Of a DNA stretch of 64,000 nt, positions 1 to 64,000 are shown in pieces. Numbering within the stretch: the stretch's first letter is position 1; each line of letters starts with the position of its first letter. Location of the stretch: positions 1,116,001 through 1,180,000 of the forward strand of contig NZ_PGFG01000001.1 in the NCBI RefSeq assembly GCF_002797735.1, read 5' to 3'. Made by a program: the position numbers and the translations under genes. The stretch is from Thermoflavifilum aggregans. Its GTDB lineage: Bacteria > Bacteroidota > Bacteroidia > Chitinophagales > Chitinophagaceae. Under the pieces are notes generated by a model. It was not told the DNA's origin and did not search any database. It saw only the letters and a list, made by a program, of their open reading frames with translations.

Positions 1-183
1 CGATAGCTGTTTTTTTCGAAGTTGCTGCATCAAAGCTGGGTAACTGACTGAAGTGGCTTTCATCCTTCCATTTTTTGCATGTGAATGACTGATTGCTTTT
101 CAGGCATGCTCATTTTCTGCAGGCAAATATCTCACAAATGCCTATAAAGCAAACAGATCATTGAAAATGAAAGGCCATCAGGC

Positions 184-1053
184 TTACCGATGGTATTGGA
201 GCATCCATTGGTACACATTCAATCCGTTTTCTTGATAATTCGGATCATAGGCTTTTGTCCAGGCATCATGGCCTGAAACGGGGAATATGGTCAATCGAGG
301 TGCCGGTGTACAATGGGCGTTGTTCAGGTAGTTAACGAAGTCAATAGAATAGGAAGAAGTGACGGTGGGATCATTCTGATTATGCAGGGCCCATACGGGC
401 AGGTGTGCTTTGGCCATGGTATCGGCTTTCTGCTGGCTGGGCCAGGCAGCTCCGGCAACAGGTAAAATGGCAGCCAGCTGCAGGGCATAGGCTGTATTGG
501 CTGAGGCGTAGTCCCACGTAATGCCGCCGCCCATGCTTAATCCTGTCAGGTATATCCGGGTAGTATCAATCCGGTAATGGCTTTTCGCAAAACGAATAAT
601 GGCCTGAATATCACCTGGCGAAGGCCATTGTTTGAATTGAGGTGATAAAACAATAAAAGCAAAATGTTGCCCGCCAACTTCAAAATCGGGCGGGAATTTT
701 TTCTGGCTGATCAGCTTAGGAGGGCCATTGCGCAATACAATCGGCAGGTTTTGGGGTGAGCCATCGCCCAGCTCTCCGATGCCATGGCAGAATATCAGCA
801 AGGGATACAAGTAATGGGTGGAATCATAACGGGCTGGCAGAGCCAGATAAAATCCGCCGATATTGCCGTTGATAGATTGATATACAGCCGTTTGCACGGG
901 AGGCTGCGTTTCCGGAATGTACGACTCGGATATAGGTTGGGAATGGGGTTGGACAGAAGCTTTCTGACAGCCCATTATCCAAACCATCCCCCAGGCACAC
1001 AATCCATAACTGAGCAGGCGAACCTGGTAGCGAACATCGGCAATGCTTATCAC
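184..1053 (-). CDS. Putative lipoprotein alpha/beta-hydrolase (esterase)
   Basis: This is a 289-residue serine hydrolase, probably an esterase or feruloyl-esterase/polyhydroxybutyrate-depolymerase-like enzyme acting in the periplasm or at the outer membrane. The N-terminus carries a hydrophobic segment ending in MGCQ near residue 29, which fits a lipoprotein signal with lipidated Cys. The nucleophile elbow GLSMGG lies at about residues 170-175 and is preceded by a typical PLLIFCHGIGE oxyanion-hole region at about 84-94. An Asp in NQNDPT and a His in SGHDAW complete a plausible catalytic triad. The start is a GTG and no clear promoter element is visible, so the exact N-terminus is uncertain. 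Substrate cannot be read from the sequence. Confidence 0.8.
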   Translation of the reverse strand: MISIADVRYQVRLLSYGLCAWGMVWIMGCQKASVQPHSQPISESYIPETQPPVQTAVYQSINGNIGGFYLALPARYDSTHYLYPLLIFCHGIGELGDGSPQNLPIVLRNGPPKLISQKKFPPDFEVGGQHFAFIVLSPQFKQWPSPGDIQAIIRFAKSHYRIDTTRIYLTGLSMGGGITWDYASANTAYALQLAAILPVAGAAWPSQQKADTMAKAHLPVWALHNQNDPTVTSSYSIDFVNYLNNAHCTPAPRLTIFPVSGHDAWTKAYDPNYQENGLNVYQWMLQYHR

Positions 1054-1135
1054 GAGAACAGTTTATTAGAATTTGGAAAAATGATCCTGTCCGTTCTGAC
1101 AAACAAACGCCGAATTTGCTCAAATATGATACCAA

Positions 1136-2458
1136 TCAGACTGTTTGCATCAGATTTTGAAAAGCCAGCAAAGCCTCGCCTGCAATAAACACACTGCCGC
1201 ACACCAACACCATATCTTCAGGTTTTGCCTGTTGCAGGGCTGCCGTGCAGGCTTCACCTACGGTAGCATATACATGTCCGCTGAGGCCATAGGTTTGGGC
1301 AAGCTGGGCAAGGGCGTTGGCTTGCAGCGCGCGGGGCAGCTGCGCCTGGGTAAAGTAGTAACGGGCGTGCAAAGGAAATTGCTTTAATGCAGCAGCCACA
1401 TCTTTATCTTTTACGAATCCGGTGATGATATGCAGCTGTTGGAAATGCTGCATGGCTGTTTGTTGCATTACTTCAGCTATACCTGCTTCATTATGGGCTA
1501 CATCCACAACCACAAGCGGATGTGTTTTTACCACATCCCATCGCCCTCTTAATCCCGTCAGCTGCTTTACCTGCGAAAGAGCTGCAAGTATATGCCCTGA
1601 TGTAATCTGCCGATAATGCCCGGCTGTATGTGCGAGGAACACATCCATGGCGGTAAGTACGGTAGCAATATTTTTTTGTTGGTAAATGCCGGTTAAATCC
1701 GGGTGGCAATACCATTCGCGGTTGTCGGTCAATGATTTCAGAATCCAGGGATGATGAGCAATCCCCGCCTTTACCTGCCAGAGTTCAGTTGCCAGATACA
1801 GAGGGCTGTTGCAGGCACGGGCTTTTTCAGTAAACACAGGGAAAGTTTCCGGATGATATTCGCCAATGACCACCGGAACGGATGGTTTGATAATGCCGGC
1901 TTTTTCGCCTGCTATGGCAGGAAGGGTGTTACCCAGCAAATGCTGATGGTCAAAACTGATATTGGTGATGATGCTTAGCTCGGGCATGAGAATATTGGTG
2001 CTATCCAATCGCCCGCCGAGACCGGTCTCCACGATGGCTATATCAACCTGTTGGCTGGCAAAATATTCGAAAGCCATGGCTACCGTAAGTTCAAAAAACG
2101 AGGGGCCAATGGCTTCCGTAAGCGATTGGGTTTTCCGGACAAACTGCAAAACTTCTTCTTCGGGAATCATCGCTCCGTTGATACGGATACGTTCCCTGAA
2201 ATCAATCAAATGAGGCGAAGTGTATAATCCGGTTTTATAACCGGCCTGCTGAAAAATGGCTGCCAGCATGTGGCTCACGGAACCTTTGCCGTTGGTTCCG
2301 GCGATATGAATGGATGGAAATCGTTTTTCCGGATGCTGCAAAGCTTCACAAAGCTTACGGATATTGGTAAGGTCTTTTTTGTAAGCAGCTTCGCCGATGC
2401 GGGAAAACATGGGCAATTTCTCCATCAGGAAATCCAGGGCCTCGGCATAGGTTTGCAT
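1136..2458 (-). CDS. folC: Bifunctional folylpolyglutamate synthase/dihydrofolate synthase
   Basis: FolC adds glutamate to dihydropteroate and then to folates, in the cytoplasm. The Mur-ligase-like fold is clear: P-loop GTNGKGSV near residue 54, the folate-site region TSPHL, the metal/ATP-binding ETGLGGRLDSTN at about 145, and SFDHQHLLG. The ATG at 2458 is chosen over the in-frame TTG at 2485 because a -7 promoter element overlaps the TTG and puts transcription start near 2476. The resulting 440 residues match the family. It lies upstream of, and in the same direction as, the esterase gene. folK and folA occur elsewhere in this window. Confidence 0.95.
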   Translation of the reverse strand: MQTYAEALDFLMEKLPMFSRIGEAAYKKDLTNIRKLCEALQHPEKRFPSIHIAGTNGKGSVSHMLAAIFQQAGYKTGLYTSPHLIDFRERIRINGAMIPEEEVLQFVRKTQSLTEAIGPSFFELTVAMAFEYFASQQVDIAIVETGLGGRLDSTNILMPELSIITNISFDHQHLLGNTLPAIAGEKAGIIKPSVPVVIGEYHPETFPVFTEKARACNSPLYLATELWQVKAGIAHHPWILKSLTDNREWYCHPDLTGIYQQKNIATVLTAMDVFLAHTAGHYRQITSGHILAALSQVKQLTGLRGRWDVVKTHPLVVVDVAHNEAGIAEVMQQTAMQHFQQLHIITGFVKDKDVAAALKQFPLHARYYFTQAQLPRALQANALAQLAQTYGLSGHVYATVGEACTAALQQAKPEDMVLVCGSVFIAGEALLAFQNLMQTV

Positions 2459-2482
2459 CGCGGGAAGGTTTGGTGTCTGATG

Positions 2483-2490
2483 CAAAGTTA
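2483..2490 (-). promoter_or_regulatory. Bacteroidota -7 element of folC
   Basis: TAACTTTG on the minus strand fits TAnnTTTG and lies 24 nt before the folC ATG at 2458. No good -33 TTTG is seen at the expected distance. Confidence 0.55.
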
Positions 2491-2509
2491 GGAAGGGTGG
2501 GGCGTTTGG

Positions 2510-3379
2510 TTATTGCTGAAGTTTGAATACAAATGTGATTTCACCGAATTGTGTAACCGGGGCATTCGGGTCGGGATTGAAACGGATTTGCCTGATTTTA
2601 CGTTCAGCCAGCAGCGCAAGTGTCGTATTATCGGCACTTAGAATGCGATAGCTGGTAATGTTGCCTTGCTGGTCCACGGCTATTTGCATACGTACTTTTC
2701 CGGGCTCGTTGAATTGGGCTTCGCGGGATGGATATTGGGTAATGCTGCGCCCGCGCAAGTTATAGCTGATGCCGCTTCCTCCCAGTCCGGATACCAGTCC
2801 GCTATGGTTGCTGGCATTGGGATTGCCATTGATAGCGCCCTGATCGCCGGGATTACCGGTGAGTCCTTCGTTGGTAGCTGAGTTGGCCACATCAGACTGG
2901 TTACCGCCCGATGTGTTGTGCGTAGTACCTCCGCTGTAAACAGCTTTGGGGCGAGGTGGAGCTTGTTGGGCAACTACGGGCATTTGCTGCGGTTTGGCTT
3001 GGTGACGGGTGGATTTCTCATTCAGATCAGGATGAAAAGTTGATTGCTTGGTAGTTTGGGTGTGGGGAATGGCTGGTGCTGACTCCTCATCACTGGTGAG
3101 CAGGTCGCGGGGCTCTGCACCCGAAGCGTGTGCCGCTGGTGCAGAAGGCGCCTGGGCTGCTGGTGAGGCGTTAGCCTGCGGAGGATTGGGATGCAAAGGT
3201 TGCTCTTCGCCCATGCCTTCCTGGCTGTTTCCCAGATTCACTTCCATCCCCAAATCCTGATTGGGAAGCGGTGCAGGAACAGAAAAACCTATCAGCACGC
3301 AGCAAACCAATACGGCTGCATGAATAAGCAATGTGCCAATGAATGCTTTGAGATTTTTATGTTGTTCAAAACGATCCAC
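2510..3379 (-). CDS. TonB-like energy transducer family protein
   Basis: This 289-residue protein has one N-terminal membrane segment (about residues 13-35). A long low-complexity periplasmic linker rich in Pro, Ala, Gln and Asn follows (about 40-205), and then a small C-terminal domain with YPSREAQFNEPGKVRMQI and a final FVFKLQQ strand. This is the layout of TonB or of TonB-like proteins that couple proton motive force to outer-membrane transport, although the canonical YP-x-G signature is only partly kept. Start choice is open: TTG at 3385 or GTG at 3379, both just downstream of a good promoter. It could equally be an AgmX/PglI-type or gliding-associated TonB homologue. No ExbB/ExbD genes are adjacent within the window. 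Confidence 0.75.
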   Translation of the reverse strand: MDRFEQHKNLKAFIGTLLIHAAVLVCCVLIGFSVPAPLPNQDLGMEVNLGNSQEGMGEEQPLHPNPPQANASPAAQAPSAPAAHASGAEPRDLLTSDEESAPAIPHTQTTKQSTFHPDLNEKSTRHQAKPQQMPVVAQQAPPRPKAVYSGGTTHNTSGGNQSDVANSATNEGLTGNPGDQGAINGNPNASNHSGLVSGLGGSGISYNLRGRSITQYPSREAQFNEPGKVRMQIAVDQQGNITSYRILSADNTTLALLAERKIRQIRFNPDPNAPVTQFGEITFVFKLQQ

Positions 3380-3398
3380 ACTCAACTTTTGATCTTTT

Positions 3399-3431
3399 CA
3401 AATTTATGTATTTCAGCTGATTTACTGCAAA
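3399..3431 (-). promoter_or_regulatory. Promoter of the TonB-like gene
   Basis: The -7 element TAAATTTG (3399-3406, minus strand) is preceded by TTTG (3428-3431) with a 21-nt spacer. This matches the Bacteroidota -33/-7 layout closely and lies just upstream of the GTG/TTG start. Confidence 0.6.
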
Positions 3432-3518
3432 AACCCGGATTTTTTAAGAATATCAGTTTTGGTAAAAAATGCATTTGAAAATTGATACAAACAATAACAC
3501 TGAGCCGCAGTTGCATGT

Positions 3519-4817
3519 TCATGCATGAGCAAAATCTGTTTCAAAATTTCCTTTGATGCGTTCCATTGGTGGATTGTAATATCCAAATTTCACATGCGGA
3601 AATTGGTTATGCACTTCCTGCAGCAGCTTTTTCATGCCCATAGCCGAGGTGGTGTCCTTGACACCAATTTCTTTCAGATACCAGTCCGGATCTATATTAA
3701 AATTGCGCCATTGAATCATATCCAATCCTGTTGTTTCAATGAGCTTGCACAGCGCTTCAAATTCTTCGGGCTGATCGGTCATGCCAGGGAAAACGAAATA
3801 GTTGATGGAAGCCCAGCCACCGGCTTCTTTCACGGTAATCAGGCTTTTGACCACATCCTCAAATGAATAATGCCGGGGCCGGTAATAAGCATGATAAATA
3901 TCTTTCCGGGCTGAGTTCATGCTCACACGAATACTGTCTAGGCCAGCCTCGCAGAGGGCTTTCACGGCTTCAGGCTTGCTGCCGTTGGTATTCAGGTTGA
4001 TGCAGCCCCGATCGGTTTGGCTTCGGATAAGCCGGATGGCGTCGCGGATGGTGCGCCACATCAGTAAAGGCTCGCCCTCACAGCCCTGCCCGAAGCTGAC
4101 AATGGGATAGGGCGCTTCTTTCAGGTGTGCAACGGTGTACTCTGCTATTTCTTCGGGTGTGGGTTTAAAGGTCAGGCGGTCTTGCGTGGAAGGAATGGAT
4201 ACTTCTTCGGGTTGAAATGAAATACAACCGATGCAATTGGCATTGCAGGCTGGCGACACGGGTATGGGGCACTCCCAGCGTCCGAGAAAATAATTGCGGG
4301 CGGCCGGACAGAAATAGGTGAGTGCACAATTTTCGGCCAGATGCTTCACCAGCCGGTTATGGGGGTACATCTTCAATTTCTCGCGTACGCCGGCTTTTAC
4401 CTTGCGATGATCAAAACCACGGCATTCCTGGCGAATATCCTGTTCGACACGCACGGCGGGTACATAAAATTTGTTTTTCCACCAGCCAACAGCTGTATAG
4501 CAAAACAGCGGTAGAAGAGGCGCCTGGGGCTCGGTTTCGTATGCAGCCAGGTAAAATCCTGTATGGGCAGGAGGCAGAAAAGCAGCTACAGCCCATCCTT
4601 TCATGCATAAGCGCATTTCACCGGTATGCACATCTATTCCTATAGCCCGCCTGCCAGGGAGATGATACAAACTTCCTCCGTCAGGCAGTTCAATCCATTC
4701 ATCATGCGGCACAGGTAAAGCCTCCCAGCCACTGCGTCCTACCGCATAAAGACTGGTATCTTCAAAAACATTCCCTTGTTCATCAGCATATAGCAAGTAA
4801 GGACTGTGGTGTAACAT
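3519..4817 (-). CDS. Radical SAM protein of unknown function
   Basis: This 432-residue protein carries the radical SAM cluster motif CNANCIGC (C-x3-C-x2-C) at about residue 190, far from the N-terminus. The barrel features follow: GQGCEGEPLL (glycine-rich SAM-binding region), NLNTNG and SIRVSMNS. About 180 residues precede the barrel and contain extra cysteines, notably ENC, YFCP and WECP within 30 residues before the cluster motif, which could bind another metal site. The family resembles uncharacterised radical SAM proteins, and no precursor peptide or partner enzyme is adjacent. The ATG start is unambiguous. Substrate is unknown. Confidence 0.85.
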   Translation of the reverse strand: MLHHSPYLLYADEQGNVFEDTSLYAVGRSGWEALPVPHDEWIELPDGGSLYHLPGRRAIGIDVHTGEMRLCMKGWAVAAFLPPAHTGFYLAAYETEPQAPLLPLFCYTAVGWWKNKFYVPAVRVEQDIRQECRGFDHRKVKAGVREKLKMYPHNRLVKHLAENCALTYFCPAARNYFLGRWECPIPVSPACNANCIGCISFQPEEVSIPSTQDRLTFKPTPEEIAEYTVAHLKEAPYPIVSFGQGCEGEPLLMWRTIRDAIRLIRSQTDRGCINLNTNGSKPEAVKALCEAGLDSIRVSMNSARKDIYHAYYRPRHYSFEDVVKSLITVKEAGGWASINYFVFPGMTDQPEEFEALCKLIETTGLDMIQWRNFNIDPDWYLKEIGVKDTTSAMGMKKLLQEVHNQFPHVKFGYYNPPMERIKGNFETDFAHA

Positions 4818-4888
4818 GGCTGTCTTTTCCTCCCGGAAAACCGTTCACGCAAAGTTCGGAAAGCATCGTCATTTTTAATGATTTGGCT

Positions 4889-5530
4889 TTATGATTTTGA
4901 AAATGAAGCCAAATTATCTGGAGTTTTGGGAAAATGTGCACGCAACACCTGCATCAGTTCTGCTATGGCCGCATCCTGGCCATGCCCTATTTCCCATTGC
5001 CACCACCTGTCATCGGTCAGCTGCAGGGTTAGGACATCATCTTTTACAACGACGGATGCAATTTTTTCCCATGGAATTCTGAGCCATCTCCATTGATCGG
5101 GAATTTGGATTATTTCATCGGTAAATATCAGTTCATCCTGATGAAGAGCCTTCCATTCCAGCCAGCCGTTTGCCATTGCAATAATGGCTGAAAACAAATG
5201 AATCCAGCCTATCAACGGATAAGGTGTGTAAAATTTCCATACAAAAAATAAAACGATCAATGCAAGCGCTGATAAAATACCCGTGAATTTATACCTGGCA
5301 AAAGGAAATAATTGTTTGTTTCTCCCTTGTTTGTAAATACGACTGGCTGTGTGAAAATGCAGAATCATCAAGGGTAAGGCAAGTGCAATCCAACCCGAAA
5401 GATGCAGAGGTTTGAATAACAAAAATGCTAGCACATCAAAGAAAAAATAACATCCCCAGATCAAATGATGCATGAGGATGCGGTTGATCAGCCGTGGCAG
5501 CCAGGGTGGATGGATACGCAGCCGCAACAT
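4889..5530 (-). CDS. Uncharacterised membrane protein
   Basis: I do not recognise the family. The 213-residue product has about four predicted hydrophobic segments in its first 130 residues (around 23-42, 44-58, 83-103 and 106-124). A soluble C-terminal part follows, with alternating strands (LIFTDEIIQIPDQ, IASVVVKDD, VLTLQLTDD) that looks PH-like, as in small bPH-domain membrane proteins. It sits directly downstream of the agmatinase-family gene (5 nt between them), so the two may share a transcript. No catalytic motif is visible. Confidence 0.6.
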   Translation of the reverse strand: MLRLRIHPPWLPRLINRILMHHLIWGCYFFFDVLAFLLFKPLHLSGWIALALPLMILHFHTASRIYKQGRNKQLFPFARYKFTGILSALALIVLFFVWKFYTPYPLIGWIHLFSAIIAMANGWLEWKALHQDELIFTDEIIQIPDQWRWLRIPWEKIASVVVKDDVLTLQLTDDRWWQWEIGHGQDAAIAELMQVLRAHFPKTPDNLASFSKS

Positions 5531-5535
5531 GGTGC

Positions 5536-6582
5536 TTATGTCGACGGATAAAGATTGGATAGAAGTAAATTACATAAACGGAACAAGATATGGGCGCCGG
5601 CACGGGCATCCCATTCTTCCTGTCCGTAGCCGATTTCAGTCAGGTCGAAACCAATCAGCTTACGACCCGATTGGATCAGTTTTTTCAGGAGGAAAAATAC
5701 CTGTTCGGCCTGAAGTCCGCCTGGCACCGGTCGTGCCGTGTGCGGACAGACACTGGGATCGAGCCCGTCAATATCGAAGCTGAGATACACTTTTTCGGGC
5801 AAAGGCGCAATGATCTGTTCGCAAATGCTTTCCCAGGTTTGACCCCGGTATTGCATTTCCATCAGCTGTTTGTTAAAGAAAGTGGAGATACGATGCGGTT
5901 GTTCACACAGAAACAGCCATTCTTCTTCGATAAAATCGCGTGCCCCCACCTGCACCAGGTGTATCACTTCCGGGACATGGTCAAGTACTTTCCGCATCAC
6001 GCTTCCGTGCGAATGCGTAAAGCCTACGTAAGTTTCCCGCAGGTCACAATGGGCATCTATCTGCAAAATACCGAATGGTCCTTGTTGTTCACTCAAAGCC
6101 TTGATGTATCCCCAGGATGTGCTGTGGTCACCGCCCAGCAATACCACGTTTTTGCCTTTTTGCAGAAGGGTTTGGGTTTGGTCGTAAACCCAGGCATTCA
6201 TTTCTTCACAACCTTTGTTCACATCCTGCAGAGTTTTCTGCATAAAGCTGTTTTCTGCCAGGTTGCCGCCATCCATGAGAAAGTTCAGATAGAGCTCAGC
6301 CTCCTTGCGGAGGTAATCGCTGCGCATCAACAGATGTTTATCTATGGCCTGCATGGCAATGCCGCGTTTCCAGCCTTCATATTCATCAATCAGGTTTACG
6401 TGCACGCGTTTGCTGGCTTTCAGGATGTGTTCAGGGCTGCGCGCTGTACCCGGATGATGTGGCAGCGTTACTTCCCAGGGTACGGGTAAAATAATCAGCT
6501 GGGCTGAGTTTTCGTCGAAAGGTAGTCCAAAAATATTGTCCTTGCTAAATGAAGCCTGGGGTGGAGCAGTTGCATCTGTCAT
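5536..6582 (-). CDS. Agmatinase/arginase-family ureohydrolase
   Basis: A binuclear-manganese ureohydrolase of about 348 residues. All metal-binding motifs are present: GGDHS, the DAHCD block (QIDAHCDLRE) and SFDIDGLDP. The family hydrolyses agmatine, arginine or formiminoglutamate. Agmatinase is favoured because an arginine decarboxylase, which makes agmatine, is encoded at 49486-50883, but that is inference from gene content. The ATG at 6582 is preferred to the in-frame TTG at 6603. The gene is divergent from the ROK regulator across a very AT-rich spacer, and a membrane-protein gene follows 5 nt after its stop. Confidence 0.88.
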   Translation of the reverse strand: MTDATAPPQASFSKDNIFGLPFDENSAQLIILPVPWEVTLPHHPGTARSPEHILKASKRVHVNLIDEYEGWKRGIAMQAIDKHLLMRSDYLRKEAELYLNFLMDGGNLAENSFMQKTLQDVNKGCEEMNAWVYDQTQTLLQKGKNVVLLGGDHSTSWGYIKALSEQQGPFGILQIDAHCDLRETYVGFTHSHGSVMRKVLDHVPEVIHLVQVGARDFIEEEWLFLCEQPHRISTFFNKQLMEMQYRGQTWESICEQIIAPLPEKVYLSFDIDGLDPSVCPHTARPVPGGLQAEQVFFLLKKLIQSGRKLIGFDLTEIGYGQEEWDARAGAHILFRLCNLLLSNLYPST

Positions 6583-6686
6583 AAGCCAAGATGGTGGTTT
6601 CAACAGGTAAAATTAGGGAGCCTGATGGAATTGGCAGGATTTATAGGCTTTTTGACATAAATAAATTTTTAAGTTTTTTTTATTTT

Positions 6687-6754
6687 TAAAATATTTTATT
6701 AAGCTTACGCCAATAAATCTTAAGTGAGAATTAAATTTTATAAATATTAATAAA
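6687..6754. promoter_or_regulatory. AT-rich spacer with two palindromes, candidate ROK operator
   Basis: Between the divergent agmatinase and ROK genes lie a perfect 12-bp palindrome TAAAATATTTTA (6687-6698) and an imperfect 18-bp palindrome (6737-6754; TTTATAAATATTAATAAA) that is self-complementary at 16 of 18 positions and abuts the GTG start at 6755. The spacer is far richer in A+T than the neighbouring genes. Autoregulation by the ROK protein is inferred. AT-rich sequence makes palindromes likely by chance. Confidence 0.35.
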
Positions 6755-7957
6755 GTGGAGACAGCTTTTCCAAAAGAAACGCATCGAGTGCGTAGCGGAA
6801 TAGAAAAGCAAGTGATCCAATATTTATATACGGATCGGGAGCTATCGTGTGCGGCATTAAGTGAACGTATTGAGAAAAGTGTACCCATGGTCATGCATGC
6901 ATTGAATCAGCTGATGAAGCGAGGCTGGGTTCGCAGTGCAGGATATGCACCGTCAACTGGCGGACGAAAGCCTTTACTGTACAGCCTGGTTCCGGAAGCC
7001 CAATACATTGTGGCTGTGGCTATGGATCAATTGTTTACAAGGATTCAAGTGTTGGATTGGCTGCATCAGCCCATCACTCAGCTCGAAACCATTGCTTTAC
7101 CCCTCCACGACAATGAACAGGCTACCGATACCTTGATCATGGCTATTCAAAAGCATTTGCAGTCTTCGGCCGTTGATGAAAGCAAAATCCTGGGTATTGG
7201 CATTGGCATGCCCGGATTTGTGCATATTCAGCAAGGAGTGAATTATACTTTTCTGCCAGCCCCGCATGGACAAAGCCTGAGGGAATATCTGGAAAAAGAA
7301 TTGCATCTGCCGGTGATGATAGATAATGATTCCAGCCTGATTGCCCTTGCCGAATTACGATTTGGCATGGCTAAAAATCGCAAACATGTAATGGTGATTA
7401 ATGTTGGTTGGGGAACGGGGCTTGGCATGATCGTGAATGGGACCTTGTTTCGCGGACATACGGGATATGCAGGTGAATTCAGCCATATACCCATATCGGA
7501 AAATAAAATATTGTGCGAATGTGGCAAACGGGGTTGCCTCGAAACGGAGACTTCTTTGCTGTTGCTGGCTGAAAAGGCCAAGGAAGAAATCAGCCAGGGG
7601 AAAGTTTCTCAGCTTTCCACCTTGTTCAGAGCCAATATGCACGCCGTTGATGCCGTACTGGAAGCTGCAAACAACGGAGATGAATATGCGATAGAATTAC
7701 TGTCGGATGTTGGCTATAAGTTGGGCAAGGGTATAGCTATTCTTATTCACATTATGAATCCGGAATTGGTAGTTCTCAGCGGGCGGGGAGCCAAGGCAGG
7801 TAAAATTTTGTTGGCACCCATTCAGCATGCATTGAATAAATATTGCATTCCCCGATTGCTGGAAAATACGGAGATCGCCGTTTCAAAACTGGGGTTTGAA
7901 GCCTCTTTGATTGGGGCGGCCAACCTGGTAGTAGAAAATCTCTTTGAATGGATCTGA
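6755..7957 (+). CDS. ROK-family transcriptional regulator/sugar kinase-like protein
   Basis: This 400-residue protein has a winged helix-turn-helix at about residues 15-65 (LSCAALSERIEKSVPMVMHA), followed by a ROK ATPase-fold domain. Characteristic elements are GIGIGMPG, the DNDSS region, GWGTGLGM and the zinc-binding ROK signature CECGKRGCLE at about 250. This is the NagC/XylR-type architecture, so it most likely represses the SusC/SusD genes that begin within about 50 nt and releases them on binding a sugar. It starts with GTG immediately after an 18-bp imperfect palindrome. No canonical -7 box is seen upstream. The ligand is not predictable from the sequence. Confidence 0.9.
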   Translation: METAFPKETHRVRSGIEKQVIQYLYTDRELSCAALSERIEKSVPMVMHALNQLMKRGWVRSAGYAPSTGGRKPLLYSLVPEAQYIVAVAMDQLFTRIQVLDWLHQPITQLETIALPLHDNEQATDTLIMAIQKHLQSSAVDESKILGIGIGMPGFVHIQQGVNYTFLPAPHGQSLREYLEKELHLPVMIDNDSSLIALAELRFGMAKNRKHVMVINVGWGTGLGMIVNGTLFRGHTGYAGEFSHIPISENKILCECGKRGCLETETSLLLLAEKAKEEISQGKVSQLSTLFRANMHAVDAVLEAANNGDEYAIELLSDVGYKLGKGIAILIHIMNPELVVLSGRGAKAGKILLAPIQHALNKYCIPRLLENTEIAVSKLGFEASLIGAANLVVENLFEWI

Positions 7958-8007
7958 TCTGAAACCTTATGCAAAAGTTTATATCCATTTTTCACCATTT
8001 TAAAAGG

Positions 8008-11000
8008 ATGATTATGCAAACAAAAGCATGTTTACTCTTGATGGTATGCATAGCTGGCTTACACCTTGCAACCTTTGCGCAGCAACAGGTGAGCGGGGTC
8101 GTAATCGGTGAAAACAATAACCCTGTACCGTATGCCAGTGTGCGCATTTCAGGAACCAACCGAGGTACCACTACCGATGAAAACGGAAACTTTATTCTGA
8201 ATGTAAAACCAGGTGATACGCTCCTGATTACCAGTTTGGGATATCAGCAGCAGAAGTTCCCCGTTCAGGATAACACCAGGAATATCCGTGTGGTATTATC
8301 TTCCACAGCAAGAGGGCTGAACGAAGTAGTTGTTACCGGTTTGGGTGTGAAAAGGGAAGAAAAGAAACTGGGGTATGCAGTGACCCAGGTATCAGGAGAA
8401 GATGTGCAGCGGGCTAATGTGGTAGATCCAACAACGGCTCTGCAGGGTAAGGTGGCAGGTGTATTTATCAATACAGGAACGGGTGGGCCTACATCCAGCA
8501 ACCGCATCATTATCCGGGGCAATACTTCATTGGACCCCAATAACCAGCCCCTTGTTGTGGTAGATGGGGTAATTGTCGATGATCAACCCACCGGCGCCGG
8601 CCAATGGGGAAGTTCACAGGATTTTGGAAATCAGTTAAAAGATATTAATCCTGATGATATTGCATCCATCAGCATCCTGAAAGGAGCGGCTGCTTCAGCC
8701 CAATGGGGATCAAGGGCCACGCATGGCGTTATTCTCATTACCACCAAAAAAGGCAGATCGGATAAAAAGATTGGCGTAACTGTTTCACACACCGAGCAAT
8801 GGAGCCAGGTATTTAAGTTTCCTGACTATCAAAATGAATTTGGTGCGGGATGGACTTTCGGATTGGATTCATTCATCACAGATCCCAACACCAATCGCCA
8901 GCAGATTGATCCCAGCTGGGGTTACTGGAGTTTTGGTCCGAAAATGAACGGACAAACAGTAGAAGATATGGATGGCCATCTCCAGAAGTTTTCACCGAAT
9001 AATCCGAAAGATGCTTATCAAACAGGCAGATTTGTCAATACCAATGTTGCCATTGATGGCGGAAATGAACAAACTACCTTTCGGTTGTCTTTTTCCAATC
9101 AGCATAACCAGGGTATTGCATACGGAAACACGTTTACAAGAAACAATATTAATCTCAATGCTACACAAAAGTTGGGTAAAATTGTAGACATCAACGCCAA
9201 TGTGAACTTTGTTAGAAGTGATGCATTGAACCCTGCACGCGATGGCGGAAATGACAATCTTTTGTTTATGTTGTCATATGCCGTTCCCCGCACTTATGAT
9301 ATTAATTATTACAAAACCCATTTCATAGATTCTGTCAATGGTGGTAGAAATAAAGTGGATGATAATTATTACGGCCTAACAGGATATTGGTTTAATCTGT
9401 ACAAAAACAATGCAGAACAGAAAGAAGATAATCTTCGTTCTTCACTGGAAATGACTGTGCATGCCACCCCCTGGCTTGACTTTCATCTGAACGGCTATGC
9501 GAATAACTTCTATACTACCTATACCAACAAACAACTCGGACAGGATGCCAATTTCTCGGGCGGCTATTATGAAATTAGCAAAGGCACGCACGATAATTAC
9601 CGCCTGGTGGGTCAGGCCGAATTGCACCGGGCTTTCAGGGATTGGGATGCTGATCTGATTCTGGGCACAGAAACCTACAGTGACAAATCGCAGGCACTCG
9701 ATTCCAGGACAGACGGAGGTTTGATTATCCCGGGTAAATTTACCCTTTCCAATTCGATAAACAGACCTCAATCTTCTGAAGCTTATTCCAACTATAAATT
9801 AAATTCTGCATATGCTTTCCTGACCCTGGGCTGGAAATCACAATTGTATATTGATCTAACAGCACGCAACGATTGGTCGTCCGCATTAACCTATCCTGAT
9901 GGACATGGCAATAACAGTTATTTGTATCCATCTGTCAGCGGATCATGGATTTTTTCACAAACCTTCCATCTGCCACAATACATTACATTTGGGAAGTTAA
10001 GAGCATCGTATGCCCAAGTGGGACGTGATATTGATCCTTACTTCAGCTCAACTGGGCTGACCTATCATTTTTCACAAAATTATCAGGATTATCAGGGAAA
10101 TAATATTCCCATCTATGAATTTAACGGTAATAACCTAGGTAACCTGAATATCAAACCCGAAATCATGACTGCTGTTGAGGTAGGCCTAAATATGCAATTC
10201 CTGCAAAACAGACTGGGTTTTGATGTGAGTTATTATAAAGACAATACAAGAAATCAGGTGTTATCCCTTCAGGTGGCTCAGGAAACAGGTGTATCCAATC
10301 GTACTATCAACGCCGGCAACATTCAGAATGCAGGGGTAGAATTGTTGATTACCGCAAAGCCTGTTGAATCCAGAAACTTTTCCTGGAATCTGAGTGTGAA
10401 TTATACCCACAATGAGAATAAAATTATTTCTCTGGCTCCGGGTGTCAATTTGTATGTACTTGAGTATGGGCAGGGTGTGGACGTGGAATCCGTAGCTATT
10501 CCCGGACAGGAATATGGTACGATTTATACCAAGTATGACTATGCCAAATATCAGGCTCTGGATGATAAGGGAAATCCTGTTGCTGATCCGAATAATGGAA
10601 AAAAGGTATTGTACCCCACAACGGATTATTTGGGAAATCCGGCCGCACGCTTCAGAAGAACAAACGATTATCAAGGGCAGGGTTATGTGAAGATTGGTAC
10701 ATCACAACCCAAGTTTTATTATGGATTTATGAATGATTTCAGGTACAAAAACTTCAGTTTACACATTGCACTTGATGGACGTGTGGGTGGAAATATTGTT
10801 TCTGCTACGTATGATTATGGATATGCTTTTGGTAACTGGAAGACCACACTCTTTGGAAGGGACAAAGCACATGGAGGTGTGGAAAGAAAAACATTTGATG
10901 CTGCGGGAAATGTAACAGGTATTTACTACGATGGAATTATTCCTGATGGAGTTTTTCAGCAAGGGAGTAAGGTTACAGATCCCCAAGGCAATCAACATGA

Positions 11001-11370
11001 CGTTACAGGCATGAGCTATCAGGAGGTAGTAGATAAAGGATGGATTCAGCCGATCAGTGCATTGTATTATTATTACAGCCTGGGCAGCTGGTCTGCAGGA
11101 ATCCGTACCACCGGCCTTGCCAAAAACGATTGGCTTGCTTTGAGGGAAATATCCATTGGCTATGAGTTGCCTTCCTACCTTGCAAATAAATTGAAACTGA
11201 ACAGCCTTCGGTTGATTCTGGTGGGTCGTAACCTAGGATACCTCATCAACAAGTTGCCTGCCCATATCAATCCTGAAGGAATGTACAACAGCAATGCAGG
11301 TAACGCATTTGAATATGGCGGACTTCCTTTTGTGCGAAATTTTGGCTTTACTATTCAGGCAGGTCTTTGA
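8008..11370 (+). CDS. SusC/RagA-family TonB-dependent outer-membrane receptor
   Basis: This is the outer-membrane transporter of a SusCD nutrient-uptake pair. A signal peptide ending near FAQQQ is followed by a carboxypeptidase-regulatory-like domain (VSGVVIGENNNPVPYASVRI). Next come the plug domain with GLGVKREEKKLGY and the SusC signature WGSRATHGVILITTKKG, and then a 22-strand-type barrel to the C-terminal FGFTIQAGL. The ATG at 8008 places the signal peptide at the N-terminus, while the upstream in-frame ATG at 7969 would add 13 residues. The gene lies 50 nt after the ROK gene and just before susD, so all three are presumably one transcript. No glycoside hydrolase is attached to the operon. 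Confidence 0.95.
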   Translation: MIMQTKACLLLMVCIAGLHLATFAQQQVSGVVIGENNNPVPYASVRISGTNRGTTTDENGNFILNVKPGDTLLITSLGYQQQKFPVQDNTRNIRVVLSSTARGLNEVVVTGLGVKREEKKLGYAVTQVSGEDVQRANVVDPTTALQGKVAGVFINTGTGGPTSSNRIIIRGNTSLDPNNQPLVVVDGVIVDDQPTGAGQWGSSQDFGNQLKDINPDDIASISILKGAAASAQWGSRATHGVILITTKKGRSDKKIGVTVSHTEQWSQVFKFPDYQNEFGAGWTFGLDSFITDPNTNRQQIDPSWGYWSFGPKMNGQTVEDMDGHLQKFSPNNPKDAYQTGRFVNTNVAIDGGNEQTTFRLSFSNQHNQGIAYGNTFTRNNINLNATQKLGKIVDINANVNFVRSDALNPARDGGNDNLLFMLSYAVPRTYDINYYKTHFIDSVNGGRNKVDDNYYGLTGYWFNLYKNNAEQKEDNLRSSLEMTVHATPWLDFHLNGYANNFYTTYTNKQLGQDANFSGGYYEISKGTHDNYRLVGQAELHRAFRDWDADLILGTETYSDKSQALDSRTDGGLIIPGKFTLSNSINRPQSSEAYSNYKLNSAYAFLTLGWKSQLYIDLTARNDWSSALTYPDGHGNNSYLYPSVSGSWIFSQTFHLPQYITFGKLRASYAQVGRDIDPYFSSTGLTYHFSQNYQDYQGNNIPIYEFNGNNLGNLNIKPEIMTAVEVGLNMQFLQNRLGFDVSYYKDNTRNQVLSLQVAQETGVSNRTINAGNIQNAGVELLITAKPVESRNFSWNLSVNYTHNENKIISLAPGVNLYVLEYGQGVDVESVAIPGQEYGTIYTKYDYAKYQALDDKGNPVADPNNGKKVLYPTTDYLGNPAARFRRTNDYQGQGYVKIGTSQPKFYYGFMNDFRYKNFSLHIALDGRVGGNIVSATYDYGYAFGNWKTTLFGRDKAHGGVERKTFDAAGNVTGIYYDGIIPDGVFQQGSKVTDPQGNQHDVTGMSYQEVVDKGWIQPISALYYYYSLGSWSAGIRTTGLAKNDWLALREISIGYELPSYLANKLKLNSLRLILVGRNLGYLINKLPAHINPEGMYNSNAGNAFEYGGLPFVRNFGFTIQAGL

Positions 11371-11419
11371 TTGAGTTATGGCTAAAACTGATTTATCCTC
11401 ATTCAAAAAATATTTGGAT

Positions 11420-13135
11420 ATGAAACTGCAAAATTATTCTTCGCATCTTACGCTTACTTTGCTTTGTGCCGGTTTGTTCTTTTCATCCTGTACAAAAAAT
11501 TTTGACAGCATCAATACCAATCCTGAAGATGTGGTTACGGTATCTACCGAATCATTGTTTGCCCGTGCATGCCTGGGCGCAACCAATGGTCCTGGGGCCG
11601 ACTTTCAGCAATATTATGATGTCTATCGGGATGTAAACCCCTGGATGGAATTATGGGTAAACAATGGTGGAAATCCTGCAGCTTTCAATGAAGTGGGAGC
11701 CAACTTTAATTATCGCTATGGTATATACTACGGAAGTGTTGGGAATTATCTAGCCGATATTATTCATAAAATCAACACCATGCCGGATGCCGAAAAGGCA
11801 AAATATCAGAATGAGTTGGCAATAGCACAGATTCTGAATGTGTATTATGCCTGGTATGTTTCAGACATCAACGGCGATATCCCATATACACAGGCATTTC
11901 AGTTGCGTTACGGTGGTACGGATCAACCGAAATATGATTATCAGGATTCGCTCTTTGCCATATGGGACAGCGAGTTGAAGCAGGCGGTAAGTATGCTGAA
12001 ATCCGGAAATAGTGCCCAACAGGCCACGTATGGTAATTATGATTTGTTTTATTATGGTGATGTAAACAAATGGATAAAAGCCGGAACGAGTTTAAGGTTG
12101 AAAATTGCCATGCGCCTGATGAAACGTGATCCCAATACACTGACCTCTATAGCAAATGAAGTGATAGCAAGTGGTGATCTGATGAGCAGCAACGATGATA
12201 ACTGGATATTTTATGCCAGAAACGGATCAACCGGGCCTGGCGGGAACTGGGATCCTACTGGCTTTGTAGCGCCCAAGCCTATGGTAGATTTTATGTGGAA
12301 TACTTCTGATCCAAGAATAGGTTTGTTTTTCCAGAAGAACGATTATGATTCTCTTACCTTTGTTGCTCTGCAACAGCAGGGAAAAATCAGTCCTGACTCC
12401 AGCTGGAACCCGCGCCAGTATGTCGGCATGTTTTGCAGCCCGGACGCCATCAAAACCCCTCTGGGCAGACGACTGATTTTCCGGGATACTCTCAAACAGG
12501 GCGGCAATAATATCTTGCTGGATACTCTTTCACTGATTCAATACAGGTTGTTTCAGGCTGAATATCCTGATCGGAATGGCAATGTAGGCCAGGGCAATAC
12601 GCCTTTTGTAATTCTCACCTATCCAGATGTTTGCCTGATGAGAGCCGAACTGGCAGCCAGAGGCTTAACCACGGAAAATCCTGCACAATGGTATAATGAA
12701 GGTGTTAAAGCTTCTATCGAAATGTATGATCATCTGGCATCAATGGCTAAGATTTTCAACTACAGCAATGTTGCAGTTACCCAGCAGGCCATTAATAACT
12801 ATTTAAATAATCCTGTCATTCAATATAATCCTGCAAAAGGCATTAAACAAATCTGTGTACAGGAATTCATCAATTATTTCAAACAATTCAATGAAGCATG
12901 GGCACTTTGGAAAAGAACAGGTTATCCGGATACCTCAACAGACCTCATCCGGGAACCATTGTTAAGCGGCGGACAATATCTGGAAATACCCAGAAGAGCA
13001 GTGTTTAATAATGTTATTTCTGGTGCACCCAATTATGATAATGTACAGGCTGCCCTGCAACACATGTCATCTGATCCAGACTGGGGCAGTGGTCCCGCTG
13101 ATGTGTACGGCCGGGTATGGTGGGATAAAAAATAG
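11420..13135 (+). CDS. SusD/RagB-family nutrient-binding lipoprotein
   Basis: The surface lipoprotein partner of the preceding SusC. A lipoprotein signal ends in FFSSC, followed by TKNFDSINTNPEDV, the usual beginning of the SusD-like subgroup without a classical starch-binding relation. TPR-like helices occupy the first half (for example YQNELAIAQILNVYYAWYVSDINGDIPY). The C-terminal region contains EAWALWKRTGYPD, which is typical of SusD proteins. The ATG at 11420 is preferred over the one at 11378 because it starts the signal peptide. The ligand is not readable. The gene ends 31 nt before a strong hairpin terminator. Confidence 0.93.
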   Translation: MKLQNYSSHLTLTLLCAGLFFSSCTKNFDSINTNPEDVVTVSTESLFARACLGATNGPGADFQQYYDVYRDVNPWMELWVNNGGNPAAFNEVGANFNYRYGIYYGSVGNYLADIIHKINTMPDAEKAKYQNELAIAQILNVYYAWYVSDINGDIPYTQAFQLRYGGTDQPKYDYQDSLFAIWDSELKQAVSMLKSGNSAQQATYGNYDLFYYGDVNKWIKAGTSLRLKIAMRLMKRDPNTLTSIANEVIASGDLMSSNDDNWIFYARNGSTGPGGNWDPTGFVAPKPMVDFMWNTSDPRIGLFFQKNDYDSLTFVALQQQGKISPDSSWNPRQYVGMFCSPDAIKTPLGRRLIFRDTLKQGGNNILLDTLSLIQYRLFQAEYPDRNGNVGQGNTPFVILTYPDVCLMRAELAARGLTTENPAQWYNEGVKASIEMYDHLASMAKIFNYSNVAVTQQAINNYLNNPVIQYNPAKGIKQICVQEFINYFKQFNEAWALWKRTGYPDTSTDLIREPLLSGGQYLEIPRRAVFNNVISGAPNYDNVQAALQHMSSDPDWGSGPADVYGRVWWDKK

Positions 13136-13166
13136 TGCATAGCAGATTGGTTTATGGGTTATAAAA

Positions 13167-13194
13167 GAGCCCGGGTCTGAATAAGCCCGGGCTC
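13167..13194. terminator. Bidirectional terminator after susD
   Basis: A perfect 9-bp stem GAGCCCGGG/CCCGGGCTC (13167-13175 and 13186-13194) encloses a 10-nt loop, with AAAA before it and TATTTTCT after it. It lies between the convergent susD and monooxygenase genes and could stop transcription from both sides. Confidence 0.8.
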
Positions 13195-13229
13195 GATATT
13201 TTCTATGTATAATGAGCCGAAATGATTTA

Positions 13230-14561
13230 TCATTCATCGCAGATGGATAGTTGTTCATCATGTGGCTGATAATCCACATACAATAAAATCAGGGTCAACA
13301 TTTCATCCGTTGTTTTCATGAGTTCATTATTGTCTCCGAAGATCATCTGAGGGGGATGAAAAGGATTGCGCGGATTCTGATCTGTATTGTCGTATACGCC
13401 AATCACATGCACCGTACTTCCTTTGGGCAGATAAACCAGATGTGTAAACCGATAAAGATCCTGCCAGCTAAAATCCCAATGTGGAATATAAATAAGGGGA
13501 ATGGTATCCTGCGCAGGCGTAACGGCAAATGCTTTAAATGATTTTCCAAGCAGATGCATGTGTGGCCATACATATAAGAGAGAAATATCTTTAGTGGTTT
13601 GTGCAGTAACTTCAAACGTATCTATCTGGTTCGGCAAAATCAACAACGGAGGCATGATATTTCCTATACCACCCGATCCGATGCTGATGGTCTCAATTTT
13701 TCTTTGTATAGGTGTTTTTTTGAAAAAGAAGTGCAGAGATGCAGTTAGTATTGTATCCACAGGGCTCGGACCAAAATGAAAGGTAAGAATCACTACACCT
13801 TTCCTGGGCAGTATAAATCCGATATCCCGCGGGAAATAAGTGTATGTGGTTCCCGGTATCCATCCGCCATAATAAATCATTTGTGTATTTCCTTTCAGAT
13901 ATGGCTCAAATTGGCGGAATGCCTGAGGTCCGTCTTCATCCAGTGTAGCAGGCTCACCGCCTTCATGAATGTCAGCTCCTTCCACAGCAGGATATATCGC
14001 ATAATTCACATGATGAATATATCTGAGGTTATTGGCTGTGAATTCAATAGCTTCCACATTACCTGATGTATCTGTTTCAAAAGGAATTTTTACAAATACA
14101 AAGCGTTCTCTGTTGTCTCCTTTTATCTCATACGGATATGCCATGTGTATGGTCAGATCAGGGGGGCGATCATACATCGTGTGATTGATAAACTTCGTTA
14201 AAAACCTTTTTTCAATCACGGAATCACTTTCTCCTGCCGGTTTTCCTGCATCGATCCATTGCCTGATGAGCTGTATCTCCCGGTCAGTGAGTACTCGTTC
14301 ATGGCAAAAATGCCGATAGGATGTATCGGCTTTCCATGGGGGCATATATCGGCTGTTAATCACTTGCCAGATGAAATCAGCTCGTTTTGCAACATCTGTG
14401 TAGCTGATAAGTGAAAAAGGTGTATTCTCTCCTGGATGATGACAAGAAGTGCAATGGGTATAAATAATAGGAGCTATATTCTTGTAAAATGTAATGTCCT
14501 GTGCGTACGCTTCAATGCCTGCAAACAAAATGAGAAGAAAAAGGAACAAATATCTTTCCAT
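13230..14561 (-). CDS. Secreted c-heme protein with copper type II monooxygenase-like domain
   Basis: The protein has 443 residues and a signal peptide (about 1-20). It first carries a single c-type heme site, CTSCHH (C37, C40, H41), with a plausible distal Met in YMPPW (M73). A domain resembling peptidylglycine alpha-hydroxylating/dopamine beta-monooxygenases follows. The full copper ligand set can be matched: His183-His184 and His262 for one copper, and His334, His336 (PHMHL) and Met421 (TTDEM) for the other. The family hydroxylates substrates using copper and an electron donor, and here the heme domain may supply the electrons. It is cotranscribed with the redoxin gene upstream (9-nt gap). 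Substrate is unknown. Confidence 0.85.
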   Translation of the reverse strand: MERYLFLFLLILFAGIEAYAQDITFYKNIAPIIYTHCTSCHHPGENTPFSLISYTDVAKRADFIWQVINSRYMPPWKADTSYRHFCHERVLTDREIQLIRQWIDAGKPAGESDSVIEKRFLTKFINHTMYDRPPDLTIHMAYPYEIKGDNRERFVFVKIPFETDTSGNVEAIEFTANNLRYIHHVNYAIYPAVEGADIHEGGEPATLDEDGPQAFRQFEPYLKGNTQMIYYGGWIPGTTYTYFPRDIGFILPRKGVVILTFHFGPSPVDTILTASLHFFFKKTPIQRKIETISIGSGGIGNIMPPLLILPNQIDTFEVTAQTTKDISLLYVWPHMHLLGKSFKAFAVTPAQDTIPLIYIPHWDFSWQDLYRFTHLVYLPKGSTVHVIGVYDNTDQNPRNPFHPPQMIFGDNNELMKTTDEMLTLILLYVDYQPHDEQLSICDE

Positions 14562-14570
14562 CTTTTCTAA

Positions 14571-15170
14571 TTAGAAATCATTGATATAACATCCAATAGG
14601 TTGGGTATGCGTGATGGTTAACGGAAGTCCTTTGAGACAGCTGTTTATTGCGTCCTGCAGGTAGTGGGCGGTAATAACCGTACGTTGCTGTCCCAGGCTC
14701 ACAGCCCAGTTATCAATAGCTCCGTTATATATTTGCTCACCTTGCCGGTTTAGCAAAATTACCTGAGGAGTGATGGTAGCTCCCAGCAGATGTGTCAGCT
14801 GCATATCGGTATCTACATACACTGGAAAACGAATGTGAAACCGGCTGACGAAATCCAGCATCTGCTGCCTGCTGAATCCTTTCCCGGGTATGATGCCTAT
14901 CCAGACAATCGGATTATGCTGAAACTGCAGATATAGATCGTTTAAAGTCAGGCTATAATTCTGGCATAAAGGGCATTCCGGCGAAAGGAAAATAAACAAA
15001 TCAAATTTATTATCCTTGATGATCTGGCTTATGGAAATTTTTTCTCCGGATAAGGTATGTAAAATCAAATGATCCGGTATAAAGATCCTTTCAGATAGCC
15101 GCTGCCCTTTTGCCTGCAGGCAAAAAACTACCGAAAGCAAAAGTGTGATCATGAACCGAGGAAGCTTCAT
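14571..15170 (-). CDS. Secreted redoxin/thioredoxin-fold protein
   Basis: A 199-residue AhpC/TSA-redoxin-type protein with a signal peptide (LLSVVFCLQAKG). The active site is CPLC (about C66/C69) in FIFLSPECPLCQN, and the cis-Pro region is GATITPQVILL. The C-terminal tail ends in QPIGCYI, adding a third conserved-looking cysteine. Comparable redoxin domains are known to occur fused to the heme plus monooxygenase module in other bacteria, so the next gene, 9 nt downstream, is probably its functional partner. A role in copper loading or thiol redox in the periplasm is inferred. The ATG at 15170 is preferred because the longer ORF start at 15224 would bury the signal peptide. Confidence 0.8.
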   Translation of the reverse strand: MKLPRFMITLLLSVVFCLQAKGQRLSERIFIPDHLILHTLSGEKISISQIIKDNKFDLFIFLSPECPLCQNYSLTLNDLYLQFQHNPIVWIGIIPGKGFSRQQMLDFVSRFHIRFPVYVDTDMQLTHLLGATITPQVILLNRQGEQIYNGAIDNWAVSLGQQRTVITAHYLQDAINSCLKGLPLTITHTQPIGCYINDF

Positions 15171-15264
15171 GGCTTTTGTGATAAAATTACAACATATGCA
15201 GAAGTTTTGTGTAAACAGTTTCATAACGGGAAATCACATAACTTTATTCGGATTTCATCACGTG

Positions 15265-15272
15265 TACTTTTG
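15265..15272 (+). promoter_or_regulatory. Possible -7 element before the repeat lipoprotein gene
   Basis: TACTTTTG fits TAnnTTTG but lies only 4 nt before the ATG at 15277, so use of it would give an essentially leaderless mRNA. It may be coincidence. Confidence 0.3.
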
Positions 15273-15276
15273 AGAT

Positions 15277-18200
15277 ATGCAGTACAGGTTTTATCATATT
15301 TTCATCTGCTTATTATCCATTCTTTCCGCATGCAGCCATCCATCAAGAAAAACTTTATTTAAGTTATTGCCCGCTTCCTTAACCGGTGTAGATTTCCGGA
15401 ATGATCTGCATGAGGATAGCCTGCACAATATTCTGGAATATGAATACTTTTATAATGGAGGAGGGGTGGCAATCGGTGATCTGAACAATGATGGCCTTCC
15501 GGATATTTATTTCACATCCAACAGGGGCCCTGACAAGCTGTACCTGAATGAAGGGCATATGCATTTCAGGGATATTACAAAGGAAGCCGGTGTGGAAGGA
15601 AGAACGGGCGGATGGAAGACTGGTGTAACAATGGTTGATGTAAACGGAGATGGATTGCTGGATATATATGTTTGCTATTCAGGAAATGTGGATGGAAAGA
15701 TGCGTGAGAATCAGTTATTTATCAATCAGGGTATTGATAAAAACGGATTGCCCCATTTCAGGGAAGAAGCCAGTCAGTATGGGTTGGCTGATTCAGGATA
15801 TAGTACACAGGCCATTTTTTTTGATATGGATCATGACGGAGATCTGGATTGCCTAGTACTGAATCATAATATTAAAACATTTACAATTCAGCAGTTATTG
15901 CAGGAGAGAAATCAGGTGGATCCTAATGCAGGCAATCACCTATACGAAAATGTAAACGGTCATTATATAGATCTAACAGCCAAGGAGGGGATTGTGAGCA
16001 ATCCTATTGGTTTTGGTCTGGGTGTGGCTGTATCTGATGTAAATGGCGACGGATGGGATGATATATATGTTTCAAATGATTACAACGAGAAGGATTATCT
16101 CTACATTAATGATGGTACAGGCAAACATTTCCATGATGAGATCCTGTCCAGGCTCGCTCATATGTCGTATTATTCCATGGGATGTGATATTGCAGATGTG
16201 AATAATGATGGCTTTCCGGATATCCTTACACTGGATATGCTGCCACCGGATAATAAACGACAGAAACTTTTATATACCCCTGATAACAGGGCGTTGCATA
16301 GATGGATGGTGCAAAACGGGTTCGGTGAACAGATTATGCGCAATATGCTGCAGCTCAACAATGGAGATGGTACATTCACTGAAACAGGACAACTGGCAGG
16401 TATCAGCAATACTGACTGGAGCTGGAGCCCGCTGATTGCTGATTTTGATAATGATGGCTGGAAAGATATTTTTATTACAAACGGATATAAAAGGGATAAT
16501 ACCAACATGGATTATCAGGTTTTCAGAAACGATTATATCCTGAATCAGCTACTCAACAGAAAAAGAATAAATAATCTGGACTTATTGCAAAAAATGCCTT
16601 CCACACCTTTGCATAATTATATCTTTCGGAATAATCATCATTTACAGTTCATTGATGAGTCATCTTCCTGGGGATTCATGCAGTATGGTTTTTCAAACGG
16701 GGCAGCTTATGCTGATCTGGATAATGATGGCGATCTTGATCTGGTAGTAAACAACGTGGATACCACTGCCTTTATTTATCAGAATATGACCACTGAGTAT
16801 TTACATCGGCATTTTCTGGCCATTCATCTTGACGGTAACCCTCCAAACCGTTTTGGATTGGGTGCGAAAATATTAGCTTATGCAGATGGCCAGCTGCAAT
16901 ATTTTGAGCAAATGCCTACAAGAGGCTTTCAGTCTTCTATTACGGAAGTAATCCACATAGGGCTCGGTAAGCATAAAAAAGTTGACAGTCTTCGGGTTAT
17001 CTGGCCTGGTGGCGCTACTCAGGTTTTGCAGAATATTGCTGCTGATGAAACCATCACCCTGCATGAGGCGAATGCAAAAGAAAGATATGCTCCTGCTGCT
17101 TCCGCTGCAAATCCTGTCTTTACGCCCCTGATGCCACCCGTTCCGTTTGCTGATATCACTTATGTTTTTGATGATTTCAGCAGGCAGCCTCTTTTGTATC
17201 AGGCTTACTCAAACTGTACCCCTGCCATGGCTATAGCCGATATTAATAAGGATGGTCTGCCCGATTTATTCTTGGGAGGTGCAGAAGGGAGACCGGCAAT
17301 GATTTACCTGCAGCAACCAGATGGTAATTTTACACCCGCTCAAGAACCTGCACTTGCCGGTGATACACATGCAACAGATGTGGCTTCGGCTTTCTTTGAT
17401 GCCAATGGAGACGGCTTTCCTGATCTGTATGTGGCCTGTGGCGGATATGGGAATTATGCACCCAATGATGCCGCTTTGCAGGATAAATTCTATTTGAATG
17501 ACGGACATGGACATTTTATATATGACAGGACAGCATTGCCCGTTATGCATGATAGCAAATCATGCGTTGCTGTTGCGGATATAAATCATGATGGACGCCC
17601 CGATCTGTTTGTGGGAGGCCGTTTGGTGCCTGGCGCCTATCCGATGATCCCTAAGAGTTATGTATTAATAAATGATGGCAGGGGACATTTTAAGGATGAG
17701 ACTGATCAATCAGCTCCTGATTTGCGACATATAGGTATGGTAACAGATGCCGCCTGGGTGGATATCAACCGGGATGGATGGCCTGATTTGGTAGTAGTGG
17801 GCGAATGGATGCCGATTTCTGTTTTTATCAATCATCATGGAAAGTTGTTCAATGAAACAAACAGGTATTTTCCGCATGCTTATACAGGCTTATGGAATTG
17901 TTTGTTTGTAGGAGATATTAATCACGACGGTCGTCCGGATATTCTTGTAGGTAATCTGGGATTGAATACCCAGTTACACGCCAGTGATGCAAATCCGTTG
18001 CTGATGGTATATGCTGATTTCGATCACAACGGCACTATGGATCCGATTCTGTGCAATCCGGTTCAGCATGTGAGCTATCCTTTCCCCACTCGCGATGAAT
18101 TGCTGTTGCAAATACCTTCACTGAGAAAAAAGTTTCCAGATTATGCCTCCTATGCAAATGCTACATTATCTGATATTTTTACACCCACTCAACTAAAAGA

Positions 18201-18591
18201 AGCCGATACATTATCGGCCAACACGGTCGAAACAATGTGTTTCCTGAATGATGGCAAAAAATTTATTCCTGTTGATCTTCCCATTCAGGCGCAGTTTTCG
18301 CCTGTTTACCGGATTGTTCCTGTGACGGACCACAAAACGGGCAATACAGATTTGTTATTGCTCGGTAATCAGACGGAAATGGCTTTGAGGCTGGGTCGCT
18401 GCGATGCTAATGAGGGAGTATTTTTGAAAAACGATGGCAAAGGTCATTTTACCTACGTACCATCCTATCAATCCGGACTGCATGTACATGGCAATATCAG
18501 GGCGGCGGAGTGGATAAAGGCAGGCCAGCAACAGATTTTGCTGATCGGTGCCTACCGTATGCCACTGCAGGCCTATCAGTTGAATGAATAA
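15277..18591 (+). CDS. CRTAC1/ASPIC-UnbV lipoprotein with FG-GAP/VCBS repeats
   Basis: A large secreted protein of 1104 residues with a lipoprotein signal (LLSILSACS, Cys19). It contains about 13 calcium-binding FG-GAP/VCBS-type repeats of the form D-x-N-x-D-G-x-x-D (for example GDLNNDGLPDIYF, VDVNGDGLLDIYV, ADFDNDGWKDIFI, ADINHDGRPDLFVG). They fall in two blocks separated by an ASPIC/UnbV domain around residues 510-600 (RFGLGAKILAY to RVIWPGGATQVL). Such proteins form beta-propellers at the cell surface and often occur near SusC/SusD genes in Bacteroidota. The gene diverges from the redoxin/monooxygenase pair and ends exactly where polX ends on the other strand. Ligand or adhesion role is not known. 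Confidence 0.9.
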   Translation: MQYRFYHIFICLLSILSACSHPSRKTLFKLLPASLTGVDFRNDLHEDSLHNILEYEYFYNGGGVAIGDLNNDGLPDIYFTSNRGPDKLYLNEGHMHFRDITKEAGVEGRTGGWKTGVTMVDVNGDGLLDIYVCYSGNVDGKMRENQLFINQGIDKNGLPHFREEASQYGLADSGYSTQAIFFDMDHDGDLDCLVLNHNIKTFTIQQLLQERNQVDPNAGNHLYENVNGHYIDLTAKEGIVSNPIGFGLGVAVSDVNGDGWDDIYVSNDYNEKDYLYINDGTGKHFHDEILSRLAHMSYYSMGCDIADVNNDGFPDILTLDMLPPDNKRQKLLYTPDNRALHRWMVQNGFGEQIMRNMLQLNNGDGTFTETGQLAGISNTDWSWSPLIADFDNDGWKDIFITNGYKRDNTNMDYQVFRNDYILNQLLNRKRINNLDLLQKMPSTPLHNYIFRNNHHLQFIDESSSWGFMQYGFSNGAAYADLDNDGDLDLVVNNVDTTAFIYQNMTTEYLHRHFLAIHLDGNPPNRFGLGAKILAYADGQLQYFEQMPTRGFQSSITEVIHIGLGKHKKVDSLRVIWPGGATQVLQNIAADETITLHEANAKERYAPAASAANPVFTPLMPPVPFADITYVFDDFSRQPLLYQAYSNCTPAMAIADINKDGLPDLFLGGAEGRPAMIYLQQPDGNFTPAQEPALAGDTHATDVASAFFDANGDGFPDLYVACGGYGNYAPNDAALQDKFYLNDGHGHFIYDRTALPVMHDSKSCVAVADINHDGRPDLFVGGRLVPGAYPMIPKSYVLINDGRGHFKDETDQSAPDLRHIGMVTDAAWVDINRDGWPDLVVVGEWMPISVFINHHGKLFNETNRYFPHAYTGLWNCLFVGDINHDGRPDILVGNLGLNTQLHASDANPLLMVYADFDHNGTMDPILCNPVQHVSYPFPTRDELLLQIPSLRKKFPDYASYANATLSDIFTPTQLKEADTLSANTVETMCFLNDGKKFIPVDLPIQAQFSPVYRIVPVTDHKTGNTDLLLLGNQTEMALRLGRCDANEGVFLKNDGKGHFTYVPSYQSGLHVHGNIRAAEWIKAGQQQILLIGAYRMPLQAYQLNE

Positions 18592-20262
18592 TTATAACCC
18601 TTTTTCTTTTCTGATTTTGAGCAGGTATGCTTCCATTTCATCCCGACTGAAACTGCTGAAATTCTGTGCAGTTGTAAGCCCACCTTTCTGAGCAGCCAGC
18701 ACTCCGTAGCGGATATCGTTAAATCCATCGATAGCGTGTGCATCAGGATCAATGGATAACATTATACCGGCATCCATGGCTTGTGGTATCCATCGCCAGT
18801 CAATATCCAATCGGCGGGGATGAGCATTTAATTCAATAATCACTTTATGAGCTTTGCAGGCCTCGATGATAGCAAGATGATCAACCGGATATCCGTTGCG
18901 TGTTAACAGCAGCCGGCCGGTCATGTGTCCAAGAATGGTAGTAAAAGGATTGGCAATAGCTTTCAGCAGGCGTTGCATGGCTTTCTCCTGAGGCATCTGC
19001 AGCGACGAATGTACCGAAGCAATTACTACATCGAACAAGGCTAAAACTTCATCCGGATAATCCAGTCTTCCATCAGCAAGAATATCAGCTTCAATACCCT
19101 TGAAAATTTTAAACGGATGCAATCGTGCATTCAATTCATCTATTTCCTGATGCTGCGCCTGTACACGTTCGGCCGTAAGCCCGTTGGCATAAAAGGCCGA
19201 TTGGGAATGATCACAAATCACCAGGTATTCAAATCCTTGCTGCTTGCAAGCTGTAGCCATTTCTTCGAGTGAATGCATGCCGTCACTCCACTGGCTATGT
19301 GCATGAATGATGCCTTTGATATCTTTTACTTCAATCAACTGAGGTAGTTGATGCAATCGTGCTTTTTCTATCCAGCGTGTATCATCACGCAGGCACGGAG
19401 GAATTACATCCAAACCTGCATCGAAAAAAAGTTTTTCTTCTTCGGAATAATTACGCGTTACAATCTCCGGAAATTGTTTTTCCATGTGCTTTACAAAATC
19501 CGCAGATCCTGTGCTGCGAAACAAATCTGTTCCCCATTTTTCAGAAGAACTAAAAAATATGTACAAAGGTGGATGTTGCGGACGAATTAGTTGCAGGGTG
19601 TTTGCATCCAGCCAGGTTGCTTCAGGAAATACCTTTTGTATTTGTTCAGGCAATGCATCTGTCAGGATCTCAAGCCGGTCAATAATTTCCATTTGCCTGC
19701 GGAAAGATCCTGTATAAGTAAAATGTGATTGGGGCAGATGTGTTTCCCATTGTTGTCTGATCTCTGCTGCTAGATGTACTGCTTCTGCATAGAGAAATTT
19801 TCCTTTCTGGGATAAATAAAAAAGAATTTCATTTCTGATGCTTTCCTGTGATTTGGGTCCGAAGCCTTTATGATGCAACAGGCGATTTTCATGGCAGGCA
19901 TAGAGCAATTCACCGATGGACTCAATGCCCATTTCTTTCCAGATAACCCGTATCTTTTTCGGGCCGAGTCCTTTGATCTGAAGCATTTCTATCACACCAG
20001 GCGGAGTATTGTCGATGTATTTCTGAAGCAAGGGAAATTGTGCATCTCGGATAATTTGCTGAATTTTTTTGCCAATGGCTTCGCCTATGCCTTTTATTTG
20101 TTGAATTTCTTCAGCGGTAAAAGTAGTGATAGGCTTGTTCAGTTTTTCAATTTCATAAGCAGCCAGCGCATAGGAACGGGCTTTAAAAGGGTTTTCCCCG
20201 TGGATTTCCATGAGTTTGGAAAGTAGAATCAGCTGATCCGCTATGGTTTGATTGTCGATCAT
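18592..20262 (-). CDS. polX: PolX-family protein with degenerate polymerase site and intact PHP domain
   Basis: A 556-residue family X polymerase/exonuclease homologue. N-terminal helix-hairpin-helix elements (IKGIGEAIGKKI, IKGLGPKKI) are followed by a polymerase core with GSFRR at 185-189 and TGS at 251-253. The three metal-binding aspartates are not conserved: aligning from GSFRR and TGS puts Arg196, Glu198 and Tyr234 in their places. The C-terminal PHP domain (from about 318) keeps its metal ligands: HAHSQWSDG, GIEAD, SVHSS, GHMTGR, NAHPRR and DPDAHA. It is therefore likely a 3'-5' exonuclease or AP endonuclease in base excision repair without polymerase activity, like described noncanonical PolX proteins. 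Confidence 0.9.
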   Translation of the reverse strand: MIDNQTIADQLILLSKLMEIHGENPFKARSYALAAYEIEKLNKPITTFTAEEIQQIKGIGEAIGKKIQQIIRDAQFPLLQKYIDNTPPGVIEMLQIKGLGPKKIRVIWKEMGIESIGELLYACHENRLLHHKGFGPKSQESIRNEILFYLSQKGKFLYAEAVHLAAEIRQQWETHLPQSHFTYTGSFRRQMEIIDRLEILTDALPEQIQKVFPEATWLDANTLQLIRPQHPPLYIFFSSSEKWGTDLFRSTGSADFVKHMEKQFPEIVTRNYSEEEKLFFDAGLDVIPPCLRDDTRWIEKARLHQLPQLIEVKDIKGIIHAHSQWSDGMHSLEEMATACKQQGFEYLVICDHSQSAFYANGLTAERVQAQHQEIDELNARLHPFKIFKGIEADILADGRLDYPDEVLALFDVVIASVHSSLQMPQEKAMQRLLKAIANPFTTILGHMTGRLLLTRNGYPVDHLAIIEACKAHKVIIELNAHPRRLDIDWRWIPQAMDAGIMLSIDPDAHAIDGFNDIRYGVLAAQKGGLTTAQNFSSFSRDEMEAYLLKIRKEKGL

Positions 20263-20279
20263 GGTATAAAAATAAAAAA

Positions 20280-20300
20280 GACTTCAACAGAGTTGAAGTC
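20280..20300. terminator. Intrinsic terminator after the histone-like gene
   Basis: A perfect 9-bp stem GACTTCAAC/GTTGAAGTC (20280-20288 and 20292-20300) with a 3-nt loop is flanked by A-runs on the left and TTTT on the right. On the minus strand it terminates the rplU-rpmA-histone-like transcript, just before polX. Confidence 0.85.
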
Positions 20301-20328
20301 TTTTACGATGCATATAAAATTGTACGAG

Positions 20329-20715
20329 TCAGGGCATCAGTGAGGGGGTGCTATTCATCCCTTCGGTAGGCCCTGTAGCGGTTCCGGTAGTTCCGTTACC
20401 GGCATTTTTGGGCGTAGCCCGCTTTTTCCGTACGGCTGCTTTCTTTTTGCGGGTTGCAGCTTTTTTACGCGTTGCTGCTTTTTTCTTGGCTGCTGCTTTT
20501 TTTCTTCTTCCAGCAGCTTTTTTGCGGGTTGCAGCTTTTTTACGCGTTGCTCTTTTTTTTCTGGTTGCTGCCTTTTTCTTGGAAGCGGCTTTTTTCTTTC
20601 CCCGTGCAGCTTTTTTCCTTACGGCAGCCTTTTTACGGGTTGCTCTTTTTTTACGGGTAGCTGCTTTTTTCTTACTAGCGGCCTTTCTGGTCGCTCTTTT
20701 TTTTGGTCTTGCCAT
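20329..20715 (-). CDS. Lysine/alanine-rich histone H1-like protein
   Basis: A 128-residue, extremely basic, low-complexity protein built almost entirely of short repeats such as KKAATRKKAATRKK and KKRATRKK. The C-terminus is non-repetitive (about 25 residues: GNGTTGTATGPTEGMNSTP). This composition matches bacterial histone H1/Hc1-like or AlgP-like nucleoid proteins, which bind DNA or RNA non-specifically. It follows rpmA in the same direction by 58 nt and is closed by a clean intrinsic terminator, which suggests expression with the ribosomal genes. Repeats of AAGAAAG-type codons make length variation between strains likely. A ribosome- or RNA-linked role is possible but not shown. Confidence 0.8.
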   Translation of the reverse strand: MARPKKRATRKAASKKKAATRKKRATRKKAAVRKKAARGKKKAASKKKAATRKKRATRKKAATRKKAAGRRKKAAAKKKAATRKKAATRKKKAAVRKKRATPKNAGNGTTGTATGPTEGMNSTPSLMP

Positions 20716-20773
20716 AACTGTGAATTTTGGGTTAGTAATAAAAAATAAAAGACTTTATGGCAAACACCACCGT

Positions 20774-21052
20774 TTAGGCCTGAGCCTCAGCAGGAGTGTT
20801 CACAGGGATTACCGAGACAATCGTCTTGTCATTTTTTCCTTTTTTGAATTCAACCACTCCATCAATCAATGCAAACAGGGTAAAATCTCTTCCCAGTCCT
20901 ACATTTTTACCCGGATGATAAACGGTACCTCTTTGCCGCACGATAATATTGCCGCTTTTCACAGTTTGCCCGCCGAATACTTTTACACCGAGACGTTTAC
21001 TCTGTGAATCACGACCATTTTTTACGCTACCTTCACCTTTTTTATGTGCCAT
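20774..21052 (-). CDS. rpmA: 50S ribosomal protein bL27
   Basis: Large-subunit protein bL27, 92 residues, recognised by [24 protein letters not shown] and the core [21 protein letters not shown]. Its N-terminus reaches toward the peptidyl-transferase centre. The chain begins directly MAHKKG with no cleavable extension of the Firmicutes type. It is the second gene of the rplU-rpmA operon, 53 nt after rplU, and is followed by the histone-like gene. Confidence 0.98.
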
Positions 21053-21105
21053 CTGAATATGAATTTAAAGTTAAGTAAAAACAACAGGATATCAAACAAA
21101 TATTT

Positions 21106-21405
21106 TTAACTGATTTCTTCAATTTTGATGCATGTGAAAGCTGCGCGGAATCCTTTTTTCTTCCGGAATCCTTTTCTGCGTTTCATTTTGAAAGCAATCA
21201 CCTTTTTACCCAGTGTATGATACTGAATACTGGCTTTTACTTTTTTTCCGGTATTTCCGCTTTGCAATGTTTCATCATCCACCACAAGCGGTACATCTTC
21301 AAATACCACAGTATCACCAACTTCGCCCCGCAGGCGGTTCACCAACAAAGATTGTCCGGGTGTAACCCTGAATTGCTTTCCAGCTATCTGTACAATCGCA
21401 AACAT
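21106..21405 (-). CDS. rplU: 50S ribosomal protein bL21
   Basis: Large-subunit protein bL21, 99 residues: MFAIVQIAGKQFRVTPGQ, the VGDTVVFEDV core and the basic C-terminal KMKRRKGFRKKKGFR with TCIKIEEI. The start at 21405 is chosen over the longer ORF start at 21426 because it gives the family's normal N-terminus and lies 18 nt downstream of a full -33/-7 promoter. First gene of the operon with rpmA and the histone-like gene. Confidence 0.98.
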   Translation of the reverse strand: MFAIVQIAGKQFRVTPGQSLLVNRLRGEVGDTVVFEDVPLVVDDETLQSGNTGKKVKASIQYHTLGKKVIAFKMKRRKGFRKKKGFRAAFTCIKIEEIS

Positions 21406-21423
21406 AGTCCAGCTAAATTTTCG

Positions 21424-21454
21424 CAAAGTTATTATTCATTTTTAATATGACAAA
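21424..21454 (-). promoter_or_regulatory. Full -33/-7 promoter of rplU
   Basis: On the minus strand TTTG (21451-21454), a 19-nt spacer and TAACTTTG (21424-21431) match the Bacteroidota housekeeping promoter consensus. It is the best promoter match in the window, 18 nt before the rplU ATG. Confidence 0.8.
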
Positions 21455-21532
21455 GTTTTTCCGATTGTATCTATGCCTGATGGAATTGGGCTGGGGCGAC
21501 GGCAATCTGTGACCGCGCTATCCGGAATTTTA

Positions 21533-21540
21533 TACATTTG
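21533..21540 (+). promoter_or_regulatory. -7 element of the GH3-family gene
   Basis: TACATTTG fits TAnnTTTG, 24 nt before the ATG at 21565. It overlaps an earlier in-frame ATG at 21538 and so argues against that start. Confidence 0.5.
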
Positions 21541-21564
21541 TGGCATGGCAAATTCCGGTTGGGA

Positions 21565-23064
21565 ATGAAAAGCGTTAAATCTCTTCTGGCTGTTCCTTTT
21601 GCAGCGTATGTGCGAAATCGGATCAAAAAGCAAATGCTTACTGCAGCAGAGGATCAGCTGCATTTGCTTGAGCAGTTGTTGCGGGATGCCCAGCATACCA
21701 TGTTCGGAAAAGCACATCATTTTCAGGAAATCAAAGATTACAAAAGTTATCGGGAAGCTGTTCCCATCCGGGATTATGAAGGGTTTAAACCCTACATTGA
21801 AAAAATCAAATCAGGTACACAAAATGTGCTGTGGAAAGGACAGCCTCTGTATTTTGCCAAAACTTCAGGCACGACCAGCGGTGTAAAATACATTCCTATC
21901 AGCAAGGATTCCATCCACAATCATATTGATACAGCGCGGAATGCTTTGCTCTGCTATATTGCGGAGACAGGCAATCATAAACTTACAGACGGGAAAATGA
22001 TTTTTCTTTCTGGCTCTCCTGTACTGGAGCGTATAGGTGGTATTCCCACCGGTAGGCTTAGTGGTATCGTCAATCATCATGTGCCCCGTTATCTGCGTAC
22101 CAATCAGCTGCCCAGTTTTGAAACCAACTGCATTGAAGACTGGGAGGCCAAACTGGATAAAATCGTGGAGGAAACCATCCATCAGCCTATGACGCTGATC
22201 AGTGGTATTCCACCCTGGATGCAGATGTACTTTGATCGTTTGCAGGCTGCCAGCGGAAAGAAAATCAAGGAACTGTTCCCTCAGCTTACGCTGATCGTAC
22301 ATGGAGGCGTAAATTTTGAACCCTACCGGGCCAAGCTGATGGAAAGCCTGGGTGAACCGGTGGATACGCTGGAAACCTATCCAGCATCAGAAGGTTTTCT
22401 GGCTTTTCAGGATCAGCCTGATGCAGAGGGTTTGTTGCTGAACACGCACAGTGGTATTTTCTTTGAGTTTGTTCCTGCGGATGAAATTTTTCAGCCAAAT
22501 CCCACACGTTTGTCGCTGGGCGAAGTGCAAACAGGTGTAAACTATGCAGTGTTAATTACCAGCAACGCCGGATTATGGGCTTATAATCTGGGTGATACCG
22601 TGCGTTTTGTTTCCCTGAATCCCTATCGGATTGTGGTAACGGGGCGGATATCGCATTTTATTTCTGCATTTGGTGAGCATGTGATTGCAGAGGAAGTAGA
22701 GCAAAGCCTGCAGGTCGTGGCCAGCAGCCATCAGGTGAAGGTTACTGAATTCACGGTTGCGCCGCGTGTGCAGGTAAGCGAGGGGCGGCCTTATCACGAA
22801 TGGTATATTGAATTTGAACAAGCCCCTGCCGATCTGGACCGTTTTGCAGAAGAGCTGGATCAGCAAATGCGCAAAAAAAATATTTACTACAATGATCTGA
22901 TAACAGGACACATTCTGGATCGCCTGCAGATCAGGCTAATACGTAAAAACGGATTTATTGATTACATGCGTGCCGCAGGCAAACTGGGTGGTCAAAATAA
23001 ATTGCCCCGATTGAGCAATGATCGCTATATTGCAGATGCCCTGCAGGCTTATGTTATTTCCTGA
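21565..23064 (+). CDS. GH3-family acyl-adenylating enzyme
   Basis: A 499-residue member of the GH3 auxin-responsive-promoter family, part of the adenylate-forming ANL superfamily. It has the ATP-binding loop TSGTTSGVKYIP, a central LIVHGGVNFEPY stretch, an ETYPASEG acyl-binding/adenylate motif and the hinge-like YNLGDTVRF. Plant relatives conjugate amino acids to acyl acids, while bacterial members such as those in Bacteroidota have unknown substrates. It precedes ddl by 17 nt and probably heads a GH3-ddl-PASTA operon, hinting at an envelope role, but that is context only. Confidence 0.88.
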   Translation: MKSVKSLLAVPFAAYVRNRIKKQMLTAAEDQLHLLEQLLRDAQHTMFGKAHHFQEIKDYKSYREAVPIRDYEGFKPYIEKIKSGTQNVLWKGQPLYFAKTSGTTSGVKYIPISKDSIHNHIDTARNALLCYIAETGNHKLTDGKMIFLSGSPVLERIGGIPTGRLSGIVNHHVPRYLRTNQLPSFETNCIEDWEAKLDKIVEETIHQPMTLISGIPPWMQMYFDRLQAASGKKIKELFPQLTLIVHGGVNFEPYRAKLMESLGEPVDTLETYPASEGFLAFQDQPDAEGLLLNTHSGIFFEFVPADEIFQPNPTRLSLGEVQTGVNYAVLITSNAGLWAYNLGDTVRFVSLNPYRIVVTGRISHFISAFGEHVIAEEVEQSLQVVASSHQVKVTEFTVAPRVQVSEGRPYHEWYIEFEQAPADLDRFAEELDQQMRKKNIYYNDLITGHILDRLQIRLIRKNGFIDYMRAAGKLGGQNKLPRLSNDRYIADALQAYVIS

Positions 23065-23081
23065 GTCAAAAGTTTATATGC

Positions 23082-24116
23082 ATGCCAGCATCTGTCCGAC
23101 ACATTGCATTGTTATGCGGAGGATATTCAGGTGAATATGAAATTTCCCTTCAGAGCGCAGAAACAGTGGAAAAACATTTGCGTGCAAGCGGATATGAAGT
23201 TTACAAAATCCTGATTACACGCAGCGGATGGAATTATGTGCATCCATCCGGACAATACATCGCCATAGATAAAAATGATTTTTCCATCCTGCTGAATGGA
23301 GAAAAAATTGTTTTTGATGCCGTGTTTAATATCATTCACGGTACACCTGGTGAAGATGGCCGGCTGCAGGGTTATCTGGACATGCTGGGCATTCCCTACA
23401 CGGGTTGCAATGCCATTACATCGGCTGTTACATTCAATAAGGCTTTTTGCAATAAAATCGTAGCCTCGTACGGGATTGTGAAAGTAGCCAGGAGCGTGCA
23501 TCTGATCAAAGGCCAACCGATAGATTTGGAAAAACTGGCCAGTCATCTTTCCTATCCCTGTTTTGTAAAACCCGCTGAAGGTGGTTCAAGTGTGGGTATT
23601 TCAAAAGTAAAAGCAAAAGAAGAACTGGGAGATGCTGTGGAAAAGGCATTTGCGGAAGATGAGCAGATATTGATTGAAACCTACATCAAAGGACGTGAAC
23701 TTACCTGTGGGTTATTTGGCCGGATGAATGGAGAAATTACGGTATTACCCATCACGGAAATCGTTACCCAGCGGGAGTTTTTTGATTATGTTGCCAAATA
23801 CACACCGGGTGCGTCTGACGAAATTACTCCGGCCGATATACCGGTTCATGTGGCCAACCGGATCCGGGATGCAGCCAAAACACTTTATTTGAAACTCAAT
23901 TGCAAAGGGCTGGTACGGATTGATTTTATCCTGGAAGAAGGTACGGAAGACCTGTATTTTCTGGAAGTCAACACGGTGCCTGGCCAGTCGGCCAACAGCA
24001 TTGTGCCCAAACAGATACGTGCTGCCGGTATGCAACTGAGCGATGTGTACCAGCAATTGATTGAAGATTGTCTGTTGCGGGCTGGTGTGGTTACTGGGAA
24101 TCAGGTAAAAGATTGA
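23082..24116 (+). CDS. ddl: D-alanine--D-alanine ligase
   Basis: ATP-grasp ligase of 344 residues that makes the D-Ala-D-Ala terminus of peptidoglycan precursors in the cytoplasm. Motifs: LCGGYSGEYEISLQSA at the N-terminus, HGTPGEDGRLQGYLDMLGIPYTG, PAEGGSSVGISKV in the ATP-grasp loop, and DFILEEG with FLEVNTVPGQ for metal binding. The start MPASVRHIALLCGG is consistent with the family. It lies between the GH3-family gene and a PASTA protein gene (1 nt gap), so the three are almost certainly cotranscribed. Confidence 0.96.
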   Translation: MPASVRHIALLCGGYSGEYEISLQSAETVEKHLRASGYEVYKILITRSGWNYVHPSGQYIAIDKNDFSILLNGEKIVFDAVFNIIHGTPGEDGRLQGYLDMLGIPYTGCNAITSAVTFNKAFCNKIVASYGIVKVARSVHLIKGQPIDLEKLASHLSYPCFVKPAEGGSSVGISKVKAKEELGDAVEKAFAEDEQILIETYIKGRELTCGLFGRMNGEITVLPITEIVTQREFFDYVAKYTPGASDEITPADIPVHVANRIRDAAKTLYLKLNCKGLVRIDFILEEGTEDLYFLEVNTVPGQSANSIVPKQIRAAGMQLSDVYQQLIEDCLLRAGVVTGNQVKD

Positions 24117-24117
24117 A

Positions 24118-24948
24118 ATGAATTTTATGCCTATGAATCCGGTGAGATGGTTATTGCAAAAGTCCTTCTGGGTAAATCTGCTGGCAGTATGCATGCTTAT
24201 TGTGTTGCTGGGTGTGTTGTTTTTTGCCTCTCTGCGATGGATTACCCGCCATGGCGAAACCGCTACTGTACCGGATATCATGGGTAAGCCTTATGATGAG
24301 GCAGTCCGCTTGCTGGAGCAGGCACACTTCCGGGTGGTTGTGCAGGACTCAGGGTATACCGATACACTTCCGCCATTAACGGTGTTGCGGCAGGAACCCG
24401 AAGCCAATGCAGTGGTGAAGGTTTACCGTACCGTATATCTGACCTTAAATAAAATTGTGCCGCCGATGGCAGTAATGCCCAATCTGGTCAACATGTCGTA
24501 TCGCAGTGCAGTATTGACTTTGCAGACCCTGAAACTCAATGTGGGGGATACTATTTACAAACCGGATATTGCACGAAATGCCGTGCTGGCGCAATTGTAC
24601 AACGGGCAGCCCATCAAGCCCGGCACTTTGATTCCTGAAGGCAGTCGGATTACGCTTGTGCTGGGCGATGGCATTGGCAACCAGGCCAACCCCGTACCCA
24701 ACCTAATCGGACTTACCTTTATGCAGGCCCGGGAGCTGCTCAGTGCAAGCAATCTTTCTGTGGGAGTAGTTTTGTTTGATGGGCCGATCACCGACACGGC
24801 ATCAGCTTACGTGTATAAACAGATTCCGGCACCCCTGAATGCCAATGGCCAGCCTAACCTGATCTATGCGGGGCAAAGCATAGACTTATGGGTTTCCCAA
24901 ACACCACGCGATAGCACAGGGCAACCCTTGCCGCAGCCACATTTCTGA
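24118..24948 (+). CDS. Membrane-anchored PASTA-domain protein
   Basis: 276 residues with a single N-terminal transmembrane segment (about 17-41) and three PASTA domains outside the membrane (roughly 50-115, 118-190 and 195-265). Each opens with a VPDIMG-, MPNLVN- or VPNLIG-like strand. PASTA domains bind peptidoglycan stem peptides or beta-lactams, and in other phyla are attached to Ser/Thr kinases or PBPs. Here no enzymatic domain is present. Translation-level coupling to ddl (1-nt gap) suggests a role in peptidoglycan sensing or assembly. No transcription terminator with a T-run follows. Confidence 0.9.
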   Translation: MNFMPMNPVRWLLQKSFWVNLLAVCMLIVLLGVLFFASLRWITRHGETATVPDIMGKPYDEAVRLLEQAHFRVVVQDSGYTDTLPPLTVLRQEPEANAVVKVYRTVYLTLNKIVPPMAVMPNLVNMSYRSAVLTLQTLKLNVGDTIYKPDIARNAVLAQLYNGQPIKPGTLIPEGSRITLVLGDGIGNQANPVPNLIGLTFMQARELLSASNLSVGVVLFDGPITDTASAYVYKQIPAPLNANGQPNLIYAGQSIDLWVSQTPRDSTGQPLPQPHF

Positions 24949-25040
24949 TGATTACCCTGGGCTATTGAATCACAGCCAATTGAAAAATCAGTCCCACCAA
25001 TTGTTTCATGGGGCTGCTTCATACAATCTGCGACAGACCT

Positions 25041-25074
25041 CCTGCGAAGAAATCGTGATTTCTGGAAACGCAGG
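25041..25074. repeat. Nested inverted repeats upstream of the rhodanese gene
   Basis: An outer pair CCTGCG/CGCAGG (25041-25046 and 25069-25074) encloses an inner 7-bp pair AGAAATC/GATTTCT (25048-25054 and 25057-25063). It ends where the -7 element starts and could be an operator or the end of the preceding operon. No T-run follows. Confidence 0.45.
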
Positions 25075-25082
25075 TAAATTTG
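25075..25082 (+). promoter_or_regulatory. -7 element of the rhodanese gene
   Basis: TAAATTTG matches TAnnTTTG, 24 nt before the ATG at 25107. No -33 match is seen because the expected place is inside the inverted repeat. Confidence 0.5.
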
Positions 25083-25106
25083 TATAAACCTTAAATGCTT
25101 TTGTAT

Positions 25107-25415
25107 ATGGATAAGATTACGGTTGAAGAGCTCAAACAGCGGATGGATGCTGGAGAGGAGCTGTACATACTGGATGTGCGGGAACCACACGAACATGAAG
25201 AATTCAACATTGGCGGTAAACTTCTGCCATTGGGAGATATTCGTGCCATGATGATTGATGAAATTGAAGACTGGAAAGATAAAGAGGTGATTGTGTATTG
25301 CCGCAGCGGGAATCGCAGCGGGCAGGCCTGCCTGCTGCTGGAAACCTTTGGTTTTGTGCGGCCGCGCAATCTGGAAGGAGGCATTTTAAGATGGAAAGAA
25401 AAATTCGGAGGCTAA
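25107..25415 (+). CDS. Single-domain rhodanese-like sulfurtransferase
   Basis: A 102-residue cytoplasmic rhodanese with the usual YILDVREPHEHEEFNIGG opening and the active-site loop YCRSGNRSGQA, where Cys is the persulfide-carrying nucleophile and CRSGNRS is a PspE/GlpE-type loop. It transfers sulfane sulfur, though the acceptor is not predictable. The ATG at 25107 fits both the domain start and the promoter distance better than 25095. Its stop overlaps by 4 nt the stop of the opposing MG2/plug gene. Confidence 0.9.
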   Translation: MDKITVEELKQRMDAGEELYILDVREPHEHEEFNIGGKLLPLGDIRAMMIDEIEDWKDKEVIVYCRSGNRSGQACLLLETFGFVRPRNLEGGILRWKEKFGG

Positions 25416-27859
25416 GGGCCAACACTTAGCACCGTATCCAGTCTGCCTATTCTTCCTCTGTCGTCCATGCCTTCAATTACTACGTGATAGCGCCGGGTGA
25501 AATCATTGTTGTAAAACCGGATTCTGGCCGGCCCGTTAAGGCTGTCTGATAGCAAATCGGGATTCCAGTACAGAGTGATACGTTGATCGGGCAGATCATT
25601 ATTGGAGTTGGTAACGCCATAGTCAGGCGAATAAAATTGTTTCACCAATGTATAACCCACCTTTTTATCCCGGGCCAGACCGCCGGTTGTGCTGCTACCT
25701 CCACCTTTTTTTGTATAGACGGCGATAGCTCCGTTGGCTCCGTTGAATCCACCCATAAATGGCGGCCTAAACACTTTCACCAGGGCAATATCATTGACAT
25801 TGATACTGCTTAAGGTCTGCGCATCCACGGGCATTTCATCCAGATAAAGTGCCGGCCTTCCTCCCCGCCAGGTAATGACCGGATCGTTGGGATCGCCGGT
25901 AATACTAAGTCCGGCCACACGTCCCTGCAGATATTGGAAAATATTCAGGTAGGCAGCATGCTCCTGAGTAAGATCGAAGCTCACAGCATCACCTCCCCGA
26001 AACATGCCACTGGTGTATTCTTCATCCAGTTTCTGTGCTGCTGTTTTCTTTTCTCCGGTAATGGTAACAGATTGCAGCAAAATGCTGCGGCTGATCATCA
26101 TCCGGTTGATGCGATTTCGTTCATTGGCAGCTGTCAGGAACTGAATCAGCTGCTGCTTGTCACGAATCACAGGCGGGTACAAGGGGCTCTCCAGCGGTAT
26201 TTGTGCCAGATTATCGGTAAATGATCCGCTCAGGTGGATGTTTTCGCTGGAATATTGATCTTTACCGGTTTGCCCTTGAAAAAATACCTGTGCTGTATCG
26301 TGAAATTTTAATCCTGTCACCATAAACTCACCCAGATTGTTCACCGGCGCACTGACAAAAAAGGTTTGGGTGTCGGCAGGCACGCGGATAATCATATTCA
26401 CCGAGCCTCCGTTCATGGCATAAGCCTGTCCTTTAATCACTAGGTTGGCATTTTCTGCCGGGTAACGGATCGTAGGAAACTGGTTTTGCAGGATTTTTTC
26501 CCATACAAATCTGCGCCAGCCATGTGTGAGCATCACCAGGTCAAGTGCCTTTAGGGTAGCAGTATCGGTATTGCGGAAATACCACCCCGGATGGTAGATG
26601 TAGCCTTTGATATCGGAGTTTAACAAGGTGTACGACAAAATATTGTTTTCGTCCGGAAATGATAGCAGGGCATCTGCATCGGTAATGGAAATGGAAAAAT
26701 GCCCATTCACGGCATCCGGAGCGCTCAGTTGCCACAGGTTAAGCGAACGGGGATTATTGTGCAGCTCATCTGTAGTGAGCTTTACATGAAGTTCATCGGG
26801 TTGTCTGACGAATACCAGGCGTTCAGCCAGAGGTGTGGCGGTTGTGTCAAACACGGTGATGTGCAATACACCTGAAGGCAGCCGATCAGTAGGGATCATG
26901 CCGCCGGAAAGCCCTTCATCAAAATTAATATCAGCCATGAATATGGGCACCTCTTCCATTTGCGCCACAATCTTCAGATGGTTGTACCGCTCCTTATGCT
27001 GTTCGCTGCGGAGCACATTGAAAAATATCCGTGAAGGCACCGTGTAGGAATTCAGCACATGCAGCACAATGCCTTCGGGCTGGGCCTTGGGCAAATCAAA
27101 GGATTGTACGGCACCATTGCTTTGTGTAAAAACGGCCCGGTATAGGCGACCAGGTTGAGGTGTAAGTGTAAAGCTGCCCATTCCGTCATGGACCGAATGA
27201 ATGGTAGCTACCTGATGTCCCTGATCGTCAATCACCTTGCCATCCACGTTGATAGGTAGCCCGTTTTCATCGACTGCTGCGAAAGCTACTACAGAAGGCA
27301 GGCCTACAACCAGATCGCCTCCTTCAGGCAGAAACTTCACGCTGTAATGCAGCTGGGTGGAAGCATGCACGCTGGCAGCCTGTTGTACCAGCGAGTCGGG
27401 AATAGACTGCCCCCGCGCCAGGGCCGGGAAAATGCGGATATCTTTATGAAACAAAAAAGCATGATCGAAATTCAGCATCCATGCCGTATAGGCGCGGATA
27501 CGATATGCTCCCGGCGGTGTTTGTTCGGATAATTCAAAATCACCAGCAGCACCGCCATGTTCAATGGGCAGGATATCGCGTTTCACAATCTCACCTCGGG
27601 CGTTGATCAGTTCTACGTAGAGATTGGTGCTTAGTGGAGTGGGTGTTCGGTTTAATGTAACATAAGCCTTGAACCAGATGGTTTCACCTGCTGCATAATA
27701 ATCCTTGTCTAACTGCACATATACTTTCTCCTGCGGGTATTGCTGGTGAAACTGATGCAGGGCCTGCAAAATGCGCTCGCCCAGGGGATCCTCGGCCACA
27801 AAGGATAAAGCTCCCAGCAAAAGGATGACCCATAGACCAAATACCAATCCATTTTTCAT
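25412..27859 (-). CDS. MG2-domain protein with a C-terminal TonB-receptor plug
   Basis: An 815-residue exported protein (N-terminal hydrophobic segment about 5-20). The first part, EKVYVQLDKDYYAAGETIWFKAYV onward, is an alpha-2-macroglobulin MG2-like domain repeated with further immunoglobulin-like folds. Near the C-terminus a TonB-receptor plug domain is recognisable (YLNIFQYLQGRVAGLSI, ITWRGGRPALYLDEMPVD, GANGAIAVYTKKGG). No beta-barrel follows: only about 80 residues remain. The start at 27859 removes 57 unlikely residues that overlap the kinase gene upstream. Similar MG2/plug proteins are frequent in Bacteroidota but their function is unclear. Confidence 0.82.
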   Translation of the reverse strand: MKNGLVFGLWVILLLGALSFVAEDPLGERILQALHQFHQQYPQEKVYVQLDKDYYAAGETIWFKAYVTLNRTPTPLSTNLYVELINARGEIVKRDILPIEHGGAAGDFELSEQTPPGAYRIRAYTAWMLNFDHAFLFHKDIRIFPALARGQSIPDSLVQQAASVHASTQLHYSVKFLPEGGDLVVGLPSVVAFAAVDENGLPINVDGKVIDDQGHQVATIHSVHDGMGSFTLTPQPGRLYRAVFTQSNGAVQSFDLPKAQPEGIVLHVLNSYTVPSRIFFNVLRSEQHKERYNHLKIVAQMEEVPIFMADINFDEGLSGGMIPTDRLPSGVLHITVFDTTATPLAERLVFVRQPDELHVKLTTDELHNNPRSLNLWQLSAPDAVNGHFSISITDADALLSFPDENNILSYTLLNSDIKGYIYHPGWYFRNTDTATLKALDLVMLTHGWRRFVWEKILQNQFPTIRYPAENANLVIKGQAYAMNGGSVNMIIRVPADTQTFFVSAPVNNLGEFMVTGLKFHDTAQVFFQGQTGKDQYSSENIHLSGSFTDNLAQIPLESPLYPPVIRDKQQLIQFLTAANERNRINRMMISRSILLQSVTITGEKKTAAQKLDEEYTSGMFRGGDAVSFDLTQEHAAYLNIFQYLQGRVAGLSITGDPNDPVITWRGGRPALYLDEMPVDAQTLSSINVNDIALVKVFRPPFMGGFNGANGAIAVYTKKGGGSSTTGGLARDKKVGYTLVKQFYSPDYGVTNSNNDLPDQRITLYWNPDLLSDSLNGPARIRFYNNDFTRRYHVVIEGMDDRGRIGRLDTVLSVGP

Positions 27860-27923
27860 GAGGTCAGTAAGTTTAATGTCAGACAGTAGCCGCTTAATAT
27901 ACAAGCCGATAAAATTAAGAGAT

Positions 27924-28553
27924 TTAAAGGGAAAGATAGTGCACTCCGGGCTCATACTCATAATCGAGTGCATGTACAATTTGCTCGAATTGCTCCGGCT
28001 CATGTTCAAAATCAGCATCCGATACATCAATCATCAGTGTTGGCAGTGATTGCTGGCGGATGAATTGTACATACATCTCCTGAATTTTAAACAGGTACTC
28101 GTCTGCAATATGCTGTTCATAACTGCGGTTCCGTTTCCGGATATTCTGTTGCAGGCGTGCCACGGGAGCATAAAGGAAAATCAGCAAATCTGGCTGGGGA
28201 ACCTGCGGATGAATGATATCAAACAGGCGATGAAAAAGATGATATTCATCATCAGACAGATTAATGCGGGCAAACAACAGCGATTTTAGCAGGATATAAT
28301 CACTGATCAGCACATCGGCAAACAAATCGGGTTTGGCAAACATGCTTTTCATCTGCTGGTAGCGTTCAGCCAGAAAAAACAATTCCAGCGGGAAAGCATA
28401 TTGCTTGGGATTTTCATAAAACTTCGGGAGAAAAGGATTATCTGCAAATTGCTCCAGCATCAATCTGGCCTTCAAACGATCGCCTAGCATCTTTGCCAGG
28501 GTAGTTTTCCCTGCACCAATATTGCCTTCAATGGTGATGAAACGATAAATCAT
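27924..28553 (-). CDS. Deoxynucleoside kinase
   Basis: A 209-residue kinase of the dCK/dGK family that phosphorylates deoxynucleosides in salvage. It has an N-terminal P-loop GNIGAGKTT, the substrate-site motif LEQFADNPFLPKFY, an ERYQQ segment and the DRS-like position around LLKSLLFARI. A lid of basic residues follows (IRKRNRSYEQHI). Whether it prefers dA, dG or dC cannot be told. It lies between folK and the MG2/plug gene on the same strand. Confidence 0.88.
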   Translation of the reverse strand: MIYRFITIEGNIGAGKTTLAKMLGDRLKARLMLEQFADNPFLPKFYENPKQYAFPLELFFLAERYQQMKSMFAKPDLFADVLISDYILLKSLLFARINLSDDEYHLFHRLFDIIHPQVPQPDLLIFLYAPVARLQQNIRKRNRSYEQHIADEYLFKIQEMYVQFIRQQSLPTLMIDVSDADFEHEPEQFEQIVHALDYEYEPGVHYLSL

Positions 28554-28615
28554 AATTGATGATCAAAGCGGGTTGCAAGTTCAGGATAAAGCTGAAAGAA
28601 AGCAATAAGCAACGG

Positions 28616-29149
28616 TCAGGATGCAGAAACCAATGAAGGGTTTTGGGACGGTGTAGGTTGAGGATGTGGCTTCCAGTATTTTACGGCAGATGGATCCGGG
28701 CACAGGTTCAATAATTCGGCGATGGATTTATGGTAAACCGGATGGATATAGCCGGGGATGAGTTCAGCCAGAGGTATCAGTACAAATTTCCTGACTGCTA
28801 TGCGCGGATGGGGCAATATCAGCCGTTCGGAATGGTATACAAGCCTGTCATAAAAAATCAGATCGATATCCATCACCCGGGGCTCCCACATGCGCGTCCG
28901 TACCCGACCCAGCTCGGCTTCAATGCCCAATGCCGCATCCAGTACCTGCTCGGGCAGCAAGGTAGTCTGTATCCGCAATGCCTGGTTCAGATAATCAGGC
29001 TGCTGATCGCCGCCCCAGCAGGCTGTTTCATAAATGGCCGAAACTTCCACCACTTCACCCATCCGAGTTTGAATGGCTGCCGTGGCCTTTTGCAGATAGG
29101 CATATCGGTCGCCCAGATTACCGCCCAACAACAAAATAATATCACTCAT
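28616..29149 (-). CDS. folK: 6-hydroxymethyl-7,8-dihydropterin pyrophosphokinase
   Basis: HPPK transfers pyrophosphate from ATP to 6-hydroxymethyl-dihydropterin in folate synthesis. The 177 residues contain the signature LLGGNLGDR at the N-terminus, YETACWGG, YLNQALRI and RMWEPRVMDIDLIFYD, and the catalytic/Mg-binding LPHPRI. The start at 29149 is supported by a -7 promoter element 15 nt upstream, and the longer start at 29167 would overlap that element. It is transcribed divergently from sppA across a short shared promoter region. Confidence 0.95.
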   Translation of the reverse strand: MSDIILLLGGNLGDRYAYLQKATAAIQTRMGEVVEVSAIYETACWGGDQQPDYLNQALRIQTTLLPEQVLDAALGIEAELGRVRTRMWEPRVMDIDLIFYDRLVYHSERLILPHPRIAVRKFVLIPLAELIPGYIHPVYHKSIAELLNLCPDPSAVKYWKPHPQPTPSQNPSLVSAS

Positions 29150-29164
29150 GGATAAGCTGCTGAT

Positions 29165-29172
29165 CAAAAGTA
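29165..29172 (-). promoter_or_regulatory. -7 element of folK
   Basis: TACTTTTG on the minus strand, 15 nt before the folK ATG at 29149. A GAAA on the plus strand (29191-29194) is a 3-of-4 match to the -33 complement at an 18-nt spacer. Confidence 0.5.
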
Positions 29173-29183
29173 AGAATAAACCT

Positions 29184-29191
29184 TATTTTTG
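29184..29191 (+). promoter_or_regulatory. Possible -7 element of sppA
   Basis: TATTTTTG fits TAnnTTTG and lies 100 nt before the preferred sppA start at 29292, implying a leader of about 95 nt, or a start nearer 29232. Confidence 0.4.
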
Positions 29192-29291
29192 AAACGTTTT
29201 TCCATCCTTCTGTTTCCCGGGGAGGGATCTTGTGTATGGCAGATGTATTGGGAAAACATCTCAACACTCATTCGTAAAACACTTAAACCGC

Positions 29292-31073
29292 ATGAAACGT
29301 TTTCTGAGCAGTTTTCTGGCTTCCTTACTTGCCCTGATTGTGTTTTTTCTGCTCTGTTTTTTCCTGTTGATGGGCATTGTGAGCGGATTGACCATGACTA
29401 CCAAAAAAGTTTCGGTTGAGTCAGGTTCCTGGTTGGTCATGGATCTGAGCAAGCCATTGCTGGAGCAGGAATTGCAAAACCCTTTTTTGGCCATTGCAGG
29501 CAGTGGGCAAACGACTATCATGGGCTTGCATAATGTGGTAACGGCTATTCACCGGGCAGCACGCGACCAGCGCATTGCAGGGATTTATCTAAAATTGGGA
29601 GAAACACCCAACGGGTTTGCTACTTCTGAAGAAATCCGCAATGCGCTGGAGGATTTTAAACACCAAAGCCATAAACCCATATATGCTTACGGAGATATAG
29701 CCTCGCAGCAGGCCTATTACATTGCTTCCGTAGCCGACAGTATATTCCTCAATCCACGTGGCATCTTCGAATTCAGAGGTTTTGCCGTACGCCTGGCTTT
29801 TCTCAAAGGCCTGCTTGATAAACTGGAAATCAACCCCCAGATTTTTTACCAGGGAAAATACAAGAGTGCGACGGAACCTTTTCGCCTTACCCGGATGAGT
29901 GAAGCCAACCGGATTCAGACTACTGCTTTTCTGCAAGATTTTTACCGGCATTTCCTGAGTGGCATTGCCCTGGCAAGAAATCTGGATACAGCTGCGCTTG
30001 CCAGATATGCAGCGCAGGGTGTAATTCAGCAGCCTGCCGATGCCGTAAAGCTGCACCTGATTGATGGCGTGAAGTATGACGATCAGATGCAGGAAACGTT
30101 GAAGCGCGTCGTGCAGCTTGGCGAAGATGAAAGGTTGCATACCATCACCATCAGCAATTACTGGAAAGCCATTGCCGACAGCGTGCATGGGCAGGGAGCC
30201 GGCCAGCCTGCCATAGCTCTGATTTACGCACAAGGCGAAATCATTGATGGCAGTGCAGAAAACCAGCCCAGAGATCAGGTCATTGCAGCCGATGACTACA
30301 TCAAATGGATCCGGGAGGTGCGCAGGGATGATCGTGTAAAAGCCATTGTTTTCCGTGTAAATTCGCCCGGAGGAAGTGCGCTTGCGGCCGAGAAAATCTG
30401 GCGGGAGCTCTATCTGGCTCGCAAACAAAAACCCGTAGTGGTGTCAATGGGCGACTATGCGGCATCCGGCGGATATTATATTTCGTGCATGGCCGATAGC
30501 ATTTTCATTCAACCCAATACCCTTACCGGTTCTATCGGTGTATTTACCATCATCCCCGATCTGCACGATTTCTTTCAGCATAAACTGGGGGTTAGTTTTG
30601 ATGGTGTGAAAACGGCTCCTCTGGCAGATATGGGTACAATTGATCAACCCCTGACAGACGTAGAAAAAAAATGGATCCAAAATCAGATTGATACGGTATA
30701 TGCAACTTTTTGTCAGCGGGTGGCTCAGGGCCGGCATATGCCAGTGGCATTGGTTGACAGCCTAGCACAAGGCCGGGTGTGGAGTGGGCTTGCGGCAGTT
30801 CTGAATGGATTGGCTGACCGGATCGGCGGACTCGATGATGCCCTGCAATGTGCAGCCCGTATGTCGCATCTCAAAACCTACCGGCTCGAGGAGTATCCAC
30901 CCGTGAAAAATCCTATCCAGAAAATCATTGAAAGTTTCAATCAAGAACTGACCACAACCAAGCTCAAAGCCACACTGGGTAGCTATTATCCGCTGCTTCA
31001 GCAATGGTCAGATCTGAAATCAACCATGGGTACGCCTCAGGCTAGGCTTCCTTTCTGGATCTTTTTGCCTTGA
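29292..31073 (+). CDS. sppA: Signal peptide peptidase SppA, 67K type
   Basis: A 593-residue membrane-bound serine protease that degrades cleaved signal peptides. One N-terminal transmembrane segment (about 4-30) precedes tandem S49 domains. The general-base Lys is in YQGKYKSATEPF in the first half and the nucleophile Ser in GDYAASGGYYIS in the second, the expected Lys/Ser pair of the long (E. coli-type) enzyme. VNSPGGSALA is also present. The start at 29292 gives MKRFLSSFLASLLALI, a natural membrane anchor. Divergent from folK, and followed 64 nt later by an ABC-2 permease gene with its own promoter element. Confidence 0.93.
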   Translation: MKRFLSSFLASLLALIVFFLLCFFLLMGIVSGLTMTTKKVSVESGSWLVMDLSKPLLEQELQNPFLAIAGSGQTTIMGLHNVVTAIHRAARDQRIAGIYLKLGETPNGFATSEEIRNALEDFKHQSHKPIYAYGDIASQQAYYIASVADSIFLNPRGIFEFRGFAVRLAFLKGLLDKLEINPQIFYQGKYKSATEPFRLTRMSEANRIQTTAFLQDFYRHFLSGIALARNLDTAALARYAAQGVIQQPADAVKLHLIDGVKYDDQMQETLKRVVQLGEDERLHTITISNYWKAIADSVHGQGAGQPAIALIYAQGEIIDGSAENQPRDQVIAADDYIKWIREVRRDDRVKAIVFRVNSPGGSALAAEKIWRELYLARKQKPVVVSMGDYAASGGYYISCMADSIFIQPNTLTGSIGVFTIIPDLHDFFQHKLGVSFDGVKTAPLADMGTIDQPLTDVEKKWIQNQIDTVYATFCQRVAQGRHMPVALVDSLAQGRVWSGLAAVLNGLADRIGGLDDALQCAARMSHLKTYRLEEYPPVKNPIQKIIESFNQELTTTKLKATLGSYYPLLQQWSDLKSTMGTPQARLPFWIFLP

Positions 31074-31112
31074 TTTAACGGAACAGATCCCCCAATGTCG
31101 GGAAGTGTTTCT

Positions 31113-31120
31113 TAAGTTTG
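31113..31120 (+). promoter_or_regulatory. -7 element of the ABC-2 permease gene
   Basis: TAAGTTTG, 17 nt before the ATG at 31138. It supports that start over the longer frame from 31105. Confidence 0.5.
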
Positions 31121-31137
31121 CATCGTTTTTTTGCAAC

Positions 31138-32244
31138 ATGGAATATCCGTACAGTCAATTCAGGGCTATGATGGCCGTGGCAAGGGCCAGTTTTATTGCC
31201 ATCCTCAAAAGCCCGTCTGCTGTCGTGTTTAGCATAGCATTTCCGCTGGCTTTTATTCTGGTGTTTGGGTTTATTGGCCAGAATCAGGTTTTGCTGAAAG
31301 TGGGCTTTACGTCCCAAACGGATGTGCATAGCCCTATTTATCGGGCGTTGGTGCAGATTCCTTCTTTGAAGATAGTGCAGGAGCCCCAGCAGCAACTGCT
31401 GGCTGATTTGCAGAAAGGGCGGATTGATGGTATTCTGGAAATTGATAGCACGGGTACCCATCATGCAGATCCAGCTCCGCCGTATCATGTCAGTGTGTTG
31501 TTATCAACCGCCAATGCCGGTACAGCACCTGTTCTGGAAGGAGTGGTGAGCAATACCATTTACCGGATAGATTCCACGCTATTTCCAAATCGACAATCTG
31601 TAGCGAAACTGGAAGTGAAACAGATTCCCGGCCGCAGATATAAGCCTATTGACTTTATTCTGCCTGGAATGCTGGGCTTTGCCCTCCTCAGTGCCGGCAT
31701 TTTCGGTACAGCATTCGTATTTTTTAATCTCAGGCAAACACTTGTACTGAAACGTTTTTTTGCCACACCTATCAAAAAAGGCTACATCGTGTTGGGTGAA
31801 GCCATTGCCCGGGTAGTGTTTCAGCTGCTCAATGCCATCATTATCATTGCTCTGGGTTATTTTGTGTTTGGATTTACCCTGTATCACGGGTGGATTACAG
31901 TTTTGGAGATGCTGCTGTTGTCGTTCGTTGCGCTGATAGTGTTTATGGGTTTTGGTTTTATCATCAGCAGCATTGCCCGCAATGAAAGCAGCATTCCGCC
32001 GCTTGCCAATATTGTAACGCTGCCGCAGTTTTTGCTGGCTGGTACTTTTTTCCCGATTGATGTATTGCCCGGTTGGTTGCAACCCATTTGCAGAATCATG
32101 CCATTGAGTTATTTAAATACGGCTCTGCGTTCTGTAGCATTTGAAGGAGCATCTTTTCACCAGATTGCAGGTCCTTTGCTGGGAATTTGTATTTGGGGCG
32201 TAGTGATTTATGCTATTACTTTCCGGGTCTTTCGATGGGAATGA
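31138..32244 (+). CDS. ABC-2 type transporter permease
   Basis: A 368-residue membrane protein with the ABC-2 permease layout: an N-terminal transmembrane segment (ILKSPSAVVFSIAFPLAFILVFGFIG), an extracytoplasmic domain to about residue 165, then five hydrophobic segments from about 170 to the end. The PPLANIVTLPQFLLAGTFFPIDVLP re-entrant region is typical of drug/polysaccharide exporters. No ATP-binding subunit gene is adjacent in the window, so its ATPase must be encoded elsewhere. The substrate is unknown. Confidence 0.88.
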   Translation: MEYPYSQFRAMMAVARASFIAILKSPSAVVFSIAFPLAFILVFGFIGQNQVLLKVGFTSQTDVHSPIYRALVQIPSLKIVQEPQQQLLADLQKGRIDGILEIDSTGTHHADPAPPYHVSVLLSTANAGTAPVLEGVVSNTIYRIDSTLFPNRQSVAKLEVKQIPGRRYKPIDFILPGMLGFALLSAGIFGTAFVFFNLRQTLVLKRFFATPIKKGYIVLGEAIARVVFQLLNAIIIIALGYFVFGFTLYHGWITVLEMLLLSFVALIVFMGFGFIISSIARNESSIPPLANIVTLPQFLLAGTFFPIDVLPGWLQPICRIMPLSYLNTALRSVAFEGASFHQIAGPLLGICIWGVVIYAITFRVFRWE

Positions 32245-32264
32245 ATCTTTTTGATATTTGATAT

Positions 32265-33314
32265 ATGATGCGCTGGCTCAGGTTTTTAGTCATTATCCTA
32301 ATTGGCTTTCTTGTATTTGTATTTTTATTTTCCCTGTTTTTGCCTTCTGTGGGGCATACGGAAAGAGCCGGGATGATTGATGCTCCTTTGGATACTGTGA
32401 TGACACGGCTCACGGATGTACATCATCTGGCCCGTTGGTTGCAGGGATGGTCAACGGATTCTGTGGATGCAGCCTTGCAGTTTCAGTTTCCGCAAACAGG
32501 CCGGGATGAGCAACCCTGTTTTAGCTGGACTTATCATCTAGCCAGAAATCGTGCCGGAGGAAGTTTTTGCATAACCCATGTATATCCGGAGAAGCATCAG
32601 GTTGATTATCGGATGGATATGAAAAACCTGCCGCCGATTACCGGACATTTTGTGCTGGCCCCGGCACTGGATGGCGAACACACCTGGATCAAATGGACGA
32701 TGGACTTGCAGCTGGGCTGGTGGCCCTGGTGGAAATACTATGGTGTGATGCTCGACAGGCTGGTAGGGCCTGGTATGGAACATGCCCTGGGCAGCCTGAA
32801 AGCCGATTGTGAACAGGCTGATACAATGGGATATCAGATTCATCGCATTCCTGTGCCTTTTCATACGATCCTCGTATATGCCGTTACCATTCCGGCTTCA
32901 GCAAAATATCAAACCCTGCAACGCGCTGATCAGTTACTGGAAAGGTATATCCGGCAGCTTGGCCTTTCCCGGCAGTCGGCTGTGATAGCCCAATATCTGC
33001 CCGTTCAGGATTCGCTTTGTGAAATACATGTAGGTATTCCAGTGCAACTACCCCAGAATGTTACTGCCAAACAGCTGCAAAGCCAGCTACGGTCAACTAT
33101 GCATGTGCTAACCATGCCTGAGGGTGGTTTTGTGTTGGTGGCCACCATGAAAGGACAAGCCCGCCAGATTCCAGCTGCGTATCAGGCTCTGCAACGATAT
33201 CTGCATAAACAGCATCTGCAATCACCTGCAGGCCCATGGGAACAATATCCGGAAAAGCTACCAGACAGCGACACCAGCCAGTTACTAGTAAAGGTATATT
33301 GGCCGGTATACTAA
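32265..33314 (+). CDS. SRPBCC-domain protein with GyrI-like C-terminus
   Basis: A 349-residue protein anchored by one N-terminal hydrophobic segment (about 5-27). The first domain (about 35-175) resembles SRPBCC/polyketide-cyclase ligand-binding folds (ERAGMIDAPLDTVMTRLTDVHHLARWL, HTWIKWTMDLQLG). The second half (about 185-345) resembles the GyrI/SOUL-like effector-binding fold. Such two-domain membrane proteins are common and uncharacterised in Bacteroidota. It begins 20 nt after the permease gene, so it is likely cotranscribed with it. No catalytic residues can be assigned. Confidence 0.7.
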   Translation: MMRWLRFLVIILIGFLVFVFLFSLFLPSVGHTERAGMIDAPLDTVMTRLTDVHHLARWLQGWSTDSVDAALQFQFPQTGRDEQPCFSWTYHLARNRAGGSFCITHVYPEKHQVDYRMDMKNLPPITGHFVLAPALDGEHTWIKWTMDLQLGWWPWWKYYGVMLDRLVGPGMEHALGSLKADCEQADTMGYQIHRIPVPFHTILVYAVTIPASAKYQTLQRADQLLERYIRQLGLSRQSAVIAQYLPVQDSLCEIHVGIPVQLPQNVTAKQLQSQLRSTMHVLTMPEGGFVLVATMKGQARQIPAAYQALQRYLHKQHLQSPAGPWEQYPEKLPDSDTSQLLVKVYWPVY

Positions 33315-33318
33315 AGCG

Positions 33319-34590
33319 TTATGTCTGCTGTAATAGTTTATCACCCAATGCATAGGTGGCTTCGTACACCTGCTGCAATTGTGCATCGGTAATGCAGTAG
33401 GGTGGCATCACGTAAAGGGTATTGCCCAGCGGACGCATCAACACACCCCGTTGCAGATAAAACAGATACAATTCATCGCGGAGCGGACTGGTATAATTTG
33501 ATTCGCTGAGCACTTCGAAAGCTGCGATGGTGCCTAAACAGCGGGTGTTATGAAAACAAGGGTAGGCCTGCAGCTTCTGCAAAAATTCCTCATGCCGGGC
33601 TGCAATCCGCTGGATTTGATGTTGCATGGAAGGGGTTTGCAGAATATCCAGGCTTGTCAGCGCAGCCACACAGGCAATAGGATTGGCTGTATAGGAATGG
33701 CCGTGGAAAAAGGTTTTGCGTTTATCGCGGGAAAGGAAGGCCTCGAAAATTTTTTCTGTGCAAGCTGTAACGCCCAAGGGCAGCGTGCCGCCGGTTAATC
33801 CCTTTGACAGGCAAATGATATCTGGTTTGCACTGCAAGTAATCGCATGCAAACATTTTACCAGTCCGATAAAATCCTGTCATCACCTCATCGGCAATCAG
33901 CAGCACATCCTGATTCCGGCAAATCTGCAGCCAGGCATCGAGCGCTGCTGCATCGTACATACGCATACCTCCGGCTCCCTGAATCAGGGGCTCAAAAATG
34001 AAAGCCGCATATTGCTGGAGGCTTGCTTCATCTAGCGGAAACGGCTTATCAGCCTCGGGTAGCGGAAGATAGGTTACTTCAAAAAGATAAGGTTCAAAAG
34101 GTGCTGTAAACACGCTTTTGGCCCCTACGCTCATGGAGCCGAAAGTATCACCATGGTAGCCTCCTTCCAGTGCCAGAATTTTGGCACGTGGCACGCCTTG
34201 GTTATGCCAGTATTGAATGGCCATTTTCAGGGCCACTTCCACACTGGTGGAACCATCATCGGAATAAAAGATTCGGCTGCATGTACCGGGCAGCACTTGC
34301 AGCAGTCGCTCTGCCAGCTGAACTGCCGGCTCATGCGTGAGGCAAGCAAAAATACAATGCTCGAGCTGGCGGGCCTGTGCAGCGATTCTTTCGGCTACAA
34401 GCGGATGACCATGGCCAATGGTATTTACCCACCAGCTGGCATCTGCATCAATATAGGTTTGCCCTTGTTCATCTATGAGCAGGGCACCTTCACCCCGTAC
34501 CACAGGGATGGGTGCCGGCTCGGTAAGCATTTGTGTGTCAGGATGCCAGATAACTTTTGCATCTCTTTCTACCAGGCTTTGTGCAGGCAT
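33319..34590 (-). CDS. bioA: Adenosylmethionine-8-amino-7-oxononanoate aminotransferase
   Basis: A class III PLP aminotransferase of 423 residues that converts KAPA to DAPA in biotin synthesis, using S-adenosylmethionine as amino donor. Recognisable are the DADASWWVNTIGHGHP substrate-binding opening, YSDDGSTSVEVALKMA, YHGDTFGSMSVG, LLIADEVMTGFYRTG with the PLP-contacting Asp, and the Schiff-base Lys in ICLSKGLTGG. The start is 18 nt downstream of a -7 element. No other bio gene is adjacent. Its stop lies 4 nt from the convergent SRPBCC gene. Confidence 0.92.
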   Translation of the reverse strand: MPAQSLVERDAKVIWHPDTQMLTEPAPIPVVRGEGALLIDEQGQTYIDADASWWVNTIGHGHPLVAERIAAQARQLEHCIFACLTHEPAVQLAERLLQVLPGTCSRIFYSDDGSTSVEVALKMAIQYWHNQGVPRAKILALEGGYHGDTFGSMSVGAKSVFTAPFEPYLFEVTYLPLPEADKPFPLDEASLQQYAAFIFEPLIQGAGGMRMYDAAALDAWLQICRNQDVLLIADEVMTGFYRTGKMFACDYLQCKPDIICLSKGLTGGTLPLGVTACTEKIFEAFLSRDKRKTFFHGHSYTANPIACVAALTSLDILQTPSMQHQIQRIAARHEEFLQKLQAYPCFHNTRCLGTIAAFEVLSESNYTSPLRDELYLFYLQRGVLMRPLGNTLYVMPPYCITDAQLQQVYEATYALGDKLLQQT

Positions 34591-34608
34591 ATCTGTGTTT
34601 TATGCCTA

Positions 34609-34616
34609 CAAAGCTA
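34609..34616 (-). promoter_or_regulatory. -7 element of bioA
   Basis: TAGCTTTG on the minus strand, 18 nt before the bioA ATG. It shows that bioA has its own promoter and need not belong to the stress operon upstream. Confidence 0.5.
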
Positions 34617-34669
34617 AGCCTGTTCAGGATAATAAAGGATTCTGCCGATGTTTTGTTTTGGAAATATTT

Positions 34670-35716
34670 TCAGGCTAGCATTTTTTCTTTCAGATAGGTA
34701 ATCAACCTGTTTCGCATATCCTGCAGCAGCTGTTCAATTTCGGCTTCGTGTTTTCCTTTGATGTGTGCAATTTCAGCAACGGCATAGCGTTCCAGATAAT
34801 GCATCTCAAATACGGATATTGCATAGCTATCCTGCTCCTGCAGCCATTGTTTCATGGTTTGTTCAGCTTCTTCGGTTTCAAACTGTTCAATTTCCTCATC
34901 TGATAATCCTGCATCCATCAGAATTTCATCCCAGGCATATTGTTTCATTTGATAGGAAACATCATCCAGGTTTTCCACCAGTTCGGGCATTTCTTCCGCA
35001 TTAGCTGTGAGCTCTTCACTTTCAGCTGATTCTGCAGCCGGCATCCAATCGCGTTCCACACCAAATTCCTGTTTGTATCGTTCGCTGATTTCCTGCAGTT
35101 TTTGATCTGCTATTTCATAAACCCACAAATTCAGCTTTTCCGGAGCTTCTTCCAGTTGCCCGTATGCATCGTAGATGCTGATGTACAGATCGTTCAGGAT
35201 ATCATTTATTTTGAGTTTATTTTCTTTGATCAACATCCTCAAAAGAGGTTTGCGAAATGCTTCGCGCATGATATGTTGCCTTAGATCAGGTAAAATGTGG
35301 TCCAGATAATGGATGAAGTTTTCCGCATCGCTTTCTTGGTGAAGCTGGCTAAGAATTTGTCTGCCTTGCTGAGTACGTTGTTCGAGTTGTTGTTTTCTTT
35401 TGAATAAATAATCTTTTCGCTCCACCTGCTTTTGTTCACGCACAGCTTTGCGCAGCGTATCCAAAGCGTTGTTCACAGCCATGACGGCCGATGTACCACG
35501 TTCCTTTACCAGCAGTACTTTGGAAAGCATGGGTAAAGTAAGCGTAATCACATATTCTGCACCTTCCTTTTTGATGTGCACGGTAAGCGTTGGAAGTTTG
35601 GGATATTCTTTTAAAATGCGTTCAATGCGTTTTAATTTTTTGCGGATTTCTTCTTCAAAAAATGTTTGCTGATGTTCTGGTTGAATGATATGCAGGTTTT
35701 GAATAAGGTATTTCAT
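34670..35716 (-). CDS. HPF/RaiA ribosome-hibernation domain fused to sigma-70-like domains
   Basis: The 348-residue protein opens with an HPF/RaiA-like beta-alpha-beta-beta-beta-alpha domain (about 1-95; MKYLIQNLHI, LTVHIKKEGAEYVITLTLP, AVNNALDTLRKAVREQK). A segment at about 133-215 resembles sigma-70 region 2 (INDILNDLYISIYDAYGQL, LNLWVYEIADQKLQEI). A long acidic linker (about 225-285) follows, then a region 4-like helix-turn-helix (about 285-345; VFEMHYLERYAVAEIA). Known HPF proteins protect or dimerise idle ribosomes. Here the second half suggests RNA-polymerase or promoter contact instead of the usual dimerisation domain. It is the last gene of the stress operon, 11 nt after thioredoxin. 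The sigma-like parts are inferred by pattern only. Confidence 0.75.
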   Translation of the reverse strand: MKYLIQNLHIIQPEHQQTFFEEEIRKKLKRIERILKEYPKLPTLTVHIKKEGAEYVITLTLPMLSKVLLVKERGTSAVMAVNNALDTLRKAVREQKQVERKDYLFKRKQQLEQRTQQGRQILSQLHQESDAENFIHYLDHILPDLRQHIMREAFRKPLLRMLIKENKLKINDILNDLYISIYDAYGQLEEAPEKLNLWVYEIADQKLQEISERYKQEFGVERDWMPAAESAESEELTANAEEMPELVENLDDVSYQMKQYAWDEILMDAGLSDEEIEQFETEEAEQTMKQWLQEQDSYAISVFEMHYLERYAVAEIAHIKGKHEAEIEQLLQDMRNRLITYLKEKMLA

Positions 35717-35727
35717 GGCTTATCGTT

Positions 35728-36036
35728 TTAGGATTGTACGGATGAAAATTGCAACAATTGATTCAGCAGCGTTTGCCGGTCAATCATGCCGGTATGACGC
35801 CATTTGATTTGTCCCTTCTGAAAAATAATGAATGTAGGGATAGCCTGAATCTGATATTGCATGGCTATTTGCTGATTTTTATCAACATTGATTTTAATAA
35901 CCCGTGCTTTACCCTGCACTTGCCGGGCAACATCCTGTATAATAGGATGCATGGCCTTGCAGGGCCCGCACCAGTCGGCATAAAAATCAACCAGTATCGG
36001 CTGTTCGGATTGTATCAGTTGATGAAACGGTTCCAT
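35728..36036 (-). CDS. Thioredoxin
   Basis: A 102-residue cytoplasmic thioredoxin with the classical active site DWCGPCK (WCGPC) and cis-Pro in IQAIPTFIIF. It reduces disulfides or supports a peroxidase or chaperone. It is the fifth gene of the Hsp20-J-protein-FtsH-thioredoxin-HPF cluster (36 nt after ftsH, 11 nt before the HPF fusion gene), which makes a role in heat or oxidative stress more likely than general housekeeping. Confidence 0.93.
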   Translation of the reverse strand: MEPFHQLIQSEQPILVDFYADWCGPCKAMHPIIQDVARQVQGKARVIKINVDKNQQIAMQYQIQAIPTFIIFQKGQIKWRHTGMIDRQTLLNQLLQFSSVQS

Positions 36037-36072
36037 AGTTTTCAGTTTTTATGTAATGGTGATCAAATTGTT

Positions 36073-37974
36073 TTAATGTTGTATGGTTGCGGGAGTTGCT
36101 GATAAGATGGCTACGATTTCATCGCGGTTAAGCACTTCTTTTTCGAGCAATGCTTGCGCCAGCTGATCGAGCAGCTCCCGTTTTTCGGTTAATAATTGTT
36201 TGGTTTCTGCATAACATTGAGCTATGATCTGATAGGTTTCTTCATCAATTTGTTGTTCCAGTTTTTCGGAACGCCGGTCGGTGTACAGATCATTTTTCAG
36301 GAATCCCGGTCCGCTTTGTGTGACCAGCGAAAGGTTGGGCAGTTTATCACTCATGCCATAAACGGTAATCATGCTGCGGGCCAGTTGCATAACGCGTTCC
36401 AGATCGTTGGAAGCGCCGGTAGAAATTTCGTTGAATACAATTTCTTCAGCAGCGCGACCGCCAAGCAATCCTTTTATTTTGCCCAACAGTTCAGATTTCG
36501 TCATCAGGTAACGATCTTCCAGTGGCATTTGCAGGGTATAGCCCAACGCACCTACGCCCCGCGGCACAATGGAAACCTTTTGTACCTGATCGGCTCCCGG
36601 TGTAAAATATCCTACGATGGCATGGCCTGCTTCGTGGTAGGCAACGATTTGTTTTTCTCTGGGACTGATGATGCGGCTTTTGCGTTCCAGCCCGGCAATA
36701 ACCCGTTCAATAGCGGCTTCAAAATCGCTTTGCATCACAGCTTCATGGCCATTGCGCACGGCAATAATGGCGGCTTCGTTGCATACATTGGCTATTTCTG
36801 CGCCGGCAAATCCGGGTGTTTGGGCCGCCAGCTGTTTCAGGTTTACGGAAGGATGCAGTTTCAATTTTCGGGTGTGAACAGCGAAAATGGCTTCCCTGCC
36901 TTTCATATCTGGTCTGTCGACCACTACCTGCCGATCAAAACGGCCAGGCCTTAGCAGGGCAGGATCGAGCACCTGGGGGCGGTTGGTGGCACCAAAGATA
37001 ATTAGTCCGCTGGTGGGGTCAAAGCCATCCATTTCCACCAGCAATTGGTTCAGCGTATTTTCCCGTTCATCGTAGCCACCCATGAAGGCGGTGTTGCCTG
37101 AGCGGCTTTTGCCAATAGCATCCAGCTCATCAATGAAGATGATACAGGGAGCTTTTTCCTTGGCCTGGCGAAACAGGTCGCGCACCCGCGCAGCGCCTAC
37201 GCCCACAAACATTTCCACGAAATCTGACCCACTGATGTTGAAGAAAGGTACCCCGGCTTCGCCTGCTACAGCCTTTGCCAGCAATGTTTTGCCCGTACCG
37301 GGAGGGCCTACCAGCAAAACTCCCTTGGGAAGCTTGCCTCCCAGCCGGGTATATTTCTGCGGATTGCGAAGAAAATCAACCACCTCCTTTACTTCTTCCA
37401 CGGCTTCGTCAATACCTGCTACATCACTGAAACGAACGGGATTTTGCTGATTTTCATCGTGGATCTTCAGCTTCCCATCACCCACCTGCAGGAAGTTATT
37501 TTTGGGAAACATGCGCCGGAACAGAAATCCGTAAAGGGCTACAAAAAACACAATCGGTAAAATCCAGTTCAGGAAAAAATTGCGCAGGGCGTGGTCTTCT
37601 ATTTTCCCGGAATAATCCACGCCATGATCATCCAACATTTGCAGCAGAGAACGGTCGTCCACATCAGGGATGCGATTCACTACAAATTGCCGGTTTACTT
37701 CATCTTCCACTTCCTGCAGCCGGATGCGCCAGGGTGCGGATGGACTGTTTTCAATGGAATGACGGGTGGAATCAGGAGTTTTGAATAAACCTACAATTTT
37801 ATCAGGAAAAATGACCACGCGCTCCACCAGGCCGGAATCTACCTTGTGTTTGAATTCTGTATAGCTGAGCTGATGCGTTGCATAACGCTGCGGGAAAAAC
37901 AGCCATTGCTGCAGCAACATACCAGCCAGCAGGCTGATGAAGTACCAAAGTGTAAATTTTTGATTTTTTTCCAT
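36073..37974 (-). CDS. ftsH: ATP-dependent zinc metalloprotease FtsH
   Basis: A membrane AAA+ protease of 633 residues that degrades misfolded membrane and regulatory proteins. Two transmembrane segments (about 9-27 and 134-152) flank a periplasmic domain. The AAA module has Walker A GPPGTGKT (223-230), Walker [12 protein letters not shown] (about 278-288) and the second region of homology [20 protein letters not shown]. The zinc site HEAGH (447-451) and the third ligand in SNDLERV are present. Embedded between a small unknown gene and thioredoxin, it is probably a stress-specific paralogue. Whether another ftsH exists elsewhere in the genome cannot be seen here. Confidence 0.96.
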
Positions 37975-37985
37975 GGTTATACATT

Positions 37986-38345
37986 TTATGCATATCGAAT
38001 CCAGTGCAGCACAACTCTGGCTGCACGCGGGTTTTGCACGGGAAGCCGGCTGATGAGCAGATGAAACGCTTCTCTGGACATAAGCCAGCTGCGCACCAGC
38101 TGCCCGGCTTCATCTACATATACAGCATGCAGGTGTTGCTCGGGTTGCTCTCCGGCCAGGTGGAGAATGCGCCGGATCAGCGGAATCAGCTGTTCCACTT
38201 CGTCGGGCATGCATAGCTGCAGGCGCTTAAGCCAGTAGCTGAAATACGCCCGCCTTGCCCAGCTGTTTAATTCCATCTGGTATTCCAGCATGCGTTCCCA
38301 TTCGTGGGGATAATGGTCATAGAGCACAGGAAACCTGTTTTCCAT
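37986..38345 (-). CDS. Small protein of unknown function in the stress operon
   Basis: I do not recognise this 119-residue protein. It is rich in Arg, Trp, Leu and Glu, has no signal peptide or membrane segment, and appears mostly helical (HEWERMLEYQMELNSWARRAYFSYWL, MPDEVEQLIPLIRRILHLA). It starts 2 nt after the J-protein gene and ends 11 nt before ftsH, so it is translated from the same mRNA. By position it resembles CbpM, the J-protein modulator often encoded next to CbpA, but the sequence does not look like CbpM. A co-chaperone or protease adaptor role is only a guess from context. Confidence 0.65.
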   Translation of the reverse strand: MENRFPVLYDHYPHEWERMLEYQMELNSWARRAYFSYWLKRLQLCMPDEVEQLIPLIRRILHLAGEQPEQHLHAVYVDEAGQLVRSWLMSREAFHLLISRLPVQNPRAARVVLHWIRYA

Positions 38346-38347
38346 AG

Positions 38348-39283
38348 TTACACTGTTGTACGTTCAAATGTTTTTTTCAATTGTTCAACAGCGCGGCGCT
38401 GTTCTTCCGTAAGTTTTGAAGGCAGCCACAGATGTACTTCCACCAGCATATCGCCGTATTGGCCGGGTTGATTGTACACGGGCATCCCTTTGCCTTTGAT
38501 GCGCAGGATAGAACCATGCGAAGTGCCGGCCGGTATGGTCAGCAAAATTTTGCCTGAAGGAGTGGCCACTTCTTTTTTGCAACCCAGCAAGGCATCCCAG
38601 AACGGGATGGTAATCACCTGCTTCAGATCGTTGCCGTTGCGGATGAATTGATGATGAGGCAACACATGCAGGGTGATGTACAAATCTCCGGCAGGTCCTC
38701 CGCCTACGCCAGGCTGGCCTTTGCCTGTAATGCGGATCTGCATCCCGTCGTAAACACCCGGCTTCAGCTTGATGCGCATTTTCTGGCCATTTACTTCAAT
38801 GAGACGTTCGGTGCCATGATAAGCCTCATCAAAGCTTAACGTCATGCTAGCCTGCAAATCAGCTCCCCTGGCTGATCCTGCGCGCGTGCGGGCACGGCTG
38901 CCCGTGCCGCGCCGTTGCCCGAAAAGATGCTCGAAAATGCTGCCCAGTCCGGCATCACCGAAAATGTCTTCAATATCTCCTTCGTAATAAAAAGTTTGTC
39001 CACCTCCCGGGCTACCCCAGCTATAAGTCTTTCCTTGCTGACCGGCAAACTGATCTGCATATTGCCATTGATCGCCAAACTGGTCATATTTTTTTCGTTT
39101 CTCCGGATCGCTCAGCACTTCATACGCTTCGTTAATCTCCTTGAATTTTTCTTCTGCTTCCTTATTTCCCGGGTTTTTATCCGGATGATATTTGATGGCC
39201 AGCTTGCGATAAGCCTTTTTGATTTCATCCTCAGTTGCCGATCGCGATACACCCAAAATTGAGTAATAATCTTTTTTAGCCAC
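38348..39283 (-). CDS. CbpA-type J-domain co-chaperone
   Basis: A class B J-protein of 311 residues that stimulates DnaK and binds unfolded clients. The J domain (about 1-70; [20 protein letters not shown]) contains the essential HPD in [12 protein letters not shown] short Gly/Phe-rich stretch (about 75-140) and two C-terminal substrate-binding domains follow, and there is no CxxCxGxG zinc finger, which separates it from DnaJ and matches CbpA. The start codon is GTG. A hairpin terminator lies between it and the upstream hsp20 gene, so it may be transcribed by partial read-through. It is followed by a small unknown gene (2-nt gap). Confidence 0.93.
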
Positions 39284-39312
39284 GGTATAATTGTTTTTTT
39301 TCAGGTGGAAAA

Positions 39313-39342
39313 ATAAGGGGGCAGAGCGTTCTGCCCCCTTAT
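39313..39342 (-). terminator. Intrinsic terminator or attenuator between hsp20 and the J-protein gene
   Basis: A 13-bp stem, ATAAGGGGGCAGA/TCTGCCCCCTTAT (39313-39325 and 39330-39342), with a GCGT loop. On the minus strand it is followed by TTTTTCC, the classic terminator layout. It stands 3' of hsp20 and 5' of the J-protein gene, so hsp20 is probably made in excess of the downstream genes. Confidence 0.85.
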
Positions 39343-39365
39343 GATGCCCTTACCGGTTGAATGCA

Positions 39366-39800
39366 TTATTCAACCGAAATTTCTTTGGGGGCTTGTTTTA
39401 CGGCGATTTCCTTTTTCGGGAGTTCGAGCTTCAGCACACCATCTTCATAAGATGCCTTGATTTTGTCGGCATCCACGCTATCCGGCAAGGTAAACGAACG
39501 GCTGAAGGAAGTGAAATTGAATTCCCGCCGGGTAACTTTTCTGTGCTTTTCTTCTTTTTCTTCCTTTTTCTCAGCGGAAATGGTAAGTACATCACCATCT
39601 ACGCTGATTTTGAAATCTGATTTCTTTAAACCCGGCGCAGCCAGTTCCAGTTCATAGCTGGTGTTGGTTTCATGAATGTTTACTGCCGGAACGCGTGTAC
39701 CGGTTTGCACGCCCCGAAACCAATCATCGCCGAAAAACTCATCGAGCAATTGAGAAAAGCTCGGAAATACTTCAGATTCGTTCCATTTAATCAGTGACAT
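39366..39800 (-). CDS. Hsp20/alpha-crystallin small heat-shock protein
   Basis: A 144-residue ATP-independent holdase. The alpha-crystallin domain (about 45-135) includes the A-x-x-x-n-GvL-like motif in ASYEDGVLKLELPKKE and the strand region DFKISVDGDVLTISAEKK. The short N-terminal arm (SEVFPSFSQLLDEFFGDDWF) is typical. It heads the stress cluster and is separated from the J-protein gene by a strong terminator, so it can be expressed alone. No TAnnTTTG promoter is visible upstream, unlike at most housekeeping genes in the window. Confidence 0.95.
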   Translation of the reverse strand: MSLIKWNESEVFPSFSQLLDEFFGDDWFRGVQTGTRVPAVNIHETNTSYELELAAPGLKKSDFKISVDGDVLTISAEKKEEKEEKHRKVTRREFNFTSFSRSFTLPDSVDADKIKASYEDGVLKLELPKKEIAVKQAPKEISVE

Positions 39801-39889
39801 AGTTTTTTGTTTTTAAGGTTTTTGAATATTGTTTTCATCTTCTACTGATGAAAAATTGTGCCGCTTACTTGAAACTGAAAATTTGTATG

Positions 39890-39908
39890 CAGATAGATTA
39901 ATTATCTG
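39890..39908. promoter_or_regulatory. Inverted repeat upstream of hsp20
   Basis: CAGATA (39890-39895) and TATCTG (39903-39908) are perfect arms 7 nt apart, about 90 nt before the hsp20 ATG. It is not a CIRCE element. A possible operator for a stress regulator, but short enough to arise by chance. Confidence 0.3.
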
Positions 39909-40011
39909 ACAATTAGTCGGTTGTATATGAATGAAAACGCCGTAATGGCACATGTTTTATGTTGACATTTGGAATACGAAAAGATACAAAAACAGATTGG
40001 AGATGAAATGT

Positions 40012-40019
40012 TAACTTTG
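40012..40019 (+). promoter_or_regulatory. -7 element of prfC
   Basis: TAACTTTG matches TAnnTTTG, 26 nt before the prfC ATG. No -33 TTTG at the right spacing. Confidence 0.5.
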
Positions 40020-40045
40020 CGGCTTTTGCAAATGCAAATAAAAGT

Positions 40046-41650
40046 ATGTCAGATTTATTAACCGAGATTCAGCGTCGGCGCACATTTGCCATTATTTCAC
40101 ACCCTGATGCCGGGAAAACCACGCTTACTGAAAAGCTGCTTTTGTTTGGTGGTGCTATTCAAACTGCTGGTGCTGTGAAATCAAACAAAATTAAAAAACA
40201 TGCAACCTCCGATTTTATGGAAATTGAGCGCCAGCGTGGTATTTCAGTGGCAACATCGGTGATGAGTTTTGCCTACAAAGGCAAACTGATCAATTTGCTG
40301 GATACTCCCGGGCATAAAGATTTTGCAGAAGATACCTATCGTACTCTTACAGCTGTGGATAGTGTGATACTGGTGATTGATAGTGTAAAAGGGGTAGAGG
40401 AGCAAACCAAACGATTGATGGAAGTGTGCCGGATGCGCAACACACCGGTTATTGTTTTTATCAACAAGCTGGATCGGGAAGGACGACCACCTTTTGATTT
40501 GTTGGATGAACTGGAATCTTTGCTTGCAATACGGGTAAAACCATTGAGCTGGCCTATCAATATGGGACGCGAGTTTAAAGGCGTTTATCACATCTTTGAT
40601 CATAGCATTTTATTATTTCGTCCGCATGAAAAAGCAAGTGATGATGATCGCATTTATGTGCAGGATGTAAATGATCCCCGATTGGAAACTTTATTACCCG
40701 AATCAGATTTGCGCCAGTTGCGTGAAGATGTGGCTTTAGTGGAAGCTGTGTATGATTCGTTTTCCAAAGAAGAATACCTGAAAGGCAATCTGGCTCCCGT
40801 GTTTTTTGGCAGTGCATTGAATAATTTCGGTGTCAAGGAATTGCTCGATACTTTTATTGAAATTGCTCCGCCTCCGCAACCCCGCATGACCAGTGAACGC
40901 CTGGTACAACCTGAAGAAGAAAAGATGACGGGATTTGTATTCAAGATTCATGCAAATCTGGATCCCAAACATCGGGATCGCATTGCTTTTGTTCGCATTT
41001 GTTCCGGGAAATTCCAGCGCAATAAATTTTATCATCATGTGCGTTTGCAGCGCGATCTGCGTTTCAGCAATCCATACAGTTTTCTGGCACAGGAAAAAAA
41101 TGTAGTGGAAGATGCCTATCCCGGCGATGTGGTAGGTTTGTTTGATACAGGAAATTTTAAAATTGGTGATACACTTACAGAAGGTGAAGATTTTTATTTT
41201 ACCGGTATCCCCAGTTTTTCGCCTGAAATATTCAAGGAGCTGGTGAATAAAGATCCGATGAAAACCAAACAGCTGGAAAAAGGCATTCGCCAGTTAACAG
41301 ATGAAGGTGTGGCCCAGCTTTTTATTCAGCCACAGGGTAATCGCAGAATCATTGGTTGTGTGGGAGAGTTGCAGTTTGAAGTGATTCAATATCGTTTGTT
41401 GCATGAATATGGTGCATCCTGTGCATTTGTACCACTTCCTTTTTACAAAGCCTGTTGGTTGCGGGGTGATGAAAAAGATATCGAAGCTTTTATTCGTTTC
41501 AAGCAAAATCAGGTGGTGAAAGATAAAGATGGCCGATGGGTATATCTGGCCCAGTCTGAATGGTTTTTACAAACTGAAATGCAAAATCATCCAGAAATTC
41601 AGTTTGATTTTTATGCCGAGATTCATCACACATCCGAGCCCGTTTCCTGA
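40046..41650 (+). CDS. prfC: Peptide chain release factor 3
   Basis: RF3 is a translational GTPase that removes RF1/RF2 from the ribosome after termination. The 534 residues include the P-loop [16 protein letters not shown], the switch region with [34 protein letters not shown] and NKLDREGR. The C-terminal domain then follows ([13 protein letters not shown]). The start [23 protein letters not shown] is standard. It is a monocistronic-looking gene with its own promoter element, divergent from the stress cluster. Confidence 0.97.
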
Positions 41651-41696
41651 GTTGTAGGATACGGGATTCAGTTATAGAGGCATTTACCCGGAAACC

Positions 41697-42224
41697 TTAT
41701 CTTTTTCTTTCCCAGACCTGAAAGCTCATGGCAAAAGTATTTTTTTCATCGGCTTCTTGATATTGTTCATGGATCAGCTGCCATTCATGGGTATCAATGT
41801 GTGGGAAATAACGGTTGCCTTCAATATCCGCATGGATACGGGTCAAGTAAATCCGTTGCAGGTAAGGCCACGCCTGTTGAAAGATATCGGCACCACCGGT
41901 TACAAACACTTCGCTGGTTTGGTATTTGGCTGCTGCATGGAAAGCATCCAATAGATTGTGTGTGACTTCTACATCGGGAGCTGACCACTGCATTTGTCGG
42001 GTAATGACAATATGCGGCCTGCCGGGCAATGCTTTTCCGCCCATGGATTCAAATGTTTTCCGGCCCATGATCAGCGGTTTTCCCCAGGTAGTTTGCTTGA
42101 AATATTTCAGATCGGCCGGCAGATGCCAGGGCATAACATTGTCTTTGCCAATCACATTGCCACGCGTAGCAGCCACAATAGCAGAAATGCGGAAGGGAAA
42201 TAGATTGGATGCATCGTTATTCAT
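41697..42224 (-). CDS. folA: Dihydrofolate reductase
   Basis: NADPH-dependent reductase of 175 residues that regenerates tetrahydrofolate. Motifs: [27 protein letters not shown] with the substrate Asp (PADL), [19 protein letters not shown] and [15 protein letters not shown] ten-residue N-terminal extension precedes the usual start. The ATG overlaps the thyA stop by 4 nt, so the two are translationally coupled: ThyA makes dihydrofolate, which FolA reduces. Confidence 0.95.
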
Positions 42225-43036
42225 ACGGCAACAGGTGCTTTAATGGCCGGATGGCACTCATAATGCAGCAATTGAAAATCTTCATAGCGGAAGGAAAAAA
42301 TATCTTTTACTTCCGGATTGAGCTGCATGACGGCCGGATCAAAAGGCCGGCGAGAAAGTTGCTCCCTGGCTTGTTCCACATGATTATTGTATAAATGCAC
42401 ATCGCCGAAAGTATGAATAAATTCACCCGGAATCATATCACACACCTGAGCCATCATCATCGTTAACAGGGCATACGATGCTATGTTGAAAGGCACGCCC
42501 AGAAACACATCGCCACTTCGCTGATAGAGCTGGCAGCTCAATATTCTTTTTCCTGATTTTTCATCCAATCGTGTATAAAACTGAAACAGGCAATGACAGG
42601 GACTCAATGCCATCTTTGGGAGATCGGCCACATTCCAGGCACTTACAATGATGCGGCGCGAATCGGGATCTTGTTTCAGTAATTTTACTGCCTGGGCAAT
42701 CTGATCGACGCTGCTTCCATCGGCTGCAGGCCAGCTGCGCCATTGTTTGCCATACACCGGTCCCAGCTCTCCGTTTTCATCAGCCCATTCATCCCAGATG
42801 GTAACTCCATGTTCATGCAGGTAATGAATATTGGTATCACCACGCAGGAACCACAGCAGCTCGTAAATAATGGATTTCAGATGCATTTTCTTGGTAGTCA
42901 GCAAAGGGAATCCTTTTTGCAGATCAAACCGCATCTGATAGCCGAATATACTGCGCGTTCCCACACCTGTACGGTCGTTTTTGGGTACACCATGGTCCAG
43001 AATATAACGCAGCAAATCGAGGTAAGCTTGTTCCAT
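42221..43036 (-). CDS. thyA: Thymidylate synthase
   Basis: Converts dUMP to dTMP with methylene-tetrahydrofolate as donor. The 271-residue chain contains [35 protein letters not shown], the catalytic Cys in [10 protein letters not shown], the Arg block [14 protein letters not shown] and [13 protein letters not shown]. Slightly longer than the 264-residue E. coli enzyme, and all key residues are present. It forms a two-gene operon with folA (4-nt overlap). Presence of ThyA indicates that the flavin-dependent ThyX is not required. Confidence 0.97.
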
Positions 43037-43109
43037 ACCTGCAAGGTAAGTTAGTTTGGTTACTTATGCATGAACCCTGTTAAGATTGTGAGATGGATGT
43101 GCATATTGT

Positions 43110-43565
43110 TTATGCAGGCTGATCTTCCGCATACCAGCTGGCATAGGAAGAGGGAGTTTCGTACAGGGTAAGATGGTGCAGCTGCACCTGAGTCGGAAGT
43201 ACCGACCGGATTCGCCGGGCAAAGTCGATCACCAGATTTTCACAGGTTGGTGTATAATCAAGCCACACAATCCGGTCGGTATGCTGCTGCAGGGTATCTG
43301 CCAGCTCAAAGAAAGGAGTATGCCTGCATAGCAGTAGGGCATGGTCAAACTGTTCAATGATATGCTGTTGGATGCATTGCTTGATATCGCCAAAATCCAT
43401 AACCATGCCTTGTTTAGGATGCGACGGATCCTGCAGGGGCTCTCCCAGGAGCGTGACGTGCAGTTCATATCCGTGTCCGTGAATATGCCTGCATTTGCCG
43501 TCATATCCATACAATGCATGGGCGGCTTCAAAATGAAAAACACGCGTGACCCTCACCCTGTTCAT
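43110..43565 (-). CDS. queD: 6-carboxytetrahydropterin synthase / PTPS family
   Basis: A pterin-forming enzyme (about 151 residues) of the QueD/6-pyruvoyl-tetrahydropterin synthase family, used in queuosine or related deazapurine synthesis from dihydroneopterin triphosphate. Zinc His ligands are in FHFEAAHAL and in CRHIHGHGYEL, where the Cys of C-x3-HGH is the catalytic residue of QueD-type enzymes. MDFGDIK and the Glu of PTCENLV are also present. The ATG at 43565 is chosen because a -7 element lies 17 nt upstream. No queC, queE or queF is adjacent, so a PTPS role is not excluded. Confidence 0.88.
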   Translation of the reverse strand: MNRVRVTRVFHFEAAHALYGYDGKCRHIHGHGYELHVTLLGEPLQDPSHPKQGMVMDFGDIKQCIQQHIIEQFDHALLLCRHTPFFELADTLQQHTDRIVWLDYTPTCENLVIDFARRIRSVLPTQVQLHHLTLYETPSSYASWYAEDQPA

Positions 43566-43582
43566 GTGCGAATATTGACCTG

Positions 43583-43590
43583 CAAAGTTA
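43583..43590 (-). promoter_or_regulatory. -7 element of queD
   Basis: TAACTTTG on the minus strand, 17 nt before the ATG at 43565. It supports this start over the longer frame from 43619. Confidence 0.55.
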
Positions 43591-43670
43591 GGATGTTCAG
43601 GCGGAACCCTATCCGGCAACTGGCGGAAACGTTTGCGGAGATTTTCCTTTCAGTCAGGCAGAAAAAAACC

Positions 43671-43678
43671 TAAGTTTG
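43671..43678 (+). promoter_or_regulatory. -7 element of the GH2 gene
   Basis: TAAGTTTG, 24 nt before the ATG at 43703, with a TTTC 19 nt upstream as a partial -33 match. Confidence 0.5.
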
Positions 43679-43702
43679 ACCAGATAAAAACTGCAACACA
43701 CG

Positions 43703-45562
43703 ATGAAAGCAAAATTGTTTCATTGGCTGTATGTTTCGGTTGGCTTGTGTATGGCTGTTTTACCGGCCATGGCCCAGACCGATACACTGCTGGCTCCGTT
43801 GATTACGGATATCCCTTACAGACATACGATCACACTCAATGGATCCTGGCATTACATCGTGGATCCGTATCAGACGGGTTATATTGATTACCGGTACAGG
43901 CAAACCACAAGGGGATATTTTCTGAATCAACATGCGGAACATCCCGACCAGCTGGTGGAATACAATTTTGAAACATCGCCGGCCCTACAGGTCCCGGGCG
44001 ATTGGAATACACAGGATGCGAAGTTGTTTTACTACGAAGGCACGGTATGGTATGAGCGCGATTTTGTCTATCATCCCCAATCTGGCAGGCGGGTGTTTCT
44101 GTATTTCGGGGCAGCCAATTATCATGCCGTGGTGGCGTTGAATGGCAAAATCATTGGCGAACATGTGGGTGGGTTCACGCCGTTCAATATGGAAGTCACC
44201 GGCCAGCTGCACAACGGAAATAATTTTATTGTAGTGATGGTTGATAATACCCGCCACAAGGAAGGCGTGCCCACCAATAATTTTGACTGGTGGAATTACG
44301 GTGGACTCACGCGCGACGTATGTTTGATTGAAACGCCAGAAACATTTATCCAGGATTATTTCATCCATCTGGATGATCTCCGCAGCCGGCAGATCAGGGG
44401 ATGGGTACAGCTCAACGGGCCGCAGGCAGCCCAAACATCCGTGCAGTTGCAGATTCCCGAATGGCGCTTCAGCCGCAGTTTTACTACGGATGCACAAGGA
44501 CGTGCCTATTTTTCTTTTCAGGCACCGGCCAATATGGAGCTTTGGTCGCCCGAACATCCGCGTTTGTACAAGCTTGTGTGGACGGCCGGGAGCGACACCC
44601 TAGGCGATGAAGTGGGCTTTCGAACCATTGAAGTGAAGGGGAACGATATTCTGTTGAATGGTAAATCCGTATTCCTGAGGGGAGTCAGTATTCATGAGGA
44701 AGCTCCCTTTGGTGGCGGGCGGGCCTACAATGCGGCACAGGACCATATTTTACTGCATTGGGCAAAAGAGTTGGGTTGTAACTATGTGCGGCTGGCACAT
44801 TATCCGCATAATGAGGCCATGATCCGCGAAGCCGAGAAAATGGGACTGCTGGTATGGTCGGAAATACCCGTTTATTGGACAATTGACTGGACCAATCCCG
44901 GCACACTGGCCAATGCAAAGCAGCAACTCACCGAAGAGATTACCCGTGATAAAAACCGCGCCAACATCATCATCTGGTCTGTGGGTAATGAAACGCCCCG
45001 CACAGCTGAGCGGCTGGAATTTATGAAAGCCCTGGTGGAGCAGGCCAGGAGCCTGGATAGCACGCGGTTGATTTCGGCGGCCCTGCAAATCAGCCATGTC
45101 CGCAACGACACATCCTGGCTTGATGATCCTTTGGGCCAATACCTGGATGTACTGGGATGCAATATTTATCCCGGCTGGTATGGTCCCTCGGCTGATGCAG
45201 GCGCCCGTTTTGCCAGCATTTACCAGAAGCCATTGATCATGAGTGAATTTGGTGCCGGAGCCCTTCAGGGATATCATGGCGACAGCACCCAACGCTGGAC
45301 GGAAGAATTCCAGTATCGGGTATTGGATGAAGATATTCGTTTGCTGAAAACCATACCCTTCCTGCGGGGCACCACACCCTGGATACTGAAAGATTTCCGG
45401 TCGCCCAAACGCCTGTTGCCTTTTTATCAGGATGGCTGGAACCGCAAAGGGTTGGTGAGCGACCGGGGTGTGAAAAAGGAAGCATTCTATCTGATGCAGC
45501 AGTTTTATGCTGATATTGCTTCCGGTAAAATCAGTTTTGGAGGCGAACGCTTCGGGCCCTGA
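43703..45562 (+). CDS. Secreted glycoside hydrolase family 2 enzyme
   Basis: A 619-residue exo-glycosidase of the beta-galactosidase/beta-glucuronidase/beta-mannosidase type, with a signal peptide ending at AMAQ (about residue 25), so it acts in the periplasm or outside. Domains: a sugar-binding jelly roll (about 45-210), an immunoglobulin-like domain (about 213-310) and a TIM barrel (about 315-600). The acid/base Glu430 is in WSVGNE and the nucleophile Glu515 in SEFGAG. No SusCD pair is adjacent, so it is not part of an obvious polysaccharide utilisation locus. Which sugar it releases cannot be fixed from sequence, though beta-glucuronidase-like features are the best guess. Confidence 0.9.
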   Translation: MKAKLFHWLYVSVGLCMAVLPAMAQTDTLLAPLITDIPYRHTITLNGSWHYIVDPYQTGYIDYRYRQTTRGYFLNQHAEHPDQLVEYNFETSPALQVPGDWNTQDAKLFYYEGTVWYERDFVYHPQSGRRVFLYFGAANYHAVVALNGKIIGEHVGGFTPFNMEVTGQLHNGNNFIVVMVDNTRHKEGVPTNNFDWWNYGGLTRDVCLIETPETFIQDYFIHLDDLRSRQIRGWVQLNGPQAAQTSVQLQIPEWRFSRSFTTDAQGRAYFSFQAPANMELWSPEHPRLYKLVWTAGSDTLGDEVGFRTIEVKGNDILLNGKSVFLRGVSIHEEAPFGGGRAYNAAQDHILLHWAKELGCNYVRLAHYPHNEAMIREAEKMGLLVWSEIPVYWTIDWTNPGTLANAKQQLTEEITRDKNRANIIIWSVGNETPRTAERLEFMKALVEQARSLDSTRLISAALQISHVRNDTSWLDDPLGQYLDVLGCNIYPGWYGPSADAGARFASIYQKPLIMSEFGAGALQGYHGDSTQRWTEEFQYRVLDEDIRLLKTIPFLRGTTPWILKDFRSPKRLLPFYQDGWNRKGLVSDRGVKKEAFYLMQQFYADIASGKISFGGERFGP

Positions 45563-47011
45563 TCAAACTACAAACAAATCTACCCATTCATGTACCGGCA
45601 TGTGGATGAGCCGTTCGTAATCCAAAGAATGGGCAAGGATTTGCTGTTGTTGTTTTTCTGCAAAACGACAGCTTAAATGCCGCTTGAATTTTTCAATAAG
45701 CAGGGGAATGCCCTCCTCCCGTCTGCGTCGGTGGCCGATGGGATATTCCACAACTACTTCAGGCAGGGTGGTGCCGTCGCGCAGGGTGATGGTCAGTGCA
45801 TTGGCAATGGATCTTTTGTCGGGATCATAATAATCACGTGTAAATCCTGGATCCTCTTCGGTTTCCATTTTGGCCCGCAATGCATCAATACGGGGATCGC
45901 GGGCTGTTTCATCTTCATAATCCTCTGCAGTGAGGCGACCAAACAGCAATGGTATGGCAATCATGTATTGCAGGCAGTGATCCCGGTCGGCCGGATTGTG
46001 CAGAGGTCCTTTTTTATCGATAATCCGGATAGCTGCCCGATGGGTACGAATGCGGATATGGGCAATGTCATCAGCTGATTTACCCATTTGCTGAAGCTGC
46101 CGATGCAGCTGCATGGCGGCTTCCACAGCTGTCTGGGCGTGGAATTCAGCCGGATAGGATATTTTGAATAACACATTTTCCATCACATAACTACCGAAGG
46201 GGCGGGCCAGCTTTAGCGGTTGGCCGCGCATGACGGCATCCTGAAATCCCCATTGAGGTGTAGTGATGGCGCCTGGATAGCCCATTTCACCGGTACGGGC
46301 AATCAATGCCAGACGTACGCCGTGGGCAGTGGCATCGCCGGCAGCCCAGGATTTGCGGCTTCCGGTGTTGGGCGCATGGCGATAGGTGCGCAGCGGATGC
46401 CCATCTACAAATACATGTGAAACAGCATTCATCAGTTCTTCCTCGCTAAGCCCGAGCAATTTTCCGGTTACGGCTGTGGTGGCCAGTTTTACCAGGATCA
46501 CATGATCGAGCCCCACCTGGTTGAAGGCATTTTCCAGCGCCAGAATGCCCTGGATTTCATGGGCGCGAATCATGGCATCCAGCACGTCTTTTATCAGCAG
46601 GGGTGTTTTATGCTGAGCCAAAGCTGTACGTGACAGCCAGTCGGCCACAGCCAGGATGCCGCCCAAATTATCGGATGGATGACCCCACTCGGCAGCTAGC
46701 CAGGTATCGTTGAAGTCGAGCCATCGGATCATGGATCCAAATGTAAAGGCAGCCTGCACGGGATCCAGCTGATATGGAGTTCCGGGTACGCGTGCCCCAT
46801 GAGGCACGATGGTGCCAGGTACAATAGGTCCCAGCAGTTTGGTACAGGCAGGGTAGTTAAGTGCTTCCAGTGCACATCCGATGCTATCCAGCAAACAATA
46901 ATGTGCCGTGCGCCACGCCAAATCGCTGCTGATTTCGGTATGTAACACATAATGAGCAATCTCCGCTATCAATGCATCGGGTTGCGGACGTTCGTTAGAG
47001 GAACTTGCCAT
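45563..47011 (-). CDS. MmgE/PrpD family dehydratase-like protein
   Basis: A 482-residue cytoplasmic protein of the MmgE/PrpD family, which contains 2-methylcitrate dehydratase (propionate catabolism) and cis-aconitate or iminodisuccinate-related enzymes. It has the typical blocks [51 protein letters not shown] and [17 protein letters not shown]. The start at 47011 lies 18 nt after a -7 element; the longer frame to 47128 overlaps the kinase gene. No prpB or prpC lies next to it in the window, so the pathway is uncertain. Confidence 0.88.
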
Positions 47012-47029
47012 ACAAATCAGGTTTGAAAT

Positions 47030-47037
47030 CAAAAATA
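47030..47037 (-). promoter_or_regulatory. -7 element of the MmgE/PrpD gene
   Basis: TATTTTTG on the minus strand, 18 nt before the ATG at 47011. Confidence 0.5.
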
Positions 47038-47124
47038 CAGGAAAAATGAGGCATCGCGGGCACTTCGGGCTGGTAGTTATCCACGAAATTCTGCCGGATT
47101 GATGGAACAGGCTAAATGATGAGA

Positions 47125-49110
47125 TCATCCTTCTTCAGCGGCTGACTTTGGCTGTGCAGGAAGGGTAAAATAAAATGTGGTGCCTTTGTTTTCTTCGCTC
47201 TCGAACCAGATCGACCCACCATGGCTTTCTACCATTTCTTTGCATAAGACAAGTCCCAGTCCTGTACCAATTTCATTAGCAGTACCACGGGATGAAAAGT
47301 TTTCCATGCCAAATACCTTGGGCCGATCAGCAGGTTTGATACCAACGCCGTCGTCTTTGATCCAGATTTTCACCATCCCGTTCAGCTTTTCCGCACCAAT
47401 GAAAATATGGCCGTTTTCGTGGGTAAATTTGATAGCATTGGTGGTGATATTGCGCAGGATGATGCGCAGCATTTCCCGGTCGGCATATACCTGCAGCCTT
47501 TCAGGCACATCATACCGGATCTGAATTTTTTTCTTCTCGGCTTGCCACTGGCAGAAGCGTACGTTTTCCACCACAATATCTTTCACCTTTATCAGGGCGG
47601 GTTTTGGCTGGATCCCATGCATTTGGCTCTTGGACCATTCCAGGATGTTGGTCAGGAAATTATTGGTTTCAGTGAGGCTTTCCGAAAGGCTGGAAGTAAC
47701 ATTGGCAATTTCTTCCATGGACAGGCTGCCGGTTTTCATCAGCTCCAGCATCATTTCCATGCTGGCGAGCGGATTGCGGATATCATGGGAAATAACAGAC
47801 AGGATGCGATCTTTGATTTTGTTGAGCTTTTCCAGTTCCTTGTTTTTTTGTTCCAGTTCGTTGCGGGTGGTTTCGATGCTTTGGTTTTTTTGCTGCAGTT
47901 CTTCAAAATGTTTTTTGCGAAGCTGATTTTCCCTCCACAACAAGACGGCAATAATGGCTATCAGCAGCAGGATACAGCCAATGGTAATTACCCAGTACAG
48001 TTGGCGACGGATGATGTGTTGCTGAACCTGTTGTTGTTCGCGCAAACTCACGATCAGGTTTTCGTTTTTCTGGCTTTTATACTGGCTCAATAATTCTGCA
48101 ATGGTTTTGCTTTGTTGCAGGCTGTTGAGGCTATCGCGCAGTTGCTCAAACCGGTTTTGGTAAAATATGGCTTCATCCGGCTTGTTTTTGATAGCTTTCA
48201 CCAGGGCCAGTTTCAGGCAACTGTTCATAAGCAGGAAAGGATCATGCTGTTCGGAAGCCATTTGATAGGCATTTTGCAGCTGGTTTTCAGCATCATCATA
48301 TTTTCCCTGTGCCAGCAGTAAAGCACCTGTTTCGTAGGAGAGGCGGGCTATGCGTTGGGGCTGATGCAGGCGCTGGAACATATCGTAGGCCGTTGAGAAG
48401 TTCCAGGTAGCTTTGTCGTATTGTCCCTGCATGAAGTAGATATAACCCATGTTATCAAGGGCATCGGCCATGCCCAGGGAGTCATTTTTCACGGAAGCCA
48501 GGGTAAATTCCTGGTTGAAGAGTTCAAATACCTGAGAGAAATCGCGCAGGGAAGGGGGTTTTTGTGCCAGTTGTCGTATGCGGATGTTGCCCAGAGCGCC
48601 CGACAGATGGATAAGACTTGTTGTATCGCGCAGGCGTTGCTGCAGGGAATAGGCACGTTGATAAGCGTTTAAAGCCAGCGAATCGATGCCCAGCCGAGCG
48701 TAAAGATCCCCCAGTTGTTCCTGGATGCGGGCAGCATGAAAGTCATCCTGATTGTTTTCGGCCACGGCCAGCGCATTGAGATAAAGTGCCAATGCCTGCT
48801 CATACTGTTGGCGTTGCATGAACAGAAAAGCGCGGATCATCTGCGCTTCTGTAAGTCCAGGCAAGTAGGAGAGCGATTGCGAGAGATCAGCTGCACCGGA
48901 AGCAAAATATTCAGCCAGGCCGGGATCGCTGGTCAGATAAGCTCGGGCTACCTGCAGCTGAAGATTCACACGCAGGCTATCCTGCTGGGGATGGGCAGAA
49001 AGCAGCCTGAGCAATGAATCCACTTTCACCTGGCCGCTCAGGGAAAAAGCACCCGACAGGATGCAAATAATAAGAAGAAAAGCAGTAAAAACTTTGCGCA
49101 ATAACTTCAT
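47125..49110 (-). CDS. TPR-containing membrane sensor histidine kinase
   Basis: A 661-residue sensor kinase with a signal peptide (about 1-26). Its periplasmic region is made of tetratricopeptide repeats (about 40-350; for example [24 protein letters not shown]). One transmembrane segment follows (about 374-392), then a coiled coil (about 395-435). The HisKA phosphoacceptor is in [14 protein letters not shown], and the HATPase domain keeps [16 protein letters not shown] and GTGLGLVL. No receiver domain or partner regulator is adjacent. This architecture is characteristic of Bacteroidota. It is followed by the MmgE/PrpD gene, which has its own promoter element. Signal unknown. Confidence 0.93.
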
Positions 49111-49366
49111 ACATTTTGAACGTGACCACCCCTTCCGGCTTGTTCATGGATATGATAGTAGTGAAATGTATAACAGCAGAGGCCTGCTTCAAGCCCCTAA
49201 AATACTATAAAAAACCAGAGTTGGACTGCCTTTAACCGGGGTTTTTATCCCCATGCAGTTAATTTTTCTGGAATCGTAGCCAACTGTCCGGTTAACGTCA
49301 GGGAATAAACCATTATAATCATGTGAAAAAATTCTTCAAACCAGATACTTGATTTTTTCATTTATG

Positions 49367-49374
49367 TACTTTTG
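49367..49374 (+). promoter_or_regulatory. -7 element of the arginine decarboxylase gene
   Basis: TACTTTTG lies 111 nt before the ATG, implying a leader of about 105 nt. No -33 TTTG is seen at the right spacing (a TTG lies 15 nt upstream). Confidence 0.5.
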
Positions 49375-49422
49375 CAACCTGTTATTTGAAAATTTGCCCG
49401 GAACGCATTGCATTCGATCTTG

Positions 49423-49485
49423 TTAACCAAACTTCATATGTATTTGGGATTTTTATTTGTTCACTTCAATTACCTTTTTGGTTAA
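49423..49485 (+). promoter_or_regulatory. Long-range inverted repeat in the arginine decarboxylase leader
   Basis: The gene-free stretch 49111-49485 (375 nt) holds this element and a -7 box at 49367; I see no RNA gene or small ORF in it. TTAACCAAA (49423-49431) is perfectly complementary to TTTGGTTAA (49477-49485), which directly abuts the ATG at 49486, with a 45-nt loop. Pairing in the mRNA would enclose the region just before the start codon and could control initiation, for example in response to polyamines. This is inference. Confidence 0.45.
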
Positions 49486-50883
49486 ATGAACAACACATAC
49501 ACCGACCTCGTCCGGCAAACGTTTGAATTCCCGCAGGAAGGATTTGAAATCAGAGACAATTATCTGTACTTCAACGGGGTGAACCTGAAAGCCCTGATCG
49601 ACAAGTATGGAACACCCATGAAAATTACCTTCCTGCCCAAGATCGGCATGCAAATCCAGAAAGCCAAGCGCATGTTCAGGGAAGCCATGAAAAGGCATCG
49701 CTATCAGGGCAATTATTACTACTGCTATTGCACGAAGAGCTCACATTTCTCCTTTATCGTGGAGGAAACGCTCAAGCATGGGGTGCATCTGGAAACATCC
49801 TATACCTACGACCTGGAGATTATCCGCAAGCTTTACGAGCGCAAGAAAATCACCAAAGATACCATCATCATCTGCAATGGATATAAGACAAAATCCTATA
49901 CCCGCGCCATTGCCCGGCTCATCAACAATGGTTTCAAAAATGTAATTCCAGTGCTGGATAATAAAGCGGAACTGGATGATTACCGCAAGCTGGTGCACAC
50001 CCGTGAACCAGTGAAAATAGGTATCCGCATAGCAGCAGAAGAGGAGCCAACCTTTGATTTTTATACCTCCCGCCTGGGTATTCGTTCCAAAGATGTGCTG
50101 GAGTTTTATGTGGATAAAATCAAAGGTAATCCGAAGTTTCAGCTCAAGATGATACATTTTTTCCTGAACAAGGGTATCAAGGACGATATTTATTACTGGA
50201 GTGAGCTGAACAAAGTGCTGAACATTTATTGCCAGCTGAAGAAAATTTGTCCCGAACTGGATTCGCTTAACATCGGCGGAGGCTTCCCCATCAAGCATTC
50301 CCTGGCATTTGAATATGATTATGAATACATGGTGAACCAGATTGTGATGAATATCAAAAAAGCCTGCAAGCGCAGCCGCGTGCCTACACCCGATATTTAC
50401 ACTGAATTTGGTTCCTTCACGGTTGGGGAAAGCGGCGCCATGATTTACAGTGTGCTGGGCGAAAAGTTGCAGAATGATCGCGAAATCTGGTACATGATTG
50501 ATAGTTCGTTTATCACCACATTGCCCGATACCTGGGGTATTGGTGAAAAGTTTCTGATGCTGCCTATCAACAAATGGGATTCGGAATATCAGCAGGTGAA
50601 TTTAGGCGGACTGACCTGCGACAGCCATGATTTTTATACATCCGAAGAACACATCAATCAGGTGTTTTTGCCCAAGCTCGACAATCATGAGCCGCTGTAT
50701 GTAGGCTTCTTTCATACCGGAGCCTATCAGGATCAGCTCAGTGGATATGGCGGTATCAAACATTGCCTGATTCCTTCTCCCAAACATGTTGTCATTGAAT
50801 ATGACCGCAATGGCAAGCTGGTTGACTGGCTTTATGCCAGAGAACAAAGCTCCAAGAGCATGCTGAAGATTCTCGGATACTGA
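49486..50883 (+). CDS. speA: Arginine decarboxylase, fold type III PLP
   Basis: A 465-residue alanine-racemase-fold decarboxylase, the Bacteroidota relative of biosynthetic arginine decarboxylase that makes agmatine for polyamines. Landmarks: the N-terminal LKALIDKYGTPMKITFLPKIG, the PLP Lys in YCTKSSHFSF (K84), LNIGGGFPIKHS and GESGAMIYSVLGEK. The second subunit's catalytic Cys region is GGLTCDSHDFYTSEEH. Other decarboxylases of this fold (diaminopimelate, carboxynorspermidine) are less likely from these motifs. Agmatinase is encoded 43 kb away at 5536-6582. The leader contains a long inverted repeat ending at the ATG. Confidence 0.82.
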   Translation: MNNTYTDLVRQTFEFPQEGFEIRDNYLYFNGVNLKALIDKYGTPMKITFLPKIGMQIQKAKRMFREAMKRHRYQGNYYYCYCTKSSHFSFIVEETLKHGVHLETSYTYDLEIIRKLYERKKITKDTIIICNGYKTKSYTRAIARLINNGFKNVIPVLDNKAELDDYRKLVHTREPVKIGIRIAAEEEPTFDFYTSRLGIRSKDVLEFYVDKIKGNPKFQLKMIHFFLNKGIKDDIYYWSELNKVLNIYCQLKKICPELDSLNIGGGFPIKHSLAFEYDYEYMVNQIVMNIKKACKRSRVPTPDIYTEFGSFTVGESGAMIYSVLGEKLQNDREIWYMIDSSFITTLPDTWGIGEKFLMLPINKWDSEYQQVNLGGLTCDSHDFYTSEEHINQVFLPKLDNHEPLYVGFFHTGAYQDQLSGYGGIKHCLIPSPKHVVIEYDRNGKLVDWLYAREQSSKSMLKILGY

Positions 50884-50897
50884 ATGCATGCGCTTTA

Positions 50898-51932
50898 TTA
50901 GGCCTGCCTGGTGGATGAACTCCTTACAATGAGCTCCACCGGAATAGTGATGGTAATAGGTGAAGGTGCCCGTTTTCTGTCGCGATGCCTGATGAGGTCC
51001 AGCATGGTTTGCAGGGCAGTGCGTCCCAGCAGATATCCTTTCTGGTCAATGGTGGAAAGTGAAGGGCTGATAAGCTCTCCCGCCGGGTCATTGGAATAAC
51101 CCACTATGCCGATATCGTCCGGAATGCGGATGCCGCGGGCCTGGAGGAGTTTGATGCTATGCAGCGCGCTGGTATCGTTGGCAATGAAAATGGCATCGGG
51201 CAACGGGTCCAGCCGCAAAAATTTTTCAATTGCCTGGGGCGTGGATTCAGCTGTTAGTTCATGTTCTATCACCCATCGTTTGTGAAAAGACAGGCCAAAC
51301 TGCTGAAGGGCAGCTCGATAGCCGGCCAGCCGCTGCTGATAGATGCTGGCGCTCAGCTTGCCGCAAAAATGGGCAATGCGCCGGTAACCTTGCTCAATGA
51401 GATGTTTGGTAGCCAGCCACCCGCCCTGGAAATCATCGCCTACCACGCGATGGTGATGCCCATTCTGGGGTGTGCGATCAAAAAACAACAGCGGAATGTG
51501 ATGTGCTTTGCATTGGGCAAAAGCCGAGAAATTGGTGGTGTACATGGTTGGCGATACCATGATGCCATCCACGCGGCTTGAAATCATGGCATTGAGTTGC
51601 ATGTGTTCCCGTTCAATTCGTTCATTGGTCTGGCCGATCAAGATGGTATAACCATGTTCCTGAGCTTCGTCTTGCATGCCGCTGATCACGGTGGCGAAAA
51701 AATGGCGGTTGATACGGGGCACAATGATGCCAATGCAATGCGTCCGGTTCATCCGCAGGCTGGCCGCAAGGGTGTTTTGCCGGTATTTCAGCTTTTTTGC
51801 CAGTGCCTGCACCTGCCTGCGCACTTCTGCACTGATCACCGGATTGTCGTGCAATGCTCTGGAAACCGTAGATGGCGATATGCCCAGTTCGCGGGCAAGA
51901 TCGTAGATCGTTACAGGATTTTTTTTTGGCAT
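50898..51932 (-). CDS. LacI-family transcriptional regulator
   Basis: A 344-residue repressor: an N-terminal helix-turn-helix (about 5-55; VTIYDLARELGISPSTVSRALHDNPVISAE), the hinge helix region, and a periplasmic-binding-protein-like sensor core (about 60-335; for example GIIVPRINRHFFATVISGMQ, GIVGYSNDP). It most likely senses a sugar, but no carbohydrate operon is adjacent; its neighbours are arginine decarboxylase and a MacB-like permease. The start at 51932 is the natural LacI N-terminus, 35 nt after a possible -7 element. Confidence 0.92.
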   Translation of the reverse strand: MPKKNPVTIYDLARELGISPSTVSRALHDNPVISAEVRRQVQALAKKLKYRQNTLAASLRMNRTHCIGIIVPRINRHFFATVISGMQDEAQEHGYTILIGQTNERIEREHMQLNAMISSRVDGIMVSPTMYTTNFSAFAQCKAHHIPLLFFDRTPQNGHHHRVVGDDFQGGWLATKHLIEQGYRRIAHFCGKLSASIYQQRLAGYRAALQQFGLSFHKRWVIEHELTAESTPQAIEKFLRLDPLPDAIFIANDTSALHSIKLLQARGIRIPDDIGIVGYSNDPAGELISPSLSTIDQKGYLLGRTALQTMLDLIRHRDRKRAPSPITITIPVELIVRSSSTRQA

Positions 51933-51967
51933 AGTTGATGAATGTGGCTTTTGTTTCAGCGGGTTAA

Positions 51968-51975
51968 CAAAAATA
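51968..51975 (-). promoter_or_regulatory. Possible -7 element of the LacI-type regulator
   Basis: TATTTTTG on the minus strand, 35 nt before the ATG at 51932. Lies in an AT-rich stretch, so moderate support only. Confidence 0.35.
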
Positions 51976-52192
51976 TTCAACCAGGATTGCGCTCAGCTCA
52001 TCAGCCTCTCGGGATTCGAAAGATAATGATTTTTCTTTCCTTCATCCATCTTTTCGTTTTTCATGCCTGATCTGTTTTTCGAACGGTAAATCAGAAAAAA
52101 ATTTTCTTGTTGCCATCCATCCACTACATCATCCGTTAATCTTGCAATTGTGCTTTTTATGAAAATTTTACATGCATGGCCGCGATTCCGCT

Positions 52193-52200
52193 TAAATTTG
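52193..52200 (+). promoter_or_regulatory. -7 element close to the MacB-like permease gene
   Basis: TAAATTTG ends 4 nt before the ATG at 52205, so transcription would start at or inside that codon. Either the mRNA is leaderless or translation begins at the next ATG (52244). Confidence 0.4.
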
Positions 52201-52204
52201 TGAT

Positions 52205-53446
52205 ATGCGCCAAAGCTTGCAGATTTTCACCAACAGCCTGTGGATGACCATTGAAGAATTAAAGGTCAACAGATTGCGCACTTTTCTTTCCCTGCTGGGT
52301 GTTACGGTAGGTATTTTCTGCATCATTGCCGTGCTTACCATCACCGGCAGCCTGGAATACAATATCAGGCAGGAGGTTCAATCACTGGGCAGCAATGTGA
52401 TATATATCCAGAAATGGCCCTGGGGCGGAGGTGGGGAATATCCCTGGTGGAAATATGTGAACTGGCCTGATCCTACTTTTCAGGAATACAAGGAATTGGA
52501 AAAACGTGTGAATGGTGCATCGGCTATGTGTTATGTTTTCAGTGCTGGAGACCAGGAGGTAGATTATGGCGATGGTTACATGAGTAGTGTAACCCTGCAA
52601 GGCGTTACACAACAGTTTAACCAGATTATTGATCTGAATTTTGAGCAGGGCCGGTATTTCACTCCTTATGAAGGAACGGGCGCTTCGCCAGTAGTAATTC
52701 TGGGAGCCAATATTTGGGAAGGATTATTCAGCAATGCCAGTGAGGCAATAGGCAAATATGTACGCATCAAAAACAAGGAATTGCGTGTCATTGGTGTGTT
52801 GCAAAAGTATGGCAGCAGTTTTATCAATGCATTTGATTTTGATAATTCCGTGTTTATTCCCCATTTCACAGCGCGCACCATTGTCAAGGATCAGGATCCT
52901 GTGTTTATGGTAGAAGCCGCTCCCGGCGTGGCTTTGGATGCGCTAAAGGAAGAGTTGCGGGGTGATATGCGGGCTGTTCGCATGTTGCGTCCGACAGATG
53001 AAGACAATTTTTCCCTGAATGAAATCAGCGCGGTGAGCGGCACACTCGATCAGTTGTTTGGAAGTATCAACACCGGCGGTTGGTTTATCGGTATTTTTGC
53101 CCTGATTGTAGGTGCATTTGGTATTGCCAACATTATGTTTGTATCCGTGAAGGAACGGACCAACATCATTGGGATCAAGAAAGCTATAGGCGCGCGCCGA
53201 GGCACCATTCTGGGTGAGTTTTTGATGGAATCAGTTATCCTGTGTGTGATCGGAGGGTTGATGGGCATTTTTCTGGTGTATATAGGTACCAGGCTTGCCT
53301 CGGGTTTTTTCAGCTACACGGTGTTTTTATCTGCAGGCAATTTCTTCACGGGAATATTTGTTTCAGTTTTAACGGGTGTTATTGCCGGTTACATTCCTGC
53401 GTACCATGCTGCCCGGCTGGATCCTGTAGTAGCTATTCGCAGCTGA
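52205..53446 (+). CDS. MacB/FtsX-type ABC transporter permease
   Basis: A 413-residue permease of the macrolide-exporter type. One transmembrane segment near residues 28-50 is followed by the large MacB periplasmic domain (about 55-275) and then an FtsX domain with three transmembrane segments (about 290-405; VGAFGIANIMFVSVKERTNIIGIKKAIGARRGTIL is the typical cytoplasmic loop). Such proteins pump substrates or carry mechanical signals across the periplasm. No ATPase gene is adjacent. The ATG at 52244 is an alternative start. Ends exactly next to the stop of the sigma-54 activator gene. Confidence 0.92.
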   Translation: MRQSLQIFTNSLWMTIEELKVNRLRTFLSLLGVTVGIFCIIAVLTITGSLEYNIRQEVQSLGSNVIYIQKWPWGGGGEYPWWKYVNWPDPTFQEYKELEKRVNGASAMCYVFSAGDQEVDYGDGYMSSVTLQGVTQQFNQIIDLNFEQGRYFTPYEGTGASPVVILGANIWEGLFSNASEAIGKYVRIKNKELRVIGVLQKYGSSFINAFDFDNSVFIPHFTARTIVKDQDPVFMVEAAPGVALDALKEELRGDMRAVRMLRPTDEDNFSLNEISAVSGTLDQLFGSINTGGWFIGIFALIVGAFGIANIMFVSVKERTNIIGIKKAIGARRGTILGEFLMESVILCVIGGLMGIFLVYIGTRLASGFFSYTVFLSAGNFFTGIFVSVLTGVIAGYIPAYHAARLDPVVAIRS

Positions 53447-54628
53447 TTAACCTTTCTGTCTGCTTTCCTTGAAGGGCATCACATAATCCATCACGTGCTG
53501 CGCCGTAATGGTTTTATCGGAGAAGATAATCAATCTTTCAATCACATTGCGAAGCTCGCGGATATTGCCTGTCCATTCCATTTCCTGTAACAGCTGAATG
53601 GCTTGGGGTTCTATATTTTTTTTGAAGATGCCATAATCCTTGCAAATCTCTTCCAGGAAATAATCGGCCAGCAGCGGAATATCTTCCTTGCGTTCATTGA
53701 GTGATGGTACATGTATGATCACTACGCTCAGGCGATGATAGAGATCGAGCCGGAATCTTTTGGCTTCCACCTCATGCAGCAGATTTTTATTGGTAGCTGC
53801 AATCACTCGTACATCCACCTGAATATCCTTATCGCCACCCACGCGTGTGATTTTTCCTTCCTGCAAAGCACGGAGCACCTTGGCCTGTGCGTCCAGACTC
53901 ATATCTCCGATTTCATCGAGAAACAAAGTACCTCCATGAGCCTGTTCAAATTTACCAATCCGTTGTTTGATGGCCGATGTAAAGGAACCTTTTTCGTGTC
54001 CGAACAATTCACTTTCAATGAGTTCGGAAGGAATAGCGGCACAATTCACCTCAACCATGGGGCCTTTGGCCCGATGGCTTTTTTCGTGAATCCAGCGGGC
54101 AACCAGCTCTTTACCCACACCATTCTCACCGGTAATCAGCACGCGGGCTTCTGTAGGTGCTACTTTATCAATCGTTTCCCTGATTTTCTGCATGGCCGCC
54201 GATTCGCCAATCATTTCCTGCAGATTGTATACTTTTTTGCGCAAAACACGTGTTTCGGCCACCAGCGAGGTTTTATCGAGTGCATTGCGCAGGGTAATCA
54301 GCAGCCGGTTTAAATCAGGGGGTTTGGAGATATAGTCAAAAGCTCCTTTTTTCACGGCATCCACGGCAGTTTCGATATTGCCATGCCCTGAAATCATGAT
54401 GATGGGTACATCGGGATTTATTTCTCTGGCTTTGCTCAACCATTCTATGCCATCTATTTTCGGCATCTTGATATCACATAGTACGGCGTCGTAGGTTTTG
54501 TTTTTAAACATGGTTAAACCTTGTTCGCCATCTGCAGCTTCTTCTACCTGATATCCCTCGTAGCTGAGAATATCATGCAAGGTTTTGCGGATGGCTTTCT
54601 CATCGTCAATAACCAGAATGGTGGGCAT
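53447..54628 (-). CDS. Sigma-54 activator response regulator lacking a DNA-binding domain
   Basis: A 393-residue NtrC-type response regulator. The receiver (about 1-115) has phosphoacceptor D52 (LCDIKMP) and K102. The AAA+ domain (about 137-370) has Walker A GENGVGKE (167-174), Walker B GTLFLDEIG (about 233-241) and WTGNIRELRN (352-361). The sigma-54-contacting loop reads GSFTSA (214-219) instead of GAFTGA, keeping the important Thr. The protein ends about 20 residues after the AAA+ domain, so the usual Fis-type helix-turn-helix is absent and no frameshift remnant follows. It may act from solution without an enhancer site. The start is the natural MPTILVIDDE. Confidence 0.93.
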   Translation of the reverse strand: MPTILVIDDEKAIRKTLHDILSYEGYQVEEAADGEQGLTMFKNKTYDAVLCDIKMPKIDGIEWLSKAREINPDVPIIMISGHGNIETAVDAVKKGAFDYISKPPDLNRLLITLRNALDKTSLVAETRVLRKKVYNLQEMIGESAAMQKIRETIDKVAPTEARVLITGENGVGKELVARWIHEKSHRAKGPMVEVNCAAIPSELIESELFGHEKGSFTSAIKQRIGKFEQAHGGTLFLDEIGDMSLDAQAKVLRALQEGKITRVGGDKDIQVDVRVIAATNKNLLHEVEAKRFRLDLYHRLSVVIIHVPSLNERKEDIPLLADYFLEEICKDYGIFKKNIEPQAIQLLQEMEWTGNIRELRNVIERLIIFSDKTITAQHVMDYVMPFKESRQKG

Positions 54629-54919
54629 AGCTTGCCATTTTCTTCCCGCAAATATGCACAATATTTCTGTGGAAGGGAAAGGGCATGAAAATACAGGTGA
54701 GTTGTGGGCGGACAAATCCTATGTCTGAAGCGAGATGCGGGTATTCTTCAGATGCATTGATATATGATTTATGCAAAAACTTTTCTGTTTTTAATCAGGT
54801 GTTTTTGAAGCAGCTGAGTAAAAATATGATTGCAGCTGTTCATCGTACAATCTCATGGAAATCGCACATTACCTGATTGCAGGTTGTAATGTTCGTGCAA
54901 ATAAATTTGCTGTGCATAT

Positions 54920-57775
54920 TCATTTTGCTTTTGTGGCAATTGCAATGCTGCCGATGAATTGCTGCCGGGGAATGCTCTGGCCAGGATAAGCCGAAGGAGG
55001 CATATCAGGGATTTGCAACTCACCGGTAAACGTGCAGGTGAAACTTGCCGGATTGGTTTGTACATATCCCATGGCCCAGACTTCAGCTTTTCCATGCCAG
55101 GGTTGATCTTTTGAATCAAATTGCAGGGTTAGTTTATGTGCACCAGGCTGTGAAATTACATCTGACAGCGCCATCCATTGACCGGGTGATTGTTGAATAA
55201 CCGGTTTTACTGGTTTGCCATCTACCTGCATCATGCAATCGGGTAATGGTTTTCCTGCATCCAGGCTGTCAGGATACAGAAATACCACGCACCGGAATGT
55301 TTCAGTGGTTTGTGGTGCCACAAATTGTATAAGCAAATCCGTGTCGGTCTTTTGCAGATGGGCTGAGCTCAGCAATTGAGGTGCTGTGAGCCGGGGTTGC
55401 ATTTGGAAGAGCTGTGAAGGCTGGCCTTGCGCCTGTACGTTTGTGATGGCAGATGGGTTGAGCCATTTAAGCGGGCCTGTGGTGTCGAGCACATGGATGG
55501 TTACGGTTTTGGAATCAATGGTTTTCATGTCAAATACAGCATTGCTCAGCAAAGGCCGATGCGCATCCTGCAAAGGATACACTTCATATACTGCAGTTTC
55601 AAAGCCCTGCAATGAAAAAGATAATGTGCCGCCTGCACTATATATGTCGGGTGCTATCCAGTGAGTAGGATATACTCTTTCTATCACCAGATTTCTGGCT
55701 TCAGCATTTATTCCCTGTGCGGGATCCAGTTTGATGAGTATGTTTTGTGCATGCATTTGCGGATTACGTACTACTATTATTCCGCTATCACCCTGGAAGT
55801 GTACATAACCATAAGGCTCGCCGAGTGCGGGATTTCCACCTACCATAAATGTATGCCGCAGCACAGAGTAGCGTGATTTTGCCCATTTCAATCCTTCACT
55901 CAATATCCGCCATTCATCAGCAGTAAAGATATCCGGAGAAATATACAATTCATACATACTTACACCACGACCAAAATACAACATCACATCATTAGCAAAA
56001 CTTTCGAGTGGATCATCATCTTTCCCCACAGAAGCCAGCCGGGCTTTGATGATACCATGTGTCATTACATGATTCATAGGAAACCATACATCATGCATGC
56101 GGTAATCATCATACAATACCATGTCTTTATACGTCATGGCTGCATCCCGGCTTAAGATGGATGGAGTGGTGGAAAAACCATAGTCAGCTCCCTGCATCCA
56201 GATCTGATCGGCAATCTTTAACCACCATGGACTCATCCAGGTTCCCGAAGTGATGTTGATATACATGTCTGGATTGAGCTTGCGCACGGTATCGGCCATA
56301 GCTGCAATGTTATGGAGTGCAGTACGTTCGGAAAAATAACCCATGGCAGGGCGACCTGGTTCAGATGAGGAAAATTGAATGCCATCCCATTTGAAATAAC
56401 CTACACCTTGTTTGGTAAAATCAATAGCCCGTGATTTTAACAGGTTAAAATAGTTGGGGCCGGTAATATCCAGCATGATGTTATTCGGGCCATTACCAAC
56501 GGTTTCATAACCATGCGCTTTCATCCAGTTGATACGTTGCATGCGGAATGAATAGCCTCCTGTGGGTCCTATCCAGATGCCCAGTGAAGTATGCAACGGT
56601 TTCAATGCATTTACAATTGGCTGAAGGCCGTGCGGAAAGGTTGATTTTCTGAGTTGCCAGGGACTTGCATATTCATCCCATCCATCATCCAGCACAAAGG
56701 CATCCAGATGTATACCATAAGGCTGAATCATATTTTGCTGAAACTGCTGAATGAGTCTCAGAATGTTTGATTCGTTCATGATGTGCTGGGGTGCCACGTC
56801 TTTGAATGCAGGAGAGCGCAGATCATACCAGCTGTTGTAGAGCGTATAAGGCCGATCCGGGCGTACCTGTATATCGGTAAGATATTGGTAAAAATCTTCT
56901 TGTAGATGATGTTTTGGAGAAAGTCCTTCTACTACCCAGTCACTGCATAACCATTGCGAGTCAATAATATTTCCCATCCATTCTTTGCAGGTAAGAATAA
57001 GTTTTTGATTATTGTTGGTGGTAAGGCGATTGACGGCTGCGGGATATTCAGTACCCCAGAATACAGCGGTACGCCGGAAATCCACGGCAACAGGCTGTCC
57101 GAAATCACCTTTTTTAATAATTACAAACGGTGAATGCTGTTCATCCGATTTCATTTCCTGTTGCTGAATGTGCATACTGGTTTCTTCGTGCATACCATAA
57201 CGCAACGATATGGAGTGCTGTATTTCAGCTATTTCACCTCTTCTGGGATAAACAGCGGCCAGCCAATGATCCTGCCCTGTTGAATCGGATAGTGCAACCT
57301 GCCTGCGTACATAAGTTTTGCCCGGCAGCATTTCATAACTGAGCCTGCACCATAATGGATTTTCCGGATCAATGGCTTTGAAATACAAATGCAGAATCTT
57401 GGCACCATTGGGTTGCTCATCAGTTTTTGCATAGCGAAATATGAAATTATGCTGAGTAAGCTCTACATGCAGATCGCCGTTGAAATATTTTCCCGGTGCA
57501 TTCCAGCCCGTCCACATCAAATCAAATGCATATCCACCGTCATCAAAAATTCCCGTAGGTGTTGGTTTTGATATATCAAGCAATTGCTCTTCTTGCAGCA
57601 TGCCGTGTTGCAAAACAATCCGTTGTGAAATATATTCATTGCTAAGGGTAAATATTTGTTCGGATTCATGTTGTTGCATAGTTATTTGCACCTGCTGGGC
57701 ATGTGAAAACAAATACGTCAACAAACATGCAAACATCAGCATGTGTCTTCGAAACATATGGTGTGGGTGAAACAT
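54920..57775 (-). CDS. Large secreted clan GH-D glycosidase, alpha-galactosidase-like
   Basis: A 951-residue protein with a signal peptide ending near FSHAQ. After an N-terminal beta-sandwich (about 25-330) comes a TIM barrel with FVLDDGWDEYASPWQLRK, SLGIWIGPTGGY and GYFKWDGIQFSS, whose Asp is the probable nucleophile. This resembles GH36/GH27 alpha-galactosidases. The acid/base position cannot be fixed by eye. C-terminal beta-domains follow (about 690-940), the last one resembling a carbohydrate-binding NPCBM-type module. Length is unusually large for GH36. The gene stands alone without SusCD neighbours. The family assignment is moderate, the alpha-glycosidase clan more secure. Confidence 0.7.
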   Translation of the reverse strand: MFHPHHMFRRHMLMFACLLTYLFSHAQQVQITMQQHESEQIFTLSNEYISQRIVLQHGMLQEEQLLDISKPTPTGIFDDGGYAFDLMWTGWNAPGKYFNGDLHVELTQHNFIFRYAKTDEQPNGAKILHLYFKAIDPENPLWCRLSYEMLPGKTYVRRQVALSDSTGQDHWLAAVYPRRGEIAEIQHSISLRYGMHEETSMHIQQQEMKSDEQHSPFVIIKKGDFGQPVAVDFRRTAVFWGTEYPAAVNRLTTNNNQKLILTCKEWMGNIIDSQWLCSDWVVEGLSPKHHLQEDFYQYLTDIQVRPDRPYTLYNSWYDLRSPAFKDVAPQHIMNESNILRLIQQFQQNMIQPYGIHLDAFVLDDGWDEYASPWQLRKSTFPHGLQPIVNALKPLHTSLGIWIGPTGGYSFRMQRINWMKAHGYETVGNGPNNIMLDITGPNYFNLLKSRAIDFTKQGVGYFKWDGIQFSSSEPGRPAMGYFSERTALHNIAAMADTVRKLNPDMYINITSGTWMSPWWLKIADQIWMQGADYGFSTTPSILSRDAAMTYKDMVLYDDYRMHDVWFPMNHVMTHGIIKARLASVGKDDDPLESFANDVMLYFGRGVSMYELYISPDIFTADEWRILSEGLKWAKSRYSVLRHTFMVGGNPALGEPYGYVHFQGDSGIIVVRNPQMHAQNILIKLDPAQGINAEARNLVIERVYPTHWIAPDIYSAGGTLSFSLQGFETAVYEVYPLQDAHRPLLSNAVFDMKTIDSKTVTIHVLDTTGPLKWLNPSAITNVQAQGQPSQLFQMQPRLTAPQLLSSAHLQKTDTDLLIQFVAPQTTETFRCVVFLYPDSLDAGKPLPDCMMQVDGKPVKPVIQQSPGQWMALSDVISQPGAHKLTLQFDSKDQPWHGKAEVWAMGYVQTNPASFTCTFTGELQIPDMPPSAYPGQSIPRQQFIGSIAIATKAK

Positions 57776-57811
57776 AGAAATAAAATTTAGATAAACAAAA
57801 TTGGGCTATAG

Positions 57812-57819
57812 CAAAACTA
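57812..57819 (-). promoter_or_regulatory. Possible -7 element of the GH-D glycosidase gene
   Basis: TAGTTTTG on the minus strand, 36 nt before the ATG at 57775. Confidence 0.35.
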
Positions 57820-57886
57820 TGGGGCTATTCAGAAAAACTTTTCCTCAACCGTTTGCTATTGAAGCAAGCCGGCAAAGCCTTTTTGC

Positions 57887-57903
57887 GCATTATCCGATAA
57901 TGC
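57887..57903. repeat. Hairpin in the sucC upstream region
   Basis: GCATTAT/ATAATGC arms (57887-57893 and 57897-57903) around a CCG loop, 24 nt before the sucC ATG. No T-run follows. Could be an operator, a leader hairpin or chance. Confidence 0.4.
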
Positions 57904-57927
57904 TTAATTTAGCCAAAAATTTTTATC

Positions 57928-59148
57928 ATGAATCTGCATGAATATCAGGCAAAAGAGTTATTGAAGAAGTTTCAGGTAGCCGTGCAGGAAGGCATTCCGG
58001 TAGATACTCCAGAAGCTGCAGCTGAAGCCTATAAACATCTAAAAATTCAATATGGCAGCGAATATGCCGTGGTAAAGGCGCAGATTCATGCAGGTGGCAG
58101 GGGTAAGGGTAAAATCAAAGGTACCGAACAACGGGGCGTGGCTGTAGGGAAAAACGCCGAAGAAATCAAAACCATTGCCGGCAACATTCTGGGTGGCATA
58201 CTGGTTACAGCGCAAACGGGCCCGGCAGGTAAAAAGGTGAATAAAGTATTGGTTGCGCAGGATGTCTATTATCCGGGGCCTCAGCCTACCAAGGAATTGT
58301 ATTTATCTATTCTTCCGGATCGCACGAGGGGCGAAAATGTGATTATTTATTCTACCGAAGGAGGTGTAGATATTGAAGAAGTGGCGCGCAAAACACCGGA
58401 AAAAATTTTCCGCGAATGGGTGCATCCTGCCGGTGAATTGCAGCCTTTCCAGGCCAGAAAAATTGCATTTAATCTGGGTTTAAAGGGAGAGGCATTTAAA
58501 AATATGGTGCGTTTTGTAACGCAGCTCTATCATGCTTTTGTTTCACTGGACTGCAGCCTGCTTGAGATCAATCCTCTGTTTAAGACCAGCGATGATAAAA
58601 TCATCGCAGTGGATTGCAAGATGAATCTCGATGACAATGCCCTGATCCGCCATCCGGATCTGGAGGCATTGCGTGATATCAATGAAGAAGATCCTACGGA
58701 AGTAGAAGCTTCCAAGTACAATCTCAACTTTGTGAAGTTGGATGGCAATGTGGGATGCATGGTTAATGGCGCTGGGCTGGCTATGGCCACCATGGATATG
58801 ATTAAGCTGAGTGGTGGCGAACCAGCTAATTTCTTGGATGTAGGAGGTACTGCCAATGCGCAGACTGTGGAAGCTGGTTTCCGCATTATTCTCAAGGATC
58901 CGAAAGTAAAAGCCATTCTGATCAATATTTTCGGCGGCATTGTGCGATGCGATCGAGTTGCACAGGGTATTATTGATGCCTATCGTTCCATAGGTGATAT
59001 TCGCGTACCAATCATTGTGCGTTTGCAAGGTACCAATGCAGAAGAGGCCAAGCGTCTGATAGAAAGTTCAGGATTGAAAGTGCAATCGGCTATCCTGCTG
59101 AGTGAAGCTGCAGAGCTTGTAAACAAGGCTGTGGCTCAGGCCAGCTGA
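57928..59148 (+). CDS. sucC: Succinyl-CoA ligase (ADP-forming) beta subunit
   Basis: The ATP-grasp beta subunit of succinyl-CoA synthetase (TCA cycle, substrate-level phosphorylation), 406 residues. It begins MNLHEYQAKELLKKFQVAVQEG and has the nucleotide-binding AQIHAGGRGKGK and VAQDVYYPG. SLLEINPLFK with DCKMNLDDNA (metal/nucleotide site) and the C-terminal phosphate/CoA-side GGIVRCDRVAQGI complete it. The alpha subunit gene sucD is not adjacent in this window. Upstream lies a small hairpin but no clear -7 element. Confidence 0.96.
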   Translation: MNLHEYQAKELLKKFQVAVQEGIPVDTPEAAAEAYKHLKIQYGSEYAVVKAQIHAGGRGKGKIKGTEQRGVAVGKNAEEIKTIAGNILGGILVTAQTGPAGKKVNKVLVAQDVYYPGPQPTKELYLSILPDRTRGENVIIYSTEGGVDIEEVARKTPEKIFREWVHPAGELQPFQARKIAFNLGLKGEAFKNMVRFVTQLYHAFVSLDCSLLEINPLFKTSDDKIIAVDCKMNLDDNALIRHPDLEALRDINEEDPTEVEASKYNLNFVKLDGNVGCMVNGAGLAMATMDMIKLSGGEPANFLDVGGTANAQTVEAGFRIILKDPKVKAILINIFGGIVRCDRVAQGIIDAYRSIGDIRVPIIVRLQGTNAEEAKRLIESSGLKVQSAILLSEAAELVNKAVAQAS

Positions 59149-59282
59149 ACTGGAAAGCAAATGCGCAAACATCTCCATTCGTTTTCGGTAGCTTCATAAC
59201 CACTTTTATTGTCTGACAGGATGTAATGCTGCGGTTTTGCACAATTGAACTCCGGTTCAACTGTTGATTTTCTGCTCGCTTT

Positions 59283-59310
59283 TTTCTGTTTTCATCTTTC
59301 TGTTTTCATC
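59283..59310 (+). repeat. Perfect tandem duplication of 14 bp
   Basis: TTTCTGTTTTCATC occurs twice head to tail (59283-59296 and 59297-59310) in the gap before the SDR gene. It is a short slippage-type duplication that may alter promoter spacing. Confidence 0.8.
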
Positions 59311-59367
59311 AGAAGATTGATTTCCCAAAAACAATTCGGGACTTGCTTTGTTGTTATCAGAAAAAAC

Positions 59368-60084
59368 ATGGAAAGTCTTTCCCGGAAACATATTTTGGTA
59401 TTTGGCGCAACAGGTGGCATGGGAACAGCATTATGCAGCTTGCTGGCAGCCAGTGGGGCTTATATTTGGATCAGTGGAAGAAACAAAGAAAAACTGCAGT
59501 CTATACAAAAACAATTCCCCACCCAGATATCAGGCATTCTCCCCTGTGATATACGTGATGAATCAGCCGTTCAGGCACTTGCTGCAAAATTTCAGCCAGA
59601 GATGGGTCATTTGGATGTGTTGATTAATTTGAGTGGTATAGGTATATTGAAGCCTCTGGAACAGCTATCAGTGGCTGAATTTGAAGAAGTGATGCGGGTC
59701 AATGCGTTTGGAGCATTTTACATCATGAAACATTTTATGCCTCTGTTCAGGGCCCGCCAGGAAGGCTTGATTGTTCATGTTCCGGGTATTCTTGGCAAAG
59801 TTCCCATGTCCGGAGCTACTGCCTATTGTGCTTCAAAATATGCTTTGGTGGGTATGGTGCAGTCCATCCGTGAAGAAATTAAGCGCACCCGTATCAGGAT
59901 AACCCTGCTGTATTTGGGTGGCGTTGATACACCATTTTGGGATCAGATGGATGTAAGATTTCAACGCGAACGAATGATTCGGGCCGATGAAGCGGCACGT
60001 GCCATTTGGTATATTTGTCAGCAGCCTGATTCGGGTGTGTTAAACGAGATGGTGTTGCAACCCTTTTCGCATCAGGTATTGTGA
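59368..60084 (+). CDS. Short-chain dehydrogenase/reductase
   Basis: A 238-residue NAD(P)-dependent oxidoreductase of the classical SDR family. The cofactor motif is VFGATGGMGTALC (the GATGGMG variant of TGxxxGxG), with INLSGIG in the NNAG position, a catalytic Ser near VHVPGILGKVPMSGAT, and YCASKYA as the Tyr-x3-Lys. NAG is altered to LSG. The start at 59368 gives the normal SDR N-terminus. The longer frame from 59245 is a hydrophobic artefact. Substrate unknown. Confidence 0.9.
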   Translation: MESLSRKHILVFGATGGMGTALCSLLAASGAYIWISGRNKEKLQSIQKQFPTQISGILPCDIRDESAVQALAAKFQPEMGHLDVLINLSGIGILKPLEQLSVAEFEEVMRVNAFGAFYIMKHFMPLFRARQEGLIVHVPGILGKVPMSGATAYCASKYALVGMVQSIREEIKRTRIRITLLYLGGVDTPFWDQMDVRFQRERMIRADEAARAIWYICQQPDSGVLNEMVLQPFSHQVL

Positions 60085-60100
60085 AATATGCATCAATAGG

Positions 60101-61084
60101 TTATTTCTGCATATACATCACTTCCTTGACCAGCTTTACGGTGCGTTCAATGCTGGGCAAATAGGCTTTTACAAGGGTAGGAGCGTAATGCATGGGTGTA
60201 TCGGCCGAAGCCAGGCGCCGAACGGGCGCATCCAAATAATCGAAATATTCTTTTTGGATGCGATAGGCAATTTCAGCACCTACAGAGGCAAAAGGCCATT
60301 GTTCTTCTACGATCACGAGGCGATTGGTATTTTTCACAGAATCGCCGATCGTTTGCCAGTCGAGCGGACGAATGGTACGCAGGTCAATCACTTCAGCCTC
60401 AATACCTTCCTTGGCCAGCTCTTCAGCAGCTCCCAGAGCCACTTTCATGGTTTTATTGTATGAAACGATGGTAACATCCTTACCTGCGCGTTTTATATCA
60501 GCCTTCCCGATGGGGATCAGATATTCTTCTTCCGGTACTTCGCCCACGTCGCCATACATGATTTCGCTTTCCATGAAGATAACCGGATCATCATCCCGGA
60601 TAGCTGATTTAAGCAACCCTTTGGCGTCATAAGGAGTAGAGACGGAAATCACCTTCAGCCCTGGCATATGGGCATACATGGCTTCAAAAGCCTGTGAATG
60701 CTGGGCTGCCAGCTGACCGGCAGAGCCGTTGGGTCCGCGGAACACGATGGGACAGCCGATCTGCCCGCCACTCATGGCAAGCATCTTAGCTGCATTATTC
60801 AGAATCTGATCCAGCGCCAGCAGGGCAAAGTTCCATGTCATGAATTCAATGATGGGGCGAAGGCCGTTTTGTGCAGCACCTACACCAATAGCAGCAAACC
60901 CAAGTTCAGAAATAGGAGTATCAATAACCCGCCTGGGACCAAACTCTTCCAGCATACCTTGGCTCACTTTGTATGCACCGTTATATTCTGCAACCTCTTC
61001 ACCCATTAAAAAAATGGTTTCATCACGGCGCATTTCTTCTACCATAGCTTCACGCAACGCCTGTCGGAATTGTATCTGTCTCAT
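60101..61084 (-). CDS. pdhB: Pyruvate dehydrogenase E1 component beta subunit
   Basis: The 327-residue transketolase-type beta subunit that joins with E1-alpha to decarboxylate pyruvate with thiamine diphosphate. Identified by [56 protein letters not shown] (with the catalytic His region) and [15 protein letters not shown] branched-chain ketoacid dehydrogenase beta subunit is the main alternative. No alpha-subunit gene is adjacent. Has its own -7 element at 61116. Confidence 0.9.
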
Positions 61085-61115
61085 ATAATCATTGATCTAT
61101 CGGGAAAAAGCGGGA

Positions 61116-61123
61116 CAAATTTA
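61116..61123 (-). promoter_or_regulatory. -7 element of pdhB
   Basis: TAAATTTG on the minus strand, 31 nt before the ATG at 61084. A 3-of-4 -33 match occurs near 61143. Confidence 0.5.
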
Positions 61124-61157
61124 GGCCAAGCCCAGCAGATAAAAAAATCGCGCTGGT

Positions 61158-62855
61158 TTATCTGTTTTCCCGGATGGCACTTGTTCTTGCACGTGGCATG
61201 CGCTTCGTCAGCAAGATTTCTGCAGGAGCCGATTCATTCAATCCCTGCGGATAGGTGCCCTGAAGTTTATGCAAAGCTTGCAGGTCGGCCTGTGCGTCCA
61301 GTTCTATCAGGCTGTATTGATCCAGGATAATCAGCTTACCTATAGCCGATTTGGGCAGGCGTGTATAGTCCAGCAGCCATTGCAGCAGGGAGGCTTTGTA
61401 AAGACCATGAGCGCGTCCTGCGTTCAGCCTGAAAGTAATCCAGTTGCCCTCTGCTGGCCGTTCAGCCTGGAAAGAGGCATTTCTGCTATTGTTTCGGTTG
61501 ACGAGCCGGGCTTCGGGCAATGGCACATTCAGGTCTTTGGCCTGGGCATAATGTTTTAACAAATGCTGAAATTCAAATGCGGCCATTCTTTCAATCAGAT
61601 CTTCCTTGCTCAGTTCATCAAGGGATGATTTTATAGCCTGCAAATAAATCCGGATGTCGGTTTGAGAGGGATCTATCTGTTTGAGTTGTTCGAAATAATG
61701 ATATAGTTGTTTTTCACAGATTTGCTGACCGGAAGGGATGGAACGGCGGATAAACCGGATGTGCAGCATTTTTTCCAGCCTTCTGAGTTTTTCCATTTCA
61801 TGCAGATGGATGATGGAAATGGAAATACCGGTTCGTCCGGCGCGGGCGGTACGTCCACTGCGATGGGTATAGGATTCCAGGTCGTCGGGCAATCCGAAGT
61901 GAATCACATGGGTAATATTTTCCACGTCAATGCCGCGGGCAGCCACGTCTGTAGCGAGCAATATCTGTATGGCTTTGGCCCGGAAACGTTCCATTACCTT
62001 ATCGCGCTGGGCTTGTGAGAGGTCGCCATGCAGGGCTTCAGCTTCATATCCCATCCTGATCAGTCGATCAGATATTTCCTGGGCTTCAGCTTTGGTGCGA
62101 GTGAATACAATGCCGTAAAGCTCCGGATAAAAATCAATCAACCTGCGCAGGGTTTCCAGTTTATGTTGTGCGTGAGTTACATAGTATTCGTGGCTGATTC
62201 CGGAAGCCACTGTGTTTTTGGTTCCCACAACAATTTCTGCGGGTTCATGCATGAACTGACGGATGATTTGCCGGATTTCTGCGGGCATGGTAGCGGAAAA
62301 CAGCCAGCAGCATTGCCTTTGGGATGCATGTTGCAAAATGAAATGAATATCATCCCGAAAGCCCATGTTGAGCATTTCATCTGCTTCATCCAGGATTACC
62401 CATTGCACGGATTGCAATTGCAGGGCCTGCCTTTGCATGAGATCCATGAGCCTGCCGGGTGTTGCCACCACAATCTGGGCACCTTGCCTGAGCTGGCGGA
62501 TCTGTTGCTGAATGGAGCTGCCACCATATACAGTGACGATATGGAGTCCCGGCAGATATTTACCCATATCCCGAAGATCCTGTGTAATCTGCAAGGCCAG
62601 CTCGCGGGTGGGACTCAGAATCAAAGCCTGTATGTGGCGTGCAGAGGTGTCGATATGTTGCAGCAAAGGCAAACCAAATGCGGCAGTCTTGCCCGTGCCG
62701 GTTTGTGCCAGCACAATGCTGTCGGTTGGTTGTGCAATAAGTTTGGGAATAGCCAGCTGTTGAACGGGGGTGGGATGTTCAAATCCCATGTCACGAATGC
62801 CTGCCAATAAGGGTTCACTGATTCCTAATGACTGAAAAGAAAGTTCTGTTTGCAT
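61158..62855 (-). CDS. DEAD-box RNA helicase with DbpA-like RNA-binding domain
   Basis: A roughly 565-residue DEAD-box helicase of the DeaD/CsdA/DbpA group, with roles in ribosome assembly, cold adaptation or RNA decay. It has the Q motif (GFEHPTPVQ), AQTGTGKT, PTRELALQI, ILDEADEML, FSATMP, the helicase-C signature LLATDVAARGIDVENI and HRSGRTARAGRTG. The C-terminal 70 residues (about 475-545; GNWITFRLNAGRAHGLYKASLL to SLIELDAQADLQALH) match the DbpA RRM-like domain that binds 23S rRNA. The start is ATG 62855 or 62861, downstream of a -7 element. Confidence 0.93.
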   Translation of the reverse strand: MQTELSFQSLGISEPLLAGIRDMGFEHPTPVQQLAIPKLIAQPTDSIVLAQTGTGKTAAFGLPLLQHIDTSARHIQALILSPTRELALQITQDLRDMGKYLPGLHIVTVYGGSSIQQQIRQLRQGAQIVVATPGRLMDLMQRQALQLQSVQWVILDEADEMLNMGFRDDIHFILQHASQRQCCWLFSATMPAEIRQIIRQFMHEPAEIVVGTKNTVASGISHEYYVTHAQHKLETLRRLIDFYPELYGIVFTRTKAEAQEISDRLIRMGYEAEALHGDLSQAQRDKVMERFRAKAIQILLATDVAARGIDVENITHVIHFGLPDDLESYTHRSGRTARAGRTGISISIIHLHEMEKLRRLEKMLHIRFIRRSIPSGQQICEKQLYHYFEQLKQIDPSQTDIRIYLQAIKSSLDELSKEDLIERMAAFEFQHLLKHYAQAKDLNVPLPEARLVNRNNSRNASFQAERPAEGNWITFRLNAGRAHGLYKASLLQWLLDYTRLPKSAIGKLIILDQYSLIELDAQADLQALHKLQGTYPQGLNESAPAEILLTKRMPRARTSAIRENR

Positions 62856-62877
62856 ATGCATAATATAAAATAAGCGG

Positions 62878-62885
62878 CAAAGGTA
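62878..62885 (-). promoter_or_regulatory. -7 element of the DEAD-box helicase gene
   Basis: TACCTTTG on the minus strand, 16-22 nt before the candidate ATGs at 62861 and 62855. It overlaps the N-terminal part of the longer ORF frame and argues against that extension. Confidence 0.5.
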
Positions 62886-62922
62886 CGCATTCCTTTTTGT
62901 TTCCCCTGATTTATTTGCCAGA

Positions 62923-62957
62923 ATGAATGATGCGTGTAAATCACACGCACCATTCAT
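62923..62957. terminator. Hairpin between the decarboxylase and helicase genes, possible terminator
   Basis: Arms 62923-62937 and 62943-62957 form a 15-bp stem with a single mismatch around a 5-nt loop (core TGCGTGT/ACACGCA). It lies 3' of the decarboxylase gene. No T-run follows on the minus strand; on the plus strand TTTTTTT follows about 10 nt later. Termination is therefore only probable. Confidence 0.5.
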
Positions 62958-63019
62958 CAGTTAAGGTTTTTTTAGAAAATGAAATGGCAATTCATCGAAA
63001 ATGCTCAAATCTACCAGCA

Positions 63020-64000
63020 TTATGCATTGTGGAGTTTTGTTTCTGAAAGTTTTTCTTCTTCTGTAATTTTTTTCAACAGTTGCAACAGGTAATCAATATG
63101 GTTGCGATGTGTACGGAAAGAAAGCACAGCCAGGCGAAGCCAGTATTCGCCGTTCAGGGATGTGCTGGAAATAAATACCTTCCCGTCAGCATTTACTTTT
63201 TTCAGAATTCGTGCATTTAATTCGTTGATTGCAGCAGTATTTCCTTTCAGGTGTTCGGGCACATACCGGTAAATCATCACGGATAATTCCGGGAAAGGAC
63301 CGGTTTCAAAACCCAGTTTTTTTACTTCATGATAGAAGTATTGGGTAAGCAACATTTTCTCTTCGAGTGCAGCGCGGAAAGGCTTTAATCCATACAACTG
63401 CAGTGGCAGCCAGACCCTTAATCCACGGAAGTGACGTGATAATTCCGGAGAAATATCAGCTGGCGAGATTTCATCATGATAAGGAATGGCATCCTGCATA
63501 TAATTGGCATCGAAATGATTGGAGCGCCATAAAGTTTGCACATCCTTCACAATCACAGCACCGGTTCCGTAAGGCATAAATAATCCCTTGTGTGGATCCA
63601 TCACCACTGAATCAGCGCGATGAATGCCTTTCATTTTTTTTCTTCCGGTTTCGGTAAGCAGAAAGAATCCTCCATAAGCCGCATCTATGTGGAACCACAG
63701 GCCGTATTTTTCAGCAATATCGGCAATATCGTTCAGTGGATCAATGGCACTTACATCTGTAGAACCGGCAGAAGCCACTACCAGCCAGGGATAGAGCTGA
63801 TTACGTAGATCCTCTTCTATCATTTCCTGCAAGGCATCAGCGCGCATTTCATACGCATCGGTCATAGGTACTTCACGAATGACACATTCAGCTAATCCGG
63901 CTACGCGCAAATCTTTTAACACGCAATGGTGAACCTGATGCGTGAAATATACCACGCTGCGAGGCACGCGTTCGGCTTTGACCTGTTTGGCATCGCGGGC
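63020..64000 (-). CDS. Group II PLP-dependent amino-acid decarboxylase, 5'-truncated by window
   Basis: The C-terminal part of a glutamate/aromatic-amino-acid decarboxylase-type enzyme. The reading frame is open to the window edge at 64000, so the true start lies outside. Visible are the Schiff-base Lys in VMDPHKGLFMPYG, the PLP-contacting Asp in DIDAAYGG, VASAGSTDVSAIDPL and the C-terminal WLRLAVLSFRTHRNHIDYLL. Which amino acid it decarboxylates is not readable: tyrosine, tryptophan, DOPA, histidine and glutamate are all possible in this family, and aromatic types seem favoured by the AGSTDVSAIDPL layout. Confidence 0.88.
   Translation of the reverse strand, partial: ARDAKQVKAERVPRSVVYFTHQVHHCVLKDLRVAGLAECVIREVPMTDAYEMRADALQEMIEEDLRNQLYPWLVVASAGSTDVSAIDPLNDIADIAEKYGLWFHIDAAYGGFFLLTETGRKKMKGIHRADSVVMDPHKGLFMPYGTGAVIVKDVQTLWRSNHFDANYMQDAIPYHDEISPADISPELSRHFRGLRVWLPLQLYGLKPFRAALEEKMLLTQYFYHEVKKLGFETGPFPELSVMIYRYVPEHLKGNTAAINELNARILKKVNADGKVFISSTSLNGEYWLRLAVLSFRTHRNHIDYLLQLLKKITEEEKLSETKLHNA

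Follow-up and report, generated by a model that had tools for sequence, protein, structure and literature searches.

The gene at 34670..35716 (-) of the window (the whole stretch of 64,000 nucleotides from Thermoflavifilum aggregans that was analysed) is confirmed, by sequence comparison and structural modelling, as a true fusion of an HPF/RaiA-like and an ECF-sigma-like protein; its function is what we infer from these data. Profile comparisons and a predicted structure show that its 348-aa product consists of a divergent HPF/RaiA-like domain, which a single long helix joins to a full ECF-type module of sigma2, linker and sigma4. As judged from aligned sequences and models, the sigma-like module has retained its fold but not a basic promoter-facing surface. 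We put at about even the chance that the protein is a two-part stress factor, in which a sigma mimic that does not bind promoters is attached to a ribosome-binding HPF.

Architecture and predicted structure of the fusion protein

The open reading frame starts with ATG and is a single unbroken frame over exactly 34670-35716 (-). Across the whole gene dN/dS is approximately 0.11 in comparison with the nearest species, indicating purifying selection, and fusions are found in 13 genomes including its own, so that an assembly artefact is unlikely. The protein begins with the HPF/RaiA-like domain (residues 1-98; 35423..35716 (-)), which has the order beta-alpha-beta-beta-beta-alpha and was recognised with VIA-align against 4hei and with hhalign; residues 1-108 carry a net charge of +10. 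The C-terminal helix of this domain continues through residues 99-130 (35327..35422 (-)), as seen in alignments and in a helix modelled at 77-127, and holds the basic motif ERKDYLFKRK, a tail which in the alignments also terminates the HPFs of genomes where the two halves are split. The sigma2-like domain (residues 131-218; 35063..35326 (-)), supported by TIGR02937, the model, VIA-align and its charges, is followed by an acidic linker (residues 219-261; 34934..35062 (-)) and by the sigma4-like domain (residues 262-348; 34673..34933 (-)), which was identified through profile matches to PDB sequences, the model, VIA-align and charges. The linker contains ENLDDVSY, the window protein's version of a motif shared with its relatives, which in the family reads EELDDISY.

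Taken alone, the window protein is matched at scores under the curated cutoffs: by Pfam S30AE at residues 20-97 (E 1e-3; 20.2 bits, gathering cutoff 23.7), by Sigma70_r4_2 (E 0.016), and by the NCBIfam sigma70-ECF model TIGR02937 at residues 160-341 (E 2.5e-5; 24 bits, curated cutoff 42.9). Two fusions among 21 genomes do exceed the S30AE gathering score, a G296 copy at 25.0 and a G052 copy at 23.8, the latter together with its frame neighbours. Long HPFs have a C-terminal dimerisation domain, and an earlier note on this DNA had remarked that it was missing here; PF16321, the Pfam model of that domain, is indeed absent from the window protein up to E 10. No receiver domain is found among the Pfam matches of the window protein and the aligned members. 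One further match, to DUF4825 (E 0.0029, residues 204-259), covers the last part of sigma2 together with the disordered linker; it was rejected as chance.

Comparison of profiles gave significant results for both halves. A profile of eight members of the fusion family (A1), used against solved structures, retrieved 39 sequences at E <= 1, and all 17 of those at E < 0.02 are sigma factors (e.g. FliA and SigW) or HPFs. A broader alignment retrieved 71 sequences, with sigma factors and HPFs on top; the unrelated chains in that search were a CAP-repeat chain at E 2e-4, no single stretch of which reached significance, and angiotensin-converting enzyme from 0.009. The ECF sigma factors of the same genome served as a comparison set: 23 sigma matches gave 18 loci, from 16 of which the longest open reading frame was used, the longer L184 and L185 being left out. 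With hhalign, the second half aligns to these 16 ECFs over 170 columns (probability 98.6, E 5.7e-16) and the first half to canonical HPFs (probability 90.6, E 1.3e-6), whereas the controls fail, with probabilities of 0.7 and 0.5 for swapped halves and at most 0.3 for five column shuffles of the sigma half. The earlier note's proposal of an HPF domain joined to sigma-like domains, made from the sequence alone, is thereby borne out. A wider alignment (A4) joins 48 proteins from the loci of the linker-pattern scan described below to the window protein, giving 49 rows (11 fusions and 38 standalones), and leaves out truncated, broken and many similar sequences. All 49 match the NCBIfam sigma70-ECF model at E <= 0.01 (best 3.9e-21), and Pfam places Sigma70_r4_2 in 34, Sigma70_r4 in 14, Sigma70_r2 in five and S30AE in four.

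The AlphaFold2 model of the window protein, built with 49 aligned sequences, has a mean pLDDT of 88.1 and a pTM of 0.81. It has an HPF-type fold at about residues 1-98, the one helix at 77-127, sigma2 at 131-218 and sigma4 at 262-347, which matches the domain limits given in the earlier note. Disorder is predicted for residues 228-257 of the linker (pLDDT below 50), an acidic linker whose motif is conserved in the family. In VIA-align, where the absence of a family from the lists is no evidence against it, residues 1-99 of the model align with the Vibrio cholerae HPF 4hei over 92 of 92 residues (Z 14.0, rmsd 1.9), and residues 116-345 with SigW as found in the RsiW complex (Z 11.4, 157 residues, rmsd 4.0), with CnrH (Z 11.1, 152 residues, rmsd 3.8) and with RpoE from a NepR complex (Z 10.7, 153 residues, rmsd 3.9). 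Foldseek gave E values that are modest (HPF 7.6e-4, SigW 5.3e-3) at a probability of 1.00 each. The second half thus aligns with ECF sigma factors in structure also, and has the complete sigma2-linker-sigma4 module in common with the ECF sigma70 family (TIGR02937).

A coincidental similarity between helical proteins might be read from the single-sequence matches, which lie under curated cutoffs. The hhalign result with its negative controls, the match of the ECF model to every aligned member and the structure comparison all argue against it; we consider coincidence ruled out, its probability being negligible.

DNA-facing and polymerase-facing surfaces of the sigma-like module

The earlier note had supposed that the protein could link ribosome inactivation to promoter choice. 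As written, this is unsupported, as region 2.3-2.4 and the recognition helix of region 4.2 are acidic or neutral on balance across the family. The mean net charge of region 2.3-2.4 is +3.6 (0 to 6) in the 16 ECFs and -3.8 (-7 to 3) in the 49 family members (p 5e-9), and that of the recognition helix is +2.3 (1 to 4) and -0.3 (-4 to 3) respectively (p 8e-7), both p values ignoring relatedness among the rows. The linker differs in the same direction, with a mean charge of -14.8 in the family (n=49) compared to -3.6 in the own-genome ECFs (n=16); it is also longer than in ECFs, besides carrying the EELDDISY-type motif. The shift is mild in the window protein, in which region 2.3-2.4 (-1, without most of the basic residues) and the recognition helix (-2) both lie just beyond the ECF ranges and the linker stands at -18. 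Some family members are still positive at the recognition helix or at region 2.3-2.4.

The shift can be followed at single columns, which we take, from established knowledge of sigma factors, to face DNA or the polymerase clamp. At residue 204 (column 106) 10 of the 16 ECFs have K or R, and 39 of the 49 members have D or E; at residue 326 (column 234) D or E is found in 38/49 members and in none of the 16 ECFs, 11 of which have T. Other positions are kept. In helix 2.2 the column of residue 172 (column 75) has D or E in 44/49 members and 15/16 ECFs, although the pair at columns 78-79 changes from mostly Q-[DE] in ECFs to mostly D-[QE] in the family. The aromatic residue of region 2.3 (column 100) is W in 34 and F in five of the 49, and Y or W in all 16 ECFs.

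A genuine ECF sigma factor under HPF control, held on or released from ribosomes in stress and directing a stress regulon from unusual promoters, would explain why the full sigma2-sigma4 fold is present, why ECF-profile significance extends across the module, and why the helix 2.2 acid and the region 2.3 aromatic are retained. Against it stand the charge shift at both DNA-facing surfaces and column 107, where N (10 of 16 ECFs) gives way to E (27 of 49 members), with N absent among the family residues listed. We therefore expect, from the charge shift of the DNA-contact regions, a sigma mimic rather than a promoter-binding sigma, and regard a genuine sigma factor as rather unlikely.

Fused, split and standalone members and their gene neighbourhoods

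A search with the single protein found relatives in seven of 59 near genomes, its own included. Over 396 genomes of the order, profile A1 matched 350 at E <= 1e-3, among the matches listed nearly all via the sigma4 part and in open reading frames of ordinary ECF size; matches spanning both halves occur in 10 of the 396. Together with G003, G004 and L060, this makes 17 fused proteins in 13 Bacteroidota genomes: one in each of the five genomes of the window's genus and in G213, G083, G288 and L060, and two each in G039, G059, G052 and G296. The copy in G004 is interrupted by a contig end. In two genomes, G267 and G397, the halves are separate genes on the same strand with one membrane-protein gene between them, which is DUF308 (HdeD-type) by Pfam in G267 and looks similar by eye in G397. 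The halves of G125 are on different contigs, where the HPF gene again has a membrane-protein gene of similar kind beside it, as well as one for YfdX. Genes for YfdX (L056:8051-9016, L051:6106-7068) and DUF308/HdeD (L041:6583-7170) adjoin fused or split members elsewhere too.

Residues 1-98 share their fold with HPF/RaiA proteins (YfiA, PF02482; short and long HPFs). A tree built from 37 HPF domains, based on a short alignment and with some long branches, sets 15 fused and three split domains apart from 19 canonical HPFs in the order by a branch with support of 98/98, and since they fall outside the canonical group we file the domain as HPF-like. Compared with canonical and long HPFs, the fusion has lost several basic positions in addition to having its own basic tail motif and no dimerisation domain: the window protein has E, V, T and Y where the canonical HPF of the same genome (G000:C1:2407707-2407988) has R, K, K and K, and ribosome binding by this half may therefore be altered or lost. 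By Pfam and a canonical-HPF profile, no canonical HPF was found in the fusion carriers G039 (98% complete), G059 (94%) and G083 (82%), the first two of which are of one genus, or in the standalone carrier G152 (72%). G071, from the family of G039, has no fusion and does carry a canonical HPF. The fusion may have taken over from HPF in this family; alternatively, the missing HPFs may reflect assembly gaps. Some genomes, namely G213 (L189, L204), G351 (L188, L205, L209) and G008 (L198, L203), have two or more S30AE genes in addition to fusions.

Most relatives with the linker motif lack the HPF part. A linker-pattern scan of one genome per species (GTDB), with a profile (A3) of rows sharing the linker motif, gave 126 confirmed relatives, of which 80 were kept, and 72 of these 80 loci encode a sigma-like protein without an HPF part, mostly of about 255 aa. 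Many of these standalone members are found in Maribacter, Zobellia, Arenibacter, Robiginitalea, Eudoraea and other Flavobacteriia, and a few in metagenome-assembled genomes labelled Desulfobulbaceae, Bacteroidales and Chlorobiota. The standalones in Desulfobulbaceae-labelled assemblies (L113, L114) could reflect horizontal transfer or a binning error. The flanks of the 72 standalone genes (up to 6 kb, often less) held no HPF gene by a profile mainly of fused and split HPFs, which may miss canonical ones; in G351 an S30AE gene lies about 6 kb from the standalone gene. The link to HPF is therefore not obligatory. In an even sample of the phylum at E <= 1e-20, 10 of 395 genomes have members, three with fusions and seven with standalones, and all seven belong to one family (f25). 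Conservation of the linker in the 80 loci is biased, because the scan selects for linker patterns. The seven phylum-sample standalones, found by A1 alone, keep the motif as [D/E/T]-E-[L/F]-[D/N]-D-[I/L/V]-S-Y, with the caveat that A1 includes motif-bearing rows and that L214 looks identical to the Zobellia protein of L101. Searches of plasmids with the window protein and one standalone gave no match.

In the window, the fusion is the last gene of a same-strand row in the order hsp20-dnaJ-orf119-ftsH-trx-fusion, with gaps of 82, 2, 11, 36 and 11 nt. The row starts with hsp20 (39366..39800 (-); PF00011, E 9.6e-27), followed by a gene for a DnaJ/CbpA-type chaperone (38348..39283 (-); PF01556, E 2.2e-42, and PF00226, E 4.9e-33), a 119-aa open reading frame (37986..38345 (-)), ftsH (36073..37974 (-); PF01434, E 1.8e-67) and, 11 nt upstream of the fusion, a thioredoxin gene (35728..36036 (-); PF00085, E 3.1e-28). 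Neither Pfam nor NCBIfam matches the 119-aa product at E <= 0.01, and it is weakly similar by BLASTP (E 0.002) to a DinD-like small protein found beside other members. Beyond the fusion are 79 nt and then a class-III aminotransferase gene. A like succession of hsp20, dnaJ, small open reading frame, ftsH and fusion is present in G003, and in G001 a thioredoxin gene and an FtsH-like frame come before the fusion.

Across the family, at least one of ten proteostasis and envelope families (Hsp20, DnaJ, the 120-aa DinD-like protein, thioredoxin, FtsH, ClpB, rhomboid, SDH protease, Na/H exchanger and YfdX) occurs at eight of 11 fusion loci compared to none of 19 control stretches, in counts whose queries came partly from the same loci and which include self matches. 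Three of the 11 fusion loci (L048, L053 and L055) are without stress neighbours; the second fusion paralogue of G039 and G059 (L053:7753-8823, L055:6264-7376) adjoins a gene which looks citrate-synthase-like by eye. Among the 72 standalone loci, Usp is found in 16, Dps in seven, BON in nine and two-component genes in approximately 30, the last also in two of the 19 control stretches. The 120-aa small protein is encoded at L054:7360-7728, where it is DinD-like (NF008573, E 1.7e-4), at L066:7023-7385 and in L067 and L069. Its gene comes 15-18 nt after two fusions and is also located downstream of many standalones; the window frame at 37986-38345 is perhaps of the same kind. A DinD-like protein of 268 aa is encoded at L044:3228-4034.

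These distributions bear on the idea that the sigma-like half is a structural stand-in for the C-terminal domain of long HPFs, for instance dimerising or scaffolding 100S ribosomes, and plays no part in transcription. Such a stand-in would fit with the missing PF16321 and with the fusion carriers of one family that have no other HPF. However, 38 of the 49 aligned members are sigma-like proteins without an HPF part, and many standalones adjoin stress genes on their own; we judge the idea quite unlikely.

Precedents and the proposed function

Several known proteins offer partial parallels. In PhyR, the promoter- and core-binding regions of a sigma-like domain are described as appearing degenerated, and the protein titrates NepR (PMC8103513); it is a precedent for a sigma fold that serves as bait rather than binding promoters (PMC8103513). 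By that description, the present family resembles PhyR in combining an ECF fold, degenerate in its promoter-binding regions, with another domain. It differs in that the partner is HPF-like instead of a receiver and the phylum is another one, PhyR belonging to the general stress response of Alphaproteobacteria. HelD has been described as a polymerase-parking factor (PMC11102965). A foreign module on an HPF domain also has a precedent in HibA, an HPF/RaiA-CBS fusion (PMC13324472), which is archaeal and has a CBS module as partner. The authors of that study used CD-search to look for domains fused to bacterial HPF/RaiA (PMC13324472), and as bacterial HPF fusions were sought they may have met the HPF-sigma fusion already; in the main text of their paper 'sigma' occurs only in a supplier's name (PMC13324472). 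For the gene row, the nearest parallel is tLST, a proteobacterial heat-resistance island whose genes are described as hsp20, clpK, yfdX, hdeD, trx, kefB, degP and others (PMC8290217). It shares Hsp20, FtsH, thioredoxin, YfdX and HdeD/DUF308 with the window row or with the fusion or split loci, but has a different gene order, is from another phylum and, as far as the text of the paper goes, contains no HPF or sigma-like gene; 'hibernation' and 'Bacteroid' occur 0 times in its main text (PMC8290217). In the titles and abstract starts of the open-licence literature searched, no description of an HPF-sigma fusion or of a pseudo-sigma hibernation factor was found. Both domains are of known kinds, and it is their joining, together with the pseudo-sigma family, that looks new.

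One way in which the sigma-like half could act is by titrating an anti-sigma factor only, as in a PhyR-type switch, with the HPF half as the input sensing, for example, ribosome occupancy rather than phosphorylation. The PhyR model NF006623 matches 27 of the 49 aligned members (best 8.9e-6). In the models the sigma2-sigma4 arrangement is closed: among the matches listed, polymerase-bound ECFs align with the window protein only at an rmsd near 26, and the model is therefore closed in the manner of anti-sigma complexes. The model of a standalone member from Zobellia uliginosa (L101; pLDDT 78.7, with linker residues 137-143 and 145-160 under 50) has among its top VIA-align matches RpoE-NepR 5uxx (Z 12.9, 153 residues, rmsd 3.5), SigW (Z 12.7) and PhyR_SL-NepR 2lfw (Z 10.4, 139 residues, rmsd 3.6). 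On the other hand, the closed arrangement may be a habit of the predictor, as AlphaFold may favour closed sigmas, and none of the six scanned neighbours in the window row has an anti-sigma match.

A possible binding partner of the standalone sigma-like proteins is a 135-aa protein of no Pfam or NCBIfam family. In the 80 loci searched its gene is held by 33, and in 28 of these, equal to 28 of the 72 standalone loci, it lies directly 3' of the standalone gene (e.g. L101:6779-7186; others among L058-L137), often overlapping it or within 30 nt. It is found at none of the 11 fusion loci, which counts against a PhyR-type switch in the fused protein. Reckoned as one version of the sigma-mimic reading, such a switch is unlikely.

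The preferred reading is thus a sigma mimic on a ribosome-binding HPF. Proteotoxic stress would induce the gene row as one transcript; the HPF half would bind idle ribosomes, and the sigma-like half would select no promoters and instead imitate a sigma factor towards a protein partner. If that partner were core RNA polymerase, a possible if somewhat improbable target, the module could exclude sigma or DNA and so park polymerase beside parked ribosomes. If it were an anti-sigma factor, which we think a less probable target, titration would proceed as PhyR titrates NepR. Core RNA polymerase is slightly favoured, because the first acid of helix 2.2 is kept and the acidic linker could occupy the nucleic-acid channel. 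In genomes with split halves, the two would act as individual proteins encoded by the same cluster. In its fullest form, which we propose tentatively and hold to be well short of an even chance, the protein would be a dual hibernation factor that parks both machines, the HPF half sitting in idle ribosomes and the sigma mimic, with its acidic linker, in core RNA polymerase, linking hibernation to the 'pseudo-sigma' stress proteins of Bacteroidota. The most economical reading is of one protein joining ribosomes to the transcription machinery through putative binding at both ends.

Ribosome hibernation and transcription shutdown are mostly treated as separate programmes. The covalent link between an HPF-like and a sigma-like domain, and the occurrence of the pair as neighbouring genes elsewhere, suggest that the two are coupled, physically or through regulation, in a way that is directly testable. 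The sigma-like family of Flavobacteriia and Saprospirales-type genomes may at present be annotated as ordinary sigma factors, and may belong to the general stress response of Bacteroidota.
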